From Gracilaria domingensis (taxonomy: Eukaryota > Rhodophyta > Florideophyceae > Gracilariales > Gracilariaceae): 64,000 nt of DNA. This document shows positions 1-64,000 of the stretch, one piece after another. Position 1 is the stretch's first letter, and every line of letters starts with the position of its first letter. The DNA is taken from NCBI GenBank assembly GCA_022539475.1, contig VCMS01000300.1, positions 1 through 64,000 on the forward strand, written 5' to 3'. The notes under the pieces were generated by a model. It saw only the letters and a program-made list of their open reading frames with translations. It did not search any database and was not told the origin of the DNA. The translations under genes were made by a program, and so were the position numbers.

Positions 1-381
1 AAGAAGGCAATGAAGACCTGGGTGCACCCGAGAAACCGAAAAGGGGTGGAAGATGTGTCAATGAAACCATACAGCACCGTCACGTCACCGATGGACCCCC
101 GACCACACCCACACCACCCAACCACGGGAAATCCGATGATGTATCCACCAGTTGACACAATCCACATAAAACAACCGAGACTAACAGAGAAGAAAGAAGT
201 ACAACTCATTATCAAACCGAGATGGACCTGCGAATGATTTGAATGAAGGGACCCTGTGAAGAAACCTCGATTTTGTTTACCCCGAAAGTTTTCAGATGAA
301 GGAGCTCTAGTGCGATCGAGTCCGCCGACATCGCCCGTGCCAGAGAAACGCGTAACCAATGCGCGTCTTAAGGAATGAGAT
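1..381. other. No supported gene at the left edge
   Basis: A short frame at 10-237 (+) is rich in Pro, His and Thr, has no recognisable motif and no continuation upstream of the window. I see nothing else here. The sequence may be upstream flank of the basic fragment that begins at 382. Confidence 0.4.
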
Positions 382-877
382 ATGGCACAGAGCCACGTAA
401 GGAAAAGCGTTATCAACATTTCGTTCAAGGATCCAAAGATGTCGAAATATCCCAGGCACATTCGCATGAAAACAAAAACTTCGAAAGTGATTACGGAGAG
501 CGATGAGAATAACTCCTCGTTTGTGAGTGAAACTGAGAATGAGATAACTCCTGTGGTGCCGAGTGGAAAGAAGAGACAGCGAAAAATGTCAAAGACTGTG
601 ACGGAAAGCGGTACCGGTAAGAAGCGTGAACGAAACACCCAAAGTAAGCAAATGTCGTCTCCAAAGAAACGAAAGCTTGATTCTGCCACGAAGTGTACGT
701 TGAGCGGCTGTACCCTTACCCGGAGATACAGCCCATAATTGCCTTGTTTGTCGCACTCCAATGCACAATATATGTGGTATGCGGGTCCTTGGTGAGGCAC
801 ACATTGAAGGATTGCACCTTTGTTCTCTGAAGTGCCTTGTTCGTCGTATGCGTCAGATGAATCAGTCCGAATGTTAA
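382..877 (+). pseudogene. Remnant of a basic Cys/His zinc-finger protein
   Basis: The ATG at 382 opens a Lys/Arg/Ser-rich stretch of about 105 residues with several nuclear-localisation-like clusters (KKRQRK, KKRKLD). A Cys/His pattern follows: C-x4-C near 694-711 in the first frame, then, one base out of register from about 735, H-x-C-x2-C, H-N-x-C-G and H-x-C-x3-C up to the stop at 875-877. The finger is therefore split by a frameshift at about 735-741. The combination of a basic tail and a Cys-rich finger is common in transposon-encoded proteins of algae, and a related layout recurs at 2157-3080. I do not recognise a named family. A host nuclear protein is the alternative. Confidence 0.4.
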
Positions 878-2156
878 GAAAGGGTCATGTCCGGTGGGCT
901 ATATGTTGAGGAGGACCTATTCCCCAGACATTGAGGAAGCATTGTTAATCAAGCTGAACCATATATGTTTCCGCCCTCTTGAAAGCAAACTTGCGATGAT
1001 AGCGCAACCTCGTAGATTGTTTCACTCTCTGAAAGTAGCTTTGTAAGCACAGATAGTGCCGAATAAAGATCAAAACATCTCCTGAACTGCACTTAAATGT
1101 GTCATTATTAGTATCTAAGTCGCAAGGGATGATACGTTTGTGCACATCTCTTTGCCACCACAAGTGATACTACGAACAAAATGTTGATCGCGAACCATGT
1201 TCTCTCTTAATGCATGAATTTAAATCCCTTCTCGTGAAGATGGGCATCCATTCTCCTCTACCCGAGTTTCGAATGTTCATCATGTTCTGGATCTTAACAT
1301 CTCACAATGCAAACATGCCAAGGAATACAATCGTCAATGTCGACATTGCAGTGAACAGACGATCGAAGTAGCCATCACGTATCAAGCAGAGTGGGTTTTG
1401 TAGTGTTCACCCTGAGTCAGTGAGTCGTTTGTCTCAAACGAGAACATTGCGGCGAGTAGTAACAAACTCTTTCGGTGAAACCTTCAGGGCAGAAAATGAT
1501 GAAACATATGAATAGTAGCTGAATAACAAAAGCGTACTAAATCACAGCGTTAGGTTTTTCGAAAGAAGATATCCTCGAAATGATATTCTTTTGGGGATCC
1601 GTTTGGTTACATAAGGCGTTTGTGCGCGATGACAGAGACAACAACATCTTACGGAGACATTTTCCGTGCCAAAGGAGCGATGAACGTGATATAAGATGAG
1701 GAACAAAGCGTTGCAAGGGCTGTTTAGATTGCCATCGTTGTGTATGCCTCGGTTCTCAGGGGCGGAAGAGGAGGGTGATGTAGAGGGAGGGGCATGAGTG
1801 GATCGTCTTCATGCATGGCGATGAGAGGTACGATGCTGAATCTTTGTATCGTGGGTCGCTGCGTGCCACCAGACCACCTGAGCGCGCTCGACACGCAGAG
1901 TCATTCTTCCCCCGAATATAAGACTGCATGCAGTGCACACGACAAAAAAAGGGCTGTCTTCTCTCCCCGAATTCTATTGGTTGCACTGGATTGCAAACGA
2001 TAGCTTGTCAAAATAAAATGTCCGCCACACGTCAAAACTTGTGCAGTCAATCACTTTGGGTCATGCCGCGCTTGGTTGCGGCATGAACGAAACAAAAAAA
2101 CGAGAGAGATTCTCCCACAGGTGTGGTACCGTCTTCATCGACAAAAATCTTCGGTC
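878..2156. other. Gene-free stretch
   Basis: Only short, stop-rich frames are present on both strands (for example at 945-1163 and 1756-2003). None has a recognisable motif or a continuation. It probably is decayed transposon or intergenic DNA. Confidence 0.4.
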
Positions 2157-3080
2157 ATGTCTCCATCAGAGAGCGAAGAGCAGAGTGAGCAGACAGAGCA
2201 AGCCACACATACAGAGAAAACCGTACAAACGGATTACAGAAGACTAGAGATTCCTTCAGGTATCGGGTTTCCTCTGAAACATGTGCTTGTTCCACGGTGT
2301 GCTTCCGTTCTTTTTGTGAAGGGTTCCTCCTCGAACGAAGATGTGGAGAAAAAAGATATTGAGATTCGGCATGTTATATCTTGTGAACGAAATAATGTTG
2401 CACGATTGAGTTCTAATACTCCAGGGGGTCCGTTCGAAAGGCGAAATGGAGAAAAAGTGAGACCAATCGTGTGAGAGAAAACGAAAAAAATCGACAACGA
2501 TATCGACAGAAGAAAAGCAACGAATCGTCGGAACAAAGAGAGGACAGGCTCGCCAAACGTCGAAGGAAATATGCGCAACAGATAATCATGGAAGAAAGAC
2601 CTATGCCAAAAGGTGAACATAGTGATTCTCATTCTGTGTCATCAAACAGTTCTTTGTCAGATTCAAGCTCATTGTATACATTCTCAGATGTCGACAGGGC
2701 TTCATCGTCCTCTGACACGGTAAGCAGTTTGTCCACAGGTCGATCTTCCATCTCAGAGGCCGAACTGACTGCTCTAAGTTCTGATTTGGCTGTACAAGGA
2801 TGCTCAGAGTACAAGTATGAGATTCATACAGAAACAAAGTTAGTGAAGACCTATACACATATTCTGGTGCCAGCGCCAAACGTTGATGACAGCTTCTCTG
2901 AATTGCTAATCCAGAATTGGTCTGACAGGCCAGGTGTCGACACTGAACCCTCTGAGACCGTGACAGTTCTCTGGCGACAAATAGGATGCTCTGGGAAGAT
3001 GAGTTTTGTTTTGTCTGCATCATGAAGAGATCTGTCGTCATCCTAATTGTGGTCATAAGCCGAAAAGGTAGTTTTGTCAA
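2157..3080 (+). pseudogene. Degenerate basic protein, Helitron-like N-terminal motif
   Basis: The ATG at 2157 opens a frame that ends at 2474; a second frame, overlapping by four bases, runs 2471-3025. Together they suggest one protein with a frameshift at about 2465. The second part starts with an Arg/Lys/Glu-rich stretch of the type RQRYRQKK followed by QREDRLAKRRRKYAQQ (2495-2585). That pattern is typical of the basic N-terminal region of Helitron-encoded proteins and of some other transposon proteins. A Ser-rich linker (2615-2780) follows. Just past 3000 a Cys/His cluster (C, HH, C, H, C, H) can be read one frame over, up to about 3075. No Rep or helicase motif is present, so only an N-terminal piece can be claimed. 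Assignment to Helitron rests on the basic motif alone. Confidence 0.35.
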
Positions 3081-3737
3081 TTCCTCAATAGTTATTGGAC
3101 TTTGAAGGTAACGATACTGCTAAACTATCATTCTATCATCGTTGAATGAGGATTGTAACGTATGGTAGGTCACGAATCTTGCAGGGGGATATGTGGCGCT
3201 TTGCGCGGTATTAACGATCATTGCAGCGAGGTGCTCGACGCGGTGGTGCACGCGTTTGTCCTCCGTAACTCTTTTTCCGATGAACGCCAAAACATGTCCG
3301 TGTTTCTTTGATGTAAAGAGCGGTTGCGAGAGAAAGTAGCATTTCTGGAAGCCGGAGTTGCAATACCAGAGTTGGCAATACTAGTGCTTAACGACCACGT
3401 GTCCATAATGACGGCAGTTTGATCTTTTAACCGCTCTCTGTTCGTTACCAACATGCAAGACAGTCGCGCCGTGCTCATCTGTGACGACGGCTCGGACCTC
3501 ACTTTGACTGCCTCGCCCGGAGTATGAGATGCACACGAGCTGAATCGCGTGTACAAGGCAGGCGCCATTATTAGAAATGGCCAAATGCATCTCTCTTTGA
3601 GCGTGAAAAGGCCCAAATTGTTTCAAGGATGCCGATACAGCTTCGAAGCCGTGAGAATGGTCCCAGGTGACCTGGAGAATGACGGTACTGCTACTCTGAG
3701 CGGCATTAAATATCGGTCGGTGATCTCAAATGTGCCG
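3081..3737. other. No supported gene
   Basis: Overlapping short frames on both strands (3218-3616 minus, 3381-3626 minus, 3549-3827 plus) have no recognisable motif. The plus frame runs into the duplicated cryptochrome promoter DNA at 3738, so it is unlikely to be a gene as drawn. Confidence 0.35.
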
Positions 3738-4555
3738 GTCATTGCCGCGGTACGACACGACGGTGGGCTTGCGAAACTATTTGGGGGAGATGGGACATGG
3801 AGAGGGCGAGAGGGGCGTAGGGGGTGAAGGAGTATTGCAGCGACGTTTGGGGTGGGGAAACTGTGTGCAAGGGCGCCGATTGGAGGAAGGCGACTGTACG
3901 GAGAAAGCTGAGAGGGTGGCGATCAACATGGCTAAGACGTTCGATAAGAAGCGTCGTTATCGTGGGAAGTATCGGAATTCAGAAACGACCGATCATTTGG
4001 GACGCCCCTGTGCGGCTGCGCCGCAGTGGGGTTGGGTCACATGAGTGGCAGGTTCGGAGTGGCGGCGCAGCGCAGTTGCAGCGTGGCCACGGAGTTGGTG
4101 AGGCGGAGAGAACGAGGGCGTGATGGCAGTGGTGGTGATGGTGGCGGCGGCGGCGCCAGCAACAGGACCGAAGGACGAGGGCGCGCGAGGTAGAAGTGAA
4201 TGGAGCCAGGTTGGGGCGCGCATCAAAAGCAGAATGCTGCGGGTGGAGCAGATGCTCGGGTCCGCTACAGGCCGCTCTTCTGCGGCGCGCGCTGCTGCGC
4301 CGATTGGCAACAACTGTGCAACAAACGAGCGCGTGCCACGTGCCCTGGCTGCCACTCGCTTTTCTTTTCGAGGATTTGGTCAGGTGCGTCATCTGCGAAA
4401 CGCCGCATCGCTGTAGTGCGGGGCCGAATAGCGCTCGGTATGATCTGCGTACGCATTCACTTCTCCGTTTTCCGCCGAGGTCGCTGCTCTTTGTGGCATA
4501 CAGCTGCCGTGAGTGGGCTCTGAATGGTCTAAACGACGCCTGCACGCTCTGGACA
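3738..4555 (-). repeat. Decayed duplicate of the cryptochrome 5' end and promoter
   Basis: This segment aligns, in the same orientation, with 10290-11140. It contains the first about 63 codons of the cryptochrome/photolyase gene plus about 620 bp of its GC-rich upstream region. Conserved blocks by eye include the stretch coding for FRKP, VV and YRGN, the CGCGCGCTGCTGCGCCGATTG block and the TGCCACTCGC block. The coding part is dead: the codon for Trp51 is TAG and Trp59 is TCG. The break next to 3738 falls at codon 64 of the intact gene. Both CACGTG boxes of the intact promoter are changed here, to CACATG at 4038 and CAGGTG at 4381. I see this as a diverged segmental duplication, not a second gene. 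Confidence 0.85.
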
Positions 4556-4684
4556 GAAAACTTGCAATCTATGGACGCACACGCCTGCATGTGACCAAAC
4601 GGATGAAAGCTGACGCACGACAGATTGTTGCGATGCAATTGGCGGAGTAGAAAACGGTGCCCCAAGAAAAGAGACTGTAGCTGA

Positions 4685-5367
4685 TTAACGTCCCGCGGTG
4701 GCTCCGTGAAGTTGGCGTGAGCGACAAGCGCAGCACGCCACTGAGAAAGTGGCGAGGAGCGGCGTTACGACGCTCGGTGAAACGAGTAAATGACGTAGCA
4801 ATACGAGTTGGTACTCACGGCTGTCTGCGACTAACGCGGGTGAATGGACAGATTTCCACGTGCTGTACGTGGAGGTAGAGTACGCCTTGGCCACCGGCAA
4901 CCTCGCCTGAGGTCATGTTTTGGGTGGTACGGGAAGCGGAAGGAACACAAGCGCGCTGGAGGCAGGCGTCTGCTCGGAGCCGTCGGTTATGAGAAAGCAA
5001 CCACGCGCTGGGCGTCATGCCAAAAGCGGCGAGCGACCCGCACGTTGTTGAAGACGGTGAGCGGACGGAAGCGCACGGGAAGCAGTCTATTGCTGCGGCG
5101 GAAAAGGAAAGGGGAGATCTCAATGGAGAGCGCCATGACGTGCAGCACGTCCTCATGCGCGGCAAGCACGTTGAGGAGGGACAGCGGTGAGTAGCGCGGC
5201 GCGCCTGGCATGTGAGCGGACGGCAGCACCAGGTGCGTGGCCAGCGGCACGAAGAGCACCGGCGGCGGGGGCGAGACCTTCGCTGCGGCGTGGCGGCTAC
5301 GGCGACGCGTGGCGTCAAAAAGGGGTAGGCGCGTTGCGCGTGCGGGCGTGTGATCACAGGCGCACAT
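4685..5367 (-). pseudogene. Unrecognised protein-like frame, possibly broken
   Basis: The frame 4987-5367 (minus) has a balanced composition with alternating hydrophobic stretches over its last about 70 residues (ALSIEISPFLFRR, RLLPVRFRPLTVF, VARRFWHDA), which looks more protein-like than the GC-rich shadow frames around it. Another minus frame continues toward 4685. I cannot place it in a family. The surrounding DNA is GC-rich, where long chance frames are common, so this may be spurious. It lies just beyond the end of the duplicated cryptochrome promoter and could be the remains of whatever flanked that copy. Confidence 0.2.
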
Positions 5368-6260
5368 TAATGCGCGCAGATTAATAAAGCACGCGGCCTG
5401 TACGCTGCCACGTGTGCAACTTTTTTACGTGGGAGCGAGTGCGCGCGTTGAGAAGAAGTTGGTTTATGTGCAACGGGAGGGGGCGCAGCGCGCTAGACGA
5501 AAAATCAGGTCGACAGCGGAGCGACAACGGAGCGACGGCGGAGTGACGTGCGGCCCACGGGGCTACGTGACAAATTCTGGGAGGCGTGGGAGGGTCGGAG
5601 AAGGCAGTGTAGCTCGGTTCTCACCGGTTGATGATCCGCCGGCGGTGCAGCTTGCGCTTGACGATTTTTTTTGGATGGATGCTGTACTTGAGGCCGTGTT
5701 TGCTCATGAAGTGATGTCGCAGCACCCAGCCTAAATGCAGAAGAGGTGGCAGTACCGAAGTAAACTCTGTTACTGAGATTGTGCATCAATTGGCGTATAC
5801 TGGTTTGAGATAATCCAGTTCGTCAACTGTACTTGTCTTGCCTCGTTGACAAAACAGGGAACAATAGCCCAACGTTTTGACTTCGTTTTGGCAAGGACAA
5901 ACGCGAAACTGAGTGGGGGAGCACAGTGGAAGTTTACACACGTCTTGACCTATACCAACAACATGAGAGTATGTACACGAGATATATATATGTGCAGATA
6001 TAGCGTTGACGTAACAAACCAAAATTGTATGCATATTGCTACAAATTTCTGTTTGGCGAAAAAGAACAAGCTCTACTACGGGTATTATTATGAGTTCACA
6101 AGCATCGGAACATGGCTGTTCCATAGTCTCCAGTTGCGAACTTATACACTGTTCAAAGAAGTTCCTCACTTCGTTTGTGGTGCAGTGTCTTGTTTCAAAT
6201 GAATTCCATATACATACGGTCCCCGAACCCCTCCATGGTTACGCTTATCCCATTCTCCCG
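5368..6260. other. Intergenic stretch downstream of the cryptochrome tail
   Basis: Frames at 5414-5734, 5786-6169 and 5846-6202 are short, overlap on opposite strands and show no motif. I see no gene. The region changes from GC-rich to AT-rich at about 5740. Confidence 0.4.
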
Positions 6261-7207
6261 TTACCTCCAACTTAAGAAACTTCGAAAAAAACCTTTTACG
6301 CGGTATATCTTTAGCTTGACCTCCTGTGTACTGCACGTCTTGTGATAGTCATCCTTAAGGTCACATAAACGAGCATAATCTCTTGAAATCTGCCAGTTCG
6401 TACTGCCGGTGAATTCGTACGTCTCTGATAAGTACAACGCGAATCCTCCATACTCATGATCCTCCGAATCCAAGACGGTTTGAAGAATCTGCTGTCGATT
6501 CTTCGGTGTCGTACCAGTCTCACCAGATGCACCGTCTCCTGATTTACGATTGGAACTAGGCCCGTTTCCGCTGGGACGCTCCTTGGACAACCGTGTACCG
6601 TCATTTTTCCCACGGGAGTTGAGACCTTGGGTGTGCCTCGTTCGTTTAGCACGAGAAGAGCTTTTCGGTTTGAACTTGACTTTGCGTTAACACGATTGTG
6701 TTGTGAGGTGCCAGTTCCAGAAACTTTCTTCCTACCATACGCATTACGGTAGGCATGGGTAAGCAGAACTGCTTGGGTCGGTGATGTCGTTTGTCCAGGA
6801 ACCTGAAATCGACTACATAGGGTTCGTGGGGCATTCGAAACGCGCTGTTCTTGGCCTCCAATACGATGTGAAGATCCAGCGTCTTTAACAATGCGACCAG
6901 AAGTAGCTGCATGAGAAACTTTTAACGGCGCGGCCGATATATGCTCGTCAACTTCTTCCTTCGTCTCTTGCGCGTGAAGAATCGCGGTTTGGTGCACTTG
7001 CCGGAGAGTTGTGCTTCTCTCAGCGTGACGTGCCTCTGTATGAGGTCCCACATGGAGGAAACAATGATTTGATGGAATCTCTGAAGCACGTACATGTAGA
7101 GAGGTAATCGGCTGAGGCTGCGACGGGTACACATTAGTCGGGAACCGTGTTTGGTTCACATGTCCTGCAAACATACCATGGTCGAAAACACCATTGCCCA
7201 ACACGCC
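6261..7207 (-). pseudogene. Interrupted C-terminal tail of the cryptochrome/photolyase gene
   Basis: Directly after the cryptochrome TAG (7208-7210) the same frame stays open from 7207 to 6311, about 200 codons with the Ser/Thr/Pro/Gln/His-rich, disordered composition of the preceding tail. Near the A5 run at 6604-6608 (read on minus) sense appears to move into the neighbouring frame, which continues Ser/Gly-rich and then more globular (LDSEDHEYGGFALYLSETY) to the stop at 6261. Read this way the protein would have about 1,400 residues instead of 1,091. The stop may be a nonsense mutation, a readthrough site or a sequencing error. Because the tail is disordered and hence poorly conserved, family comparison cannot settle this by eye. 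Confidence 0.5.
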
Positions 7208-10200
7208 CTAAGTGAGTGGAAACATGCCTGGAACTGCAATTTTCTGTGAATGCGCTGTGGCCTGCGGTATCGAGTTTTGTCGTTCACCAGGATTCATTAG
7301 GTGTGCGTTAACCATGGGAGCAAATTGTCCAACGCTATAGAACTGATGCGCATGAACGTGATGAGACTGAGAAGCATTCGTACCATCTCCTGCGCCAAAG
7401 ACGTGGGAAGAGCCGAAGTCACTTGCGTTTAGAACAGAACCCATGACTAATGGGCTTGGCGACATCGTCACTGTAGGCATGCGGTTCACTTGTAGTGGAG
7501 CGGAAGAAAGTCGGGCAGCGTAACTAGGATCCAAGTCAAGTGGCATTGATGTCACGAACGGCTGTTGTGTAACAAAATGTGAGTGAGAAACCTTTCCCAG
7601 CTGCGTCTCAGTCGCCTGTAAATGCTGTGAGGAGAAGGGGACTTCAACAAATTCATGGCGTATTTGTGGCTGATGTCCAGCTTCTTGCGTCTGTTGCCGT
7701 TTTTCTTGAGCATCCTTCATACCCTTACGCCCTTGGAACGAATTAATCGGTTGAGAGAACATAGAGCCCGAAAAAGGAGGTGTATGATCTGAACTTGAGG
7801 AAGGAAATGGGCCTCTCCTGATACTCCCAGTAGATTGTGCAAATGCATCGTTCTCTTGTGCGTTGAGGAACTGTTGCACTTCGGGAATTTGCTTATTTGC
7901 CGCAGTTGGGTTCCCTTTGCTCGATGGTCTATTAGGTACCTTAGGAAATGAGTTTTCAGTTGGTCGTGGCGTCAGCAGCTCCTGATCCGGTGTTGAATCA
8001 CATGATGTCATGTCATTTCCAGCATATGAGGCAGCAGGCTGGGGTCGCGGTTCTCCATTCTCAGCCTTACTTTCAGTACGATGAAACCCTTCAACGTAAT
8101 GACCGGGAGTTTTCTCCTCATCCTTGAATGCGTTTTGTTCGACAACAGAATATTTCAGTGGTTCTCCGATTTGTTCTACCTCTTCCGACTTTGATGCAAA
8201 AAGTTCGCCAGACTGCTCAGCATTACCTCCTCCTGGTAAACGCTGTGCACCAACGCCTCGGTTTTCTGGTGATAACAGTACTTCTGTTGACATTCGCGGA
8301 TCTGTGTCAACATATTCATGTGCAGATATCAGAGCCTGCTCTATCGATTCGGGTTGATCAACCATCGGAGTCGGTAAGGCCCCATCTACTAAGCAAGCGG
8401 TAGTATCCATCGGCATGAAAGAGTCACCCACTCGTGAAGAACCTTGTAAGCATGACGAGGCTCGTTCACCTAAGGCCCATATGGAAGGCAGCAAGTAACC
8501 TTTTCCAGAAGGGTTGCTTAGCTCGTCATCCTTCACAGCTTCTGTTTCAGCCTCGGGCCACTCTATGACAAGCTTCTCTTCTTCTTCTCGAAATCTTCTT
8601 TTCCACACTCTATTAGCAGCAAATATCTGATTCATGACTGTCATTGCCTTAACTGCCCTACGCATTGCATAGTGCCTATCAACGACACGCTCGGGATAGG
8701 TATCTCCGATAACAATACCACACTTCTCTAGCAACTCCTGCGGTGCTTTCCACGGTCGGTGTATGTATTTTGTTGGCAATTTGGCCAATTCCGGAAGCCA
8801 TCGTCTGACATAATCACCATTCGGGTCTTGTCTGTAAGCTTGTTTCACAGGATTAACTAGAGTCGTCACAGGAAATGCATCAGTGTTACTGCCGGCCGTC
8901 CATTGCCAACCTAAAGCATTCGCAGAGCGATCGCCATCGACAAGAAGCCTGTAAAATTGCCGTAGTCCTTTAGACCAGGGTAGCAACAAATACTTTGTCA
9001 AGAAACAGGCCAGGAGGAATCTCATTCGGTTGTGAATCCAACCAGATTCGCGCAGTTCTCGCATTGCGGCATCTATAATAGGATATCCCGTAGTTCCATG
9101 TCGCCAGCAGTCGAATGAACCGTTATCCTCTGCCCAAGGAAACTTATAAAACTCTGGGATCAGTTGCTTCGAGTTCATTTCAGGGAAGTGATAAAGAATA
9201 TGGAAGGAGAAATCTCGAAGGCATAGGTTTTTGAGGAATGCACGCGCCGATTGGGATATGTGAGGACGGCGAACTCGCAATTTTCCTGAAACAAGAATAT
9301 CTTCCTGGTCTATTTGGTCTTTCGATGTGCCTTGTCTTCCATCTGATCCTGAACGCCGACTGTTTTGCGTCAGACTATCTGAGGCCGATGGTTGACAATT
9401 TGAAACGGATTCGTTTCCAGGTTTACCGAACTTATTTCTATCGTTGTTTCCAGGCTTATTGCTAACCGTAGGGTGATGCTGTCGAGGTGCAACATTGAGC
9501 GCCTGACCTGTTTTCGGGCCTTTTGGCAACGTGGTTTGATCCCATCGCGAAACTCGTAACTTTGTGGCATGGTACATTCTGCGAGGGCTGATTTCTCCAA
9601 AACAAATATATGGACTCAAACGACTTGTTCCTTCAAAATGTTGCCTACAGCAACTTTCACCAAAGATCGGGTAAACTTCGTTGAGAAAGCGATCAAGCTG
9701 TCGTTTTGCCTGTGAACTTCCTGCCTTCCAAATCTTAGCTAGATTACTGGCCATATCGTCTGAAATTTCGAATCCTAAGAGATCTAAACCAAGAGATTGC
9801 ACAAATGTGGATAGTGGCTGTAACCTTGATGGGGAAGGAAGCGGGCGAGGAGGAGGGGCGACGGTCATCCATGCGCTCATATATGCGTTGAAAGTGTCAT
9901 AGCGGGGGCAAGTTTCGGAGTTGGATAGCTCCCAGGGTTCGACAAGCAATTCAGCCTTGAAGCTTTCTGCTGTAAAGCCCTCTTGAGCCAGCTCTTCGCG
10001 TAGCTCTTCATCTCGTTTTAGTAGTTGAGGCTCATAGCATCGATTCCAAAACGCAGCCTCAGCACCTGTATCGATGAGGAAGCGTCGCAGCTCTTCAGTG
10101 CTCCTGCCCTTACGGGTATAAAGCTGCACTCCGAGTCGGCGCAAATCGTTCTGCATTTGGCGAAGGGAGTGAAGAAGCCTGGGTCCCAAACCAGCTCCAA

Positions 10201-10483
10201 AGCCATCCGACGGGTCCCATATAAACAAAGGAACGACCGGACCGCCTCGTTGAGCGGCGGTGAACAGCGCTGGATGGTCCTCGACGCGCAAGTCGTTGCC
10301 GCGGTACCACACGACGCTGGGCTTGCGAAACCATTTGGTGGAGGCGGTACGTGGAGAGGGCGAGCGGGGTGTGGGGGGTGGGGGGGTGGTGCGGCGACGC
10401 TTGGGCGGCGGAGATTGTGTGCGAAAGCGCCGGTTGGAGGGATGCCGCTGCACGGAAGGGGACCGGGTGGTGGCGTTCGGCAT
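7208..10483 (-). CDS. Cryptochrome/photolyase family flavoprotein with long tail
   Basis: A 1,091-residue intronless gene. Residues 1-50 are a basic Pro/Ser-rich leader. Residues 54-220 form the photolyase-type Rossmann domain (VVWYRGNDLRVEDHPAL), and about 225-610 the FAD-binding domain, interrupted by a low-complexity insert at about 315-400. The FAD domain holds WRHGTTGYP, W-I-H-N-R-M-R, the NALGWQW motif and DPNGDYVRRWLPEL. The electron-transfer Trp triad is present (W460, W503, W526). The residue facing flavin N5 is Asn522, as in photolyases; plant cryptochromes have Asp there. The remaining about 480 residues are a disordered tail, typical of photoreceptors. It may act as a blue-light receptor, DNA repair enzyme or both; the sequence does not decide. 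The ATG at 10483 precedes the basic leader. The gene is divergent from the CHD1-like gene, about 1.3 kb away. Confidence 0.93.
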   Translation of the reverse strand: MPNATTRSPSVQRHPSNRRFRTQSPPPKRRRTTPPPPTPRSPSPRTASTKWFRKPSVVWYRGNDLRVEDHPALFTAAQRGGPVVPLFIWDPSDGFGAGLGPRLLHSLRQMQNDLRRLGVQLYTRKGRSTEELRRFLIDTGAEAAFWNRCYEPQLLKRDEELREELAQEGFTAESFKAELLVEPWELSNSETCPRYDTFNAYMSAWMTVAPPPRPLPSPSRLQPLSTFVQSLGLDLLGFEISDDMASNLAKIWKAGSSQAKRQLDRFLNEVYPIFGESCCRQHFEGTSRLSPYICFGEISPRRMYHATKLRVSRWDQTTLPKGPKTGQALNVAPRQHHPTVSNKPGNNDRNKFGKPGNESVSNCQPSASDSLTQNSRRSGSDGRQGTSKDQIDQEDILVSGKLRVRRPHISQSARAFLKNLCLRDFSFHILYHFPEMNSKQLIPEFYKFPWAEDNGSFDCWRHGTTGYPIIDAAMRELRESGWIHNRMRFLLACFLTKYLLLPWSKGLRQFYRLLVDGDRSANALGWQWTAGSNTDAFPVTTLVNPVKQAYRQDPNGDYVRRWLPELAKLPTKYIHRPWKAPQELLEKCGIVIGDTYPERVVDRHYAMRRAVKAMTVMNQIFAANRVWKRRFREEEEKLVIEWPEAETEAVKDDELSNPSGKGYLLPSIWALGERASSCLQGSSRVGDSFMPMDTTACLVDGALPTPMVDQPESIEQALISAHEYVDTDPRMSTEVLLSPENRGVGAQRLPGGGNAEQSGELFASKSEEVEQIGEPLKYSVVEQNAFKDEEKTPGHYVEGFHRTESKAENGEPRPQPAASYAGNDMTSCDSTPDQELLTPRPTENSFPKVPNRPSSKGNPTAANKQIPEVQQFLNAQENDAFAQSTGSIRRGPFPSSSSDHTPPFSGSMFSQPINSFQGRKGMKDAQEKRQQTQEAGHQPQIRHEFVEVPFSSQHLQATETQLGKVSHSHFVTQQPFVTSMPLDLDPSYAARLSSAPLQVNRMPTVTMSPSPLVMGSVLNASDFGSSHVFGAGDGTNASQSHHVHAHQFYSVGQFAPMVNAHLMNPGERQNSIPQATAHSQKIAVPGMFPLT

Positions 10484-11140
10484 ACCCTAGACGTTTTGGT
10501 AAGGAGCGTCGCTATCGTCGGGGGGATGGGAATTCAGGGACGACGGTTCATTGGGGACGCCGCTGTGCTGCTGCACCGCGGCGGGGCGGGGTCACGTGAG
10601 CGATAGGTTCCGAGCGGCGGCGCGGGGCAGTTGCGGCGGGCCCCCGGAGGCGGTGAGGCGGCGGGCGCGAGCGCGTGAGGGCGGCGGCGGCGAGGCCGCG
10701 GCTACGGGATGGAAAGATGGGGGCGCCCGCGCGGCGGAAGTAGCGAAAGGCGCGGGCGGGGGCGCGTACCCTTGTATCAAAGGCGGGGGGGGCTGGGCGC
10801 GGAGCGGATGCACGGGTCAGGTGCACGCCGCGCTGCCGGGGCGCGCGCTGCTGCGCCGATTGCAAAACAGGCTGTTGTCCACAGCTGCGCAGCCAACGAG
10901 CGCGCGCGGCGCGCCCCGGCTGCCACTCGCCTTTTGTTTGGGGGACACGGTCACGTGTGTCATGCGCGAAAGGCCGCAGCGCTGTGGCGCATGGCCGAAT
11001 CGCGCCGTGATCTGCCCCGCGACCGCTCCCCCTCCCCGTGTTCCGCGGGAGCCGCAGCCCTGTGCGGCACACACTGTGTGCCACACAGCTGCCCGGGAGT
11101 GGGCCCCGCGCCATCGACGCGCACGACTGCGATCTGGCTG
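10290..11140 (-). repeat. Parent copy of the duplicated cryptochrome 5' segment
   Basis: This is the intact counterpart of the decayed copy at 3738-4555. It includes codons 1 to about 64 of the cryptochrome gene and about 650 bp upstream. The intact reading frame here and the nonsense codon in the other copy show which one is under selection. Confidence 0.85.
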
Positions 11141-11300
11141 CAGTCGTGCGCTGCTGCACGTGGCGGACACTTCGATCGAGCTGCAGGCTGCCATGTATCT
11201 ACGCCATCATCGTGATAGCGTTGCTGAAGGTAAGAAGAGAGACCTCGTTATGCGCGGTTCCCGCTTTCCAGCATAGTCATCCCCGCCAGCAAAAGGCGCG
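10484..11300 (-). promoter_or_regulatory. GC-rich upstream region of the cryptochrome gene with two CACGTG boxes
   Basis: The 800 bp upstream of the cryptochrome ATG are very GC-rich and hold no convincing gene. Palindromic CACGTG boxes (E-box/G-box core, recognised by bHLH and bZIP proteins in general) lie at 10593-10598 and 10952-10957, about 110 and 470 bp upstream of the ATG, each preceded by GT. Both are lost in the decayed copy. A role in light or clock regulation would be an inference from plants. Confidence 0.45.
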
Positions 11301-11776
11301 ATAATGCATGGCCATTCTGTCCTCGTCAACCTGGACCTACGCAAGCCGTGCGTAGACCCGTCAGCTCGGTCGAGACTCGAGAGCATACGCACGAGCGTAC
11401 GCACGGCAGTGTATCAGTCGTTAACCAGCCGCCTGCCTGCTACACTGCTGCATCAGTCCGCTGAACGCGCTCCACTGCCAAGTCGTCATCGAAAGACGTC
11501 GCAGCACATTCTACCTCGCTTCCCTCCTTCCTTCGCTCTTTCCCCCACCCCCCGCCTCTTCCTTGGCTCTCTTGCTTTTCCCGCCCACCTCATCTCCGCT
11601 TCAACCCCCTTTATCATTCCCGCACTGTCTCCACCCCTCTCTCATCCCGGTCCGATCTCCTTTTCTTCAACCACTCCCTCTTCTCTTTATATCGCTTCGA
11701 ACTTCTATATCTCATCTGTATCTCCCGTTGTTTACCCCTGATCTCTTTGCACTGCCCTGCTACCCGTTTCCCCCCC
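11301..11776 (+). promoter_or_regulatory. Pyrimidine-rich leader of the CHD1-like gene
   Basis: The strand that codes for the CHD1-like gene is strongly C/T-rich from about 11510 to 11776, with long runs of CCTC and TCTC. Frames on both strands here are low-complexity and not credible. It most likely is the core promoter and 5' untranslated region of the gene that starts at 11777, in a divergent arrangement with the cryptochrome gene. Confidence 0.4.
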
Positions 11777-14700
11777 ATGCAATCCTCTCCCCCCTCCAGG
11801 GTGGACGGCTCGCCTGGCGGCGAAGAACCAGAACTTTCTTCCGACAAGTTGCAATGAAGAAGATCATCCTAATCTTCTTCTATACATAATTTCTCCAATA
11901 ATGCCCATTCTAATCCAAACTCTTCACCACATCAGCCCTCCCCATTTCGCGAACAATCACCAATTTTTCCCCACCGTAAGGACTCCTCTTCTTCCTATCA
12001 TCATGACGAAGATGCGAACGAAGATGACGATGAGGACGATGCTGACGTTCAAGTTGAGCTTGAGGACGAGCTGGACCACGTGGATCAAGATGCCCAATAC
12101 GTTTCCGGAAACAGTCCAAACCACCCACAACCACTGGCAAACGGCGACCATCCTGATAGTGATAGTGATGATCAGTCGAACGTGGTTCGCAGGAGACGTC
12201 GCTTGCAACAGAAATTTGTCATCCCAGAAGATACGCGTGACGACACCCGCTACTTTCGCCGTTCCTCTCGCTCAAGGCATGCCCCAGAGCGCCTCTTAAT
12301 TCCCCACCAGACTCTCCCGGCGCCTCTTGCGTCGGCAGTGACTCTGACAACAAGGCTAACAATGGTACGTTAATTTATCTTTCAACTAATACTGCTTTTG
12401 GCTCTAACTCCTGTTCTTCTCTAACACATGTCGTCTCTGCACTCCCCACATCTGTTCTGACACAGCTGACAAAAGAGGAGGACGAAGATGAAGAATATAA
12501 AGACCTTGATGATGACGATTTCACTTTGGAATCAGGTAGGAAGACAAGATCTCGCGCAAAGCGATCATCGTCTGGGCAGGCCAGTCGTATCAGACGATTC
12601 GAGGCCAGTGACGCTGATGACCGCGTCGACGATGGTAACGCATCTCCATCTGGTTCTGACGGTGATTGGCTCATGGATGGAACGCCTGCAAAACTTGCTG
12701 GGAAGCGCAGGCGCCGATCTTCGCAGCATCCGATGATACGACGGAGAACGAATTCCGTCCCCGTCGATGATGAAGCATTCCGAAGTGCGCGCATTAATAG
12801 TCGGACAGGTGGTACCGTGAATTACTTTGATGGGGACGATCTGTCGGAGGAGGAAGCTGCTATTCTTGCAGCAAAGCAGGCTGAGGAGGCTGCAGATGCC
12901 AACATACCACGCGTTGACCAAGTTTTGGACTATCGCGTTATGGATGGGAAACCAAAAGCGGGTGAAGGCGATGGACCTTACACGGATTTTGCGGTCTCCA
13001 ATGTAGAGTTCCAGATCAAGTGGAATATCACCTCCTTCCGGAAGTGCACCTGGGAAACATGGGATACTCTTCAGGCAGTGAAAGGTGCGAAGAAGGTCAG
13101 CAACGTTGTCAAGTCGGTTGAAGAAGTACGAAAACATGTCTTGACCCACGCAACTCCAGAGGATAATGAGGACCTGCGGGTAAATAGGGAAGAAAATAGA
13201 GAGCTCTTCCGAAGCTATGAGGTTGTTGACCGCATCATTGCCCAGAGAGAAACTGAAGATTTGGGTACGGAGTATTTGGTGAAGTGGTGTATCCTCTCTT
13301 ATGAGGATTACACTTGGGAGAGAAGATCTGATCTTAGTACTGAGGCTGACATGAAAGCCATAGATGCGTTCAGTGACAGAGAACAAGCAGTCCTGTCTAT
13401 GACAAGTAAGAAGCGTTTCAACCCCTTCAATGTCAAAGACGATAGACCTAAAATGAAGCGCATGACTGAGCAGCCAAAGTTTCTTCATGGAGAAGGGCGA
13501 ACTCTCCGACCGTATCAGCTTAACGGTCTTAACTTTCTTGCTTTTGCGTGGACGAAGCGCAACAACGTTATTCTCGCAGACGAGATGGGTCTTGGAAAGA
13601 CTCTGCAAACCATATCGTTCCTTGGCTGGTTCATGTATGCCAGTAATATCCATGGTTTGTTTCTTGTTGTCGTACCACTGAGCACCATAGCAGGATGGGT
13701 TCGGGAATTTAGGCGGTGGCTACCGGACATGAACGTCATATGCTACGTTGGGAACTCCAAATCGAGAGCCATGATTCGAGAGCACGAGTTCTTCTCATCA
13801 GCCAAAGGAGGCACTAAAAAGTTCCACACGCTTCTTACAACGCCGGAGCTTCTTATGCAGGATGTTGACTATCTTGGTGAGTTTAGGTGGTCCATGATTG
13901 TCGTGGACGAAGCTCACCGTTTGAAGAATGAAACAAGTGCTCTGCACACAACAATTGCTGGTCTGCGCTCTGCAAACCGTCTGCTAGTCACCGGGACCCC
14001 ACTGCAGAATTCAGTGCGCGAGTTATGGGCACTGCTACACTTCCTGAACCCAACGAAGTTCCCTAGCGCGGAAGCATTTGAGGAACGCTTTTCTTTTGCG
14101 GCGTTGCGAGATCCAGAGCGTGTAAGCGAGCTTCACAATACCTTGCGTCCCTACATTATTGGTCGTCAAAAAAGGGTGATGTCGAGAAATCCTTGCCGAA
14201 GAAAACGTATGCTGTTCTTCGAGTGGGAATGACTTCCGCGCAGCAGCAATACTACCGTTGGTTACTAACTAAGAATCTAACAAAGTTGAACGAAGCTGGA
14301 AAAGCCAGAGGCATTGGTAACACTTCTAGTATCCGAAGCCTTCTCATGGAGTTGAAGAAGTGTTGAAATCACCGGTATCTTTTTCCCAACTATGAAGCTA
14401 CCTCCACTCCAACCACTGTCGAAGAATTAATTCGCGCCTCTGGGAAGATGATTCGTTTGGACAAACTTCTGCTTCGTCTCAAGGAAAGAGGACACCGAGT
14501 GCTTATTTTCTCTCAAATGGTGAAGATGTTGGACATATTTCAAGACTACTGTCAAATGCGGCTGTTCCCGTTTCAAAGACTCGATGGAAGTGTTCCGAAC
14601 CAAGTTCGCGAGCGTGCTGTGAACCACTTAGTACGCCAGACTCGACGGACTTTATTTTCTTGTTGTCAACCAGAGCTGGGGGCCTTGGCATCAACTTGGC

Positions 14701-15181
14701 TACAGCGGACACCGTTATTATCTTTGACTCTGACTGGAATCCTGAAAATGATCTGCAAGCGGAGAGTCGCGGCCATCGCATTGGACAATTTAAGGACGTG
14801 AAAAGGTTTCGATTGCTGAGAAGGGAAACCGTTGAAGAAGATATTCTGGAGAGAGCTAAACGAAAGCCGTTTCTTGAGCATGTCATGATTCATGGTGTGG
14901 AAGATGGTAGCAAAGCTGATGGTAAGGAACCGGATTTTGCGTTTAAGAAAGAGGAACTATCGGCGATCCTTCGTTTCGGTGCTGAGAAAGTTTTTGCCAA
15001 AGAGGACCTTATAGAAAACGTAGCAGGTGACTCGAAGATGAAGGATGGTGCACCCAATGGTCCTGAACCGACTGCGAACGATACCAAGAAGGAAGATAAG
15101 GACGAGAACGCAGAGGACCGTCGTGTTCTTGACGTTGACGATATCGACGAACTGCTCGTTAGACCTCCCACACGCCTATGA
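11777..15181 (+). pseudogene. CHD1-like: CHD1-type chromatin remodelling ATPase, broken and C-terminally short
   Basis: CHD1 proteins slide nucleosomes in the nucleus. Visible in order: an acidic N-terminus (12000-12360); an intron at 12365-12465; tandem chromodomains (about 12895-13150 and 13210-13350, the second with EYLVKWCILSYEDYTWERR); and the SNF2 ATPase with DEMGLGKT (13579-13602), DEAH (13906-13917), [17 protein letters not shown] motif V and HRIGQ (14774-14788). Lesions: two in-frame stops after the ATG at 11777, a frameshift in the A6 run at 14168-14173, TGA at 14364-14366 where the family has Cys (KKCCNHP), and a frameshift near 14634. After the FGAEKVF and DIDELL bridge the frame ends; the SANT-SLIDE DNA-binding part expected in CHD1 is missing. 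Family assignment is firm; that it is a pseudogene is likely, with assembly error as the alternative. Confidence 0.88.
12365..12465 (+). other. Intron in the CHD1-like gene
   Basis: The donor is GTACGT at 12365 and the acceptor TTCTGACACAG ends at 12465, giving 101 nt. Both flanking exons are in phase 0: the acidic N-terminal frame ends at 12364 and the Glu/Asp-rich frame (LTKEEDEDEE) starts at 12466. Retention of this intron shows that the gene copy is not a processed retrocopy. Confidence 0.75.
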
Positions 15182-15469
15182 TCACGAGCTCCTCTTCCCC
15201 CATTGTCGCGCTCGCGCCCACCCCGCACGCTCATTCTTCGAGCACTTAGATACCGCCCACCAGCTCTTTCGCCTCGCCATACCTTCGCCCCGGCGCCATT
15301 TCTCACCTTCTACCGTCGCCGCTGTGATCACCGCTTACTCTCCCCTCATTGCCAACGCCTTTAAAACGGCTTTGATTGATTCTTTCTCGGTCTCTGTGGG
15401 CTTGTCTTTCGTACCGCTCCGCTTCTGCTTCCCCCACCTCCAATATTAGCGCATTTCACATTGCAGGCT

Positions 15470-16600
15470 TTGCCGAGCACGTGATGCGCAACGTGGAGCT
15501 GTCGCCATCGCTGCTCCAGCGCCGTTCGCAGCTCGTGCAGGCTCTCAAAGTCTGAATTGCTTCCACGCACAACTCTTCGCGACCGTCCAACCACGACGTC
15601 CAACCACGACTTGCGCCCACCGTCAAGTCCTTCCTTTTCCTCCTCTGTAGCAGATGCCGACTCCGTCTCTCGCCTATCGCTGTACGTTGACGAACCGCGA
15701 GCCCGGGCCGCGCCACTTGAAGAATATTATGGACACGAACTTCGTCCTATCGAGCTTCTGGACAAGCTCAAGTCTGATCGTCTAGAAGGGTTTTACAACC
15801 TGTCGTTCATGTTGCCTGCGTTTTGTCTGGTGTATCCGTTGGCCAGGAATGTTTTGGAGGACGGCTTTGGCGCGTGGCCGAGTTCCATTTGCTACAGAAG
15901 TTGTTCCAGCACACTGTTCGTTCGCTGTTTCTTAATTTGGTACTGCCGTTGCTGTTTTTTGTGGCGTACTTCAACACCAAGGGTATGCGAACACATGGCT
16001 TACCGTGCATCAGACACTCATTCTGCACGGCTTAAGTTTGTAATTATTCTTCACTGTGGCCACCAGGCTGCTGTTCCTGGCGCAGGTCGATCCGTTGTTC
16101 GGAGTGATTCATGGCATGTTGTTCGTGGCGGTGGCACTTAAGCAGAAAATTTATGTGCTGACCAATCTGCTGCTGGATGAAGATACTCACCTTCGCCGCA
16201 TGCAGCTTCAGCGCCAACGACAGTGCGCAAGTGCGTCGAACGAAAATACGACGACGACGGCGACAGCAACCACAACCACAACCACAACGAAGGCAACTAC
16301 TAGCGCGGCATCGGAATCGTCGTTGGACTCACGCGGGCGCTCCAATGCCGCAAGCAGCAAGCGTGTGAAATATCCCCGCAACCTGACGGCAGGCAACATG
16401 TTGTATTACGCGGTTGCGCCGGTGTCGGTGTACGAAACGAGCTACTCCCGCACTCACACGGTTTGCGTACGATACGTGGGGTGTTTCAGCATCCAGATGG
16501 TGTTGTGCATGGTGATCCAGTACGGCGAGGGGTGCGACGGGAATATGAAGGAGAGCCTGTTTCCAGTTGGTGGCGGTAAGGGAGATGTGTGCCGTGTGCG
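15470..16600 (+). pseudogene. DGAT1/SOAT-like MBOAT acyltransferase remnant
   Basis: DGAT1 makes triacylglycerol from diacylglycerol and acyl-CoA in the ER membrane. The N-terminal half is recognisable in pieces. A possible exon at 15467-15556 is preceded by an acceptor-like TTGCAG. Next comes a frame with LEGFYNLSFMLPA (DGAT1: RGFYNL) at 15780-15825; a frameshift at about 15875 into a hydrophobic segment (LFLNLVLPLLFFVAYF, 15930-15975); then DPLFGVIHGMLFVAVALK at 16090-16143, a His/Thr/Ala-rich linker, and KYPRNLT (16369-16389) with YYAVAPVSVYETSYSR, equivalent to the YPDNLT and FAPTLCYE region of DGAT1. The catalytic C-terminal half with the MBOAT His is absent: homology fades by about 16560. 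Frameshifts and truncation make this a remnant. Confidence 0.65.
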
Positions 16601-16639
16601 GAGGCGTTTCGAGAGCATATCCAACATGCATCAGTTCTT

Positions 16640-16925
16640 CATCAGAAGTACTTTATATCCAGCAAGCATAAAAAAATATCAGTTTTATATCACGCTTAGC
16701 TTTATCGAGACTATATCTAAGTACGGTGCTTATCGAAATTATACTAAACTTGTATCTGAAAACTTGACTGGCTCAAAGTCTTATCGAACCAGTATCGATT
16801 TCATATCTGCCGTTTGACCCATAAACGCAGTATGTATGAAAACTATATCAAAATTATATAAAATTTATATCCAAAACGCTTACGTTATATCAAATCTATA
16901 TCAAAACCATATCTCCCGTTTCCAC
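16640..16925. repeat. AT-rich tract with recurring ATATC words
   Basis: From 16650 to 16920 the words TATATC, TATCGA and TATATCAAA recur many times at irregular spacing, in strongly AT-rich DNA. It looks like a degenerate simple repeat. I see no gene in 16600-17269. Confidence 0.6.
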
Positions 16926-16930
16926 TGGGA

Positions 16931-17120
16931 TCGTTCCAATACGATTCTCCATTATGCGCGTAGCTTCACGACATATTCACACGGACCGGTAGACGGTAGT
17001 TTGCTTCTTTACGTTCTTACGCTTTTGGCGCACCATCGTTCCAATACGATTCTCCATTATGCGTGTAGCTTCACGACATATTCACACGGACCGTTAGAAG
17101 GTAGTTTGCTTCTTTCCGAT
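16931..17120. repeat. Tandem direct repeat, 105-bp period
   Basis: The block beginning TCGTTCCAATACGATTCTCC at 16931 occurs again at 17036, with about 85 bp matched to the end of TTTGCTTCTTT and few differences. The period is 105 bp. It borders the truncated end of element 1 at 17270. Confidence 0.85.
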
Positions 17121-17269
17121 AAATCGGCGTCCGTTAGACGGAAACCATCTTCCTTCTTTCATCCCTTCAATACTTCCTTTCGTAGGAACAACTCAAACTT
17201 CCTGGTAATACCATCAATAATTCTCCCACAAGTGGGCCCGTCAGTTCACCTCACGGCACATTAGTACTG

Positions 17270-17503
17270 TCACCCTACCTGGGCTGCGTCCAAGTTTGGA
17301 GGTGGCGGTAAGCGCTTGCGCCGGTAGTAGGCGAGAACCTTCGATCGAGGCATATGTTCGATCGGCTCGAAAGTATCCTCCTCAGGGGAGTATCCGTGCC
17401 AACGGACTTGATATTCAGTTTCCCCATCGGGGTTCACGACGTGACTCACGATGCGTTCGAAAACGAATTCCCGTGGGAACACTTCCCTTTCGCCGGCCTC
17501 CAT
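17270..17503 (-). CDS. Element 1 chromodomain
   Basis: About 77 codons at the end of pol. The pattern FVFERIVSHVV, EYQVRWHGYSPEEDTFEP and a C-terminal helix match the chromodomain fold that chromoviruses use to target integration, by analogy to heterochromatin marks. The aromatic positions are F at the first, W in RWHGY and F in DTFEP (W replaced by F). The motif ending in AQVG before the stop is shared with elements 2 and 3. Between this and the integrase C-terminus (17504-18231) the frame is broken. Confidence 0.8.
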   Translation of the reverse strand: MEAGEREVFPREFVFERIVSHVVNPDGETEYQVRWHGYSPEEDTFEPIEHMPRSKVLAYYRRKRLPPPPNLDAAQVG

Positions 17504-18231
17504 GGCGTATGAGCTACTCCTGTTGACACAGTTTCACCTGGAGAGGTTCTGTAGCTGCGTAAAATCACGCTGGTAAAGCTTTCCAAGTGTTGGAGACGGG
17601 CTTACTTCCGGGGGTTTCCACGCATTCCGCTGTGACGGCCGTACTGTAACTCGCGTCCTACGCAACCTATCCTTGAGCTAGAGAGATAGTTGCAAAGCTC
17701 TCGAATAGACGAGTTCAGCGGTATCACGTTATTCGGGGACAGTCGAGAGACCGACAAACGGTAATACTTCCGGTTGACGTATCTCCCGGCCTTCACCGGG
17801 ATAACCTTTTCGGTGACGGAGGTGCGTACGGCACTCCCTTGGCAGGGCGGCGGTTCACCCGGTCCACGGGGCTTGTGCCAAGAGCTCTGATTGGCTCTAC
17901 GCTACAGATTGGCGACCATGACAATCGTGCGCGTGCTGTGCTCGGCCATCCGTTCGCGAAAGGTCGCCGAGCGCTCATTAGAGCTTTCCACATTGTAACG
18001 TGCGTCGGGCGGCATGCCCCTGGTTATGTCAGACCCCGTGTCACGGAGATTGTAAGGGCACAGTGGCGATGGAATGCCAGGGCTCCTGGAGCCACTCCAC
18101 GCCCAAAGTGGTGCACACTGTAGAGTGTCGGCTTTCACGAAATTGTTCAAAATCCCACAAGGGAATCAATAATGACTGGTAACATTCGGCACAACTCGTT
18201 CACAAGACCCTCCCGTTTCAGGGTTGCAGAG

Positions 18232-19095
18232 CTATTCTTCCGCGTATGGCGGCTGATCCCGATCAGCGGAAACTGCCTTCAAAGTTCGATTGTCATTCTC
18301 AACGCGGTTACGGGACTTCGAGCAGTTAGCAATCCCATAATGTGTAGCTCCTTCTGCGGCGACCTTCCTCCTCTCGCGGGCACGTTCCATGGTAACGCAG
18401 ACTGATACGGGGGACTCCTCACGGTTGGGGTGCGACAAGGCAACTTTCCTACTAGATTCTCCCACAGGAGCGACAGGATTGTCAGTGTGGATCACATTTT
18501 TCGTGGTTGGGGAACCGGGCGACACCGGAGCATCAGTGCCATTCGCAGCAGATGCGGTATCCTCCCTCTCCTTAGGTGGCGCCACGGGCTCCATCAAGAG
18601 TTGGGGTGGGGGGGTTGCTCTTGTAAATACTAGTGCAGAGTCGTTGGAATTCGTCCAAGTAGTTGGAAGTTCAGTTCTGTGGTCAGAAGTACCTACTGTA
18701 GGTAGATCAATTAATCCTCGATCCGGGTGCGGAAGAATCGCCCGGCGCGACGGTAGTGTAGCGGCTGTAGACGGTTCTGCCCCCTGTTGAGGATCCCCTG
18801 ATTGGGTATTGGTTGAGGTGGGCCCGGTTGCGCTGGGTGGCGTCGGGGGGGGCACAACGCGGTCACGCGAGATTCGTTCATGACGTCCGTCAATGTCGAG
18901 TACGACGGTATCTGGATTGACGGAAATGACGTGATATGGTCCATCAGCGATGGGGGAGAGCTTGTGTCTCTTTTCCTTGTCAGGATTGTAATACTCCTTC
19001 CGAAGGAACACAAAGCTGTTGGGCTCTACCACCAGTGGTGTACGGCGAATTCGGCGATCGAAATTACGCTTGTACGTACGCTGTGCCTCGTCCAT
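18232..19095 (-). CDS. Element 1 integrase C-terminal region and linker
   Basis: The first about 80 residues (KRNFDRRIRRTP, FLRKEYYNPDKEKRHKLSPIADGPYHVI, VVLDIDGRHERISRDRV) are the GPY/F-type C-terminal domain of Ty3/gypsy integrases, with the GPY core intact. A Pro/Thr/Ser-rich disordered linker follows. It is split from the catalytic core by the MITE at 19118-19510. Confidence 0.85.
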   Translation of the reverse strand: MDEAQRTYKRNFDRRIRRTPLVVEPNSFVFLRKEYYNPDKEKRHKLSPIADGPYHVISVNPDTVVLDIDGRHERISRDRVVPPPTPPSATGPTSTNTQSGDPQQGAEPSTAATLPSRRAILPHPDRGLIDLPTVGTSDHRTELPTTWTNSNDSALVFTRATPPPQLLMEPVAPPKEREDTASAANGTDAPVSPGSPTTKNVIHTDNPVAPVGESSRKVALSHPNREESPVSVCVTMERARERRKVAAEGATHYGIANCSKSRNRVENDNRTLKAVSADRDQPPYAEE

Positions 19096-19117
19096 GGCCT
19101 TCTGGGCTACCTGTACC

Positions 19118-19510
19118 CCCTGTAAGAAATTTTTTCAAAACTGTGAACGTAACATGAAGGCGATCGGATATTGTTAACTCTCATATTACATTCATTAGGC
19201 CTTCCGCGCGACCTCCATTTTGGCACGGTGCATATTAAATTATCAATTTTTTCAGTTTTGTGAATGTCACATGAGGGTGTGCTGAAGCTGTTCTCATTGC
19301 ATGGTAGGCCCTTGTGAGTGCGTTATAGCACTTGCACTATCCTTTCTCACTCCTCTTACATTCACAACACATTCCCTTTTGGCACCCTAATTGAGGTCAT
19401 AGGAGGAGATTTTAATCCTCCATTCTACCACATAGTGCGCTCCGATTTTTGAAAAACCATCCAATTTACATCCGCGCGTGATCTACAAGCCGCAAAAATT
19501 TCTTATAGGG
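19118..19510. mobile_element. MITE inserted in the element 1 integrase
   Basis: The ends are inverted repeats: CCCTGTAAGAAATTTTT at 19118 and AAAAATTTCTTATAGGG ending at 19510, 17 bp with one mismatch. A 3-bp target duplication ACC flanks them (19115-19117 and 19511-19513). Removing the 393-bp element plus one copy of the 3 bp joins the integrase frame without a shift, at the place where element 2 has the matching residues. Inside, a subrepeat beginning TTTTTCAAAACTGTGAA (19132) recurs in diverged form at 19246. No coding capacity. A 3-bp duplication fits CACTA or PIF/Harbinger-like transposases; the family is not determined. Confidence 0.9.
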
Positions 19511-19520
19511 ACCATCTTGT

Positions 19521-20222
19521 TCAACCAAGTTTTCCAGGTGCCTTGTACGTCCGTAGTGACGGGAAAGACACTAGCGTAGGTTGTGAATCGATTGCTACCG
19601 GCGGCGGTATCCTCGAAAGAACGAGTTCAAACGGCGAAAGCTTCGTTACCCGATGCACCTGGGTGTTATACGCGTACGTAATAGCATCGGTGTACAATTC
19701 CCAATCCATTGGGTGATCCGCAACATAGGATCGTAATGCCTTAAGCATTGTAGGATTAAATCGTTCTACCTGCCCATTACACTGGGGATGATAGGTTGTT
19801 GTAAACAAATTCTTGACATCCGAGATACGGCATACGTCCATAAAGAACTTTGACGCCTACTGCGAGCCATTGTCTGAAAGCAAATTATCGGGTGGCCCGT
19901 AAGTGAAGACCCAATGCTTCACAAATGCTTGTGCGACTGCTGCTGCAGTGATCCGCTTCAACGGAACCGTTCGCATTAACTTCGAAAACCTGTCCGTGAT
20001 AACCAGAAGATACCTGTGACCGCGTGCGGTTCGAATTAATTCGCCCAGAATGTCCATAGCGACGAACTCCGAAGGAGCCCGGGCTGGGAACAGCGTCATC
20101 GACTTCGAATTTCGTCGGAGTTTGACGTTTTTGTTGTCACATTCCGTGCATGAACGGCGTACTGCGTAGCAGTCGAATGCCATAGCTGGCCAATAAAAGT
20201 CTCTTCGGAGAGTTAAATACAA
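19521..20222 (-). pseudogene. Element 1 integrase catalytic core
   Basis: The frame 19857-20222 covers the end of the zinc-binding region (CTEC), VAMDILGEL with the first catalytic Asp, and LLSDNGSQ with the second. A stop at 19857 separates it from 19521-19841, which holds TTTYHPQCNGQVERFN with the catalytic Glu. All three acidic residues remain, but the gene is interrupted and further split by the MITE. Confidence 0.85.
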
Positions 20223-20282
20223 CTTCCTGCCACCAGGGTTTCCCCCAATCTTTGCATAGTGAGATATATGGAGAACCCTCCA

Positions 20283-20864
20283 TTATAGGGAGTGTGGAAC
20301 CACAATTTGAGGACGTGGCCCAACAATCCTAACAAGGAATCCCTGATCGTTGGTTAGAAAGGGTATCTTGAATCCCCCTTTGAGTCGGGCCCTTATCTGA
20401 ATACAGAAAGGATCCCCGTGCTGTTCACGTATTACCTCTTCAGCGGTAATGGGTTCAAAGGAGCCAGGCGGTGGCTCGGCCGTTTCTGCCGCGAGAATAT
20501 CGTCACAGACTTCATCCGTAGTTTCGAAGTCTTTCTCCCAGTCTTCCACCAAGAAGCATGGTATGTCGTCCTCGTCGACAGGTTCCGCTTCACCAGACGT
20601 TCCTAAGCGGGAAAGCGCATCAGCCTGCATATTCAGGGTGCCCCGTTTGTACCGGGCATCAAAATCGAATTCCGATAAGCGGAGACGCCAGCGCATAAGG
20701 CGACCCGACGGCTCGGAGATCTCCATAAGCCAGCGGAGATCCGAATGATGGGTATGTACCTGAAAATGGGTTTCCATGAGATAGGGTCTTAAGGTAGACA
20801 GCGCCAAAACGACCGCGAGACACTCTTTTTCAGAGACTGAGTAATTACGCTCATGCACGTTCAA
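20283..20864 (-). CDS. Element 1 RNase H and connector
   Basis: The frame starts with NYSVSEKECLAVVLALSTLRPYL and contains the RNase H region. The usual TDH motif reads THH here (compare TDH in elements 2 and 3), so the active-site Asp is lost. RRWRLRLSEFDF and NMQADALSR follow. The stop at 20283 corresponds to a Gln codon in element 3. Confidence 0.8.
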   Translation of the reverse strand: MNVHERNYSVSEKECLAVVLALSTLRPYLMETHFQVHTHHSDLRWLMEISEPSGRLMRWRLRLSEFDFDARYKRGTLNMQADALSRLGTSGEAEPVDEDDIPCFLVEDWEKDFETTDEVCDDILAAETAEPPPGSFEPITAEEVIREQHGDPFCIQIRARLKGGFKIPFLTNDQGFLVRIVGPRPQIVVPHSL

Positions 20865-20891
20865 TCAACGAGACCAGTACCCAACTGGACG

Positions 20892-22292
20892 TCACTCGCC
20901 TTCCTTCCAGACTTGAAACAATGCACACCCCACTTGGTGGTCACTGGAATTAGTATCAACTTCATATGGAAGCCCTGGAGTGGGCAAAGCCAAAATCGGC
21001 GGAGACGTAACAGCGTCGATTAACGACGAAAAGGCGGATGCTTCCGCATCGCCGAATGGTTCCAGTTTAACTGGCTGTCCTTTCTTGAGAAGAGAGATGA
21101 GAGGAGCTGCAGTATCAGCGAAATTCGAGACGAACCGACGGTAGACATTACACAAACTGAGAAATGATCGGAGTTCCGTTTGAGTTGTCGGATGTTTCGC
21201 TTTTCTTAGCGACTTCACCCTTACCTCGTCGACCGAGAGTTTCCGCGGGCGGAAAATGTGGCCCAGGTATTTCACCGAGTCGGTAAGGAATTCGCATTTC
21301 TTGAGCTTCAAGGTAACACCTGCGTCACGCAGAACCTGCATCACTTCCCTCACATGGGACATATGTTCATCCATACTGTTGGAAAATACGACAATGTCGC
21401 CCACGTACACAAGACAAGTCTTCCACTGGAATCTGGCCAACAGAATATCAATCGCGGGCTGAAATGTAGCGGGAGCATTGGTTAGCCCGAAGGGCATCCG
21501 TTTGAAACGGTACAGTTCTTGGTGACATACAAACGCGGTCTTGTCGCGATCTCCCTTTCAAATTGGAACCTGCCAGTAACCCCAATTGGCGCCAAGGGCG
21601 GTAAATACTCTGGCGCTTCGAAGCGAGTCGATGTACTCTTCTATCCGTGGAATCGGGTACACGTCTTTGACGGTAACGGCGTTGAGTCGCCTGTAATCGA
21701 TGCCAAAACGCCACGATCCATCCGACTTCGGAACAATTACAACAGGCGATGCCCATGACGACTGAGCTGGCTCAATTACGTAGGCACGTACCATCTTTTC
21801 GACTTGAGACTTTTCTTCTTCCCGCGCTTTCGGGCCTGCCCGATACGTGTGTTGCGCGATCGGGCGAGTATCTGGGAACAGATCAATACGGTGCTCCGTA
21901 ATTCCAATTGTTCCAAGGGAACCGTCCCACATGGGAGTAAATTCTCTGAGCATGTCTCGCAACTTCTCGCGATGAGACACTGGGACATGGTCCAGATTCA
22001 ACTTCTCTAATTCCTCAACAGAATTCGTCTGTTCTGTGCCACGGGGTAGCGCTGATTTAACCGGAGTGAACGGTCGTTCGTAGCCCGAACTAACTAGATT
22101 CACCTCTTCAGTAGCGACTGCTTCCGGTACGGCGGAGTTTACATTTCTGGAGGAATCCGACAAAACGGAGTTTCCAGGACGCACCTCCCCCTCCTTGGCT
22201 TCGGGCACACCGAGAACCTCGGACGTTGGGATTCTCGTTTGTACCAGTGCCTTCGGATGCGGCAGGACCGAACCCAGTACCTGGTGTTTCAC
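20892..22292 (-). pseudogene. Element 1 reverse transcriptase
   Basis: The frame 21558-22292 contains the N-terminal RT region (REKLRDMLREFTPMWDGSLG, PYRAGPKAREEE-like, SSWASPVVIVPKSDGSWRF, IDYRRLN). The frame 20892-21497 has MPFGLTNAPATFQ and the active-site region. The catalytic motif is YVGD (21396-21407) instead of YxDD: the first metal-binding Asp is Gly. Together with the frameshift between the two frames (21498-21557) this copy cannot be an active polymerase. Confidence 0.88.
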
Positions 22293-22368
22293 TAGCCACT
22301 GAGTGGTTTTGCCAAAGTTGGCAACCAGTACCTTGAAAGGTTGATCGGGCTCGATAGAAACAACCCCA

Positions 22369-23175
22369 TTAGCTAAAGCGAGCTGTTGCTGGTCGTATAA
22401 CTACGAAGACGGTTGAGCTAGTCGAATTCCATGTTGTTTGGAGACGCACTGCACCCACATCTGGGATTCCGGCGGGATTGAAACTAATTTCGCTATGCGA
22501 AGCTTTGTTGATTTCGGATCCACGTTTGGAACCTCCTGAGCCACAGGTAATGGAACGCGCTTCCGGACTGCGCGCCTCAACGGCTTCCGAACAATCGGAA
22601 CGGTTGTACCGTTTTCCATTTCCACGGTTTTCGCCCTTGGGCGTATCGCTTCGACAAAGCGGTCGCAAAAATCGCAACCGAGTGTAACCGGTGCAGCGAG
22701 TGAATCGCAGACAACAAATTCAAGTTTCACCACGTAGGTGCCAACTCTCAGTGAGAGAGTCAAGTAACCAACCGTGCGCAACGGGTTGTTGTTCGCGTCT
22801 ATCCAAACCTGGACCATAGCGAACGAATTCCCGAAGTGCTGAGGGCACTAACGAAGAGTGAATAAGATTGGGCGCAGCGACCGGGTCCAACACACACAGT
22901 TGACAAACCATAAACTGGTGTGATAAGCCGAAGTCGACGTGAACCTTATAATTTCTCTTGGCCATCACAAGGACTCTATCCGGGTTACGGAAATTTCGGG
23001 ACCGTACCCACGGAGGACGGAGAACCGTTAGAAGCTCTGAGTCCACGTCAGATTGAGCCATCTTCCTCGTAAGGATCTTTCTTTTAAGGAAAATCACCTG
23101 GAAGCGAAGCGGTGGCCCCTCGGACGTCCGCAGCTTCGGCTCAGAAGACGCCCCTCCCGCAGGGGGAACTCCCAA
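22369..23175 (-). pseudogene. Element 1 aspartic protease region
   Basis: By comparison with element 2, frames at 22401-22817 and 22720-23175 correspond to the retropepsin domain and its flanks (QSDVDSELLTVLRPPWVRSRNFRNPDRVLVMAKRNYKVHVD, then LDPVAAPNLI where element 2 has LDTGAGPNLL). The catalytic DTG is thus replaced by DPV. A frameshift lies at about 22810. ILGCDFCDRF-type flap sequence (VTLGCDFCDRF) is seen near 22690. Confidence 0.75.
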
Positions 23176-23177
23176 TT

Positions 23178-25292
23178 TTAGTTTTTCTGAGCGGGGTTGG
23201 CCGGCGACGGCAAACTCTGCTCAGAGTGGGAAACAGAATTCCCGGGTTCGGGGTTGGTCACAGTTACCTGTTCAGCCTGGTTCCGAGGTTGCTCAGTTCG
23301 AACGTTCTGTCCTGTAACAGGATTGCCAAACTTGGCCCTTTGCTCTTCATAATTCTTACTCGGAACACGAGCACGGTCAGCTGGTGTCAAGGACTCATAC
23401 CACCGGATAATTTTCGGTAACTTCCGAGCGGGCAACATGGACACAGGTGCAATATGACCGGGTCGGTAACAAATATGACAGATGGTCGTCACCGACTTAT
23501 CGAAAGATCGATTACCATCTGGCCGTCGTTCCGGCTTCGCATTCACCCATCCTGGGCGGAAACGGCTGCTGTTGGTCTCGTAAGTGAGTGGAGCGGCTTG
23601 TATCCGTGTTCCTTCCATATAGAGTGCGAGGTCACCTTCCGAGGTCGGAGTCGACGACGACGGAATGTCAGAAGACCCGTACGAATCGGGAGCACTTCCA
23701 ACGAAGTGGACGTTATCCAGATCCGGGTTCACGGAGTTTCCACGTTCCAAGGAAAGAGATGGAGATGACTCGTTGACGCGCCCGGGTTTCGGCGGGCGTC
23801 AAGCACGGAAGATTTCGCCTTCAGCCTGGGCGTACTGGATCAATTCCAGATAGGTAATCCTACGTTTCTCTTCGCGATATCGCGCCACCAAAGCCTTGAT
23901 AGAAGGGTCGAACCCATCCACGAACATCGTGCACCTCTCCTGAGCGGAGTACACATTTCCAGAACAATAAAACTCTTTACTCAACCGAATTGAGTAAATT
24001 GTTTCGGTCTCTTCAATCTTCTGCTTAGTATCTCGCAGAGCGAGCGGCGCACTGTGAATCGCGCTTCCTGTTGCATAGGACGTCAGGAGATATTGGACCG
24101 CTTCCGGCCAACAACTGGCACCTCTCTCAGATGCACGGGAGGACCCTCGGACCGAGTTAAACTGATCTTCAGCCTTCCCTGACAGAAGATAGCGTCAAGC
24201 GAGAAACGCTTGCGCCTCGTTCATACCGAGAATGTCGGCTTCCTGCACAAAGCCGGGCAGGAAGTCCAGTACCAGAATTGGATCTTCGCCATCGAATTTC
24301 TTCGTAAAGACGATATTCAGTCTTCTGCCGTGGTCCTCCACCTTACCGGTGCCTCGCAGGGTGCGACTTGACGATGAATCGTCCAATCGGTAATAACGAT
24401 ACGATAACAACTTTCTGTAGAGGAGATTCGTTGGTTTCAACTCCTTGAGTCCAAGATGACGTCTATCTTTCTCGCGAGAGCAAATCACTCCTTGAGTGGC
24501 ATATGTCGCATTCGACTTCGTTCAGCGGCATCGACTCCCATACCGTTCTCGGTCTTCCTCACTGTCCGAAGAACTGGATGAAGTAGATGTCGCAGAGCGA
24601 ACACTAGAATTGGAACTAGACGAACCCGAGTCGTAACGGAGTTCCTTCTTGGATCGTCGATTTCCGTGATACGGAGACTGGCGTGCCGACCGCTTAGAAG
24701 CTTCTTCGTTAGCATTCTTCGCGTCAGATGCGTTATCAATCCCGATGATCTCTTCGAGAGTAGACAACCAAGTGGTTAGGCGATCGATTTCAGCTCGATG
24801 CTCCTGAATACAGGAATGGTAAGCTTGAACAAAAGCGGCTGGTGCACCCAGACTTTCCAAAATGGAATTCACGTCTTGAAGTGAGACACGAATGTCTTTG
24901 GTCGGATCTCCGATTTCAGCTTGGTCAAGCTTCCGTCTGAGATACTGCAGATCCTCGAACAACGAGTTTTGCGCGAGCTGACTGACACGCAGTTGAGCCT
25001 CGAGGTACGAGTATCTACGGGTTTCAACCACATCGTCTGGTCTCTCCGTGGCTGGAGTACCCGTAACGAGCGGAGCTCCTGCCGCAGAAGCGGCCATCGG
25101 ATCCGACGTAACTGGCGAAGCTCTCCGGGGTTCCGGGACCTGTTCATTGTCAGGCGAGCTTGCAGGTACAGAGGCGCGAGAACGCGGAGGCCTAAGCGGA
25201 GGCACACCAGCATCTCTGGCCACACCGTTTCGAGGGTTCGGCGCAGCTGGCGCCATACCGGGCCACGGTGTAACGAACAGCGGTAAGATCAA
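23178..25292 (-). pseudogene. Element 1 gag
   Basis: Gag spans several broken frames. The first (24522-25292, first plausible ATG at about 25256) holds a disordered start, a coiled-coil-like region (about 24750-25060) and a Ser-rich end. Next, 24195-24488 contains LKELKPTNLLYRKLLSYRYYRLDDSS and LDFLPGF, and 23799-23984 contains VDGFDPSIKALVARYRE and YLELIQYAQAEGE; all of these are also in element 2. The zinc knuckle at about 23470-23430 is CHICYRPGH followed by a frameshift at the last Cys. It forms the particle core in active relatives. Confidence 0.8.
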
Positions 25293-25389
25293 ATTAACAA
25301 CGAGAGGTCTCGATAATCCAAAGAGTAAGTAACGAACAACAAATAAAACACCCTAGAGAGTCCACTGTTCCACAGTAACTTCCCAAAAA

Positions 25390-26300
25390 CCAATTGATCA
25401 CTAATCGTGAGACTCCTCGAGAAGAACGAGAACGAAGGAAAGAATCAACCCGTTCTAAGTCAGGAAACCACTTGTAGAGCAAAACCCCAGCGATGGGATC
25501 GTTTCTTAAGGCGTTCGAGTCCTTGCCCTCTAGACGAGGTGAACTCAGTGGTGAGCCCTCCGAACACGGATAGTGCCAGTGTGAGAGCGCCCCTTGATAC
25601 GGAATATACCTATGGAGGTTGAGGGGTGAACGGGCTTGATCCAGGAATCCGGCGAAAAGTGACGGAATGGTCGCGAAGATAGGTACTGTAGAGCGGTGTA
25701 AGCCGTAGGCAAAAGGGGGAGAAAGAAGAGAAAAACAAAGGAGGAAAAGAGAGGAATCCCGCAGCGGGACGTGCGGCAAGCGGCAACAGACCCTGCGCCG
25801 GGAGACGACGATGTGTATTAAGCCCACGCGGCACAACTCTATACATAGACGGAAACGGTACCAATTGTGGTAAAAGCAGTACAGCTGCACAGTAAAAGAA
25901 ACAGAAAGTCCGAAGACACGGAATAAATAAGCCCGAAGGCAAGGCCTCAATGGTCAGTACTACCTGAGTGATCCCGAGGGATGAAGCTAACTCGTACCGT
26001 ATGCGGTGACCCTCCGGCTGGAGTTGTACACTTCGAGATGGCGAACTAGTTCAGAGCCGAACTCGGTTACCTTTTACTGAAGGAGGAGGTGACCGGGAGG
26101 TCACCTCTTATATCGTAACCGATAAATTAGTTAAACTAAATTAAATAATGTAATGCACACCTAAGCAGGTCCATACACGTGGTGTAGGTGACAACCCGCG
26201 GCAGCGGCCAGTAAAATATCCGACAAGCATAACAAAACATGTGTGAACACACCCATTCCTGCACACCCGTACACGCGACCAATACTCATCTGCGCCACGT
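25390..26300 (-). repeat. Probable 5' LTR of element 1
   Basis: The segment lies immediately upstream of gag, is free of real genes and has a pyrimidine-rich half (read on minus) like the U5 of the other two elements. It contains a perfect 9-bp-stem hairpin (26086-26107) followed 7 nt later by AGTAAA (26073-26078), the same arrangement as in the LTRs of element 2. I could not find the partner LTR, so both borders are estimates; the lower one is placed where ATTGGTTTTTGGG (minus) could serve as a primer binding site. Confidence 0.5.
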
Positions 26301-29300
26301 CATGGTCGATCCCTCAGGGTGCCATACCTCAATACTGCCAAAAGGCATCCCATCCGTGGGCCAGTACTCATACGTTCCGAGTACCTGGAATCATGCTCAC
26401 CAGGGGTTCAAAAAGCATCCCCGTGTACCGGGCGAACACGTTTTGCTCTACAGCTTCTTTCAATAGGTTTTCCGTTAGCTTTGATGCAATGAATACATGG
26501 TGACGCATGATTTGGTTTAAAGAAATTCGACCGAACAAGAGTTGAAAATCCTATGATATTCGAATTAAATTTGATTGCGCAATTTTTCGCTCGGCAACTA
26601 CGGGAACCATCTCCAAGATTTTGGACCTGACACGCTGTACCTTGGGGAAGTTTCTATTTGTTGCACACGATAATCTCGCTCCAAAGCTTTCGACAACAAC
26701 TGGACTCAGAAGCCTGCGTACAGTTGTCAATTGTGTGCAGGATATTCTCACCGCAACCACTCCCACCCACCGAAAACTCGTGCAATTGAATCTCATCGGA
26801 TATTCGACTTATTTTCAATCATGGGCGGTCTTTTCTTCAGTAAATGACGACCAAAGTCATGACGCTCTCATTGGCGCAAAATACAACGAAGACATAACGA
26901 ATTAAATGTTTTTTAAAAAATGGAGCAAATGAAGATGCCTTGAATATTAAGATTTTTTCGTTCACATGCTGAGAAACCAACGAAAGATCAATGACAGAAC
27001 TTTTTACCTTTGTCAACCGCGTCACATCTCTTTGATATGCTCGGACGCATGGAAGTGGTTCACGGAAGGTAACCTTAATGAATTCACCTATCAGAAAGAT
27101 ACTGTCTGTAGTAGAGAAAAGTGCCAGGTTTGAACGTGTTTATTTGAAGAACTTGGTTGTCGCCATTTCAATTCATCCCTCAGGCTTTTCATGCATTGCG
27201 CCCCATAAATGCACACCATTGTTATATATAAACATTTGTGTGCCCGGTATCCACCTCTGAAAGAAACTTGATTTTCTTAAGGCCATATGTGATTTCACAA
27301 CTGTCGACTGCTGGTTGCGACAGGCAGAGACGTTGTATCGCATCAGGGTCCAGTCGTGCTTTAGCCTTTTGATATCAATTTAGAGATTTCCCTATGACTC
27401 TTCAACTAGGGCTCAAAAATTCTATTCGCGACTTTCTTCCTTGGGTGACAAAATTGTTTACTAATCTTGCTCTATGGGAGCCTGAAGCAAGAAACAACAG
27501 TTACGCACAGATGATTGCCACGAATAATTCTGATGATACACCGGGTGATAGACAGTCACAGTGGTATAGGAACGGTTCTTCATACCACTAGGGAATTGAG
27601 GAAAGTAGAGATCAGTCTAGTGTGTTGCAGACCCAAGCAAAGCTTTCAGTCATTCAGTATTCATTACCTTCTTTGTATTTAAGAACTATTTCTTAAAGTT
27701 TCCCACTGGAAGTTCTCTATTGGAAATAGATCTAGTTCCAGATGAAGACTTTGGAGCTTTCCGCGTGCTGGATCCCTTCTCATGAAGGCCATATTTTGAT
27801 TGAAATTTTGCAGGCTTCATTAGAAAGCCACTGGACTCTGCTGAGTTTCCCTTCGTACAAAACGCAAGCGACAAGGAATGTGTGTTCAGGAGCCGAGAAG
27901 GAACATGCCGAGAGGGTAAAGAGTTTTTCGACAATTGCTGGCCTACTTGAATCGCCTTTAGTTTTACACTTCTGAATTGCTAGCCCCAAAAACCCAGCGA
28001 AAACTGCTGTAATCAAATTTAGTTGGATTGTCATACGATTTTTAATTTTTATTCTGTCAATTCTCATTTGACGAAGTCATGCTTCATTAAGTTTTCATTG
28101 CTTCAAAATCGAATGACATTCTATTGGGGGTAAGTTCTGTAAAAAAATTCAGTCCATGGAAATACCATTGATCATCTAAACGTACTTCGATAAAGAAGAG
28201 TAAACGAATATTCAGTGACGGAAAGTTTTGGGTGGGCACTTGCCAGTGCTACAAAAACATTCATTCAGGTCTTGGGGTTTACTTTCGGTCTACGGCAAAA
28301 GAATCAGTAAGATACAATATATTGCTCTCGTTTACCTTCTTAGAAGGCGTAGATTGAGAGTTCTCTGTACTACATTCTTTTTCTGAAGATATGGTTGCGT
28401 TAACTAGACTTTGTGTCATAAACGTTCGTCTGCCATGTTCACACGTAAAACTTTTGTCCTGAACCCAGCGAAAACACGTCCATTCAAATTTAGTTCGAAT
28501 ATCATGTGATTTTCAGTTTTTTTCGGTTCATTTTCATTGAGCTAAGTCGTGCGTCAATTATGTTTTCATTCCATCAAAATCTACTGGGATTCCATTGAAA
28601 TCAGTTTTTTCAAAAATTTTAATACATTAAAAATACCTTGAACATCTACAAATATTTGCCTACATACAGAAAAGTAAATGAACATTCAATGACGGAAAGT
28701 TTCACCTGGGGAATGAACTAGAATCGAAAAAATAATGAGGATGTGGGAGTTGGGTGGCGCCCTCTATAAATTGGAGGAACGAAAGGAAACGTGGCAAGAA
28801 ATAGGCCTGAGAGAGAGAAGTGTAGCAGTATGGAACGGAACTTAATTCTCTCTGCTAGACTTGAGTATGAACAAATAATTTGTGACTCACCACAGCGCTG
28901 TGGTTGCCGTTAGAAATGACGGGTTTTTGGAAAGTAGACTGTACAAAACTGAACTGCATGGCGCAAGACAGGATGCGTATATGTCGCGCTCCAAATTCGC
29001 CTATACAGCTTTCATGCCGCTGTACCCTACAACGTACACCCAGTTACTACAATTAAGGTAGAACATCTGCTTTCTTCACGACAGTCCGGAGAACCCAAAC
29101 TAGCGTGGCCCACACATTTGAGGGTACCCATATTTCTAAGATACATGCATACTCAACGTGGCATACATAAGACAACCCACCAAAGAAAAATATGGTATGT
29201 ACACGCCTTTAATGTGGCGCTTTCGCAGCTCTGGAGCTCATAATCTGGACAAAGGCACTCTCAGTGGCACCAAAATTGTCACCACCTGCTTCGACTTCCT

Positions 29301-29388
29301 CTATACCACCCACTTCTTCCTCATCAAATTACTTTCGATGCTTCGCCACTATGGTCTGAAACTTTGAGAATGGTTCGGAGTCCTCTGC
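26301..29388. other. AT-rich gene-free stretch
   Basis: About 3 kb with only short frames (the longest under 100 codons) and no recognisable motif. It contains a diverged direct duplication, listed separately. I see no gene, RNA gene or transposon end in it. Confidence 0.5.
27980..28710. repeat. Diverged direct duplication, about 480-bp period
   Basis: Blocks starting CCCAGCGAAAAC at about 27988 and 28467 both continue with TCAAATTTAGTT, a GATTTT/CAGTTTTT-like run, AAGTCGTGC or AAGTCATGC, and TTTTCATT. Later AGTAAACGAATATTCAGTGA (28199) matches AGTAAATGAACATTCAATGA (28672). Identity by eye is moderate, so the duplication is old. Confidence 0.65.
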
Positions 29389-29625
29389 ATGCATGAACTC
29401 TCCCTTACCGACAATACACCGATACATTCGCGAGCACGCCGCCTGCCGCCGAAACATGAAGAGGTGGTTAAGAAAGAAATCGACAAGATGTTTTCAGCCG
29501 GAATAATCAAGCCTTGTACGTCCCCTAGGTCCTTCGCAGCCGTTATGGCGACTAAGAAAGATAGGAAACCGAGGTTTTGCGTGGACTGCAGGCGTCTGAA
29601 GACTACTTCTTCTGGAGATGTCGAA
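29371..29625 (+). pseudogene. Fragment of a Ty3/gypsy-like reverse transcriptase
   Basis: About 70 residues with the order HELSLTDNTPIHSRARRLPP, EEVVKKEIDKMFSAGIIKPC, SPRSFAAVMATKKD and RFCVDCRRL match the N-terminal fingers region of Ty3/gypsy-type RT. Sequence past the RRL motif is unrelated. It differs from elements 1-3 and so comes from another lineage. It is a short dead scrap. Confidence 0.75.
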
Positions 29626-29639
29626 CGGATACGTGGAGG

Positions 29640-30870
29640 ATGAGGAGCTGTTAGCGCTGTTGGAGGGGAAGGAGGTACCGCCGACGCCGTCACCAAGGCG
29701 AAAAGAGGACGTGATTACGACGGCTGGTCGGATGTCGCAGAAGAAGGAAGTGGCCGTTGAAGGAAAGAAGTGTGAGGCGAGGAAAGGGGATGGTGATGAG
29801 GTGGAGAATGGGGTAGAATTGGAGTTGAAGGGGGTCGCAATGGAGAGAAGGGGTGCCGTGCATTTGATTCAGTTATAGGTTGGAGACCAGATGGAGAGTG
29901 GGGGCGGAGAGGGTGACAGAGAGATGCGATTTGTAGGAAAGATGAAGGCGAGGGTTGGGATGTTGGGGTTCGTGATGAAGAAGCGACTGGACGATGGCAT
30001 TGTGGAGATTGGAACGGAAATGGGCGATTTTGTGCTGGGTGGGGGTGGTAGTGATGTTTCGGTTTAGGCGATTTCGAGCCTGCGGAATTCGTTGTCGGTA
30101 TTAGGAATGTAGATGAGGAATCATGTGTATGGGATAGTGGAGTGTGCGGGAAGGGAAGTAGGAGAGTTGCGGGAAGAGAATAGGGTTCTGGACAAGAGGT
30201 TGGACGTGCTGGAGAAGGACGTGAAGGAGGTGGGCAAGAGGCAAAGATTGGTGGAAGAGAAGACGGTGAAAGGAGGAGGTGTGGAGGAAAAGACGTAGAA
30301 GGGAAGTGCGGGAAGGGTGGTGGTACAGAAAGAGTCCCTGTGACACCGAAGACAAAGGGTGGTGGGGTTGGGGATGGGAAGAGCCGTCTGAAGAAGAAGC
30401 GTAAGGAGGTGAAGAAGGTAGTGGAGGAGGTGCCGCGGGAGGGAGTCCGGGCTCCGGGGTTGACTGGGATTAGGAGTGCGGCGGAAGCAGAGCGGACGGC
30501 TAGGGGATTCTGAGGGGACAGGAGGAGAGAAGGATGGGAGGGATGTGAAGCCGTTTTGGGGCCAGGGATGTATACGAGAATGAGGAGAGTTGCCCACCTG
30601 ACTTCTACAAAATGACGTTTGCGGAGACGGAGAGGGAGGATGCGAACCCGTGATGGGCGAGAAATCGGTAAGGAGTAGGGGTGGTGTGGACTGGGAAAAA
30701 ATGATGGGATGATTGAGGTGGGATGAGTTGCGATTGGCATTGCAACATGGAAGAAAATGAAAACGCAAACCAGCACGATCGCAGATTTGAGAGAGGGTCG
30801 CGGAAAAGAGTGGATGGGGCGATGAGGTGAAGTGAAACCTCTACAAAAACTGGGAGAGCCAAGAATTAAA
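29640..30870 (+). other. Strongly purine-rich tract with coiled-coil-like frames
   Basis: The plus strand is G/A-rich for over a kilobase. Frames on this strand (29618-29878, 30113-30298) are rich in Glu, Lys, Gly and Val, the second with a heptad-like pattern (VGELREENRVLDKRLDVLEKDVKEVGKRQ). Frames on the other strand (29715-30776) are Pro/Ser/His-rich shadows. It could be the remains of a gag-like or LINE ORF1-like coiled-coil gene, but no domain is certain. Confidence 0.3.
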
Positions 30871-31857
30871 CTGCGCGAGATGGATTTTAATATTCCAAAA
30901 TTTCTTAATTTTTTGATTGCCAGCCTCTACCACCCCCTACTAGACCTTAACTGCGCGACAAATTGCATCTGTAAGCAGTATACACTTTGAACGCGTTAGT
31001 CTCGTGGCATGTCACTTTCGTCACGCATGATTGCAGCATGACCCAATCTACCACTAAGACCTGCATGACTCATTGTACCCCTACAGCGCAGCTCCTGCAA
31101 CTCATCTTTCTAGTCCACAAACCCCTAAACCGCCCATCTTTCCAATAAAAGCACTCGTAAACGTTAGAAAACCTGTATGTAACTAGAAGCAGCAAAAGAA
31201 AAAGGGATAGAAAGCATCATCATCATGATGGCAGCTGAAAGACGGACCAGTAGCGATCATTATGGCGACAGAGAAGAACGCAGCATGCCTCGCTCGTGCA
31301 TTTATCGCCAGCTGCCGAGACACGCTTCCGCGAGAGTCGATCGTGACTGTGTGTGACCAACATGTCACGGACAAATAGTTCAAAATGCTGCTTTACAGTG
31401 CAATTTTTCGGGCAGTTAAGGTCTGGTCCACCCCCTCGCGCGCTCCAAATAGCTCAAAGACTAGCTTAGCTTCCAAAGCGAACAGACTATATTCCACTTT
31501 GCAGAACACAGACGCGTAGGACGGCGACGTCGTCGAAGCGCGAAAACCGCGAGAAGGAAGACCCAGACCCGGGTGGGCGGAAGGCAACTTGCGCCTGTTG
31601 GGCATAGCACCACGCTGACGACTCGCTTCCGTAACGTGGCCAGTGGATATCGTAGGGTTGCTTGACGAAGAAAGAGGAGCGACACGGAGAGAACGGCGGT
31701 GATTGCGCCAGTAGTGCTCTCGCCCGCCTTTGGAATTCGCTGAGGCATAGAAGCGGCCGTCTTCCAGAGTAACATTCCCGACGGTGGAAACATCGCTTGT
31801 CAAGATGCTGTCGATCTTCCAAGAAGCCCCGCGGCCATCGGCTGCCGACTGGGGGCC
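30871..31857. other. No supported gene
   Basis: Frames at 31183-31383 and 31393-31822 overlap on one strand in different phases and have no motif. The part from 31390 could be 3' flank of the disordered-protein gene that ends at 31858. Confidence 0.35.
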
Positions 31858-33003
31858 TCAGCTTGCTGACGCTTCCGAAGCGTTGCGACTATCAGATCCA
31901 TCCAGCACCTCTTCATCACTGACGGCGTCCTCCCCTTCCTCCAACTGGCGTTCAAACGAGATATTGGACTCCGATGCTCTGTTTCGAGTCTTCGAACGGG
32001 GTTGAGCGGACGAGTGAGCCCCCGAGGACCACGAAACAGGGGGAAGAAGGGTTTCGTCTGAGGAGAACGACCTTTCACGGGTTCGACGGCAGCCTGAAAC
32101 GCGATGGATCTTCCCTGAGCGACGAGGCAGGGGAGTCGAGTCGGCCTGAGAGGATAAACCGAGCGGCGTCGGGAGAGGAGCACTAGACGACACATACGAT
32201 ATTCTGCGAGTAGAGATATGGCGAACATCATCATCGTCTGCCGCACGCCGATTGCGACGCTCACGAGAAGCGGGGAAGATGGGGAAATGAGATCGGTTGG
32301 AAGGCCTCCGCGGAGGAACCGGGGGCGTCTCGTCATCCTCTTCCAGGGTCCGGGCATATGAAGACAAACGCGAGCGGGAAGAGTTCGCCCTAGTCGATGG
32401 AGCCGGCCCGGGCCGGATCTCGTCATCGTCCTTCGGATCGACGCGCTTTGTCTTCTTCTTCGGGAACCTATCGCTTGCGTTGAAGGTTCGGGAGAAGAAT
32501 CCCGAGCGAGCCGGGTTCGGAGTGGGGGTGAACATCGGCACCATGGGCTGCTGTGGTTCCGGTGAAGGACTACGAAGCGGGGGTGCGACAGGAGAAGCGC
32601 TGGCCCGTACGGGGGAGAGAGATTGGACGTAGCGCTGGTTGGCCTTCCTCTTCTGGCCAGAAGGTCGAGGAGTACCAGCCGTGTCTACCGCCGTATTCGC
32701 CAATGAGGATGGATTTCTTGAAGCCCACGATGGACGGAAACGAAAAAGGCTTCAGCCTAGGGGTGGTTGCAGCGAGGGCGGACGAGGTGCAGAGAGTCTA
32801 GCGGTACCGCTTTGGCCCTTGCTTCCAGAAGGCGTCGAACGTGGTCTTCGAATAGGGGCAAGTGGACTGCTCATGGCCTTTGTGGCGGAAGCCAAGGCCG
32901 TAGGCGTCACAGCCTGGCGTCGACATGCCTCCTTCTGTCTCTTCTGTTCGTTTTTAACCCGAGAGAACTCACGGATGCGACCTGTTTCGCCCTTTGGAGG
33001 CAT
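31858..33003 (-). CDS. Disordered, basic Ser/Pro/Arg-rich protein, one in-frame TGA
   Basis: From the ATG at 33003 the frame runs to a TGA at 32752-32754, then the same frame is open to 31858; together about 380 codons. The composition is uniform across the stop (Ser, Pro, Arg, Glu; PSPEPQQPM, FPKKKTKRVDPKDDDE, ETPPVPPRRPSNRSHF, EEGEDAVSDEEVLDGSDS), which suggests one gene. PVPPRRP is an SH3-ligand-like proline motif; RERSFSSDE and RVDPKDDDE look like phosphorylation-prone segments. No folded domain and no family I recognise. The 3' half alone (31858-32703) could be the gene, but no ATG is seen at its start. It may be a nuclear or signalling scaffold; that is inference from composition only. 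Confidence 0.45.
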
Positions 33004-33039
33004 TGGTAAGCGCAGCGAGTCACAAGAGCTATCGAACGC

Positions 33040-33250
33040 TTGGCCGAGGAGATAAAACAGCCAAGATTGTTCACTGAGCACCAAAGCAGGAGAGCAGCGC
33101 GGCTAAGGGGCAGAAGAACGGCGCGGCTGAGAGGCCGAAGAGCGCCGCGGCTCCAGAGTACAAGTTCGGCGCAGAGCAGAAGCCCTGCTGCGCGAGGAAC
33201 AGGACCGGCGCTGTGCAGGATCACGGCGGCGGCGTTTTGCTGCAACGTTG
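33040..33250. repeat. GC-rich short repeats beside the element 2 5' LTR
   Basis: Variants of GCGCGGCT with GAGAGCAGC, AGAAGAACG and AGAGCGCCG recur from 33090 to 33180, producing Arg/Ala-rich shadow frames on both strands. It is flank DNA into which element 2 inserted. The last four bases (GTTG, 33247-33250) are the target duplication. Confidence 0.5.
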
Positions 33251-34145
33251 TTTGTAGAGCAAACCCTCCTAAGGGATACTGTTTCGGTAGTGGCAATCAT
33301 AACTTAATCGGACGCCCATCGATTGGTACCTAGAGGGTATGAATAGCACGATGACGTGAATCCGGACCCGGAATTTGTACAGGTGTACCACTATTTGGTT
33401 GTTTGGATGGAGTGAATCTTTTCATAGTTTTTAGAAATACCCCGTGGGTTCTGGTCCGACACTGTCAGGACTGCCCGGGACGGGAGGTGCACATGAGGTG
33501 CTTAGATTAATCTATTATTTACATATTTTTGATAACCCTCTACAGGGCGGCTAATTCTACTACTTAGGTGATGGCTCACCGCCATCACCAACCCAGTAAA
33601 GGTAGCCCGGTATGCGGCTCTAACTATTTCGCCTGCGCGACGACTCCAACTCCTCGCGGAGCGAGTTACCGCAGCAGGGTCTAGTTATCCCCTGACTCCA
33701 ACCAGGAGAGTGCAGGCAGTGCACACCATTATTGGTGTTTTTTTTCTTTTGTTTTTCTTGTGATGCGTGGAGTGCACATATATTTGTTTACCGACCGGTA
33801 CTTCCTCTCCGCCCCAGTACTTGGGTTTGTTTCTGTTGTTATTTTTGTTTTTACCCTTGGTTTGGTTCATTACCATCTATTTCTATTTGGTTGTTCCACC
33901 TTTGGATGTCTACGTTTGGTTACGGATACCGTCATTGGTTAACTACGATGTAAACTACTGTGTCCGCCTTTTCTGGCCCTTTTCTAGTTCGGGCGTCTTT
34001 CTCAACCCTGTGGTATAGCCTGAAGTTCTCGTGGATTTACACCCACACTGGAGGATACGGGGTGCGCTTTCGCTGTGCGAACCTCTCTTAAGAGCGGGGA
34101 TTCGAACTGCCTCCGTGGCTTTTCCCTTTCTGGAATTGCTCCACA
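33251..34145 (+). repeat. Element 2 5' LTR
   Basis: 895 bp, collinear without gaps with 42951-43845. Ends are TT(TG in the other copy)TG and CCACA. It contains a perfect 9-bp stem hairpin with a 5-nt loop (33567-33589) followed by AGTAAA (33595-33600), and a T-rich tract at 33730-33760. Differences between the LTRs cluster in the first about 110 bp. Confidence 0.95.
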
Positions 34146-34147
34146 AA

Positions 34148-34166
34148 TTGGTCTCCCGACTTAGAA
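34148..34166 (+). promoter_or_regulatory. Candidate primer binding site of element 2
   Basis: TTGGTCTCCCGACTTAG begins two bases after the LTR end. A TGG next to the LTR is the signature of a site complementary to a tRNA 3' CCA end. Which tRNA it pairs with cannot be told here. Confidence 0.55.
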
Positions 34167-34333
34167 GCATAAGAACGGGTTAACCACAATTGGAGTTAAT
34201 TTTTTGTTGATCGTTTTCGATTGGTTTCTTGTTGTCCAATTCGGATCGAATATCTTTATTGCTTTCGTTGCCATTGCTTGGCCTTGGTTTGTTGCTTGTA
34301 CTGAAGTAATCAGTCGGACCACGTCTGGTTGAT

Positions 34334-36348
34334 ATGGCTGGCCCTTCAGAGGGATCTCGTGAAGGTTCGACCCGCTCCGCCGCCGGCGCGTCGAAGCAGT
34401 TGTCGCGGAATCCTACGCTAGAAAAGCCGACATCGGCTCAAGTGAAACAAACCCCGGATGTCCCGGCTACTCAGGCTGGTGGGTTGTTTGTGATATCTAC
34501 CCAATTGGGTTCTCTCGTACATGAGGTTGAAGAGTTGAAGACCCACGTGCAGGTTCTCCGTATATCGAATACCGATCATCTGCAGGATATTCAGACTCTC
34601 CGAGCTCGTGTCGAGGAAGCCCAAGTTAGGGATGTTAGTGCAGAACTACCCAACATGCGTAAGGATATTAATTCGATATTGGAAGATTTCGGTGCCTCGA
34701 CCATATTTGTATCGAATATCGAAACTCGTTTCGAGACTCTCCAGAGTATGATGGAGCCAGCCCAGAGTCGCATCGATACGCTCGAGGCTACTTTCCGGGC
34801 AGATGAAGAGTTCATTGCTGCCCAAGCAAGGGAAGATGCCCGTCCTCGGGTTTCAATCCGTCATTCTTCAAAGAAGTTCCGAGAGGACCGACCGACTACG
34901 TATGAAGACCGTTTGGTTCGTTCTGACTCCGACTCGGACAGTTCTACTACTTCGTCATCTGACTCGTCCAATAATGGATATCGTGACCGCCGCGAAAGAC
35001 CGACAGGGTCCAAGGTTACCTATGCTGCGCACGGCACCATCATGACCCGCGAGAAGGGTAGGAAGCACATTGGAGTCAAAGAGTTGAAGCCATCTAACAT
35101 TCTGTTTCGGAAACTGTTATCGTATCGATATTATCGCTTAGACGATTCATCACTTGATCGTACTCCCCGTGGGACAGTTCGTGTGGAGGACTGTATCAAG
35201 AGTATGGACCTCACGCTGAAAGATCACGCTTTCAGTCGTGAAGACCCAATTTTGATACTGGACTTTCTCGCCCGTTTCGTATCGGAAGCCGACATACTCA
35301 TGATGAGTGAAGCCCAGGCTTTCACGGCACTACCGTATTTCCTTAAAGGAATGGCTGAAGATCAGTTTCGCTCCGTCATGGGAGTTTCCCGTGCCTCGGA
35401 GGGAGGTGTAACTTGTTGGCCGGAAGCTGTTCAATATCTTCTGAGGTCATACGTCACTGGTACTGCGATCCCGTCTGCCATCTTGGCTTAACGAGATACA
35501 AAACAGAAATCCGGAGAAACGGAAACGCTTTATTCGACTCGCCTCAATAAGACTTTCCATCGTTGTGGAAATGTGTATTCTCACCATGAGCGATACGCTT
35601 TGTTTTGCGATGGTTTAGATCCTGCCATCAGGACACTTTTGTCTCGATATCGAGAATCCAACAGAAAGGCAACCTACCTGGAACTGGTTCAGTTCGCCCA
35701 GGCAGAGGGAGATGCTTTGCGTGCTCGCAAACACCCGAAACATCGGTCTTCTAGGATACTCCATGCGGAGAACTCACCATCACTCTCGTTAGTCCACCGT
35801 TTTACGAAAAATCCAGGTGTGGACAATGTTCGTTTGACTCAAATCCAGGGCAGACAGTCCTTGCTTAGTACGGAGTTTCCGTCGATTTCAATTTCCTCCG
35901 AGGAGACACGGCGCTGTACACGGGAACACAGGTTGTACCACCGGAGGTCCCGTACGCCAGCAACACCACACGTTTTAGTAGACCCGGCTGGCGGGATAAC
36001 ACTACTCTGCAACACCGGATGGATAACCGTACGGATACCCGTCCACCCTTCGATAGGTCAACGCTTATCTGCCATGTTTGCTACCATCGTGGTCATGTTT
36101 CGACCCACTGTCAGTTCAATCTGAAAGATATGTCGAACATTATCGAAGCTTATGGGTCCTCTAGGGAAGAAGAACGTGCGCGCGTTTCGAATTCGTCTTA
36201 CCAACGGGTTCATTCGCTGTTCTTGCCGAATACCGTTGCATCGGTCTCTAACGCGACGCCGGTATCTCAAGGAGCTCAAACCTCTGAGGTCGTTCAGTCC
36301 TCAGACGGAGACAAAACCCCTTCGGTAGATTTGCCTTCGAAAAATTAA
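34334..36348 (+). pseudogene. Element 2 gag with CCHC zinc knuckle
   Basis: The ATG at 34334 lies 188 nt after the LTR. The first frame (to TAA at 35489-35491) has a disordered start, a coiled-coil-like region (about 34500-34800), a Ser-rich stretch and the capsid-like part (LKPSNILFRKLLSYRYYRLDD, LDFLARFVSEADILMMSEAQAF). The same frame goes on after the stop (FCDGLDPAIRTLLSRYRES, YLELVQFAQAEGDALRARK), shifts at about 35800, and ends at 36348 after the intact zinc knuckle C-x2-C-x4-H-x4-C at 36070-36111. It packages RNA in active relatives. Stops and shifts make this copy defective. Confidence 0.88.
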
Positions 36349-36395
36349 TTTTGGGAGTCTCCCCGAGCGGAGGGACGCCCACATAGTCGAGGAGT

Positions 36396-37355
36396 GTGGC
36401 GCCCGAGGCGTCATCGCCTCGCTCTCTATTCAAGATCCTTACTAAGAAATCGGCTGAATCTGACGCGAACTCGAGACACTTTGGTGTCCTGCGTCGACCG
36501 TGGGTGCCGTATAGAAATCGCCGTGTCCCGGATCAGGTTATGGTCATGGCCAAGCGTGACTACAAGGTTTACGCTGACATTGGCTTCTCTAACCATTTTA
36601 TGGTTCGAGAGTTATCTGTTCTAGATACAGGAGCTGGTCCTAACCTTTTGGTTAAATCGTTGTCACCCGCCTCGTTACGGTGGTTGATTCGTCAAGGTTC
36701 ATCGCTGGATATTGCCGATGCAAACAACAATCCGTTACGGACAGAAGGCTTTATTGACCTGATGGTTCGGCTCGGCCAATGTACAGTCTAATTGGAATTT
36801 CTTGTATGCGAATCACTAGCTGCTCCCGTTATTCTGGGCTGCGACTTTTGCGACAGGTTCGTCGAAGTGATTCGTCCGACTTCCAAATGTGTGGAAATGG
36901 AAGATGGTTCAACCATACCGATTGTTCGGAAGCCGCTTCGGCAAGCTTTCAAGCGTTAAGTTCCTCTCCGTGCGGCACAGGATAATCCAAATATGGATCG
37001 AAGTTCTACTCGTTTTCGGTGCGCCCGTTCAATTTCGATTCCAGTGGAATCCCAAACCTGGGTCACTGTGAGCTCGGACCAACATGGTTTACGTGTCGTG
37101 CAACCAATACAATCATTGTATGATTCTCGTCGTATTGCTCTCGCTAATGGAGTTGTTCATATTGAACCTCAGAAGCCTTTTAAGGTTTTCATAGCCAATT
37201 TGGAGCCTAAAACTCATTGGTTAACCAAACACGAGGTTATTGGTTCAGAAATGACGCATCCGGCCGCTGTAATACCTGCAAAGGTTACCCTCGCAGACGC
37301 ACTCGGCGTACAACACCCTGAGAAGGGGGAAGAGGAGATAATTGCAACCGTTTAG
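36396..37355 (+). pseudogene. Element 2 aspartic protease
   Basis: The retropepsin active site LDTGAGPN is at 36621-36644, preceded by KRDYKVYADIGFSNHFMV. The frame meets TAA at 36789-36791 and continues in phase with LEFLVCESLAAPVILGCDFCDRFV (the ILGxDF flap-region motif), meets another TAA at about 36957, and shifts frame into 36993-37355. It cleaves Gag-Pol in active relatives. Confidence 0.85.
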
Positions 37356-37439
37356 GAAGTCGGTACGCCGAACGCACCATTAGAGCCTGAGGCCAAGGCT
37401 AGTCCCCCTTCACAAGAACAGAAGGATCCTGTTAAGGAA

Positions 37440-38885
37440 TTGGAAGAATTGAATCTGGAACATGTACCAGACACTCATCGTGGGAAATTACGTGATATGT
37501 TGAGGGAGTTTACCCCGATGTGGGATGGTTCCCTAGGAAAGATCTCGATTACCGAGCACAGATTTGATCTCCTTCCCAACACTCGGCCGATAGCGCAACA
37601 CCCTTATAGGGCTGGCCCTAAGGCTAGGGAAGAGGAAAAAGCTCATATTGAGAAGATGCTTAAGGCTGGAGTCATCGAACCGGCTCAATCCCCGTGGGCA
37701 TCACCGGTAGTACTAGCTCCTAAGAAGGACGGATCGTCGCGATTCTGTATTGATTACCGTCGCCTCAATTCGGTTACAGTTAAGGACGTCTACCCGATTC
37801 CACGAATGGACGAATGCATTGACTAACTCGGTAGTGCTCAGGTTTTCACGGCCCTCGACGCGAATTGGAGATATTGGCAAGTTCCTATCCGCAAGAAAGA
37901 CCGTGACAAAACCAATTTCGTGTGCCATCAAGGCGTGTATCGTTTTAAACGAATGCCCTTTGGGCTCACAAATGCGCCCGCTACGTTCCAAAGAGCATTG
38001 AATATTCTACTGGCTCCATACAAGTTGAAGACCTGTTTGGTATATCATGATGACATCATCATCTTTTTCAACAACATGGATGATCATTTGTCTCATGTGC
38101 GAGAAATCATACGTGTTCTCCGCGATGCCGGAATAACTCTGAAGTTAAAGAAGTGCGAGTTTTTGACCGATTCCTTTCAATATCTTGGACATACGATCCG
38201 TCCCGGAAAGCTTTCAATTGACGAAGTTCGTGTGAAGTCCTTGAAGGAAGCTAAGCATTGGACGAATCAAACGGAACTCCGTTCTTTTCTTGGACTTTGT
38301 AATGTGTATCGTAGATTCGTTCCGAATTTTGCAGAGATCTCGGCTCCCCCTAACGAGCTGTTGAAGAAGGGCAGCCCAGTTGAGCTGGAACCCTTCAGGG
38401 AAGCGGAAGCTTCCGCATTTCAGTCCCTTGTGGACGCTGTAACTTTACCACCAGTTTTGGACTTACAAACTCCTGGTTTACCATATTCGGTTGACACAGA
38501 CTCTAGTGCCTACCAAGTTAGTTGCGCTTTGTTCCAAACATTGGAAGACGGAACTCGTAAACCGATTGGCTATTGGTCAAGGACACTGAATGTTCATGAG
38601 AAGAACTATTCAGTATTTGAGAAAGAATGTTTCGCCGTCGTCTGGGAATTGAACATACTGCGACCCTACTTAATGGGTACTCACTTCGTGGTGCATACCG
38701 ACCATTCGGCCCTCCGTTGGCTCTTCAGAATGTCGGAACCCTCTGCCAGGTTAATGCGCTGGCGTCTCCGTTTAGCGGAATTCGACTTCGAAGTTCACCA
38801 GAAGCAAGGTTCACTGAACTGCCAAGCAGATGCCCTTTCTCGTCTAGGAACTAACGGTTATACATCCACCACGGAAGTATTGTAG
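37440..38885 (+). pseudogene. Element 2 reverse transcriptase and RNase H
   Basis: The frame 37440-37826 covers the RT N-terminus (LREFTPMWDGSLGK, SPWASPVVLAPKKDGS, RFCIDYRRLN, YPIPRMDECID) and ends in TAA where element 3 has Ser. Continuing in phase, FTALDANW, then MPFGLTNAPATFQRAL and the active site YHDD at 38043-38054 (usually Y-L-DD). RNase H follows with DTDSS, TDHSALRW and QADALSRLG. All catalytic Asp residues are kept. Apart from the TAA, the frame is open for over 1 kb. Confidence 0.9.
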
Positions 38886-38897
38886 ATACCGTTCTTT

Positions 38898-39963
38898 ATG
38901 GTTAGGACCAGGGATGGTTTGATTGAGACGATAAATGATGACGTGTGTGAAGATTTATTCGTTACCGAATCCACGGAACCCCCGTCGGGTTCTTTTGTGC
39001 CTATTACTCCTGAGGAGATGGTCAGAGAGCAGTTGTACGATCCATTCTGTACGCAGATACGCTCTCGTCTCAATGGAGGTTTTCAGATCCCGTTCGCTAT
39101 GAATGACCAAGGTTATTTGGTTCGTTTCGTTAATAAGGAACATCAACAGATTGTGGTACCTCATACTCTACAGCAGAGAGTTTTAAAATATGTCACATTA
39201 TGTGAAACTGGGTGCTCATCCTGGTGGGATAAAGTTGTATTTGACTCTACGCAGAGATTTCTAATGGCCCGCAATGGCGGTAGACTGCTACGCATTTCGC
39301 CGTGGTTGTACGGAATGATCGAAGAACAATTTCCGTCTCCGGAAAAACTGGAAGAAGCTCACGCTTTTTCCGGCAAGGGCTACACTGGAGTTCGTGGCGA
39401 TTGAAATTCTTGGACCGCTACTCCGTACCGCTCGTGGTCATCGTTTTCTTTTGGTAATTACTGACATGTTTTCCAAATTGGTTCGTACAGTTCCTTCAAT
39501 GACAATCACTGCAACGACGATAGCGCAAGCGTTCGTCCAGCATTGGATTTTTGTTTACGGCCCACCTGTTGAGGTTCTATCTGACAATGGAGGACAATTC
39601 GCTTCTAAATTCTTTCAAGGCGTTTTTCGTATCCTTGATGTGAGGAATCTGTTTACGACTACTTATCATCCCCAAGGAAACGATCAAGTTGAACGGTTCA
39701 ACCGTACGATGCTTAACGCATTAAGATCCTATGTATCGGATCACCCTAAGAATTGGGACTTATTCACAGAGGCTATTACGTATGCCTACAACACACAGGT
39801 CGACCGTGTTACCGGTATATCCACATTTGAGCTGGTACTATCGAGGATACCGCCTCCGGTCGCTATCGAGTCTCAACCCAAGTTGGGAACCTTCCCTTCA
39901 CACCGGCTATATCGGGATATCTGGAAGGCTTGGTTAGAAAAGATGGTTCCGATCGCTCGGTAA
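38898..39963 (+). pseudogene. Element 2 integrase core
   Basis: The connector (38898-39190) and a frameshifted zinc-binding region lead to the core at 39394-39963: AIEILGPLL, LVITDMFSKLVRT, LSDNGGQF, TTTYHPQGNDQVERFN. The second Asp and the Glu are present; the first catalytic Asp is Glu (AIDILG in element 3). The usual NGQVER is NDQVER. Confidence 0.88.
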
Positions 39964-39966
39964 GCT

Positions 39967-40791
39967 ATGTCTAAATCACAAGCTGCCTACAAGGCTAACT
40001 TTGACAAGCGAATTCGTACACCGTTACCCTCGGTTTTTAATGCTGGCGACCTTGTTTTTGTCCGTAAGGAATATTACAATCCTGAAAAGGAACCAAAGCA
40101 CAAACTCTCTGCTATTGCTGAGGCACCTTATAAGGTAATATTCATCGGAACGGACACTGTCGTACTGGATATCAATGGCCTTCATGAACGGCTCTCACGC
40201 CATCGCGTCACTGTTGCTCCTAATTTTACTGTGGAAACTATCACGGTACCCCCAAAGGGTAATCCAAGTGAAACTGAAGCTACTTCGCCATCATGGCCCG
40301 CTACGGTTCCGCATCCGGATCGAGGCTTGACTGATTTGCCGCAGGAGTTGGCTAATTCTTCATCTACTCTAAAAGAGAATTCTGTGGATCCACACGCCCG
40401 CGTAACCCCACCACCCGAGATTGTTACGGCATCGGTGTCTCCGACTGACAACGGGGAAGAAACGCATGAAGTTGTTTTGTCCTCGATACCGAGCTCCGCA
40501 TCTTGCGGCGGTGAGTTGCTACATCCTGGAAATCCTCAGAACCAATTGGTTACGTCCGTTAGGAATCGTTCGTCGACTGCGAAGACTGTGTCCGCAGACC
40601 CTGGCTTGTCGCTTGCCGCGATGGCTTCACCGAAGTCTACTTTGTTCAGTTCATGCGTAATGCTACGGAGCACACCCTCGTGGGAGACTCAACACACACG
40701 CAGAGCACGTGCCCACTCGCTTACTACGCTTCATCATCAGGAATTGCGACACGGCATGTTCTCCCGCTTGGGCGACGATTACAGTACCTAA
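39967..40791 (+). CDS. Element 2 integrase C-terminal domain and linker
   Basis: It follows the core after a single TAA in phase (39961-39963). KANFDKRIRTPLPS, FVRKEYYNPEKEPKHKLSAIAEAPYKVI, VVLDINGLHERLSRHRV are the GPY/F-type domain, though the GPY core reads APY. A Ser/Pro/Thr-rich linker follows to the stop at 40789-40791. Confidence 0.85.
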   Translation: MSKSQAAYKANFDKRIRTPLPSVFNAGDLVFVRKEYYNPEKEPKHKLSAIAEAPYKVIFIGTDTVVLDINGLHERLSRHRVTVAPNFTVETITVPPKGNPSETEATSPSWPATVPHPDRGLTDLPQELANSSSTLKENSVDPHARVTPPPEIVTASVSPTDNGEETHEVVLSSIPSSASCGGELLHPGNPQNQLVTSVRNRSSTAKTVSADPGLSLAAMASPKSTLFSSCVMLRSTPSWETQHTRRARAHSLTTLHHQELRHGMFSRLGDDYST

Positions 40792-40899
40792 CAAAGGTTT
40801 TTCAACAGACCCTTGTTGAACGGTCTTGTCCGTTTGGAAAAGGCGCATTGCGCAATGGAAATCGGCCAATTTGGCATATTTTTGATGCATTCTGGTGCC

Positions 40900-41215
40900 G
40901 CCGTTGCCCACCGCAATGAGCGGCGTGGCACAAGGACACTTGGTGTATTGCACAGCCAATGGGATTCGTTTGCAAACACCCACGTGGCAGAAATCATTTC
41001 CAATTTGGATTGAGTGCACTACCAATGAAAATGGTTTGCACACTTCCACGTGGCAGATGTACGAACCAATTAAATGGTGCTGCACAGCAGAAATTTTTGG
41101 AAGTGCACATGGACACTTGGCAGTTGTTCCCTCAATAGGAATCATATTGCACAAAGCCACGTGTGTGGTGTTCCAACCAATGGAGTTGCTTTGCACTTGC
41201 AGGGAAGATGGCGCG
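40900..41215 (+). repeat. Internal tandem repeats with CCAAT and CACGTG words
   Basis: Four or more diverged units of roughly 65-75 bp share the order CCAAT, a TTTGCAC/TTGCAC word and CCACGTGGCAGA. CACGTG occurs at 40981, 41047 and 41157 and CCAAT at 40958, 41021, 41063 and 41176 (approximate starts). The block sits between the integrase and the chromodomain and interrupts pol. It looks like an enhancer-like minisatellite; function is inference. Confidence 0.6.
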
Positions 41216-41323
41216 TAACTACCGAGCTTCACGGTCAGAACGGTCAACTCCCGTGATATCGAAAGTAATACTCGTGTTCGAGATGCGATAACTTCGCACT
41301 ACGTTGTCCAATTCGTATGGAAT

Positions 41324-41770
41324 TTGACTTGTGACGATCAGCTCTTCGCCCTCTTTCAGGGAATATTTTGTTTGGCTAGGTATCACTCGCGATTACCGAA
41401 CAACACGACGGTTGAATCAATACATCGATGCTTGATTGTGGAACCACTACTGGTTGTTGAAGGAGTCAATACGCGGTCAGAGCTGGACTCTTATACCCGC
41501 ATCATCTTGGGAACTCCGTCAGGAGACAGCATGGTGAATTCAACGACCGATCAGACGGTGTATCCACGTGAGTACGTTTTGGAGAAACTTGTGAATCACA
41601 AACAAGCTCCAAATGGAGAGTGGTTTTATCGTGTGCGATGGTATGGATTTCCGTCATCAGAAGACAGCCATGAATCTGTGAGACACCTGCCCAGGTCTTT
41701 CATTGTTCGCTATCACCGACGCACCGGTACATCACTACCGCCAAACATCGGCGAAGCCCAAACTGGGTGA
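41324..41770 (+). CDS. Element 2 chromodomain segment
   Basis: The frame 41324-41770 ends in a chromodomain: YPREYVLEKLVNHKQAP, WFYRVRWYGFPSSEDSHES, RHLPRSFIVRYHRRTG, and the shared EAQTG end. The aromatic cage is partly preserved (Y, W; the TWEP motif is SHES). The upstream part (about 41324-41530) has no recognisable domain. Confidence 0.75.
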   Translation: MTCDDQLFALFQGIFCLARYHSRLPNNTTVESIHRCLIVEPLLVVEGVNTRSELDSYTRIILGTPSGDSMVNSTTDQTVYPREYVLEKLVNHKQAPNGEWFYRVRWYGFPSSEDSHESVRHLPRSFIVRYHRRTGTSLPPNIGEAQTG

Positions 41771-42134
41771 CGCTGCTGTATCGATGACACGCGTAGCCCG
41801 CGAAGGGAACTCTCGTTGCTCGAGAAGAAGAAGAAGAAGAACTTGAAGTAGTTGCTCTATGAAGAGAAGAAGAAGATGAACTTGGGAATGAAGTTGAAGG
41901 ATAGTCAACATGGAATGGTCTACCAATTATGGTCATGAAGATTTACCGATAACGGTCATTCTGGAGATTCAAGAAGAAGAAGAAGAAGAAGAAGAAGATC
42001 TACGAAGAAGAAGCAAAGAAGACTTATCAAAAGTTTACCACTAGTAGTTGGTTTGTTTATTTCGTTTACCTATCATTCAGGTCATGTAGTTAGTCAACGC
42101 CAAGCGTTCCCGAGCATCCCACAAAGGAAGTTCC

Positions 42135-42785
42135 TCATGATTGTAAGTACTGCGCCGCGAATGCGCGTAACTCTTCCGTCGTGGAAACGTCCCCGGGAAT
42201 GTTCACGCCCATTGAGGTCAGGAACTGGCGGATGGTAACCGCTTCTGGGTCAGCCACCAAGGGATTGCCCATAGCTAGGTTATAACCAAAGTCCGCACTC
42301 GGAGCGCTCATTCCACCATCTTGGTCAACGCCCACTGCGTCGTGGTCCATCATTGGATCGTCGAGGTCGCCCGGCGGTGCGAACTCGTCAGCATCGACAT
42401 ACCTCCTGGGGTGTCCATGAGGAATGATACACGGTGCGTCTAGAATGGCCGCAACCTGAGCAGGCGAACATAACACGCCCTCGTAGGAATCGTAATAGAC
42501 GAAATCACCGGCTTGGGAACTCCTACGTCCTGGAGAACGGTCGAAGACCCTCGGCTCGCCACGACAGCGCTGGTTAGAAGGCACGGTGTCCCAATCCAAG
42601 CTGTCAATGACATAGACCAGGTACCTGAGCTTTTTCAAGTTGGACTCACCCCCAAGGGGAACTCGCAGGTCGAGCGTGCGAAGATTGTTCCGTAAGGCCA
42701 TCGGAAGATACCAGATTCGGCACTGGTCATGCGCTTCCCATAGAAGGAACACGGCCACACGGGCAATCCATTCGGTTAGGAACAC
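42135..42785 (-). CDS. Antisense accessory gene of element 2 (C-terminal part)
   Basis: A 216-codon frame on the strand opposite to gag-pol, between the chromodomain and the 3' LTR. It aligns with the C-terminal half of the antisense gene of element 3: TEW-x2-R-x-A, EA-x-DQ-x-R-x-W, LDL-x-VPLGG, a DW motif, AGD-[FY]-V-[YF]-[YF]-D, and a DDPMMD / APMMD acidic segment. About 30 of 67 positions in the first block are identical by eye. No known domain is recognised. The N-terminal about 390 codons of the element 3 version are missing here; a related reading can be followed only about ten residues upstream. A TATAAATA box lies upstream at 42885-42892. The frame is open to its stop without lesions, unlike gag-pol of the same element. 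The 'M' at 42785 is a non-ATG codon. Confidence 0.7.
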   Translation of the reverse strand: MFLTEWIARVAVFLLWEAHDQCRIWYLPMALRNNLRTLDLRVPLGGESNLKKLRYLVYVIDSLDWDTVPSNQRCRGEPRVFDRSPGRRSSQAGDFVYYDSYEGVLCSPAQVAAILDAPCIIPHGHPRRYVDADEFAPPGDLDDPMMDHDAVGVDQDGGMSAPSADFGYNLAMGNPLVADPEAVTIRQFLTSMGVNIPGDVSTTEELRAFAAQYLQS

Positions 42786-42884
42786 ATAGGTACACTCGCG
42801 TTCGAGAGGTCTGGAGAGACTGGAGTGATATCCGAGTGTGGATCTGTGGAAGCCGAGTGTTCGGAACCCACCATCGCGGTCGGA

Positions 42885-42892
42885 TATTTATA
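42885..42892 (-). promoter_or_regulatory. TATA box candidate for the antisense gene of element 2
   Basis: TATAAATA read on the minus strand, 59 bp inside the 3' LTR edge and about 100 bp upstream of the antisense frame. Element 3 has CATAAAAG at nearly the same distance from its LTR. Confidence 0.5.
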
Positions 42893-42939
42893 CTGATGCC
42901 CGTCACGGAACTCGTCGTACACCAAGGTGGTTTCCTCTT

Positions 42940-42950
42940 GAGAAGGGGGA
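42940..42950 (+). promoter_or_regulatory. Polypurine tract of element 2
   Basis: GAGAAGGGGGA directly precedes the 3' LTR start TGTGTAAAGC. This is the position and composition of a plus-strand primer. Element 3 has AGGAGGGGGAGA in the same place. Confidence 0.85.
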
Positions 42951-43845
42951 TGTGTAAAGCAAACCCTCCGCAGGGACAGCGTCTCGGTAGTGGCAATCAT
43001 AACTTACGGAGACGCCCATCGATGGGGAACTCGAAGTTATGAGTAGCACGATGACGTGGATCCGAACCCGGAATTTGTACAGATGTACCACTATTTGGTT
43101 GTTTGGATGGAGTGAATCTTTTCATAATTTTTAGAAATACCAGGTGGGTTCTGGTCCGACACTGTCAGGACTGCCCGGGAAGGGAGGTGCACATGAGGTG
43201 CTTAGATTAATCTATTATTTACATATTTTTGATAACCCTCTACAGGGCGGCTAATTCTACTACTTAGGTGATGGCTCACCGCCATCACCAACCCAGTAAA
43301 GGTAACCCGGTATGCGGCTCTAACTATTTCGCCTGCGCGACGACTCCAACTCCTCGCGGAGCGAGTTACCGCAGCAGGGTCTAGTTATCCCCTGACTCCA
43401 ACCAGGAGAGTGCAGGCAGTGCACACCATTATTGGTGTTTTTTTTCTTTTGTTTTTCTTGTGACGCGTGGAGTGCACATATATTTGTTTACCGACCGGTA
43501 CTTCCTCTCCGCCCCAGTACTTGGGTTTGTTTCTGTTGTTATTTTTGTTTCTACCATTGGTTTGGTTCATTACCGCCTATTTCTATTTGGTTGTTCGACC
43601 TTTGAATGTCTACGTTTGGTTACGGATAGCGTCATTGGTTAACTACGATGTACACTACTGTGTCCGCCTTTTCTGGCCCTTTTCTAGTTCGGGCGTGTTT
43701 CTCAACCCTGTGGTATAGCCTGAAGTTCTCGTGGATTCACACCCACACTGGAGGATACGGGGTGCGCTGTCGCTGTGCGAACCTCTCTTGAGAACTTGGA
43801 TTCGAACTGCCTCGGTAGCTTTTCCCTCTCTGGGATTGCTCCACA
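42951..43845 (+). repeat. Element 2 3' LTR
   Basis: 895 bp, TGTG...CACA, gap-free partner of 33251-34145. Hairpin at 43267-43289 and AGTAAA at 43295-43300. GTTG follows at 43846-43849. Confidence 0.95.
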
Positions 43846-43849
43846 GTTG

Positions 43850-44765
43850 ACTCTATTTAAATGCATGAACAAGAACGAATTGCGCGTACCGTGAGCGCTG
43901 CATACTACGCGCAGTGTCTTCTTCGTAGCACGATTCTGTATGAAAAATTGGCTTTCATACAGACTTGAAACACTAAAAATATGCAATGTCTTCTCTTCTT
44001 GTCTCCACGTGTACACGAAGTAAGGCTGAACCTTATTTCAAAATGTAGAAACGCGCTGGAAACAACGGTTTAGCTCTTAGGGGAAAACTTCTTATTTAAA
44101 TAGGGCTAATACATTAGCACACGCGACGATAGCGCACTTTAGGCGTACGAGCGTGTGGCAAACGTGTGATGCGCGCTGCGCCACACGTGTGCAGAAGTAA
44201 AAAAAAACCTTACGTTCTTACGAGATGAGGGAACATCAAGGCACGAGAAAAACAACTATAACACAAAGAAAGTAGCTGCTCTGTTGTCCAGCGTTCAGTA
44301 CAGTTGAATGTTTTCTATCTTTTTGCTTGAAGTATACTTTGCATAATCAAATAATTACAAAAAGTGTGTTGCGCAGCACATAAAAAACAATGTTTGGATT
44401 AAATCAGAACTCTAATCAAAGCTGGCTTTATAATAATGAATTATTATGGAATTTGACCCCAATCTCTTGCCGGGCGTGGGGTCTTTTGGAGGTTGCTTTT
44501 CTATTGGGTGTTCGTAAAGTTTTGAAGATGAGGGGTCACAAAACGAGCTTGTATTACTAATGGCGTAGACTATATGCAAATGTTTAGGGATCACTTTTCT
44601 TGTAATACTGTTTGTAACAATACTATTAATATTTGTTCTTGCAAATTATGTGGTATACAGTTTTTATTTTATGAGTTATAGTTATACACACAATCAACTT
44701 TGAGCGGTTTACGTCTGTAAAGATTACCTAGGTTATTTTGGTTCACAAGTTTAGCCTCCAAGCTT
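43850..44765. other. AT-rich gene-free stretch
   Basis: Short frames only (43702-44016 minus runs into the LTR; 44412-44594 minus). No motif seen. It is the downstream flank of element 2. Confidence 0.45.
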
Positions 44766-44848
44766 GTGAGAGGTGACTACAAGAACCGTAGACCACGTGC
44801 AAAAGCTGTCCGGCCAGGCGCTTTTGTAGCCTAGTTGTCTCACAGGTT
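44766..44848. repeat. Fold-back (MITE-like) repeat, copy 1
   Basis: Starts TGTGAGAGGTGACTACAAG and ends TTTTGTAGCCTAGTTGTCTCACA, so the ends are imperfect inverted repeats around a centre GACCACGTGCAAAAGCTGTCCGG-like block. About 82 bp. Copy 2 is at 45157-45240 and a partial start at 45105-45130. Confidence 0.7.
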
Positions 44849-44905
44849 ATGGGCCCTCACCGCTGCTACTGTGGTCTCGAGTTCGAATCCCGAAACGCCG
44901 CCATC
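44825..44905 (+). other. tRNA-like Pol III A/B box pair
   Basis: TAGCCTAGTTGT (A-box-like, 44828) and GAGTTCGAATCCCG (B-box-like, 44878) are spaced about as in a tRNA gene. A D-stem (GCCT/AGGT) can be drawn and GGCG pairs with CGCC, but the acceptor and anticodon stems do not fold properly. It is best read as a tRNA-derived SINE piece or a decayed tRNA gene. Confidence 0.3.
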
Positions 44906-44984
44906 GCCACCTTTCTCGCTTTCCAAAATTTTTAAGTGTTGTCGAATCACCGGAGAGTATTTCTCCTGTACACCGTCCGTACTC

Positions 44985-45050
44985 TACATCTACACATCTA
45001 CACATCTACACATCTATCGACACATCGACACTTCTACACATCGCACACCG
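44985..45050 (+). repeat. Microsatellite-like ACATCTAC repeats
   Basis: The words CTACACAT and CATCTACA recur about six times in a row and then decay into CGACACAT variants. Simple-sequence DNA. Confidence 0.85.
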
Positions 45051-45156
45051 TTTACAAGATCGATGCGACTCTGTGCTCGGCTTCACCAAGTTTGACCGGG
45101 GAGTGTGAGAGGTCACTACAAGACGCCTAGTACATTCAAACTTGGCTCCACCTCGC

Positions 45157-45240
45157 ACACGTGAGAGGCCACTACAAGAAAAGTCGACCACGTGCAAAAG
45201 CTGTCCGGTTAGACGCTTTTGTAGCCTAGTTGTCTCACAA
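45157..45240. repeat. Fold-back (MITE-like) repeat, copy 2
   Basis: Second copy of the 82-bp element at 44766, starting GTGAGAGGCCACTACAAG and ending TTTTGTAGCCTAGTTGTCTCACA, same orientation. The central GACCACGTGCAAAAGCTGTCC is identical in both copies. Confidence 0.7.
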
Positions 45241-45971
45241 AGGTTTTACAAAATGAGAATAAAGTAGAAAGTTTACAAGAGTCAGCTACAATGAAGCCAA
45301 GAAATCGTAAAATGAAAATTTTCCATGCCTTCAGGGAAACTTCCCTATTTTTCCCACAACTGTGCACGTGCAACAGAACATTCCCAAAACTTTTGAATAG
45401 TGATACAACGGTGCAAGTTGTAACTTATTCTGCTCTGTATGCATAAGACGCATCACATTAAAATAGCACTACGTCTGACATTATTCGCTGTTACGAAAGA
45501 GCTTGTAAGCTTTCATTGACCAAAAAAGGTCTTGCACGTCAAGTTACATGTCGCCGTTAAATACAATAATTTCTGTACACGATTCCGACTGTTCTTCGTG
45601 TAAAATTCTTCTTGCTCTCAAAATTGGACTACATAGACCTATTACAATTGCCCCATTACCTTGTAACGCTGCGTTACTACCTTCACCACATTTTGATCTC
45701 GTCAAGTATTGTATTGCCAGAACCATTTCACTCAGGAAGATCAATTCCCGCATTCACATCATTTTCCATCTTCGGCACTTCTAAGCTTATTCTCCAAAGA
45801 AAATCATTTTTTCCCTTTCGAGCACGCCACCGACCGAGTTTTCCCAACACATTCCTTTAACCCTCAAACAGGAACTAGCGTGAACCCCATAGTCCCATAT
45901 CTATCACATGCAGATGAGGTACGCAAAAACCGCTTTACATACTGCTAACAGAAACATTCTAACCTACTCAA
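45241..45971. other. Gene-free stretch
   Basis: Overlapping short frames at 45544-45948 on both strands; no motif recognised. Confidence 0.4.
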
Positions 45972-46712
45972 TTGTGCGCAAGTGTCGAGAAGCTTTTCTT
46001 CGCAACCGAACGAACAGATCCACTGGTGGATCACTTGAGATGCGAATCAGACGTATATACAACTGAATTGTACCAAGACATATGCAATTGCGTGGCAAGC
46101 TTTCTCTGGGTAAACGTACTTCCGTTCGATGTCGAAAAGCCTTCTTATCAATACATAATCAAACGTGTGACACATTTGTAGCCATGGTTTAAGCAAAAAC
46201 CAATCAACACATTGAAAATCATAAGTATTGTTCAAGCACACTCCCACCGCATGTACAGCAACAATGTAAAACACATTCGTCGTTTTGTGGACCGGAAAGG
46301 TTCTAAGGATATTACAGTTTACATTAACTGTCTTTTCATGACAAAGCAGAAGGCTATGTTGAATCTGGTGCTGCACAGCTCTCGATCTGATGACTTTAAG
46401 GTTTATTTGGGATCTTAAACTATATTCTACCAGGACATTACCTATAATGTGTTCGCAGAGATGCTGCAATCAACTCTGGAGGAGTATATTCAACTGGATT
46501 TTGTGAATCATATTTCTGGGAACAGCTTTGTTGTGAATGATTTTCTGGATTTGTTTTGCTCTAATCATGGAATTCAAAGATATCGATGCTATGAATTGTC
46601 CCGAATCATCGGTCATTTAATGTTGGAAGAGCTCTCCTGCAAGACAGTTGAGATTTATAATGGCCGTGTACCTGCTCAGCTTCGAAAGCTTTATATGGTC
46701 TTTGGAATATGA
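45972..46712 (+). pseudogene. Interrupted frame, possible hAT-like transposase remnant
   Basis: Three frames (45972-46181, 46212-46418, 46449-46712) are all in the same phase, separated only by TAG (46179-46181) and TAA (46416-46418), so they likely are one decayed gene of about 245 codons. The first part has VASFLWVNVLPFDVEKPSYQ, which resembles the N-terminal FLxxNxxPFxVV segment of DUF659/hAT-type transposases. The later parts (MLQSTLEEYIQLDFVN, DFLDLFCSNHGIQRYRCYEL) are not recognised. The hAT link is tentative; it is not a copy of the hAT gene at 54175-56535. Confidence 0.35.
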
Positions 46713-47155
46713 CGATGACGTTTCCCGACACTTGGGGCCGATGCCATAACAAGAAAGATCCTGATTATCCAGGTATATAAGGCGTAAGTTAAGATCTTTA
46801 CACTGTTTGTACCTCTACCAGTACTCTAAATCAAAAGTTCTCCTTCATGCATTATCTTCGTTGCATTAAAGATGACTTCCGATAAGAGCTGATCCGAGGG
46901 TTCACACCAATTGAGATTAATGGTGGCGGCCACCAATCCCATCGCCCGATCGCGACAGGGATCCGTTGGTGATAATGCATGTTAACGTATCAGACGACTA
47001 TGACATTGGAGAGAATGGCTCTGCAATTCCTCGTCTTTTCGCTGTCACTGAGAGAAGAAACAGTGTTCTGTTAAAGGTTCATCAAAAACTTTATCAATAC
47101 CTTTATCCACCGGTACTTTCTGACATTGATTCCTTCTCGCTCAGGTAAGCACTCA

Positions 47156-49439
47156 ATGATTCCTTACATTGAGAATGACATCTCTGACTTGAACACGTCT
47201 GTTACGAAGAGCGTTCGCGCTGCAATTCGCAACCTGACAGACGGATGTGCTGTGGCAAGCCCGCAGGCGACACAAGCTTACGCGTATCATCGTCTGGTCC
47301 GAGTCCTAGTTTTGAAGCGAAATTATGCGGAACTGTGTTCTATTGAGGTGATGGCCCTAACTGCCATTACTCGAAATGCACGACCAGGAGCAGAGAAAGG
47401 TTTGGTGCATGCGAAGCCCTTACCTGAAGTACTGGTGGCCATGCAGCGTCATTCACGAAACCCCGATTTCATCAGGGTCTCTCGTGATTTCATAGAAGCG
47501 CTATGCAATTATAGCTCTATGAAAACGGAGATTGTGCAGGCGGGGGGCCTTCCCTTTTCCGCTGATATCATAAGACAAGGTGGGACAGATAACGTCCTTC
47601 TTGAAAAGGCCTGTGGCGTTATTGAAAAGCTTTGCTTCGATAGTCCGGAAAACCAAGAGTGTTGTGCTGCTAACAAGGGAATTGAAGGTCTTTCTCGGCT
47701 TCGCAGCTCTCATCAGACAATTTCATCCGTCATGGAATATGGGTTGCTTGCCTTTACCGGTATTTGCGCAAATAAGCCCCAAAACCAAGTTGATTCTCTG
47801 AAGACCGGCTGCCCAGAAGTCTTGTTGCGAGTCTTAACGACGTATAGTTCCAAGAATCCGAAGGTTGTTGCTGCTTCGTGCAGTGCTATGTCGACCGTTG
47901 TGGTTCCGAAGAATGCAACCACTGCGCAAGCTTTCGGAGTGTTGAAGGCATTTGAGCTTATTGTCCGAGCCATGAAGAGACATGCGGACAGCTTTGCAGT
48001 TCAAGAGAACGCAAGCGCAGCCCTTGCTGCAATTTGCGAAGCTATACCAAAAATAGTTTCTGCTTTGCCGAAGACCGGACCCTCGAGCGTTCTTGTTGTG
48101 GCAATGCAAAGGTTCCTGCATAGGCAACCAGCAGTTATACAGATTGTTAGGGCCATGCGCGCGATTACGAACGAAGTGAACGAAGAAGACTCCTACAGAT
48201 TCAAGTCGAAGCTTCTGACAGACCGATCGAGTGAGTCATCTCTTGCTGAGATATTCCATACAGCATTGTCATACCATAAGAAATGCTTATCTGGGACTGC
48301 AAATGCAATCATGAGCATCTGTGCAACTATAAATCGTTTTTGCATGCGTAGCGTTGCGTTCAAGAACGAAGTAGGAAAGGACGGTATCGTAGAGGAACTC
48401 AGCCGACTTGTAGAGAAAACAGCGGAATTCTTCTAGATCAAGGCATTGCAACCTGTTTTGGCAACTATTTGCACTTTGGTTTTGGATTCCGAAGACAACA
48501 AGAATCGCTTCCGTGCGGTTGGAGGTGTCGAAGCCATATTATATGTCATGCAAAGGTGGAAGCAGGATACCTATGTCTTGGAACACTGTTGCGCTGCACT
48601 AAGGTATTCATGTAACAATCATTTTGGCAATTTTGATGAGGTGAAGATTCATAATGGAGTTCGCAGCATTCTTGGTGTTACGGAACTTTATCCCGAAAAT
48701 GTGAATGTCACGTTGTGGTGTTGTCTGACTTTAGCAGACTTGTGTAAGGGAGATGAAGAACTCCAGTCCTCTCCAAATGTTATCCAGGGTATTCGGAAGG
48801 TTATCAGTGCAATGGAAATGTTTGCCAACAATAGCAGATTCCTGGCAAGTGCGTGTGAATTTCTGCGAGCGGCTTCGATGAACAATCCTGGAAATCAAGA
48901 AAGGATTGTTCGACTTGGTGGCCGAACGGCGATCGTGAAAGCATTGAAGTGGCATCCGGGAGACAAAGCGCACGGAATCAGGGGCTTATGCGTTACTCCA
49001 GATACAGCATGTCAATCCAGTTCGTGATTCACAAAACAGTGCACCACAACCCCGAATAGTCAAGCGGTTCAGAAGAGAACTGAGACTTTCTGGATCAAAT
49101 GCAAGTCGGAAAGGTCGCGCAAGAAAGTCACTTTCATTCACAGGTAGGAGGAGTACCAGCGAGAAAGAGCGTAACGACGCTCTAGTGGAACTCAGCCAAA
49201 CAGATGGGGAGGAGAACCCTGCCACGCGCGGTTCATTCTTATCTAGAAATCGGAGAAAGAGAAAGAGCAGAAGAAATCGCCGAGAGTTCGATGACGAAGA
49301 AGACGATGATTTTGAACCTGGCGGTGTAAGAGACGGTTACGGAGACCTGGACGCCCCTCGTCCAGAGCCAGGGGACGATCCGGCTGCTCGGGGGAATAGA
49401 AACGCACCCTTTTATCTATTTGCAAGATTTGGTTCTTGA
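47156..49439 (+). pseudogene. Armadillo-repeat protein, interrupted
   Basis: The first ATG of the frame is at 47156. About 430 residues follow with helical repeats of 42-45 residues typical of ARM proteins, each with a VAMxRH or ICxxxxN signature (VLVAMQRHSRNPDFIRVSRDFIEALCNYS, LAFTGICANKPQNQ, LIVRAMKRHADSFAVQENASAALAAIC). A TAG at 48434-48436 interrupts; the same frame resumes at once (IKALQPVLATICTLVLDSEDNKNRF) to about 48965, where it shifts frame into a basic and acidic tail ending at 49439. ARM repeats bind partner proteins; the family is not specified further (ARMC6-like repeats are the nearest I can name). A strong donor-like CAGGTAAGC at 47142 suggests an upstream exon, but no acceptor is clear. 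Two lesions in a conserved frame suggest a pseudogene or sequence errors. Confidence 0.7.
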
Positions 49440-49668
49440 GCTTTGCACTTTAATTGTAGATGAATGTTGAGTTACAGCGCGAGTCAATGCAACAGAATTT
49501 GTTACAGACTTCGGCGTTGCGGATTTATGAGTTGGTTCGAGGAGTTTTGCCATTTCTCGATGTTTGTTTCTGTCGGCGAAACTATATACTGGTTTTGAAT
49601 GATCCTCCCTTTATATAATCTAGAAGCCTAGAGCAAGCACTTTATCACTAACTTTCGAGGCAGCGTAT

Positions 49669-51592
49669 CTAGAAGTTGAAGTTAAAACTCATTCCTAGAT
49701 TAACCGGTCCTACACCGGCCGTGAATCCAGTCGGCCCCAGAAGTGTTGCTGATTCGTCAGGCACCATTGATACTTGCAGGTTTGTTCTTCCCTGTTGGTA
49801 AGCAAGGGAAAGGTTCACGTTCGAATCCGGTGGTTGATATGCAGCTCCAACGTTCCATTGACCCACACTTCCTCCCAAAGCCTGCTGTTGTACAACTTGC
49901 ATTTGTGCCTGTTGCATGCGCAAGAACTGGATCGCCTTGCTCTGCTGTTGTGAGGCACTAACTTGAGACTCGAGCAGATTTCTTTTCTGGTCCGATATCT
50001 CACGCATCATACTTTCTAAGTCGGCACGCTCGCTTTCGAACGTCCATGACCCACCACGTCGGATACCCTCTTTAGCACGCTTGTTGAAATTAGGCAAGGC
50101 AGTGTACAACGCAAAGTCCACGGGCATATCCTCAGACGTAGCAGTCGTGAATGCATCAAAACCTCACGAGATATTATGGAAACATTCTTCATGAAAACGC
50201 TCATGAGCCCAGTGTCAATCATAGCCTCAAGCTCCGTTCCCTTCCGCTCATACACGGGCTCCGTGGCGAAGTCACTCGTCTCAGCATCATATTCCTGCAA
50301 GTAGCGCTCTATGATTTCATCGCACTTCTTGCCCAGGCTGTATACCCTTTCGCCACCTTCGACGGTATCCGAGAGGTCTGCCATATCTCCAGAAGCTTCC
50401 GCAAGTTTCTGAGAGAACACCTCGTCACAACGATATGCCTCGACAATAACAAAATCGTCGCCCGAATAAAAATCGTCCACCCTCCGATCAAAAACGTCTG
50501 CGGGAGACACACTAAGATCAGCCGCAGTGGCAGCAATAGAGTCCTAAATGGTGTGGGCATAGGTGGAGAAGCCATCGGCGGGAATTCGTTTCGAATGCTC
50601 AGGTGGTACCAATTGACCTTCTTCGAATGCAGTTCTTGCTGCTGCGACGCATTCATCGAACTTTTCTGCTTGATGTCGAATATGACGGAACATGAAGACG
50701 TGAAGATCAATCACATGGTCGAGAGGTGTAGCACCATCACCTACTGGAAGACCAGACTCCACAACGACTTCAGCCCAAATGTCAGTAACCTAATGTACGC
50801 AGAGACAAAACACGAGGGGCAGCGAGTTAGAGAGCAAAGAATTTGCACTGGGCAAAGAAAAGGAGCAGTGAGGCATGCGAGATACTTGATAGGATACTTA
50901 CGTCTTCCTGGATCAGGGTAGTTACGGACTCGGAAGCGTCTTGCGAGTCATCATCAAAATCCTTAACGGCAATTACTAATGCAGTTTTGGCAGGAGCGCC
51001 ATCCACAAGTGCTTTTGCGGCGCTGAAAAGAATAGACTTGAGTAAAGAATGTGCGGCGGAATCAAGTCGACAGGCCTCATGGTACCACAGATTGACAATG
51101 ACGACATAAGCAATAGACGTAACAAACGGAGCGCATTGAGAGGCATAGATCTTCGCATCACGCCCTCGGGTACGAGCATCAGCGCCCTCGACGTCGAGCA
51201 CGAGAGCCGCACCACGGGTGGTTTGTAATGGGGAGGCGAGGATGCCTCGCGTGGTGGCGGTACCAATGGACCCCCTGGTGGCCACCGGGAAAGACGTGGA
51301 GAATAAAGCGTTCACAAACAAGCGTGCTCTTGCCAGAGTTCTGCGGTCCGGTTATGGCGACGACGTCGAAGAAATCGGAGGAGAGCTCGACGCTGCCGAG
51401 GAACCACGTGTCGGGGGGGGGGGGGCAGCACGCCATCGGCGGCTAGCGCGTCGTCAAAGGCGCGAATCGTGATGGTATCAGGGTTTGAAGGTTGGGAGTG
51501 GCAGGCACGGCGGCTACCAAGGTGCGAGAGACGACATGCTGTGGTGTAGGAACAGGTTGAGCATCATCATCATCCAGTTCGTCAGTGTTCAT
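49669..51592 (-). pseudogene. RHD3/Sey1-type (atlastin-like) ER-shaping GTPase, multiply broken
   Basis: RHD3/Sey1 proteins fuse ER membranes. The P-loop GPQNSGKST (about 51325-51349), ATTRG and TTRG switch region, LDVEGADARTRG (G3) and VVIVNLWYHE are clear. An intron (50790-50901; GTAAGT to TACATTAG, phase 0) separates exon 1 from VTDIWAEVVVESG and the helical region (KRIPADGFSTYAHTI). Lesions: frameshift near 51485 after the ATG at 51592; a C13 run (51413-51425); a 4-bp tandem duplication ACAA-ACAA (51314-51321) right after the P-loop; TAG at 50544-50546 where the family has Trp; and a T4-run frameshift near 50155. The C-terminus (to 49669) has a Gln-rich coiled coil and a Gly/Asn/Phe-rich end; the usual two-helix membrane hairpin was not recognised. 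Confidence 0.8.
50790..50901 (-). other. Intron in the RHD3/Sey1-like gene
   Basis: 112 nt, donor GTAAGT directly after the codons for QED, acceptor TACATTAG, phase 0 on both sides. Splicing joins LIQED to VTDIW, as the family alignment requires. Retention excludes a processed retrocopy. Confidence 0.8.
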
Positions 51593-52837
51593 AATCGGAT
51601 AGATCGAGCGCATGCGACTGAAGATACGGCAAATGTAAACGTGCTGGTTACTGTAGGAATCGGCGCTCTTCTAACACGACGGAACTGTTATCCCAGACGT
51701 TTGGAAGATAGCGCGACTGTTCCGGAGGAACTCGAAATCGATCCTCTTCGCGCTTGTGCATTGGGATACGAGGCGGAGTTCAAGGCAACGGAAGTTTGTC
51801 CTTGTCGCGCTCCTTATCCTAATGCCGTAGCAACCTAGAGCAGTGAGAATGCTTGGAGGGAGCGCGAGGCCGGCGCGAAAAAGGAACGGTGGAGCGCGTG
51901 ACGATCAAAATCAAGCGGCGAAGGCGACAAGGCCGAAGAGGCAGTTGATGTGCGAGAAGAAAAAGCAATGGAGGAGCGTGACGGCGAGTGGTATCACACG
52001 GCCGAACGGATGGAGGGGCGGGACGAAGAGGACTGGAGTCGGTCCATGTGCGCAAAGTGCGCGCACGAAGCCCCACTATCGGCTGGCATGGTCGGCTGAC
52101 CCGAGCGGACGATGGCGACGCCCATGCGCAGCGACACGCAGCAAGGAAGCGCGGCGGCGGCAACTCTCTATGAAAACGCAGCGCCGCAGGTGCCACGCGC
52201 AGCAAGCGGAGCACGACGCGCAGGGGCAGATTTGGTCGCCATACCGGCTGCCACAAATTTTGTGCGCCGTGCTTTGCGGGTGGCACAAAAGGCGCGATCG
52301 ATGGCGGGGCATGCGCTGCGCGCTGTGGAATCCGCACTGCGGATGCCACGCATCGCTGTCGCCGTGTCGCTCTGCTTTGGGCAGCGCGCGTGCGTGGCGC
52401 GCCTGCCAATCATCGGCGGCGCATTAGCCGCCGTGCTTTTGGGGACGCGCGTGCGAGGCGCGCGTGCGCGGCGCGCGTGCGGGGAACGCGTGCGCGGCAC
52501 GCAGCGGCTTCCGCGCATCGATGGAGCGGCGGTTCGGGTAACTTCAGCTTCGGTGGACGATAATCGGAGCGCTCGATTAGTGCGCCTGACAAAGAAGACT
52601 CGGAAATCGCCGCCGGGAATCGACCAGGTGCGTCGCCTGCTTGAGTAGTTCTAGTGGCAGAGGCGCAAGGCGCTTCACGCTCCACCCCACGACCGGCGTG
52701 TAATGCCTGATGAAGAGCACGCTCATCAATAAGACGCGTCGCTGCCTGCGAAGCACGCGCACAGGCCGACGGAGCCAAAGGAAGTGAGGGGCCCGCGGTT
52801 TCGGAGCGCGCCGCCCCAGAGCACTTTGGACGCCTAT
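51593..52837. other. GC-rich region without a supported gene
   Basis: Long frames overlap in all phases of both strands (51819-52427, 52112-52648, 52410-53096), the sign of stop-poor GC-rich DNA. Near 52444-52505 GCGCGCGTGCG-type words repeat. No motif. It lies between the divergent RHD3-like and coatomer-like genes and may include their promoters. Confidence 0.45.
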
Positions 52838-53820
52838 CGACAGTCGTGATATGCCTCCGGATGCCATTTGCCCGGCTACTACTTCTATTTTTGATGCCAT
52901 CGGTGCAATTGGTATGGGAATCTTTGATGAGGGCAGCTCCTTGTTGGGTAGGACAGCCGCAAGCGGCCCCAACAGCGCATATCAACCACTGGCACGCTCG
53001 ATATCTTAAAGCGCTGCAGAGCACGCCGTGATTCTTAATCCCAATGCCGATGGGCTCGCTTATGAGTTGTACACGAAACTGCCTCGCATGGGACAAACTG
53101 GCGCCAAACGATGCCCGAGACCCGAAAACTCTCAGCTGTCTCTGCTGTCCCTGTAGAACAAAATCGTTCTGCTACCCTGCACAAGGGCAAAGAGATTGTT
53201 GTCAAGGAGTTACGCAATAAGTTGCTAAAAAGGGTTCCCATATCTACTCCGGGGACTGACTGGCTTTTCAGAGCTAGTTCCGGCTACGTCCTCATTCGTG
53301 CTGATGGCAATGTTGTTCTGGGGGACCTCCAACAACGGAAGAAGGATTCATATATGGCTGCCAATACGAACTATGCTGTATGCTCTAAAGACAACAAGAA
53401 AGCCGCCCTGTTTGGCAAACATGTTATTATTCTGTGCACTTCCAAACTTGATCATCTTGCTACCGTCCATGAAGCAATCCGAGTCAAATCTGTGGCCTAA
53501 GGTGCTTCCGACGTGCTGTTGTACACGACGCTGAACCATCACAAGTTTTGCCTTCCCAACGGTGACAGTGGTATCCTCTCAAATCTTCAGCATCCTATAT
53601 ACTTGACCCGAGTGCATGGCACGGATGTGTGCTATCTCGATTGCGAAACTACGCGTGAAATTCTGCCGATTGATCCCACCATGCAGGTGAACGCATTACC
53701 ACAATTCGACATTGATAGTGTTCGAGAACGTTTACCGCCGGAGTTTAGAACGATTACGTCACGCGTTGAACAAAGTCTCTTTGTTTTATCTTCACAAGAA
53801 AGACAGGAAACAAGGAAATA
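52838..53820 (+). pseudogene. COPA-like: Coatomer subunit alpha fragment
   Basis: Coatomer alpha is the large WD-repeat subunit of COPI vesicle coats. The central region after the WD repeats is recognisable: YQPLARSIS then SAAEHAVILNPN and AYELYTKLP (like LSYNPAENAVLL and YDLY), KEIVVKELRNKLLKRVP, YVLIRADGNVVLGDLQQRK, ALFGKHVIILCTSKLDHLATVHEAIRVKS, LLYTTLNHHKFCL, DSGILSNLQHPIYLTRVHGTDVCYLDCE and ILPIDPT. Lesions: TAA at 53007-53009 where Tyr is expected, a frameshift at about 53110-53150, and TAA at 53498-53500. After the IDPT motif (about 53690) homology stops, and the N-terminal WD repeats are absent upstream. It is a truncated internal fragment of a much longer gene. Confidence 0.8.
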
Positions 53821-54174
53821 AAGCGATACCTTTCTACGATATTAACTACTTTCAATTGTCTGTCTACCAACTTTTTCTCTCTTCGAAAAGTTCTTAGCAG
53901 CGAGAAGACCAACAATCGCTCGCGAGTTCCTTGGTTTCTACTACTACCTCCATCTCCACGAAACCCAATATTCTTTCAAGTACAGCAAACTACTGTTTCT
54001 CCCATGTTCATGCCCGCGAGTCGGAAAGTATCTCATTACAGGGCATTCCATTGTGAAGGTCAGAACGGCCAATGCGTAATACCTCGAGCTTCAAGTGTCA
54101 ATTGCAGTTTGTTCTCAGAGAAGTCAAGTTCAGAGCAAATCTAACGCTTTGGTAGTGGCAACAAATTCACTCTC
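53821..54174. other. Short gene-free gap
   Basis: No frame with a motif. It is probably the junction between the coatomer fragment and the hAT element. Confidence 0.4.
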
Positions 54175-56535
54175 TCAGTTCTCTAACTCCTCTAATTCAA
54201 TCTCTTCGGTGCCTGTGTCTGCCTGAGCACATGAGATACGCTCATCATCTAAAAACATTGAATACATCTCCCCATGGGTAATTCCATCAGAAACATCAGT
54301 GTTCATCACTTCGTTGACCGCGCCATAACGTAACGCTACATACTCATTCTTTGATAGTTTTTGGACTGTCTTTGATCTCGTTTCAAGCAGCGAATCATTG
54401 AATGCACAAAACACCATCTTAGACACCTTGGTTTGTTGTAAGCGGTTTCTAGACGAGGTTCGTACCCTGCTTCAGAAATTAAAACTTCGTTCAACTGTTA
54501 ATGATGACGAACTAGAGCATAAAACGCGGAGCGCAAACTCTCCAAGGAGAGAGGATTTTGGATATTAAATCCAATAGTAAACTGGAGTTTCGCTTTACAT
54601 CATCAATAAACGCTTTCCGATGGGATCCTGCGACTGTGACCGCCACGACATACGAACGGACACAATTTCTCGACAGATTCGATCTACTGCCCCGTCTTCA
54701 CCTCTGTTACTTCGGAGCTTCTCAATCTCGGAAAAACATTGCGAGCGTACGAATGATAACACTTGTTGTACTAAATGAGGACGAAATAGTCCTAAGTTCT
54801 CAGCGAGGCTTCGAATATCCGATATGTATGCCATATGCCACATGATGCAATGGCGTCACTAGTGCAACCTTACGTCCTTCGCCCTTCATCCTGTCTTTGA
54901 AAACTTTCAAGATTTCTTCTCTACTGTGTGCGGTGTAAAATGGGGTGGTTGGGAGCTGTTTTATCTTTTCGAGAAGCTGCACCGAAGCAGGGTACACCTC
55001 TGAAAGCAGCGAAGACTCGTCGTCGAATATCCGTAAGTACTGACGGACAAGGCCAAATATATGATAAATGTCCAGAAGTTTATCATAAAGAGTGTCATTG
55101 CGTATCGTTTCCTTGAACGATTCTATCTTATTTCGGTTCCGGCCACTGTGTAAAGAAGAATGAAAGTCTGCACACTCGATTAATTCTCGAAAGACCTGCT
55201 TGCAGCGCAAAAAGGAAGCAATCATTGACTCTGAGGACGCAAATCTGGTTTGAGCCATCTTGCAAGGTAAGATTGCCGTTCGAGGAAGCTTGACACGCCC
55301 TAACTGGTCCAGCTCCACTGAACCTTGACTTCGAGGAGTCCGCAAATTAAACCTTGCTTTCATTTCTTTGAAGCGATGGTAGAGCTTAGGGTGATTTTTG
55401 AGGTCCCCAATGACGGCCGTGGCAAGCATCAAAACTTCGTTAATCCATTCTAACTTTCCCATGTCCTGCATCAGTAAATTTGCCAAGTGAGTTTGATCCT
55501 GGCAGGCAATCATATGCGTATGCTTCTCCAGAAGGATTTCCTTCGCTTTGACACACGAGCTCGTGTTGTTGCTTACAAGGGCACATAATCTCTGCTTATC
55601 TCCAAACTCTAACATTGAGTCTTCCACAATTCTGGCATAGAACGACGCGTCAAAGTTTGTAGAGCCAGTAAAAATAGACTTCAAGAAAAAGGTCTTTCTA
55701 ACTTTTTCCATACCAGTCAGGGAAAGCAGTACATTGACAACACCATCATTGTTAACATCAGTCCACCCGTCAAATACCAACGTTCCGTAACACTCTCTAA
55801 GCGAAGCTCGAATGGTTTGCGTAACACGAGCGTGCATTGACTCGTAGTAAACATCAATGTTCTTCGTGCTCATACGGTGAGGGTCCCGCAGCTGCTTGCT
55901 AAGTTGATAGTTTGCAAGTCGAATGATCTGGTAGAGATCATAACGTCCTTCTTCACGGCTTAAAAGTGAAAAAGGAAGCATGTTTTTGACAAAGAACCTC
56001 GTGACCAAGTCATTAAGTTTTGATCTTCGTTCATAGGACGTAATGCTTTCAGAGCTTCCAGATTGCTCTGGTTTCGCTTCAGAACATGTGCAAGGCTCTT
56101 TTTTGGTATCTATGGAAGCTCGAAGATTTGACTTAGGCTGACGAGACGACGCACTGTGCTTCCTTCTCTTTGACACAATCGGGGTTATAGGCCTTCCAAA
56201 CAATTCTCATCCACCACTGCTATAGTTTTCCTTGTAAACCGTAGCGAGACGCGAATCTCTCAAGAGCCGATTACGGATTTGCGAAGAAATTTTCTTACAC
56301 TTTACCGCGTGTTCTCCAAGCTTTGACACATTGGGTGTTATAGCCTTTGATTGAAAGCCACACGCAATGCAAGTAGGATATGTTGCGGTTTCTTCATTAC
56401 TATCACTATTACCTTGATCAGGGTGAAGCTGAAAAGGTCCTCCATCCACCACTTTTGCTTCTTTACATGGTGAGAAACTGAAGCACTGTCGGTTGTTTCG
56501 GTACGTGTGTGTGGGGCAGAGATTTGTTCCGACAT
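54175..56535 (-). pseudogene. hAT-family transposase with BED zinc finger
   Basis: Read on minus, the likely ATG is 56535-56533 (MSEQISAP). After a frameshift at about 56455 a BED-type finger follows (CIACG ... KLGEHAVKC, 56280-56380). TGA at 56207-56209 interrupts in phase. Then 54800-56203 carries the DUF659/hAT catalytic region: LVFDGWTDVNNDGVVN, LKSIFTGSTNFDASFY, VSNNTSSCVKA and ACQDQTHLANLLMQD. The expected VxDNAxNxxxA reads VSNNTSSCVKA, so the second acidic residue is Asn. A 7-bp tandem duplication (TATGCCA twice, 54827-54840) shifts the frame; the C-terminus continues in 54595-54843 and 54175-54426 (RSKTVQKLSKNEYVALRYGA, hAT dimerisation-like). Terminal inverted repeats were not found. 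It cuts and pastes DNA in active relatives; this copy is dead. Confidence 0.8.
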
Positions 56536-56538
56536 TGC

Positions 56539-57311
56539 TGTAGTGCAACCCGTGAGCGGGAAAAGACAACACGAAGACGTTCGGGATCTTCCTCTACGGA
56601 GGGTAGCGAAGCGAACAGAGCCTCTCTGGAATGGCACAACGAGCCGGGTGTAAGACCGGGGCCAAACCGTCACGAGGGGGCGATGAGAGTTGAAATAGAA
56701 AGGTGGAGCGGAGAAGGGAGTACCACGACACGTGGGTGTGCAATACCTCGGAAGAGGGTTGGAGGAAAGAAATGGAAAAGGAAAAGGAGAGCGAGAGCAC
56801 CACGAGGTGGGGCCTCGCGACAAGGTGACGAAGGATAACGGCGTACTGCCGGGGCTTTTCCTATACAGGGGCGAACGCGACAAACAGCGGTAAAACACTC
56901 CGACAGTTGGGTTCCTTTAGAGGACGCAGGGTGGATAAACGAACCGTGTCAACAGGGAGTCTCTCCGATTAGGAGTCGAGCACCGCCGAAGGCGTGAACG
57001 ATTAGAGACAAGACCCGTCAGTAGGGTCACCCTGGTTGGGGAACTTTACTGGGCGCGACAGCGGCGACGCCGGCAGGCTAAGTACTGTTCGCGCTAAAAT
57101 TAATGAACAATATTAACTAAACATTCCACAAATTGTGGCAATTCTCCACGTGTAGTGGCCAACCTCCCATGACTCACACACCGTGTCCCACGTGTCCTAC
57201 TCCCATCTCAGTGATGGCTACAGTCATATATTCCCCGACCCACACTCACCGCGTAGCGGGAAATTATGAATAGTCTCAAGTAAATACCTCAATCGAGGGC
57301 GTTGCACTACA
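56539..57311 (-). repeat. Element 3 3' LTR with 11-bp inverted ends
   Basis: Read on minus it starts TGTAGTGCAAC (from 57311) right after the polypurine tract and ends GTTGCACTACA (to 56539): a perfect 11-bp inverted repeat, 773 bp in all. AGTAAA (minus) is at 57045-57050, after a GC-rich imperfect fold (57051-57071). The pyrimidine-rich U5 resembles that of element 1. The flank next to it reads GCAAT (56538-56534), a candidate target duplication that cannot be checked inside the window. Confidence 0.9.
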
Positions 57312-57324
57312 TCTCCCCCTCCTG
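57312..57324 (-). promoter_or_regulatory. Polypurine tract of element 3
   Basis: AGGAGGGGGAGA (minus) directly precedes the LTR start TGTAGTG. Same position as GAGAAGGGGGA in element 2. Confidence 0.85.
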
Positions 57325-57372
57325 AGGCGGCAAGACGTCCTCGGAACGAGGTTGGCGAGGCCAGCGATGGCG

Positions 57373-57380
57373 CATAAAAG
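57373..57380 (+). promoter_or_regulatory. TATA-like box of the element 3 antisense gene
   Basis: CATAAAAG on the plus strand, about 62 bp inside the LTR edge and about 155 bp upstream of the first in-frame ATG (57535). A C/A-rich leader follows. Element 2 has TATAAATA at almost the same place. Confidence 0.5.
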
Positions 57381-57534
57381 CACGCCCTCTTCCGGCTCGC
57401 CGGTGCAATAAACTTCTCCCTCACACACTCACACACCCACACCTGCCGTAGCAGTGAACGAACCTCCTTCGAGTGAACCCAACGCTACAGCGCTCCAAAC
57501 CAACCCTCCGACAACGCCGGTGATCGACCTCACG

Positions 57535-59287
57535 ATGAGTGGACTGCCGCCAAACCAACCTCCGAACCAACCTCCGTTCCCCTCCGGGGGCTTCACCGGG
57601 TTCCGATCCGTACCGCTCCCGCAAGGCGGGCAACTGACCAACCGAACTCCCAGCACCGCCGCTGGTTCTGCCGGCCATCACGGTTCTGGTTCCTCCGCGC
57701 AACAGGCCCCTAACGCGGGTCCCTTCGGAGGGTTTCCAGCTGGCGTGCTCTGGCCGCCGTACAACTCCCTTGTGGGGCTCAATCCGGCGAACCGGGGTCA
57801 AGCTAGACGCCTCCGGCTCGCGCCGTGGTTTCACCCGACAGCGGTGTTCAACGAGAACCTCATCGCTGAGTACGCCGATGGGCGAGACACCCTTCCGGGG
57901 GACCTGCGTGCCATCGTGACCACTTCGTGGGATTGGCGCAGTCGCGTGGCCATCCCCTTGCACCATGTGCTGCGGGATAACCGGGAGTCCCGGGCTGAAG
58001 CTCATGCTGCGTTCGTGCAGGTGGCTTACAAACGGCAAAGCCTGGCTCCATTCGAGTTTCCGATTCCTCCGGGTCTCAACTTCGACGTTGAGCTATACCG
58101 CACTTGCGGGGAGATCAGCTACTGCGACCGCCTCGCGGCGTTGGAGACCTTCGCGTGGCGCGGGATGCCCGTAGCGCGGCAAGAAGCCATCTGTTGGCAG
58201 CGACCGATTATTCGGGCAGAATTTCGATACCTCTCCCGCCGTTCGCGGTCGAACTTCCTTCAGAACTTCATCCGTTTTGAACGGCGCGCTCGGTCCCAAC
58301 ATGGGTATTTTGTCCCGTACCAGAACGTGGAAATCCAGCGCATCGCTCCGGCGCACCGACAAGGTCGGTATGTAGCCCTCCCAGAGTGATGGAATTACCT
58401 GGAGGCGTGCCGGGGGTGCTATGTTGAGTTGCCCCTTGTGTTCACCTACTTAGGGTCCTATCTGCTGACAGATCCCCGTACCGGGTTGTGGTCGGTCGTC
58501 GTCACCGAATGGGCAGTCCGCACCGCGGCTTATATCCTCGCTGAGGCGTACGACCAGTACAGACTGTGGTTCATTCAACCTCGCGTGCGAGCCGCCATCC
58601 GAGGATTGGATCTTGCAGTCCCCCTCGGACCCCCTCGGGGGTCGTGCCAACAACGAGGAAGTCCTCGGTTTGCTGGACTATATCGACGGCGTCGACTGGA
58701 GTGAAGTCTCTCTCGCACAGAGCGGACGAGCGGACTCCCCCAACACGGGTGGCTTCGGCCCAGGTATGGGAAGAAATACCGCCTTGGCGGGCGACTATGT
58801 CTTCTTCGACCCGTGGGAGTACCGGGAGATCTTCGCTGAGGAAGCGGCTGAGCTCCGTTTCGCTCCCCGGCCCGTGCCGGCCGATCACCTCACTGGGTTC
58901 GTTGACTCCGACGAGTACTACCGAGATTACCTCGAGGTTGCCCCAATGATGGATAACGATCCCGATGATACGGGTGGTGACGATGGGGGAGTGATGGACG
59001 AGAGGCCTGAACCTCCGGCGGAGGGAGCGAGCGGCATTGCGCCGAGCACGGTCCCCGTCGCGACGGAGTCAGCTGCAGACCCTGCTCCGGTCCCTCCGGT
59101 TGCGGCCTCCGAGGCGAATCCCCCGCCTGTGGGTATGGACGAAGGAGCTATCATTGCTCGTTTCCTCCGCGGCGCGGGTCTGGGCGCGAATCTGGCCTCC
59201 AGCGATGTCGCCGCAATGACCGAGTCCTTGGCTCAACGCCTTGGCGGTGTACAACCTCCCGAGGAGGGCGGTGCTACCGGCCAGTAG
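57535..59287 (+). CDS. Antisense accessory gene of element 3, interrupted
   Basis: The gene lies opposite to gag-pol. The first in-frame ATG is 57535; the frame is already open from 57454. Part one (to TGA 58387-58389) has a Pro/Gly/Ser-rich start (about 60 residues), then a more folded region with VLWPPYNSLVG, WDWRSRVAIPLHHVL, LAALETFAWRG, ICWQRPIIRAEFRYLSRR and NFIRFERRARSQHG. The same phase continues past the TGA (WNYLEACRGCYVELPLVFTYLGS) into the block shared with element 2 (VTEWAVRTAAYIL, EAYDQYRLW, LDLAVPLG). A 10-bp tandem duplication (58621-58640) then shifts the frame, and the end (ANNEEVLGLLDYIDGVDW, AGDYVFFDPWEY, acidic stretch) runs to 59285. Its original size would be about 600 residues. 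No known domain; not gag-like or env-like as far as I can see. Confidence 0.75.
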
Positions 59288-59675
59288 CCGTCGTCTCTTC
59301 CGTCCCCATAGCTTGGGTGTATACCTGAATACAGTAGTGTAGCTTGAGATAAAGAGTATCCTTTCTTCTTACCCGTCTCGGACGGTGTCCTTTTGTTCCT
59401 CCCGGCATAGCCGGTTTTGCTTTGCCGTACGCCTGAAAACGCGCACCCTTCCGAGGGAAAAAACCATACCCACTGCGTTGCGTGGGTGCCACTACCAGCG
59501 AGCTGGATGAAAAACCCTCAGGAATGAGTCTTCTTTCCGAATATCGGTGTTCGAGCGGCGCGAGCCGGTCAAACCGTCCATACGGCGAGCATTCCCACCA
59601 AGGTGGTATGGACTCAATCCCGTTGCATGACGTGTGTGTGCCAACGATCTGACTTCCTCCGTTTCCACGGCAACC
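59288..59675. other. Spacer between antisense gene and chromodomain of element 3
   Basis: The antisense gene and pol converge here. Short frames only. A bidirectional transcript terminator is plausible, but no motif is clear. Confidence 0.4.
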
Positions 59676-61703
59676 TTATCCCACTTGGGCTTGATCCAGC
59701 GTCGCTGGCGGTGCAGTACCCGTTTTACGGTGATAACTAATGACCTTCGAGCGAGACAGGTGCTCGATTGGCTCAAGAGTATCCCAAGTTGGGTCGTAAC
59801 CGTACCAACGGACGCGGTATAACAAGATGCCCTCCTGGTCCCAGGTATGCCCGACAATGTCGGCGACAACGTACTCCTGAACGTACACTTGCCGGCCTTG
59901 CCGTGTTGTAGTCACATCTCCTTGCGACAACCCTTGTGGGGGTGCGATATCCACGAGTGGAACTTCGGCGCGGCTTGCCGTAATTCGTGCGATTGCTTCA
60001 CCTCTTAGGGGGCGCTCAATACCCGAATCACGGTGGTCGCCTCGCCTTCTCATGGCGCGCATTTCTGCCTGCGCAGTATCCCGCTCGGCGGTGGCAATTC
60101 CCTTTTGAGGGGTGGTGACGCTAGATGAGCTGGGGACGCCTTGCCGTCGTACCGCAAGTTTGCGTGGATCCTTCCGTCGTGACGGTTCAGTCGGTGCCGC
60201 AGCGGCTTGCTGATTGCCGTTTCCGCTTGACGCGGGAGATGCCTCCTCACGGGGCTCGACCACCGTGCGTGCACGTGACTGCTCCAACGGTTGATTTCCA
60301 AGCTCCCTTGGGAGAACCGCCTCCCTGTTACAGGTGTCGCCCAACGGCTGCGGCGTTGAATTTCCAATTTTTCCAACTTTTTGATTCCCGTTCTGAACGG
60401 CTACGTCCGGGTTATCCGGGCTTTTGACACCGCCGGCGGCGTTCGATCTCGCGATCTCGGAACGCGGCTGCGCTTGCGCCGATATTTTATACCCAGTACT
60501 TGGTGATTTCGTACCGTCCTTGACGTGAACTCTCCCCGGAGCGTCCGGCATTCCACCAACGGTGGTGTCAGTGTATACGGAGGCACTTGGGGTCCCTTTT
60601 TCTCCTGCTCGAGGCTGCTCCGCAGTATTTCCCAGGGTTCCTGGTCCTTCTGCATCGCGTTGCGCGGTGCGTTTCGGTGTCGCTGCGCTTTCCCCAGTGG
60701 GGCTTCGTTCCGACGATGTCGGCTTTATGTCGGCGACATCATTCGACTCCGTTTGACCCAGCGCGGCTGGTAAACCACGAGTTTCTTGTGACTTCAACGA
60801 TTCCGCTTCTGCGTGAGTGCCCTCAACCGGCGACGGTGTAGACTTCCCGTGGACGGGTGTATGTTGCGATCGTTGCGAGCGCGTGGTCCCTTCACTGACC
60901 GGAACATCCGGAGATGTCGGACCAGTCCGTGCTGCACGGTTGTTCTCACGACGCGACGTCGGAATTGAATCCTCAGCAGAGCGGATATCCTCCTCCCCCT
61001 CCTTAGATGGAGCGGCGTGAGGAGTGGCAGAGCGTCCCGCATCGCGGGTTAGCGAACCCAACGATGGGGTCGAGACGGCGGTGCCAGTGTGGCTATTGTT
61101 TTCCGACGCAGTCGGGTGATCCGACTCCACCGGGAGGTCTGTAAGGCCTTTGTTGGGGTGGGGCAAGACTGAAGGTCTTGACACCACATTTGTTTCCGGT
61201 TGTACCGGTGTTGTTGAGTCCGTAGACACGGGTTCCGTACGAGACGGGGTAACCTCAGACGAGGGTGGGGGGGCCAGTACCACGCGGTCGCGGGAGATCC
61301 GCTCCTGCGCGTCAGCGACTTGTACCACCACAGTGTCCGGTGTAACCGAGATTACCTGGAAGGGTCCATCCGCCACAGGCGAGAGCTTATGACGTTTATC
61401 CCTTTCAGGGTTGTACTGTTCCTTCCGTACGAAGACACGGTGACCCACAGTAAGTGGTTCAGGGGTTCTTCCTCGCAAGCGAGCGTCAAAATCACGCTTG
61501 TAAGCGGCTTGGGCTTTTGCCATGGACTTCCGAGCAGCGGGGACTAACTTCGTTAGCGACGCCTTCCATTTTTGGCGGTAATCACCCACGGATGGGAAAT
61601 TGCCCAAGGTAGCTTTTGATTCTAACGCCACAGGCGGTCCTTGACAAGACCAGTTCGAATGGGGAAACACCAGTAGTCCTGTGCACCTGCGTGTTATACG
61701 CAA
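59676..61703 (-). CDS. Element 3 integrase C-terminus, long linker and chromodomain
   Basis: One open frame of 675 codons. It begins within the end of the integrase core (a frameshift at about 61625 joins it to the core), then the GPY/F domain (KRDFDARLRGRTPEP, FVRKEQYNPERDKRHKLSPVADGPFQVI), a disordered linker of more than 400 residues rich in Ser, Thr, Pro, Glu and Gly, and a chromodomain at the C-terminus (YVQEYVVADIVGHTWD, LLYRVRWYGYDPTWDTLEP, LSRSKVISYHRK, ending in QAQVG). The chromodomain has Y, W and W at the cage positions. The linker is very long for this family; it is shorter and broken in elements 1 and 2. Because it is open over 1.2 kb, selection has kept it until recently. Confidence 0.88.
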   Translation of the reverse strand: MRITRRCTGLLVFPHSNWSCQGPPVALESKATLGNFPSVGDYRQKWKASLTKLVPAARKSMAKAQAAYKRDFDARLRGRTPEPLTVGHRVFVRKEQYNPERDKRHKLSPVADGPFQVISVTPDTVVVQVADAQERISRDRVVLAPPPSSEVTPSRTEPVSTDSTTPVQPETNVVSRPSVLPHPNKGLTDLPVESDHPTASENNSHTGTAVSTPSLGSLTRDAGRSATPHAAPSKEGEEDIRSAEDSIPTSRRENNRAARTGPTSPDVPVSEGTTRSQRSQHTPVHGKSTPSPVEGTHAEAESLKSQETRGLPAALGQTESNDVADIKPTSSERSPTGESAATPKRTAQRDAEGPGTLGNTAEQPRAGEKGTPSASVYTDTTVGGMPDAPGRVHVKDGTKSPSTGYKISAQAQPRSEIARSNAAGGVKSPDNPDVAVQNGNQKVGKIGNSTPQPLGDTCNREAVLPRELGNQPLEQSRARTVVEPREEASPASSGNGNQQAAAAPTEPSRRKDPRKLAVRRQGVPSSSSVTTPQKGIATAERDTAQAEMRAMRRRGDHRDSGIERPLRGEAIARITASRAEVPLVDIAPPQGLSQGDVTTTRQGRQVYVQEYVVADIVGHTWDQEGILLYRVRWYGYDPTWDTLEPIEHLSRSKVISYHRKTGTAPPATLDQAQVG

Positions 61704-62238
61704 AGGTTAACGCGTCAGTGTATAAGTCCCATGTTTTTGGGTGGTCAGCAACGTAAGAACGGAGAGATGCCAGCATCGTACGGTTATACCGTTCAACCTG
61801 CCCATTACACTGGGGATGGTAAGTGGTTGTGAAAAGATTTTTCACGTCCATGATGCGGCAAACATCCAGGAAGAACCGGGATGCGAACTGCTTTCCGTTA
61901 TCGGATAATAACTCCACAGGAGGGCCGTACACAAAGATCCAGTGCGTGGCAAATGCCTTCGCGACTGTGAATGCGGTAATCCTCTTGAGAGGTACTGTCC
62001 GAACCAGTTTCGAGAACCCATCGGTGATAACGAGAAGAAATTTGTTACCTCTCCGAGTGGTAAGCAATGGTCCGAGGATATCGATTGCCACAAATTCAAG
62101 CGGCGCCCTGGCAGGGAATAGTTTCACTTTTTTCGAATTCCTTCGGAGTTTCACGCGATTCTTCGCGCACTCGGTGCAGAACCGCACCGTAGCGTAACAA
62201 TCCACTGCCATGGCGGGCCAGTAGAAGTCTTCCCTCAA
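61582..62238 (-). CDS. Element 3 integrase catalytic core
   Basis: CTEC of the zinc-binding domain, then FVAIDILGPL (first Asp, 62080-62082), LLSDNGKQFAS (second Asp) and TTYHPQCNGQVERYN (Glu). The spacing is 59 residues between the two Asp and 35 between Asp and Glu, the DD35E pattern. The zinc-binding region upstream meets TAG at 62284-62286, where element 1 has Tyr (SHYAK). Confidence 0.92.
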   Translation of the reverse strand: MREDFYWPAMAVDCYATVRFCTECAKNRVKLRRNSKKVKLFPARAPLEFVAIDILGPLLTTRRGNKFLLVITDGFSKLVRTVPLKRITAFTVAKAFATHWIFVYGPPVELLSDNGKQFASRFFLDVCRIMDVKNLFTTTYHPQCNGQVERYNRTMLASLRSYVADHPKTWDLYTDALTFAYNTQVHRTTGVSPFELVLSRTACGVRIKSYLGQFPIRG

Positions 62239-62283
62239 AGTGAGGTACAGTTTCCTTCCACCTGCGTGGCCGCCTAGCTTTGC

Positions 62284-62850
62284 CTAATGCGAAAGGTGTA
62301 GGATCCTCGTTTGCAGCGAGTGTGGTACCACAACTTGTGGGTGTGACTCGACTGTCCTCACGAGGTAGCCGATGTCGTTAACCTCGAATGGGAGGGTATC
62401 GCCACCGTTAAGTCGGGCACGGACCCTGATGCAAAACGGGTCTCCATGTTGCTCTCGGATCATCTCTTCCGGTGCTACCGGGACAAAATTCCCCGGTACG
62501 GGCTTTGCAGCCTCATTTTCGCCTGCAGCAAGCAGTTCGTCAATGTCAGCGTCCATATCGTCCCAATCTTCTGGCCAGTTGTCAAACTGCCATTCCGGGG
62601 GTTCCGGGTTAATATCGTCAACGACGAAGCAAGGTATTTCCTCGTCTTCGGCAACAACAGTCTCCCCATCAGTGGGTAAACGTGACAACGCGTCCGCCTG
62701 AGTGTTCAGGGTCCGCTTCTTGTATACCACCTCGAAGTCGAATTCCGCAAGGCGGAGTCTCCACCGCATGAGGCGGCCTGATGGATCGCAAATATTCATC
62801 AACCACCTCAACGAGGAATGATCCGTGTACACGGTAAAGTGCACACCCAA
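62284..62850 (-). CDS. Element 3 RNase H and connector
   Basis: VYTDHSSLRWLMNICDPSGRLMRWRLRLAEFDF and NTQADALSRLP belong to the Ty3/gypsy RNase H; the TDH Asp is intact. An acidic connector (EPEEWQFDN-like, DDMDADIDELLAAGENEA) follows and ends with the integrase N-terminal HSLQTRILHLSH. The upstream TGA at 62878-62880 replaces a Trp codon (element 2 has VVWELN). Confidence 0.88.
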   Translation of the reverse strand: MGVHFTVYTDHSSLRWLMNICDPSGRLMRWRLRLAEFDFEVVYKKRTLNTQADALSRLPTDGETVVAEDEEIPCFVVDDINPEPPEWQFDNWPEDWDDMDADIDELLAAGENEAAKPVPGNFVPVAPEEMIREQHGDPFCIRVRARLNGGDTLPFEVNDIGYLVRTVESHPQVVVPHSLQTRILHLSH

Positions 62851-62877
62851 GAGATAGGGGCGGAGAGTAGAAAGTGC

Positions 62878-64000
62878 TCAAACAACTGCGAGACACTCTT
62901 TCTCCGAAACGGAGTAGTTCCGTTCGTGAACTTTCAGCGAACGTGACCAATAACCAATTGGTTTTCCTTCTCCTTCAGGAGTGGTTTGGAACAATGCGCA
63001 TCCCACTTGGTGGTCGCTTGAGTCCTTGTCCACAGAGAACGGCAGGCCGGGTTGTGGTAACGATAAGATCGTTGCTGATGTGACAGCCTCCTTTAAGGAG
63101 TTAAATGCTTCCGCTTGTGCGGGCGTGAATGGGTCCAGTTTTGGTGGCTGACCTTTCCGCAAGATTGCGTTCAAGGGAGCCGCAATGTCCGAAAAGTTCG
63201 GCACGAACCGTCTGTAGACGTTGACCAGCCCTAAGAAGGAGCGTAATTCCGTTTGAGTCCGCGGTGCCTTCGCCTTGGCGAGTGATTTGACGCGAGCCTC
63301 CTCGATCATCAACCGTCCTGGACGGATGATGTGTCCAAGATGCTTGACAGTATCGGTGAAGAATTCACACTTCCTCAGCTTGAGGGTTATACCTGCATTG
63401 CGCAGAGTGGTCATCACGTCCCTGACATGGGCGAGATGGTCGTCCAGGTTACTGGAGAACACGATAATATCGTCAAGGTAGACGAAACAAGTCCGCCACT
63501 TGAAGCGGTTCAACAAGATGTCGATTGCACGCTGGAAGGTAGCGGGGGCGTTGGCTAAGCCGAAAGGCATCCGCTTGAAGCGGTAACTGCCCGAGTGGCA
63601 AACGAACGCGGTCTTATCGCGGTCTTGCTCCCTAACGGGAACTTGCCAGTATCCCCAATTAGCGTCCAATGCCGTGAACACGGTAGCGTTGCCGAGCGAA
63701 TCGATGCACTCGTCCATACGAGGGATGGGGTACGTATCTCTGATCGTCACGGCATTAAGCCGGCAGTAGTCGACACAGAACCTCCAGGTTCCGTCGGCTT
63801 TGAGTGCCAGTACAACTGGGGATGCCCATGGCGACTGGGCGTTTTCAATCACGCCTGCGCGAAGCATCTTATCCACTTGGAACTGTTCTTCTTCCCGAGG
63901 CTTCGGTCCTGCCCTGTAAGGGGGTTGCGCTATCGGACGCGTATTCGGCAGCAAATCGATACGGTGTTCCGTTGCATTTATCTCTCCAAGAGAGCCATCC
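62878..64000 (-). CDS. Element 3 reverse transcriptase, running off the window
   Basis: NTRPIAQPPYRAGPKPREEE, SPWASPVVLALKADGTWRFCVDY, FTALDANWGYWQVPV, YRFKRMPFGLANAPATFQRAI, YLDDIIVFSS (63469-63480) and LGHIIRPG are the RT motifs in order, with both metal-binding Asp residues. KAPRTQTELRSFLGLVNVYRRFVPNF and YWSRSLKVHERNYSVSEKECLAVV complete the thumb/RNase H junction. The frame is intact for 358 codons. Confidence 0.95.
   Translation of the reverse strand, partial: DGSLGEINATEHRIDLLPNTRPIAQPPYRAGPKPREEEQFQVDKMLRAGVIENAQSPWASPVVLALKADGTWRFCVDYCRLNAVTIRDTYPIPRMDECIDSLGNATVFTALDANWGYWQVPVREQDRDKTAFVCHSGSYRFKRMPFGLANAPATFQRAIDILLNRFKWRTCFVYLDDIIVFSSNLDDHLAHVRDVMTTLRNAGITLKLRKCEFFTDTVKHLGHIIRPGRLMIEEARVKSLAKAKAPRTQTELRSFLGLVNVYRRFVPNFSDIAAPLNAILRKGQPPKLDPFTPAQAEAFNSLKEAVTSATILSLPQPGLPFSVDKDSSDHQVGCALFQTTPEGEGKPIGYWSRSLKVHERNYSVSEKECLAVV

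Follow-up and report, generated by a model that had tools for sequence, protein, structure and literature searches.

The antisense gene in two elements of the window

Why do diverged Ty3/gypsy elements carry, opposite to gag-pol and between the chromodomain and the 3' LTR, a gene for related proteins, and what might such a gene do for them? The question is raised by two elements (hereafter elements 2 and 3) of the window, i.e. the whole stretch of 64,000 nucleotides of Gracilaria domingensis DNA that was analysed, which is part of contig C300 of the genome searched (77.9 Mb, 680 contigs). The original prediction had placed an antisense gene in both elements, and both genes were found where it had put them. 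The relatedness of the two proteins was confirmed as well, with 32 of 96 (E 1e-12) and 21 of 45 (E 3e-12) positions identical. The relevant features of the window are:

33253..34145, + strand: 5' LTR of element 2, 94.8% identical to 42953..43845
41219..41770, + strand: frame with the chromodomain end of the element 2 pol, from the chromodomain search
42135..42887, - strand: antisense gene of element 2, stop-to-stop frame of 250 aa, N-terminal part absent
42953..43845, + strand: 3' LTR of element 2, 94.8% identical to 33253..34145
56539..57311, - strand: 3' LTR of element 3, with the ends TGTAGTGCAAC...GTTGCACTACA and the first U3 base at 57311
57200..59640, + strand: exchanged cassette, comprising LTR tip, polypurine tract, antisense gene and 3' non-coding part
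57224..57269, + strand: bipartite motif of the LTR tip, TCATA-N36-TATGA
57312..57322, - strand: polypurine tract of element 3
57367..59287, + strand: antisense gene of element 3, broken copy, with a first ATG at 57367 and a second at 57535
59676..61703, - strand: C-terminal pol frame of element 3 with the chromodomain (PF00385, E 4.7e-06)
61582..62238, - strand: integrase part of the element 3 pol (PF00665)
62878..63954, - strand: reverse transcriptase and RNase H part of the element 3 pol (PF00078, PF17919)

Element 2 lies on the + strand, bounded by the LTRs at 33253-34145 and 42953-43845, and element 3 on the - strand. In other copies the LTR-end matches are paired at a spacing of about 11.0 kb (contigs C476, C368, C267, C135, and C252), so the length of complete elements is about 11.8 kb, which would put the 5' LTR of element 3 past the end of the contig. 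While both window elements do carry the gene, neither copy is intact, a point that the original prediction had missed. The copy in element 3 is interrupted by two in-frame stops, one at 57409-57411 and one at 58387-58389, and changes frame near 58640; the stop at 57409-57411 lies upstream of the second ATG, the start taken by the original prediction, and matters only if translation starts at 57367. The copy in element 2 has lost about 1.1 kb of its 5' part (77 of 1101 positions aligned).

Some further observations concern the surroundings of the elements. A repeat on contig C370 (50841-51640) is 93% identical to the left flank of element 3, ends at the last base before the LTR and looks like an empty site. 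The flank adjoining the LTR of element 3 also holds a DUF659 gene (54803-56203, - strand), which we take to be hAT-transposase-like. Moreover, the window has direct repeats at 3627-4306 and 10181-10862, which are 6.55 kb apart (72% and 82%) and GC-rich.

A gene family across the genome

Describing the gene from two elements was correct for these elements and understated its extent, as the family numbers hundreds of copies in the same genome. Many of them are uninterrupted and encode a protein of 608-721 aa. Of 150 matches scored for the element 2 protein, at least 57 sit in frames of 590 aa or more without a stop, and so do, among the matches listed, at least 45 of 130 for the N-terminal part of element 3. 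Measured from stop to stop, families A (the element 3 type), B, C, D, and E have 667, 651, 660, 721, and 608 residues, respectively. Family F, known from coordinates, comprises 63 matches (32-36% to the protein P0009), most of which have frames of about 610 aa. In five families, the distance from the LTR edge inward to the first ATG is about 49-86 nt, as counted by hand on the sequences.

The orientation of the gene was followed in 62 loci that had been picked by the presence of the antisense gene, two of them being the window's own. A chromodomain is present in 58 of these loci, on the strand opposite to the antisense gene in every case (58/58), and in 54 of the 58 the gene ends 357-403 nt from the chromodomain. 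Loci L016, L026, L053, and L069 had no chromodomain match; in the element of L069, Pfam places the chromodomain in the adjoining pol frame, again on the opposite strand, and the same antisense arrangement was seen by Pfam in family D. The antisense gene is thus positioned tail-to-tail with pol and begins just inside the 3' LTR. The family C loci L028-L036 are 98-100% identical, with uninterrupted antisense genes, which is a sign of a recent burst.

Architecture and relatives of the protein

In the protein, a conserved core of some 390 residues is flanked by tails rich in Pro and Ala, and a conserved short motif is found at the C-terminus. This two-helix motif, with a Pro/Ala-rich linker before it, can still be made out in P0009 and P0015, which are distant relatives. 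The named relatives, which support the red algal origin, are hypothetical proteins of Gracilariopsis chorda (BWQ96_10156, BWQ96_03215) and of Gracilaria domingensis itself (FGB62_50g12, which matches contig C50 with 99% over residues 163-419 and 92% over residues 1-174). There are also unnamed ones, both closer (P0007 with 45%, P0011 with 58%) and more distant (P0009, P0010, P0014, and P0015 with 29-34%).

None of the antisense proteins matched a Pfam family over the cut-off, bZIP included, and a single N-terminal tail gave a sub-threshold match. Searches of the antisense protein against NCBIfam, PHROGs, and the PDB sequences gave no match, and none of 17 pattern matches in IMG/VR was confirmed. 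Transposase_28 (PF04195) is absent from the antisense proteins and had no match in the genome at E <= 10. No membrane segment was found in 10 proteins (best 19-residue hydropathy 1.0-1.5). The core is net acidic in nine of ten proteins (+1 in the tenth), which does not suggest direct DNA binding. Structure prediction, which had been proposed as a check, yielded no fold: the AlphaFold2 model, built with 11 sequences, had a mean pLDDT of 43, and a structural search with it returned no match at E <= 0.001. The better-modelled stretches of P0008 were residues 521-550 approximately, i.e. the C-terminal helix pair (10-residue blocks at 83-86), and residues 91-160 (blocks at 67-79).

Selection on the protein

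Since the window copies are broken, dN/dS was measured between an intact copy of family A (L043) and one of family B (L047). Across the 387 codons of the core, dS was 0.78 and dN 0.107, giving a dN/dS of 0.137 (bootstrap 0.096-0.188), and the core domain is under purifying selection. The selection that had been proposed for the shared protein is therefore borne out by a core ratio that is far from 1, and the data support a real, selected, protein-coding antisense accessory gene common to diverged Ty3/gypsy elements. In the A-B core, the frame of the antisense gene contains no stops and the five other frames 4-22; minus frame 1 also has a low ratio (0.24) but 20 stops. Differences between the two cores at codon positions 1, 2, and 3 number 44, 32, and 150.

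Outside the core, the A-B ratios were 0.47 for the N-terminal tail, 0.35 for the linker, and 0.43 for the C-terminal motif. The corresponding values between families C and E were 0.59, 0.74, and 0.34, with 0.15 for the core, and only the A-B ratio is firm, as dS is near or beyond saturation between more distant families. The tails evolve faster than the core, and the core in turn changes faster than the reverse transcriptase (dN 0.475 vs 0.139 between families A and D). Four pairs taken from within families had ratios from 0.47 to 0.63, in keeping with what recent copies undergoing unselected decay should show.

Exchange of the gene together with the LTR tip

The reverse transcriptases of window element 3 (family A) and of L073 (family B) are 97% identical over 315 residues (dS 0.02), whereas the antisense cores of A and B are separated by a dS of 0.78 (L043 vs L047). 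Along the alignment of element 3 with L073, the LTR body is 95-98% identical, the part from 57200 to about 59500 only 48-89%, and the part from 59600 on 94-100% in 43 of 44 bins, with 91% in the one remaining. At the level of sequence, these comparisons show that the gene has been exchanged at least once, as one cassette with the adjoining ~110 nt of the LTR (its U3 tip), an event that the original prediction had not noted. Its pol-side edge, the right edge in element 3, lies between about 59500 and 59680.

Backbone classes were drawn from the best 30 matches of the N-terminal part of element 3. The loci with cassette B are 95-100% identical to L047 across the LTR tip, the gene, and the 3' part, and they differ in what surrounds the cassette. 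LTR body and pol end are 94-98% and 97-100% identical to L047, respectively, in L048, L050, L052, L055, L060, and L063-L065, 77-78% and 85-86% in L046, L049, L054, L058, L059, and L062, and 76% and 81% in L056 and L057; L051, L053, L061, L066-L068, L040, and L045 were left out of the classes as mixed or partial. Compared with each other in four pairs, members of the two latter classes agree to 95-96% over the LTR body and to 90% over the pol end, so we regard them as variants of one second backbone. A scenario of three cassette-B backbones with repeated exchange at one edge was rejected, the third backbone being such a variant. The LTR-side edge is located at about 57200 in five of the six pairs examined, and the sixth, between two variants of backbone 2 (L058-L056), has no clear edge. 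A single exchange of the cassette between backbones 1 and 2, in either direction, suffices for these combinations; the agreement of edges is thus not independent evidence, and the common edge at 57200 is no independent proof that gene and LTR tip belong together.

Backbone 1 occurs with cassette A in five loci (L039, L041-L044) and with cassette B in nine (L047, L048, L050, L052, L055, L060, L063-L065), which shows, as far as can be read from the copies, that both combinations multiplied after the exchange. A search with the pol end found at least 21 full-length places at >=96% identity with the best 40 of 271 candidates scored, and these places include both cassettes, judged by coordinates. 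No exchange was seen among 12 loci of family C (96-100% alike), nor a clear one among 17 element-2-like loci, five of which (L014, L016, L017, L023, and L026) align poorly at one or both ends. From these alignments, exchange is established for the A/B group only.

A further copy of the element 3 cassette and pol end, together with its flank (88%), is located at C93:166263-171096. It was rejected as proof that the broken copy still transposes, the shared flank pointing to a segmental duplication, and also as a recombinant within the cassette, as it tracks the window copy throughout the part compared.

A conserved motif in the LTR tip

Within the exchanged ~110 nt, every one of the six families read (A-E plus element 2) has the motif TCATA-N36/37-TATGA. 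Combined with the polypurine tract, this pattern occurs at 447 places in the genome and the reversed pattern at none; other spacings of the same pattern were found at 15 places (24-35) and 8 places (38-49). Copies of the same family are not independent, so the fair count is six of six families plus family-F-like places, e.g. C5:5316 with an adjoining gene match at C5:5589. When 13 places were checked by letters, eight lay upstream of a scored gene match on the same strand, and the other five had no scored match. Of 47 rows, in which the two window elements are counted twice, 43 have a longer form of the motif, A[CG]TCATA, at -84 to -87. On contig C144, matches to the LTR-tip pattern at 66960, 78550, and 90147 follow each other in equal steps of about 11.6 kb, a spacing as it might be found in a tandem array of elements with shared LTRs.

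The two halves of the motif are inverted copies of each other. Co-varying operator halves were considered and rejected, as the trace of 19 was matched or exceeded by 516 of 720 permutations between families; the best 11-nt inverted repeat was unusual in element 2 only (1 of 100 shuffles). Because the flanks do not co-vary, we read the motif as a candidate core promoter or binding site common to the families and not as a family-specific operator.

Possible functions of the antisense gene

The best reading, plausible though well short of assured, is that of a trans-acting regulator with its own promoter in the LTR tip, working like the antisense genes of retroviruses. The U3 tip would hold this putative promoter, as suggested by the fixed distance of the motif to the LTR edge and its position upstream of the start codon, and the antisense mRNA would start close to where the 3' LTR borders the interior of the element. 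The protein would act in trans, most likely in the nucleus, and by analogy with HBZ it might regulate the expression of the element or the response of the host. An own promoter and action in trans fit a protein that is selected, a motif that is fixed upstream of it, and a gene that has been exchanged against a constant polymerase; such a mode of action has been proposed for the antisense ORFs of plants and described for HTLV (PMC7264820, PMC11963269). That the gene modulates the element, as the original prediction had suggested, is likewise a hypothesis. A close fit to one polymerase, integrase, or LTR body seems needless, since one polymerase has two versions of the protein and one version has two backbones.

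These same combinations weigh against the protein being a partner of the replication machinery (in nuclear import, in chromatin targeting, or as a factor of the particle) instead of a regulator. We consider such a role rather unlikely, even if it deserves attention: the chromodomain accompanies the gene in 58 of 62 loci and, by Pfam, in an element of a fifth family, protein and reverse transcriptase group alike at the deep level (A with B and C with E being closest), and the accessible part of one publication suggests that antisense additional ORFs of plants matter for retrotransposition (PMC7264820). However, one pol backbone is found with two proteins separated by a dS of 0.78, in several loci each, and one version of the protein resides on two backbones, which makes a closely fitted replication partner appear less likely than a trans regulator. 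The exchange might also have been a single recombination accident, by template switching or gene conversion, with edges that are functionally meaningless. One event is enough for the observed combinations and the copies are numerous and interspersed, yet this explanation seems unlikely, given that both combinations multiplied on backbone 1, so that the exchanged gene was at least tolerated, and that conservation of the tip motif across families does not depend on the exchange.

Another, quite unlikely possibility is that the antisense RNA is primary and the protein secondary, with the overlap of sense and antisense transcripts giving rise to double-stranded RNA and to small RNAs by which the element is kept in check. 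By geometry, the sense genomic RNA must cross the whole cassette before reaching the 3' LTR, and such a role is discussed for plants in the part of PMC7264820 that was accessible. Antisense RNA alone is an improbable function since the protein itself is conserved: selection at the amino-acid level and protein relatives at 29-34% go beyond what RNA alone would explain. An envelope-like gene, brought to mind by the position between pol and the 3' LTR, is hardly credible given the opposite orientation and the lack of a membrane segment in the proteins examined.

Returning to the trans-acting regulator, the cassette might be regarded as an 'immunity module', in which a control protein would be passed together with its LTR-tip promoter between different backbones. 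Lambdoid phages pass immunity regions among themselves, and it is from this analogy that the idea, which we find very doubtful, is drawn. If true, an element could gain a new control identity or escape from cassette-directed small RNAs while its polymerase remains unchanged. Natural exchange has in any case provided matched pairs, in which the same polymerase stands next to different antisense genes, and has placed one version of the antisense gene on two backbones. What the gene does is thus testable against a constant background. The conserved motif of the LTR tip offers a concrete promoter candidate.

Comparison with known systems

Antisense genes located between pol and the 3' LTR are already known from plants and one fungal group. 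What is new, as far as the searches of the literature reach, is the group of hosts, the presence of a chromodomain in elements with such a gene, the family of proteins, and the joint exchange of gene and LTR tip. No antisense gene in red algal retrotransposons appeared in the titles and abstract beginnings of the open PMC literature, and a survey of LTR elements in 300 plant genomes that includes Rhodophyta (PMC8282616) may hold such elements. The phenomenon also gains a protein family without a known fold, a non-plant host, and elements with a chromodomain.

Antisense additional ORFs between pol and the 3' LTR of plant elements, i.e. gene23 of Grande, RIRE2, and ORF4 of Retand, are the nearest parallel, and PMC7264820 describes an own promoter and a nuclear product for the Grande gene. 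The antisense proteins of Retand carry Transposase_28 (PF04195), as stated in the accessible part of PMC11963269. An antisense ORF between pol and the 3' LTR and a conserved protein (dN/dS 0.137) are two characteristics that the seaweed gene shares with the aORF-3R class of LTR retrotransposons. The parallel to Tat elements such as Grande that had been drawn thus holds for the position of the gene and fails for membership: Retand is a non-chromovirus while the seaweed elements have a chromodomain in pol, and the Retand protein has PF04195 while neither the seaweed protein nor the genome has a match. The accessible descriptions of the plant ORFs (PMC7264820, PMC11963269) mention no exchange of the gene together with the LTR tip.

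Outside plants, brtn is an additional antisense gene in Boty-like elements of Botrytis cinerea (Zhao et al. 2011, as cited in the accessible parts of PMC8365987 and PMC7264820). Compared by description, brtn and the seaweed gene are alike in being antisense additional genes of non-plant LTR retrotransposons. Among retroviral antisense proteins, HBZ carries a bZIP domain, whereas the seaweed protein has neither this nor any other known domain over the cut-off, and hosts and proteins are unrelated. HBZ and APH-2 of the human T-cell leukaemia viruses are nuclear proteins (PMC11963269), and the antisense promoter of these viruses is located in the 3' LTR (PMC7264820), both according to the accessible parts of these sources. 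The likeness of the seaweed gene to HBZ and APH is a comparison of mechanism only, and lies in an antisense gene that is read from the side of the 3' LTR.
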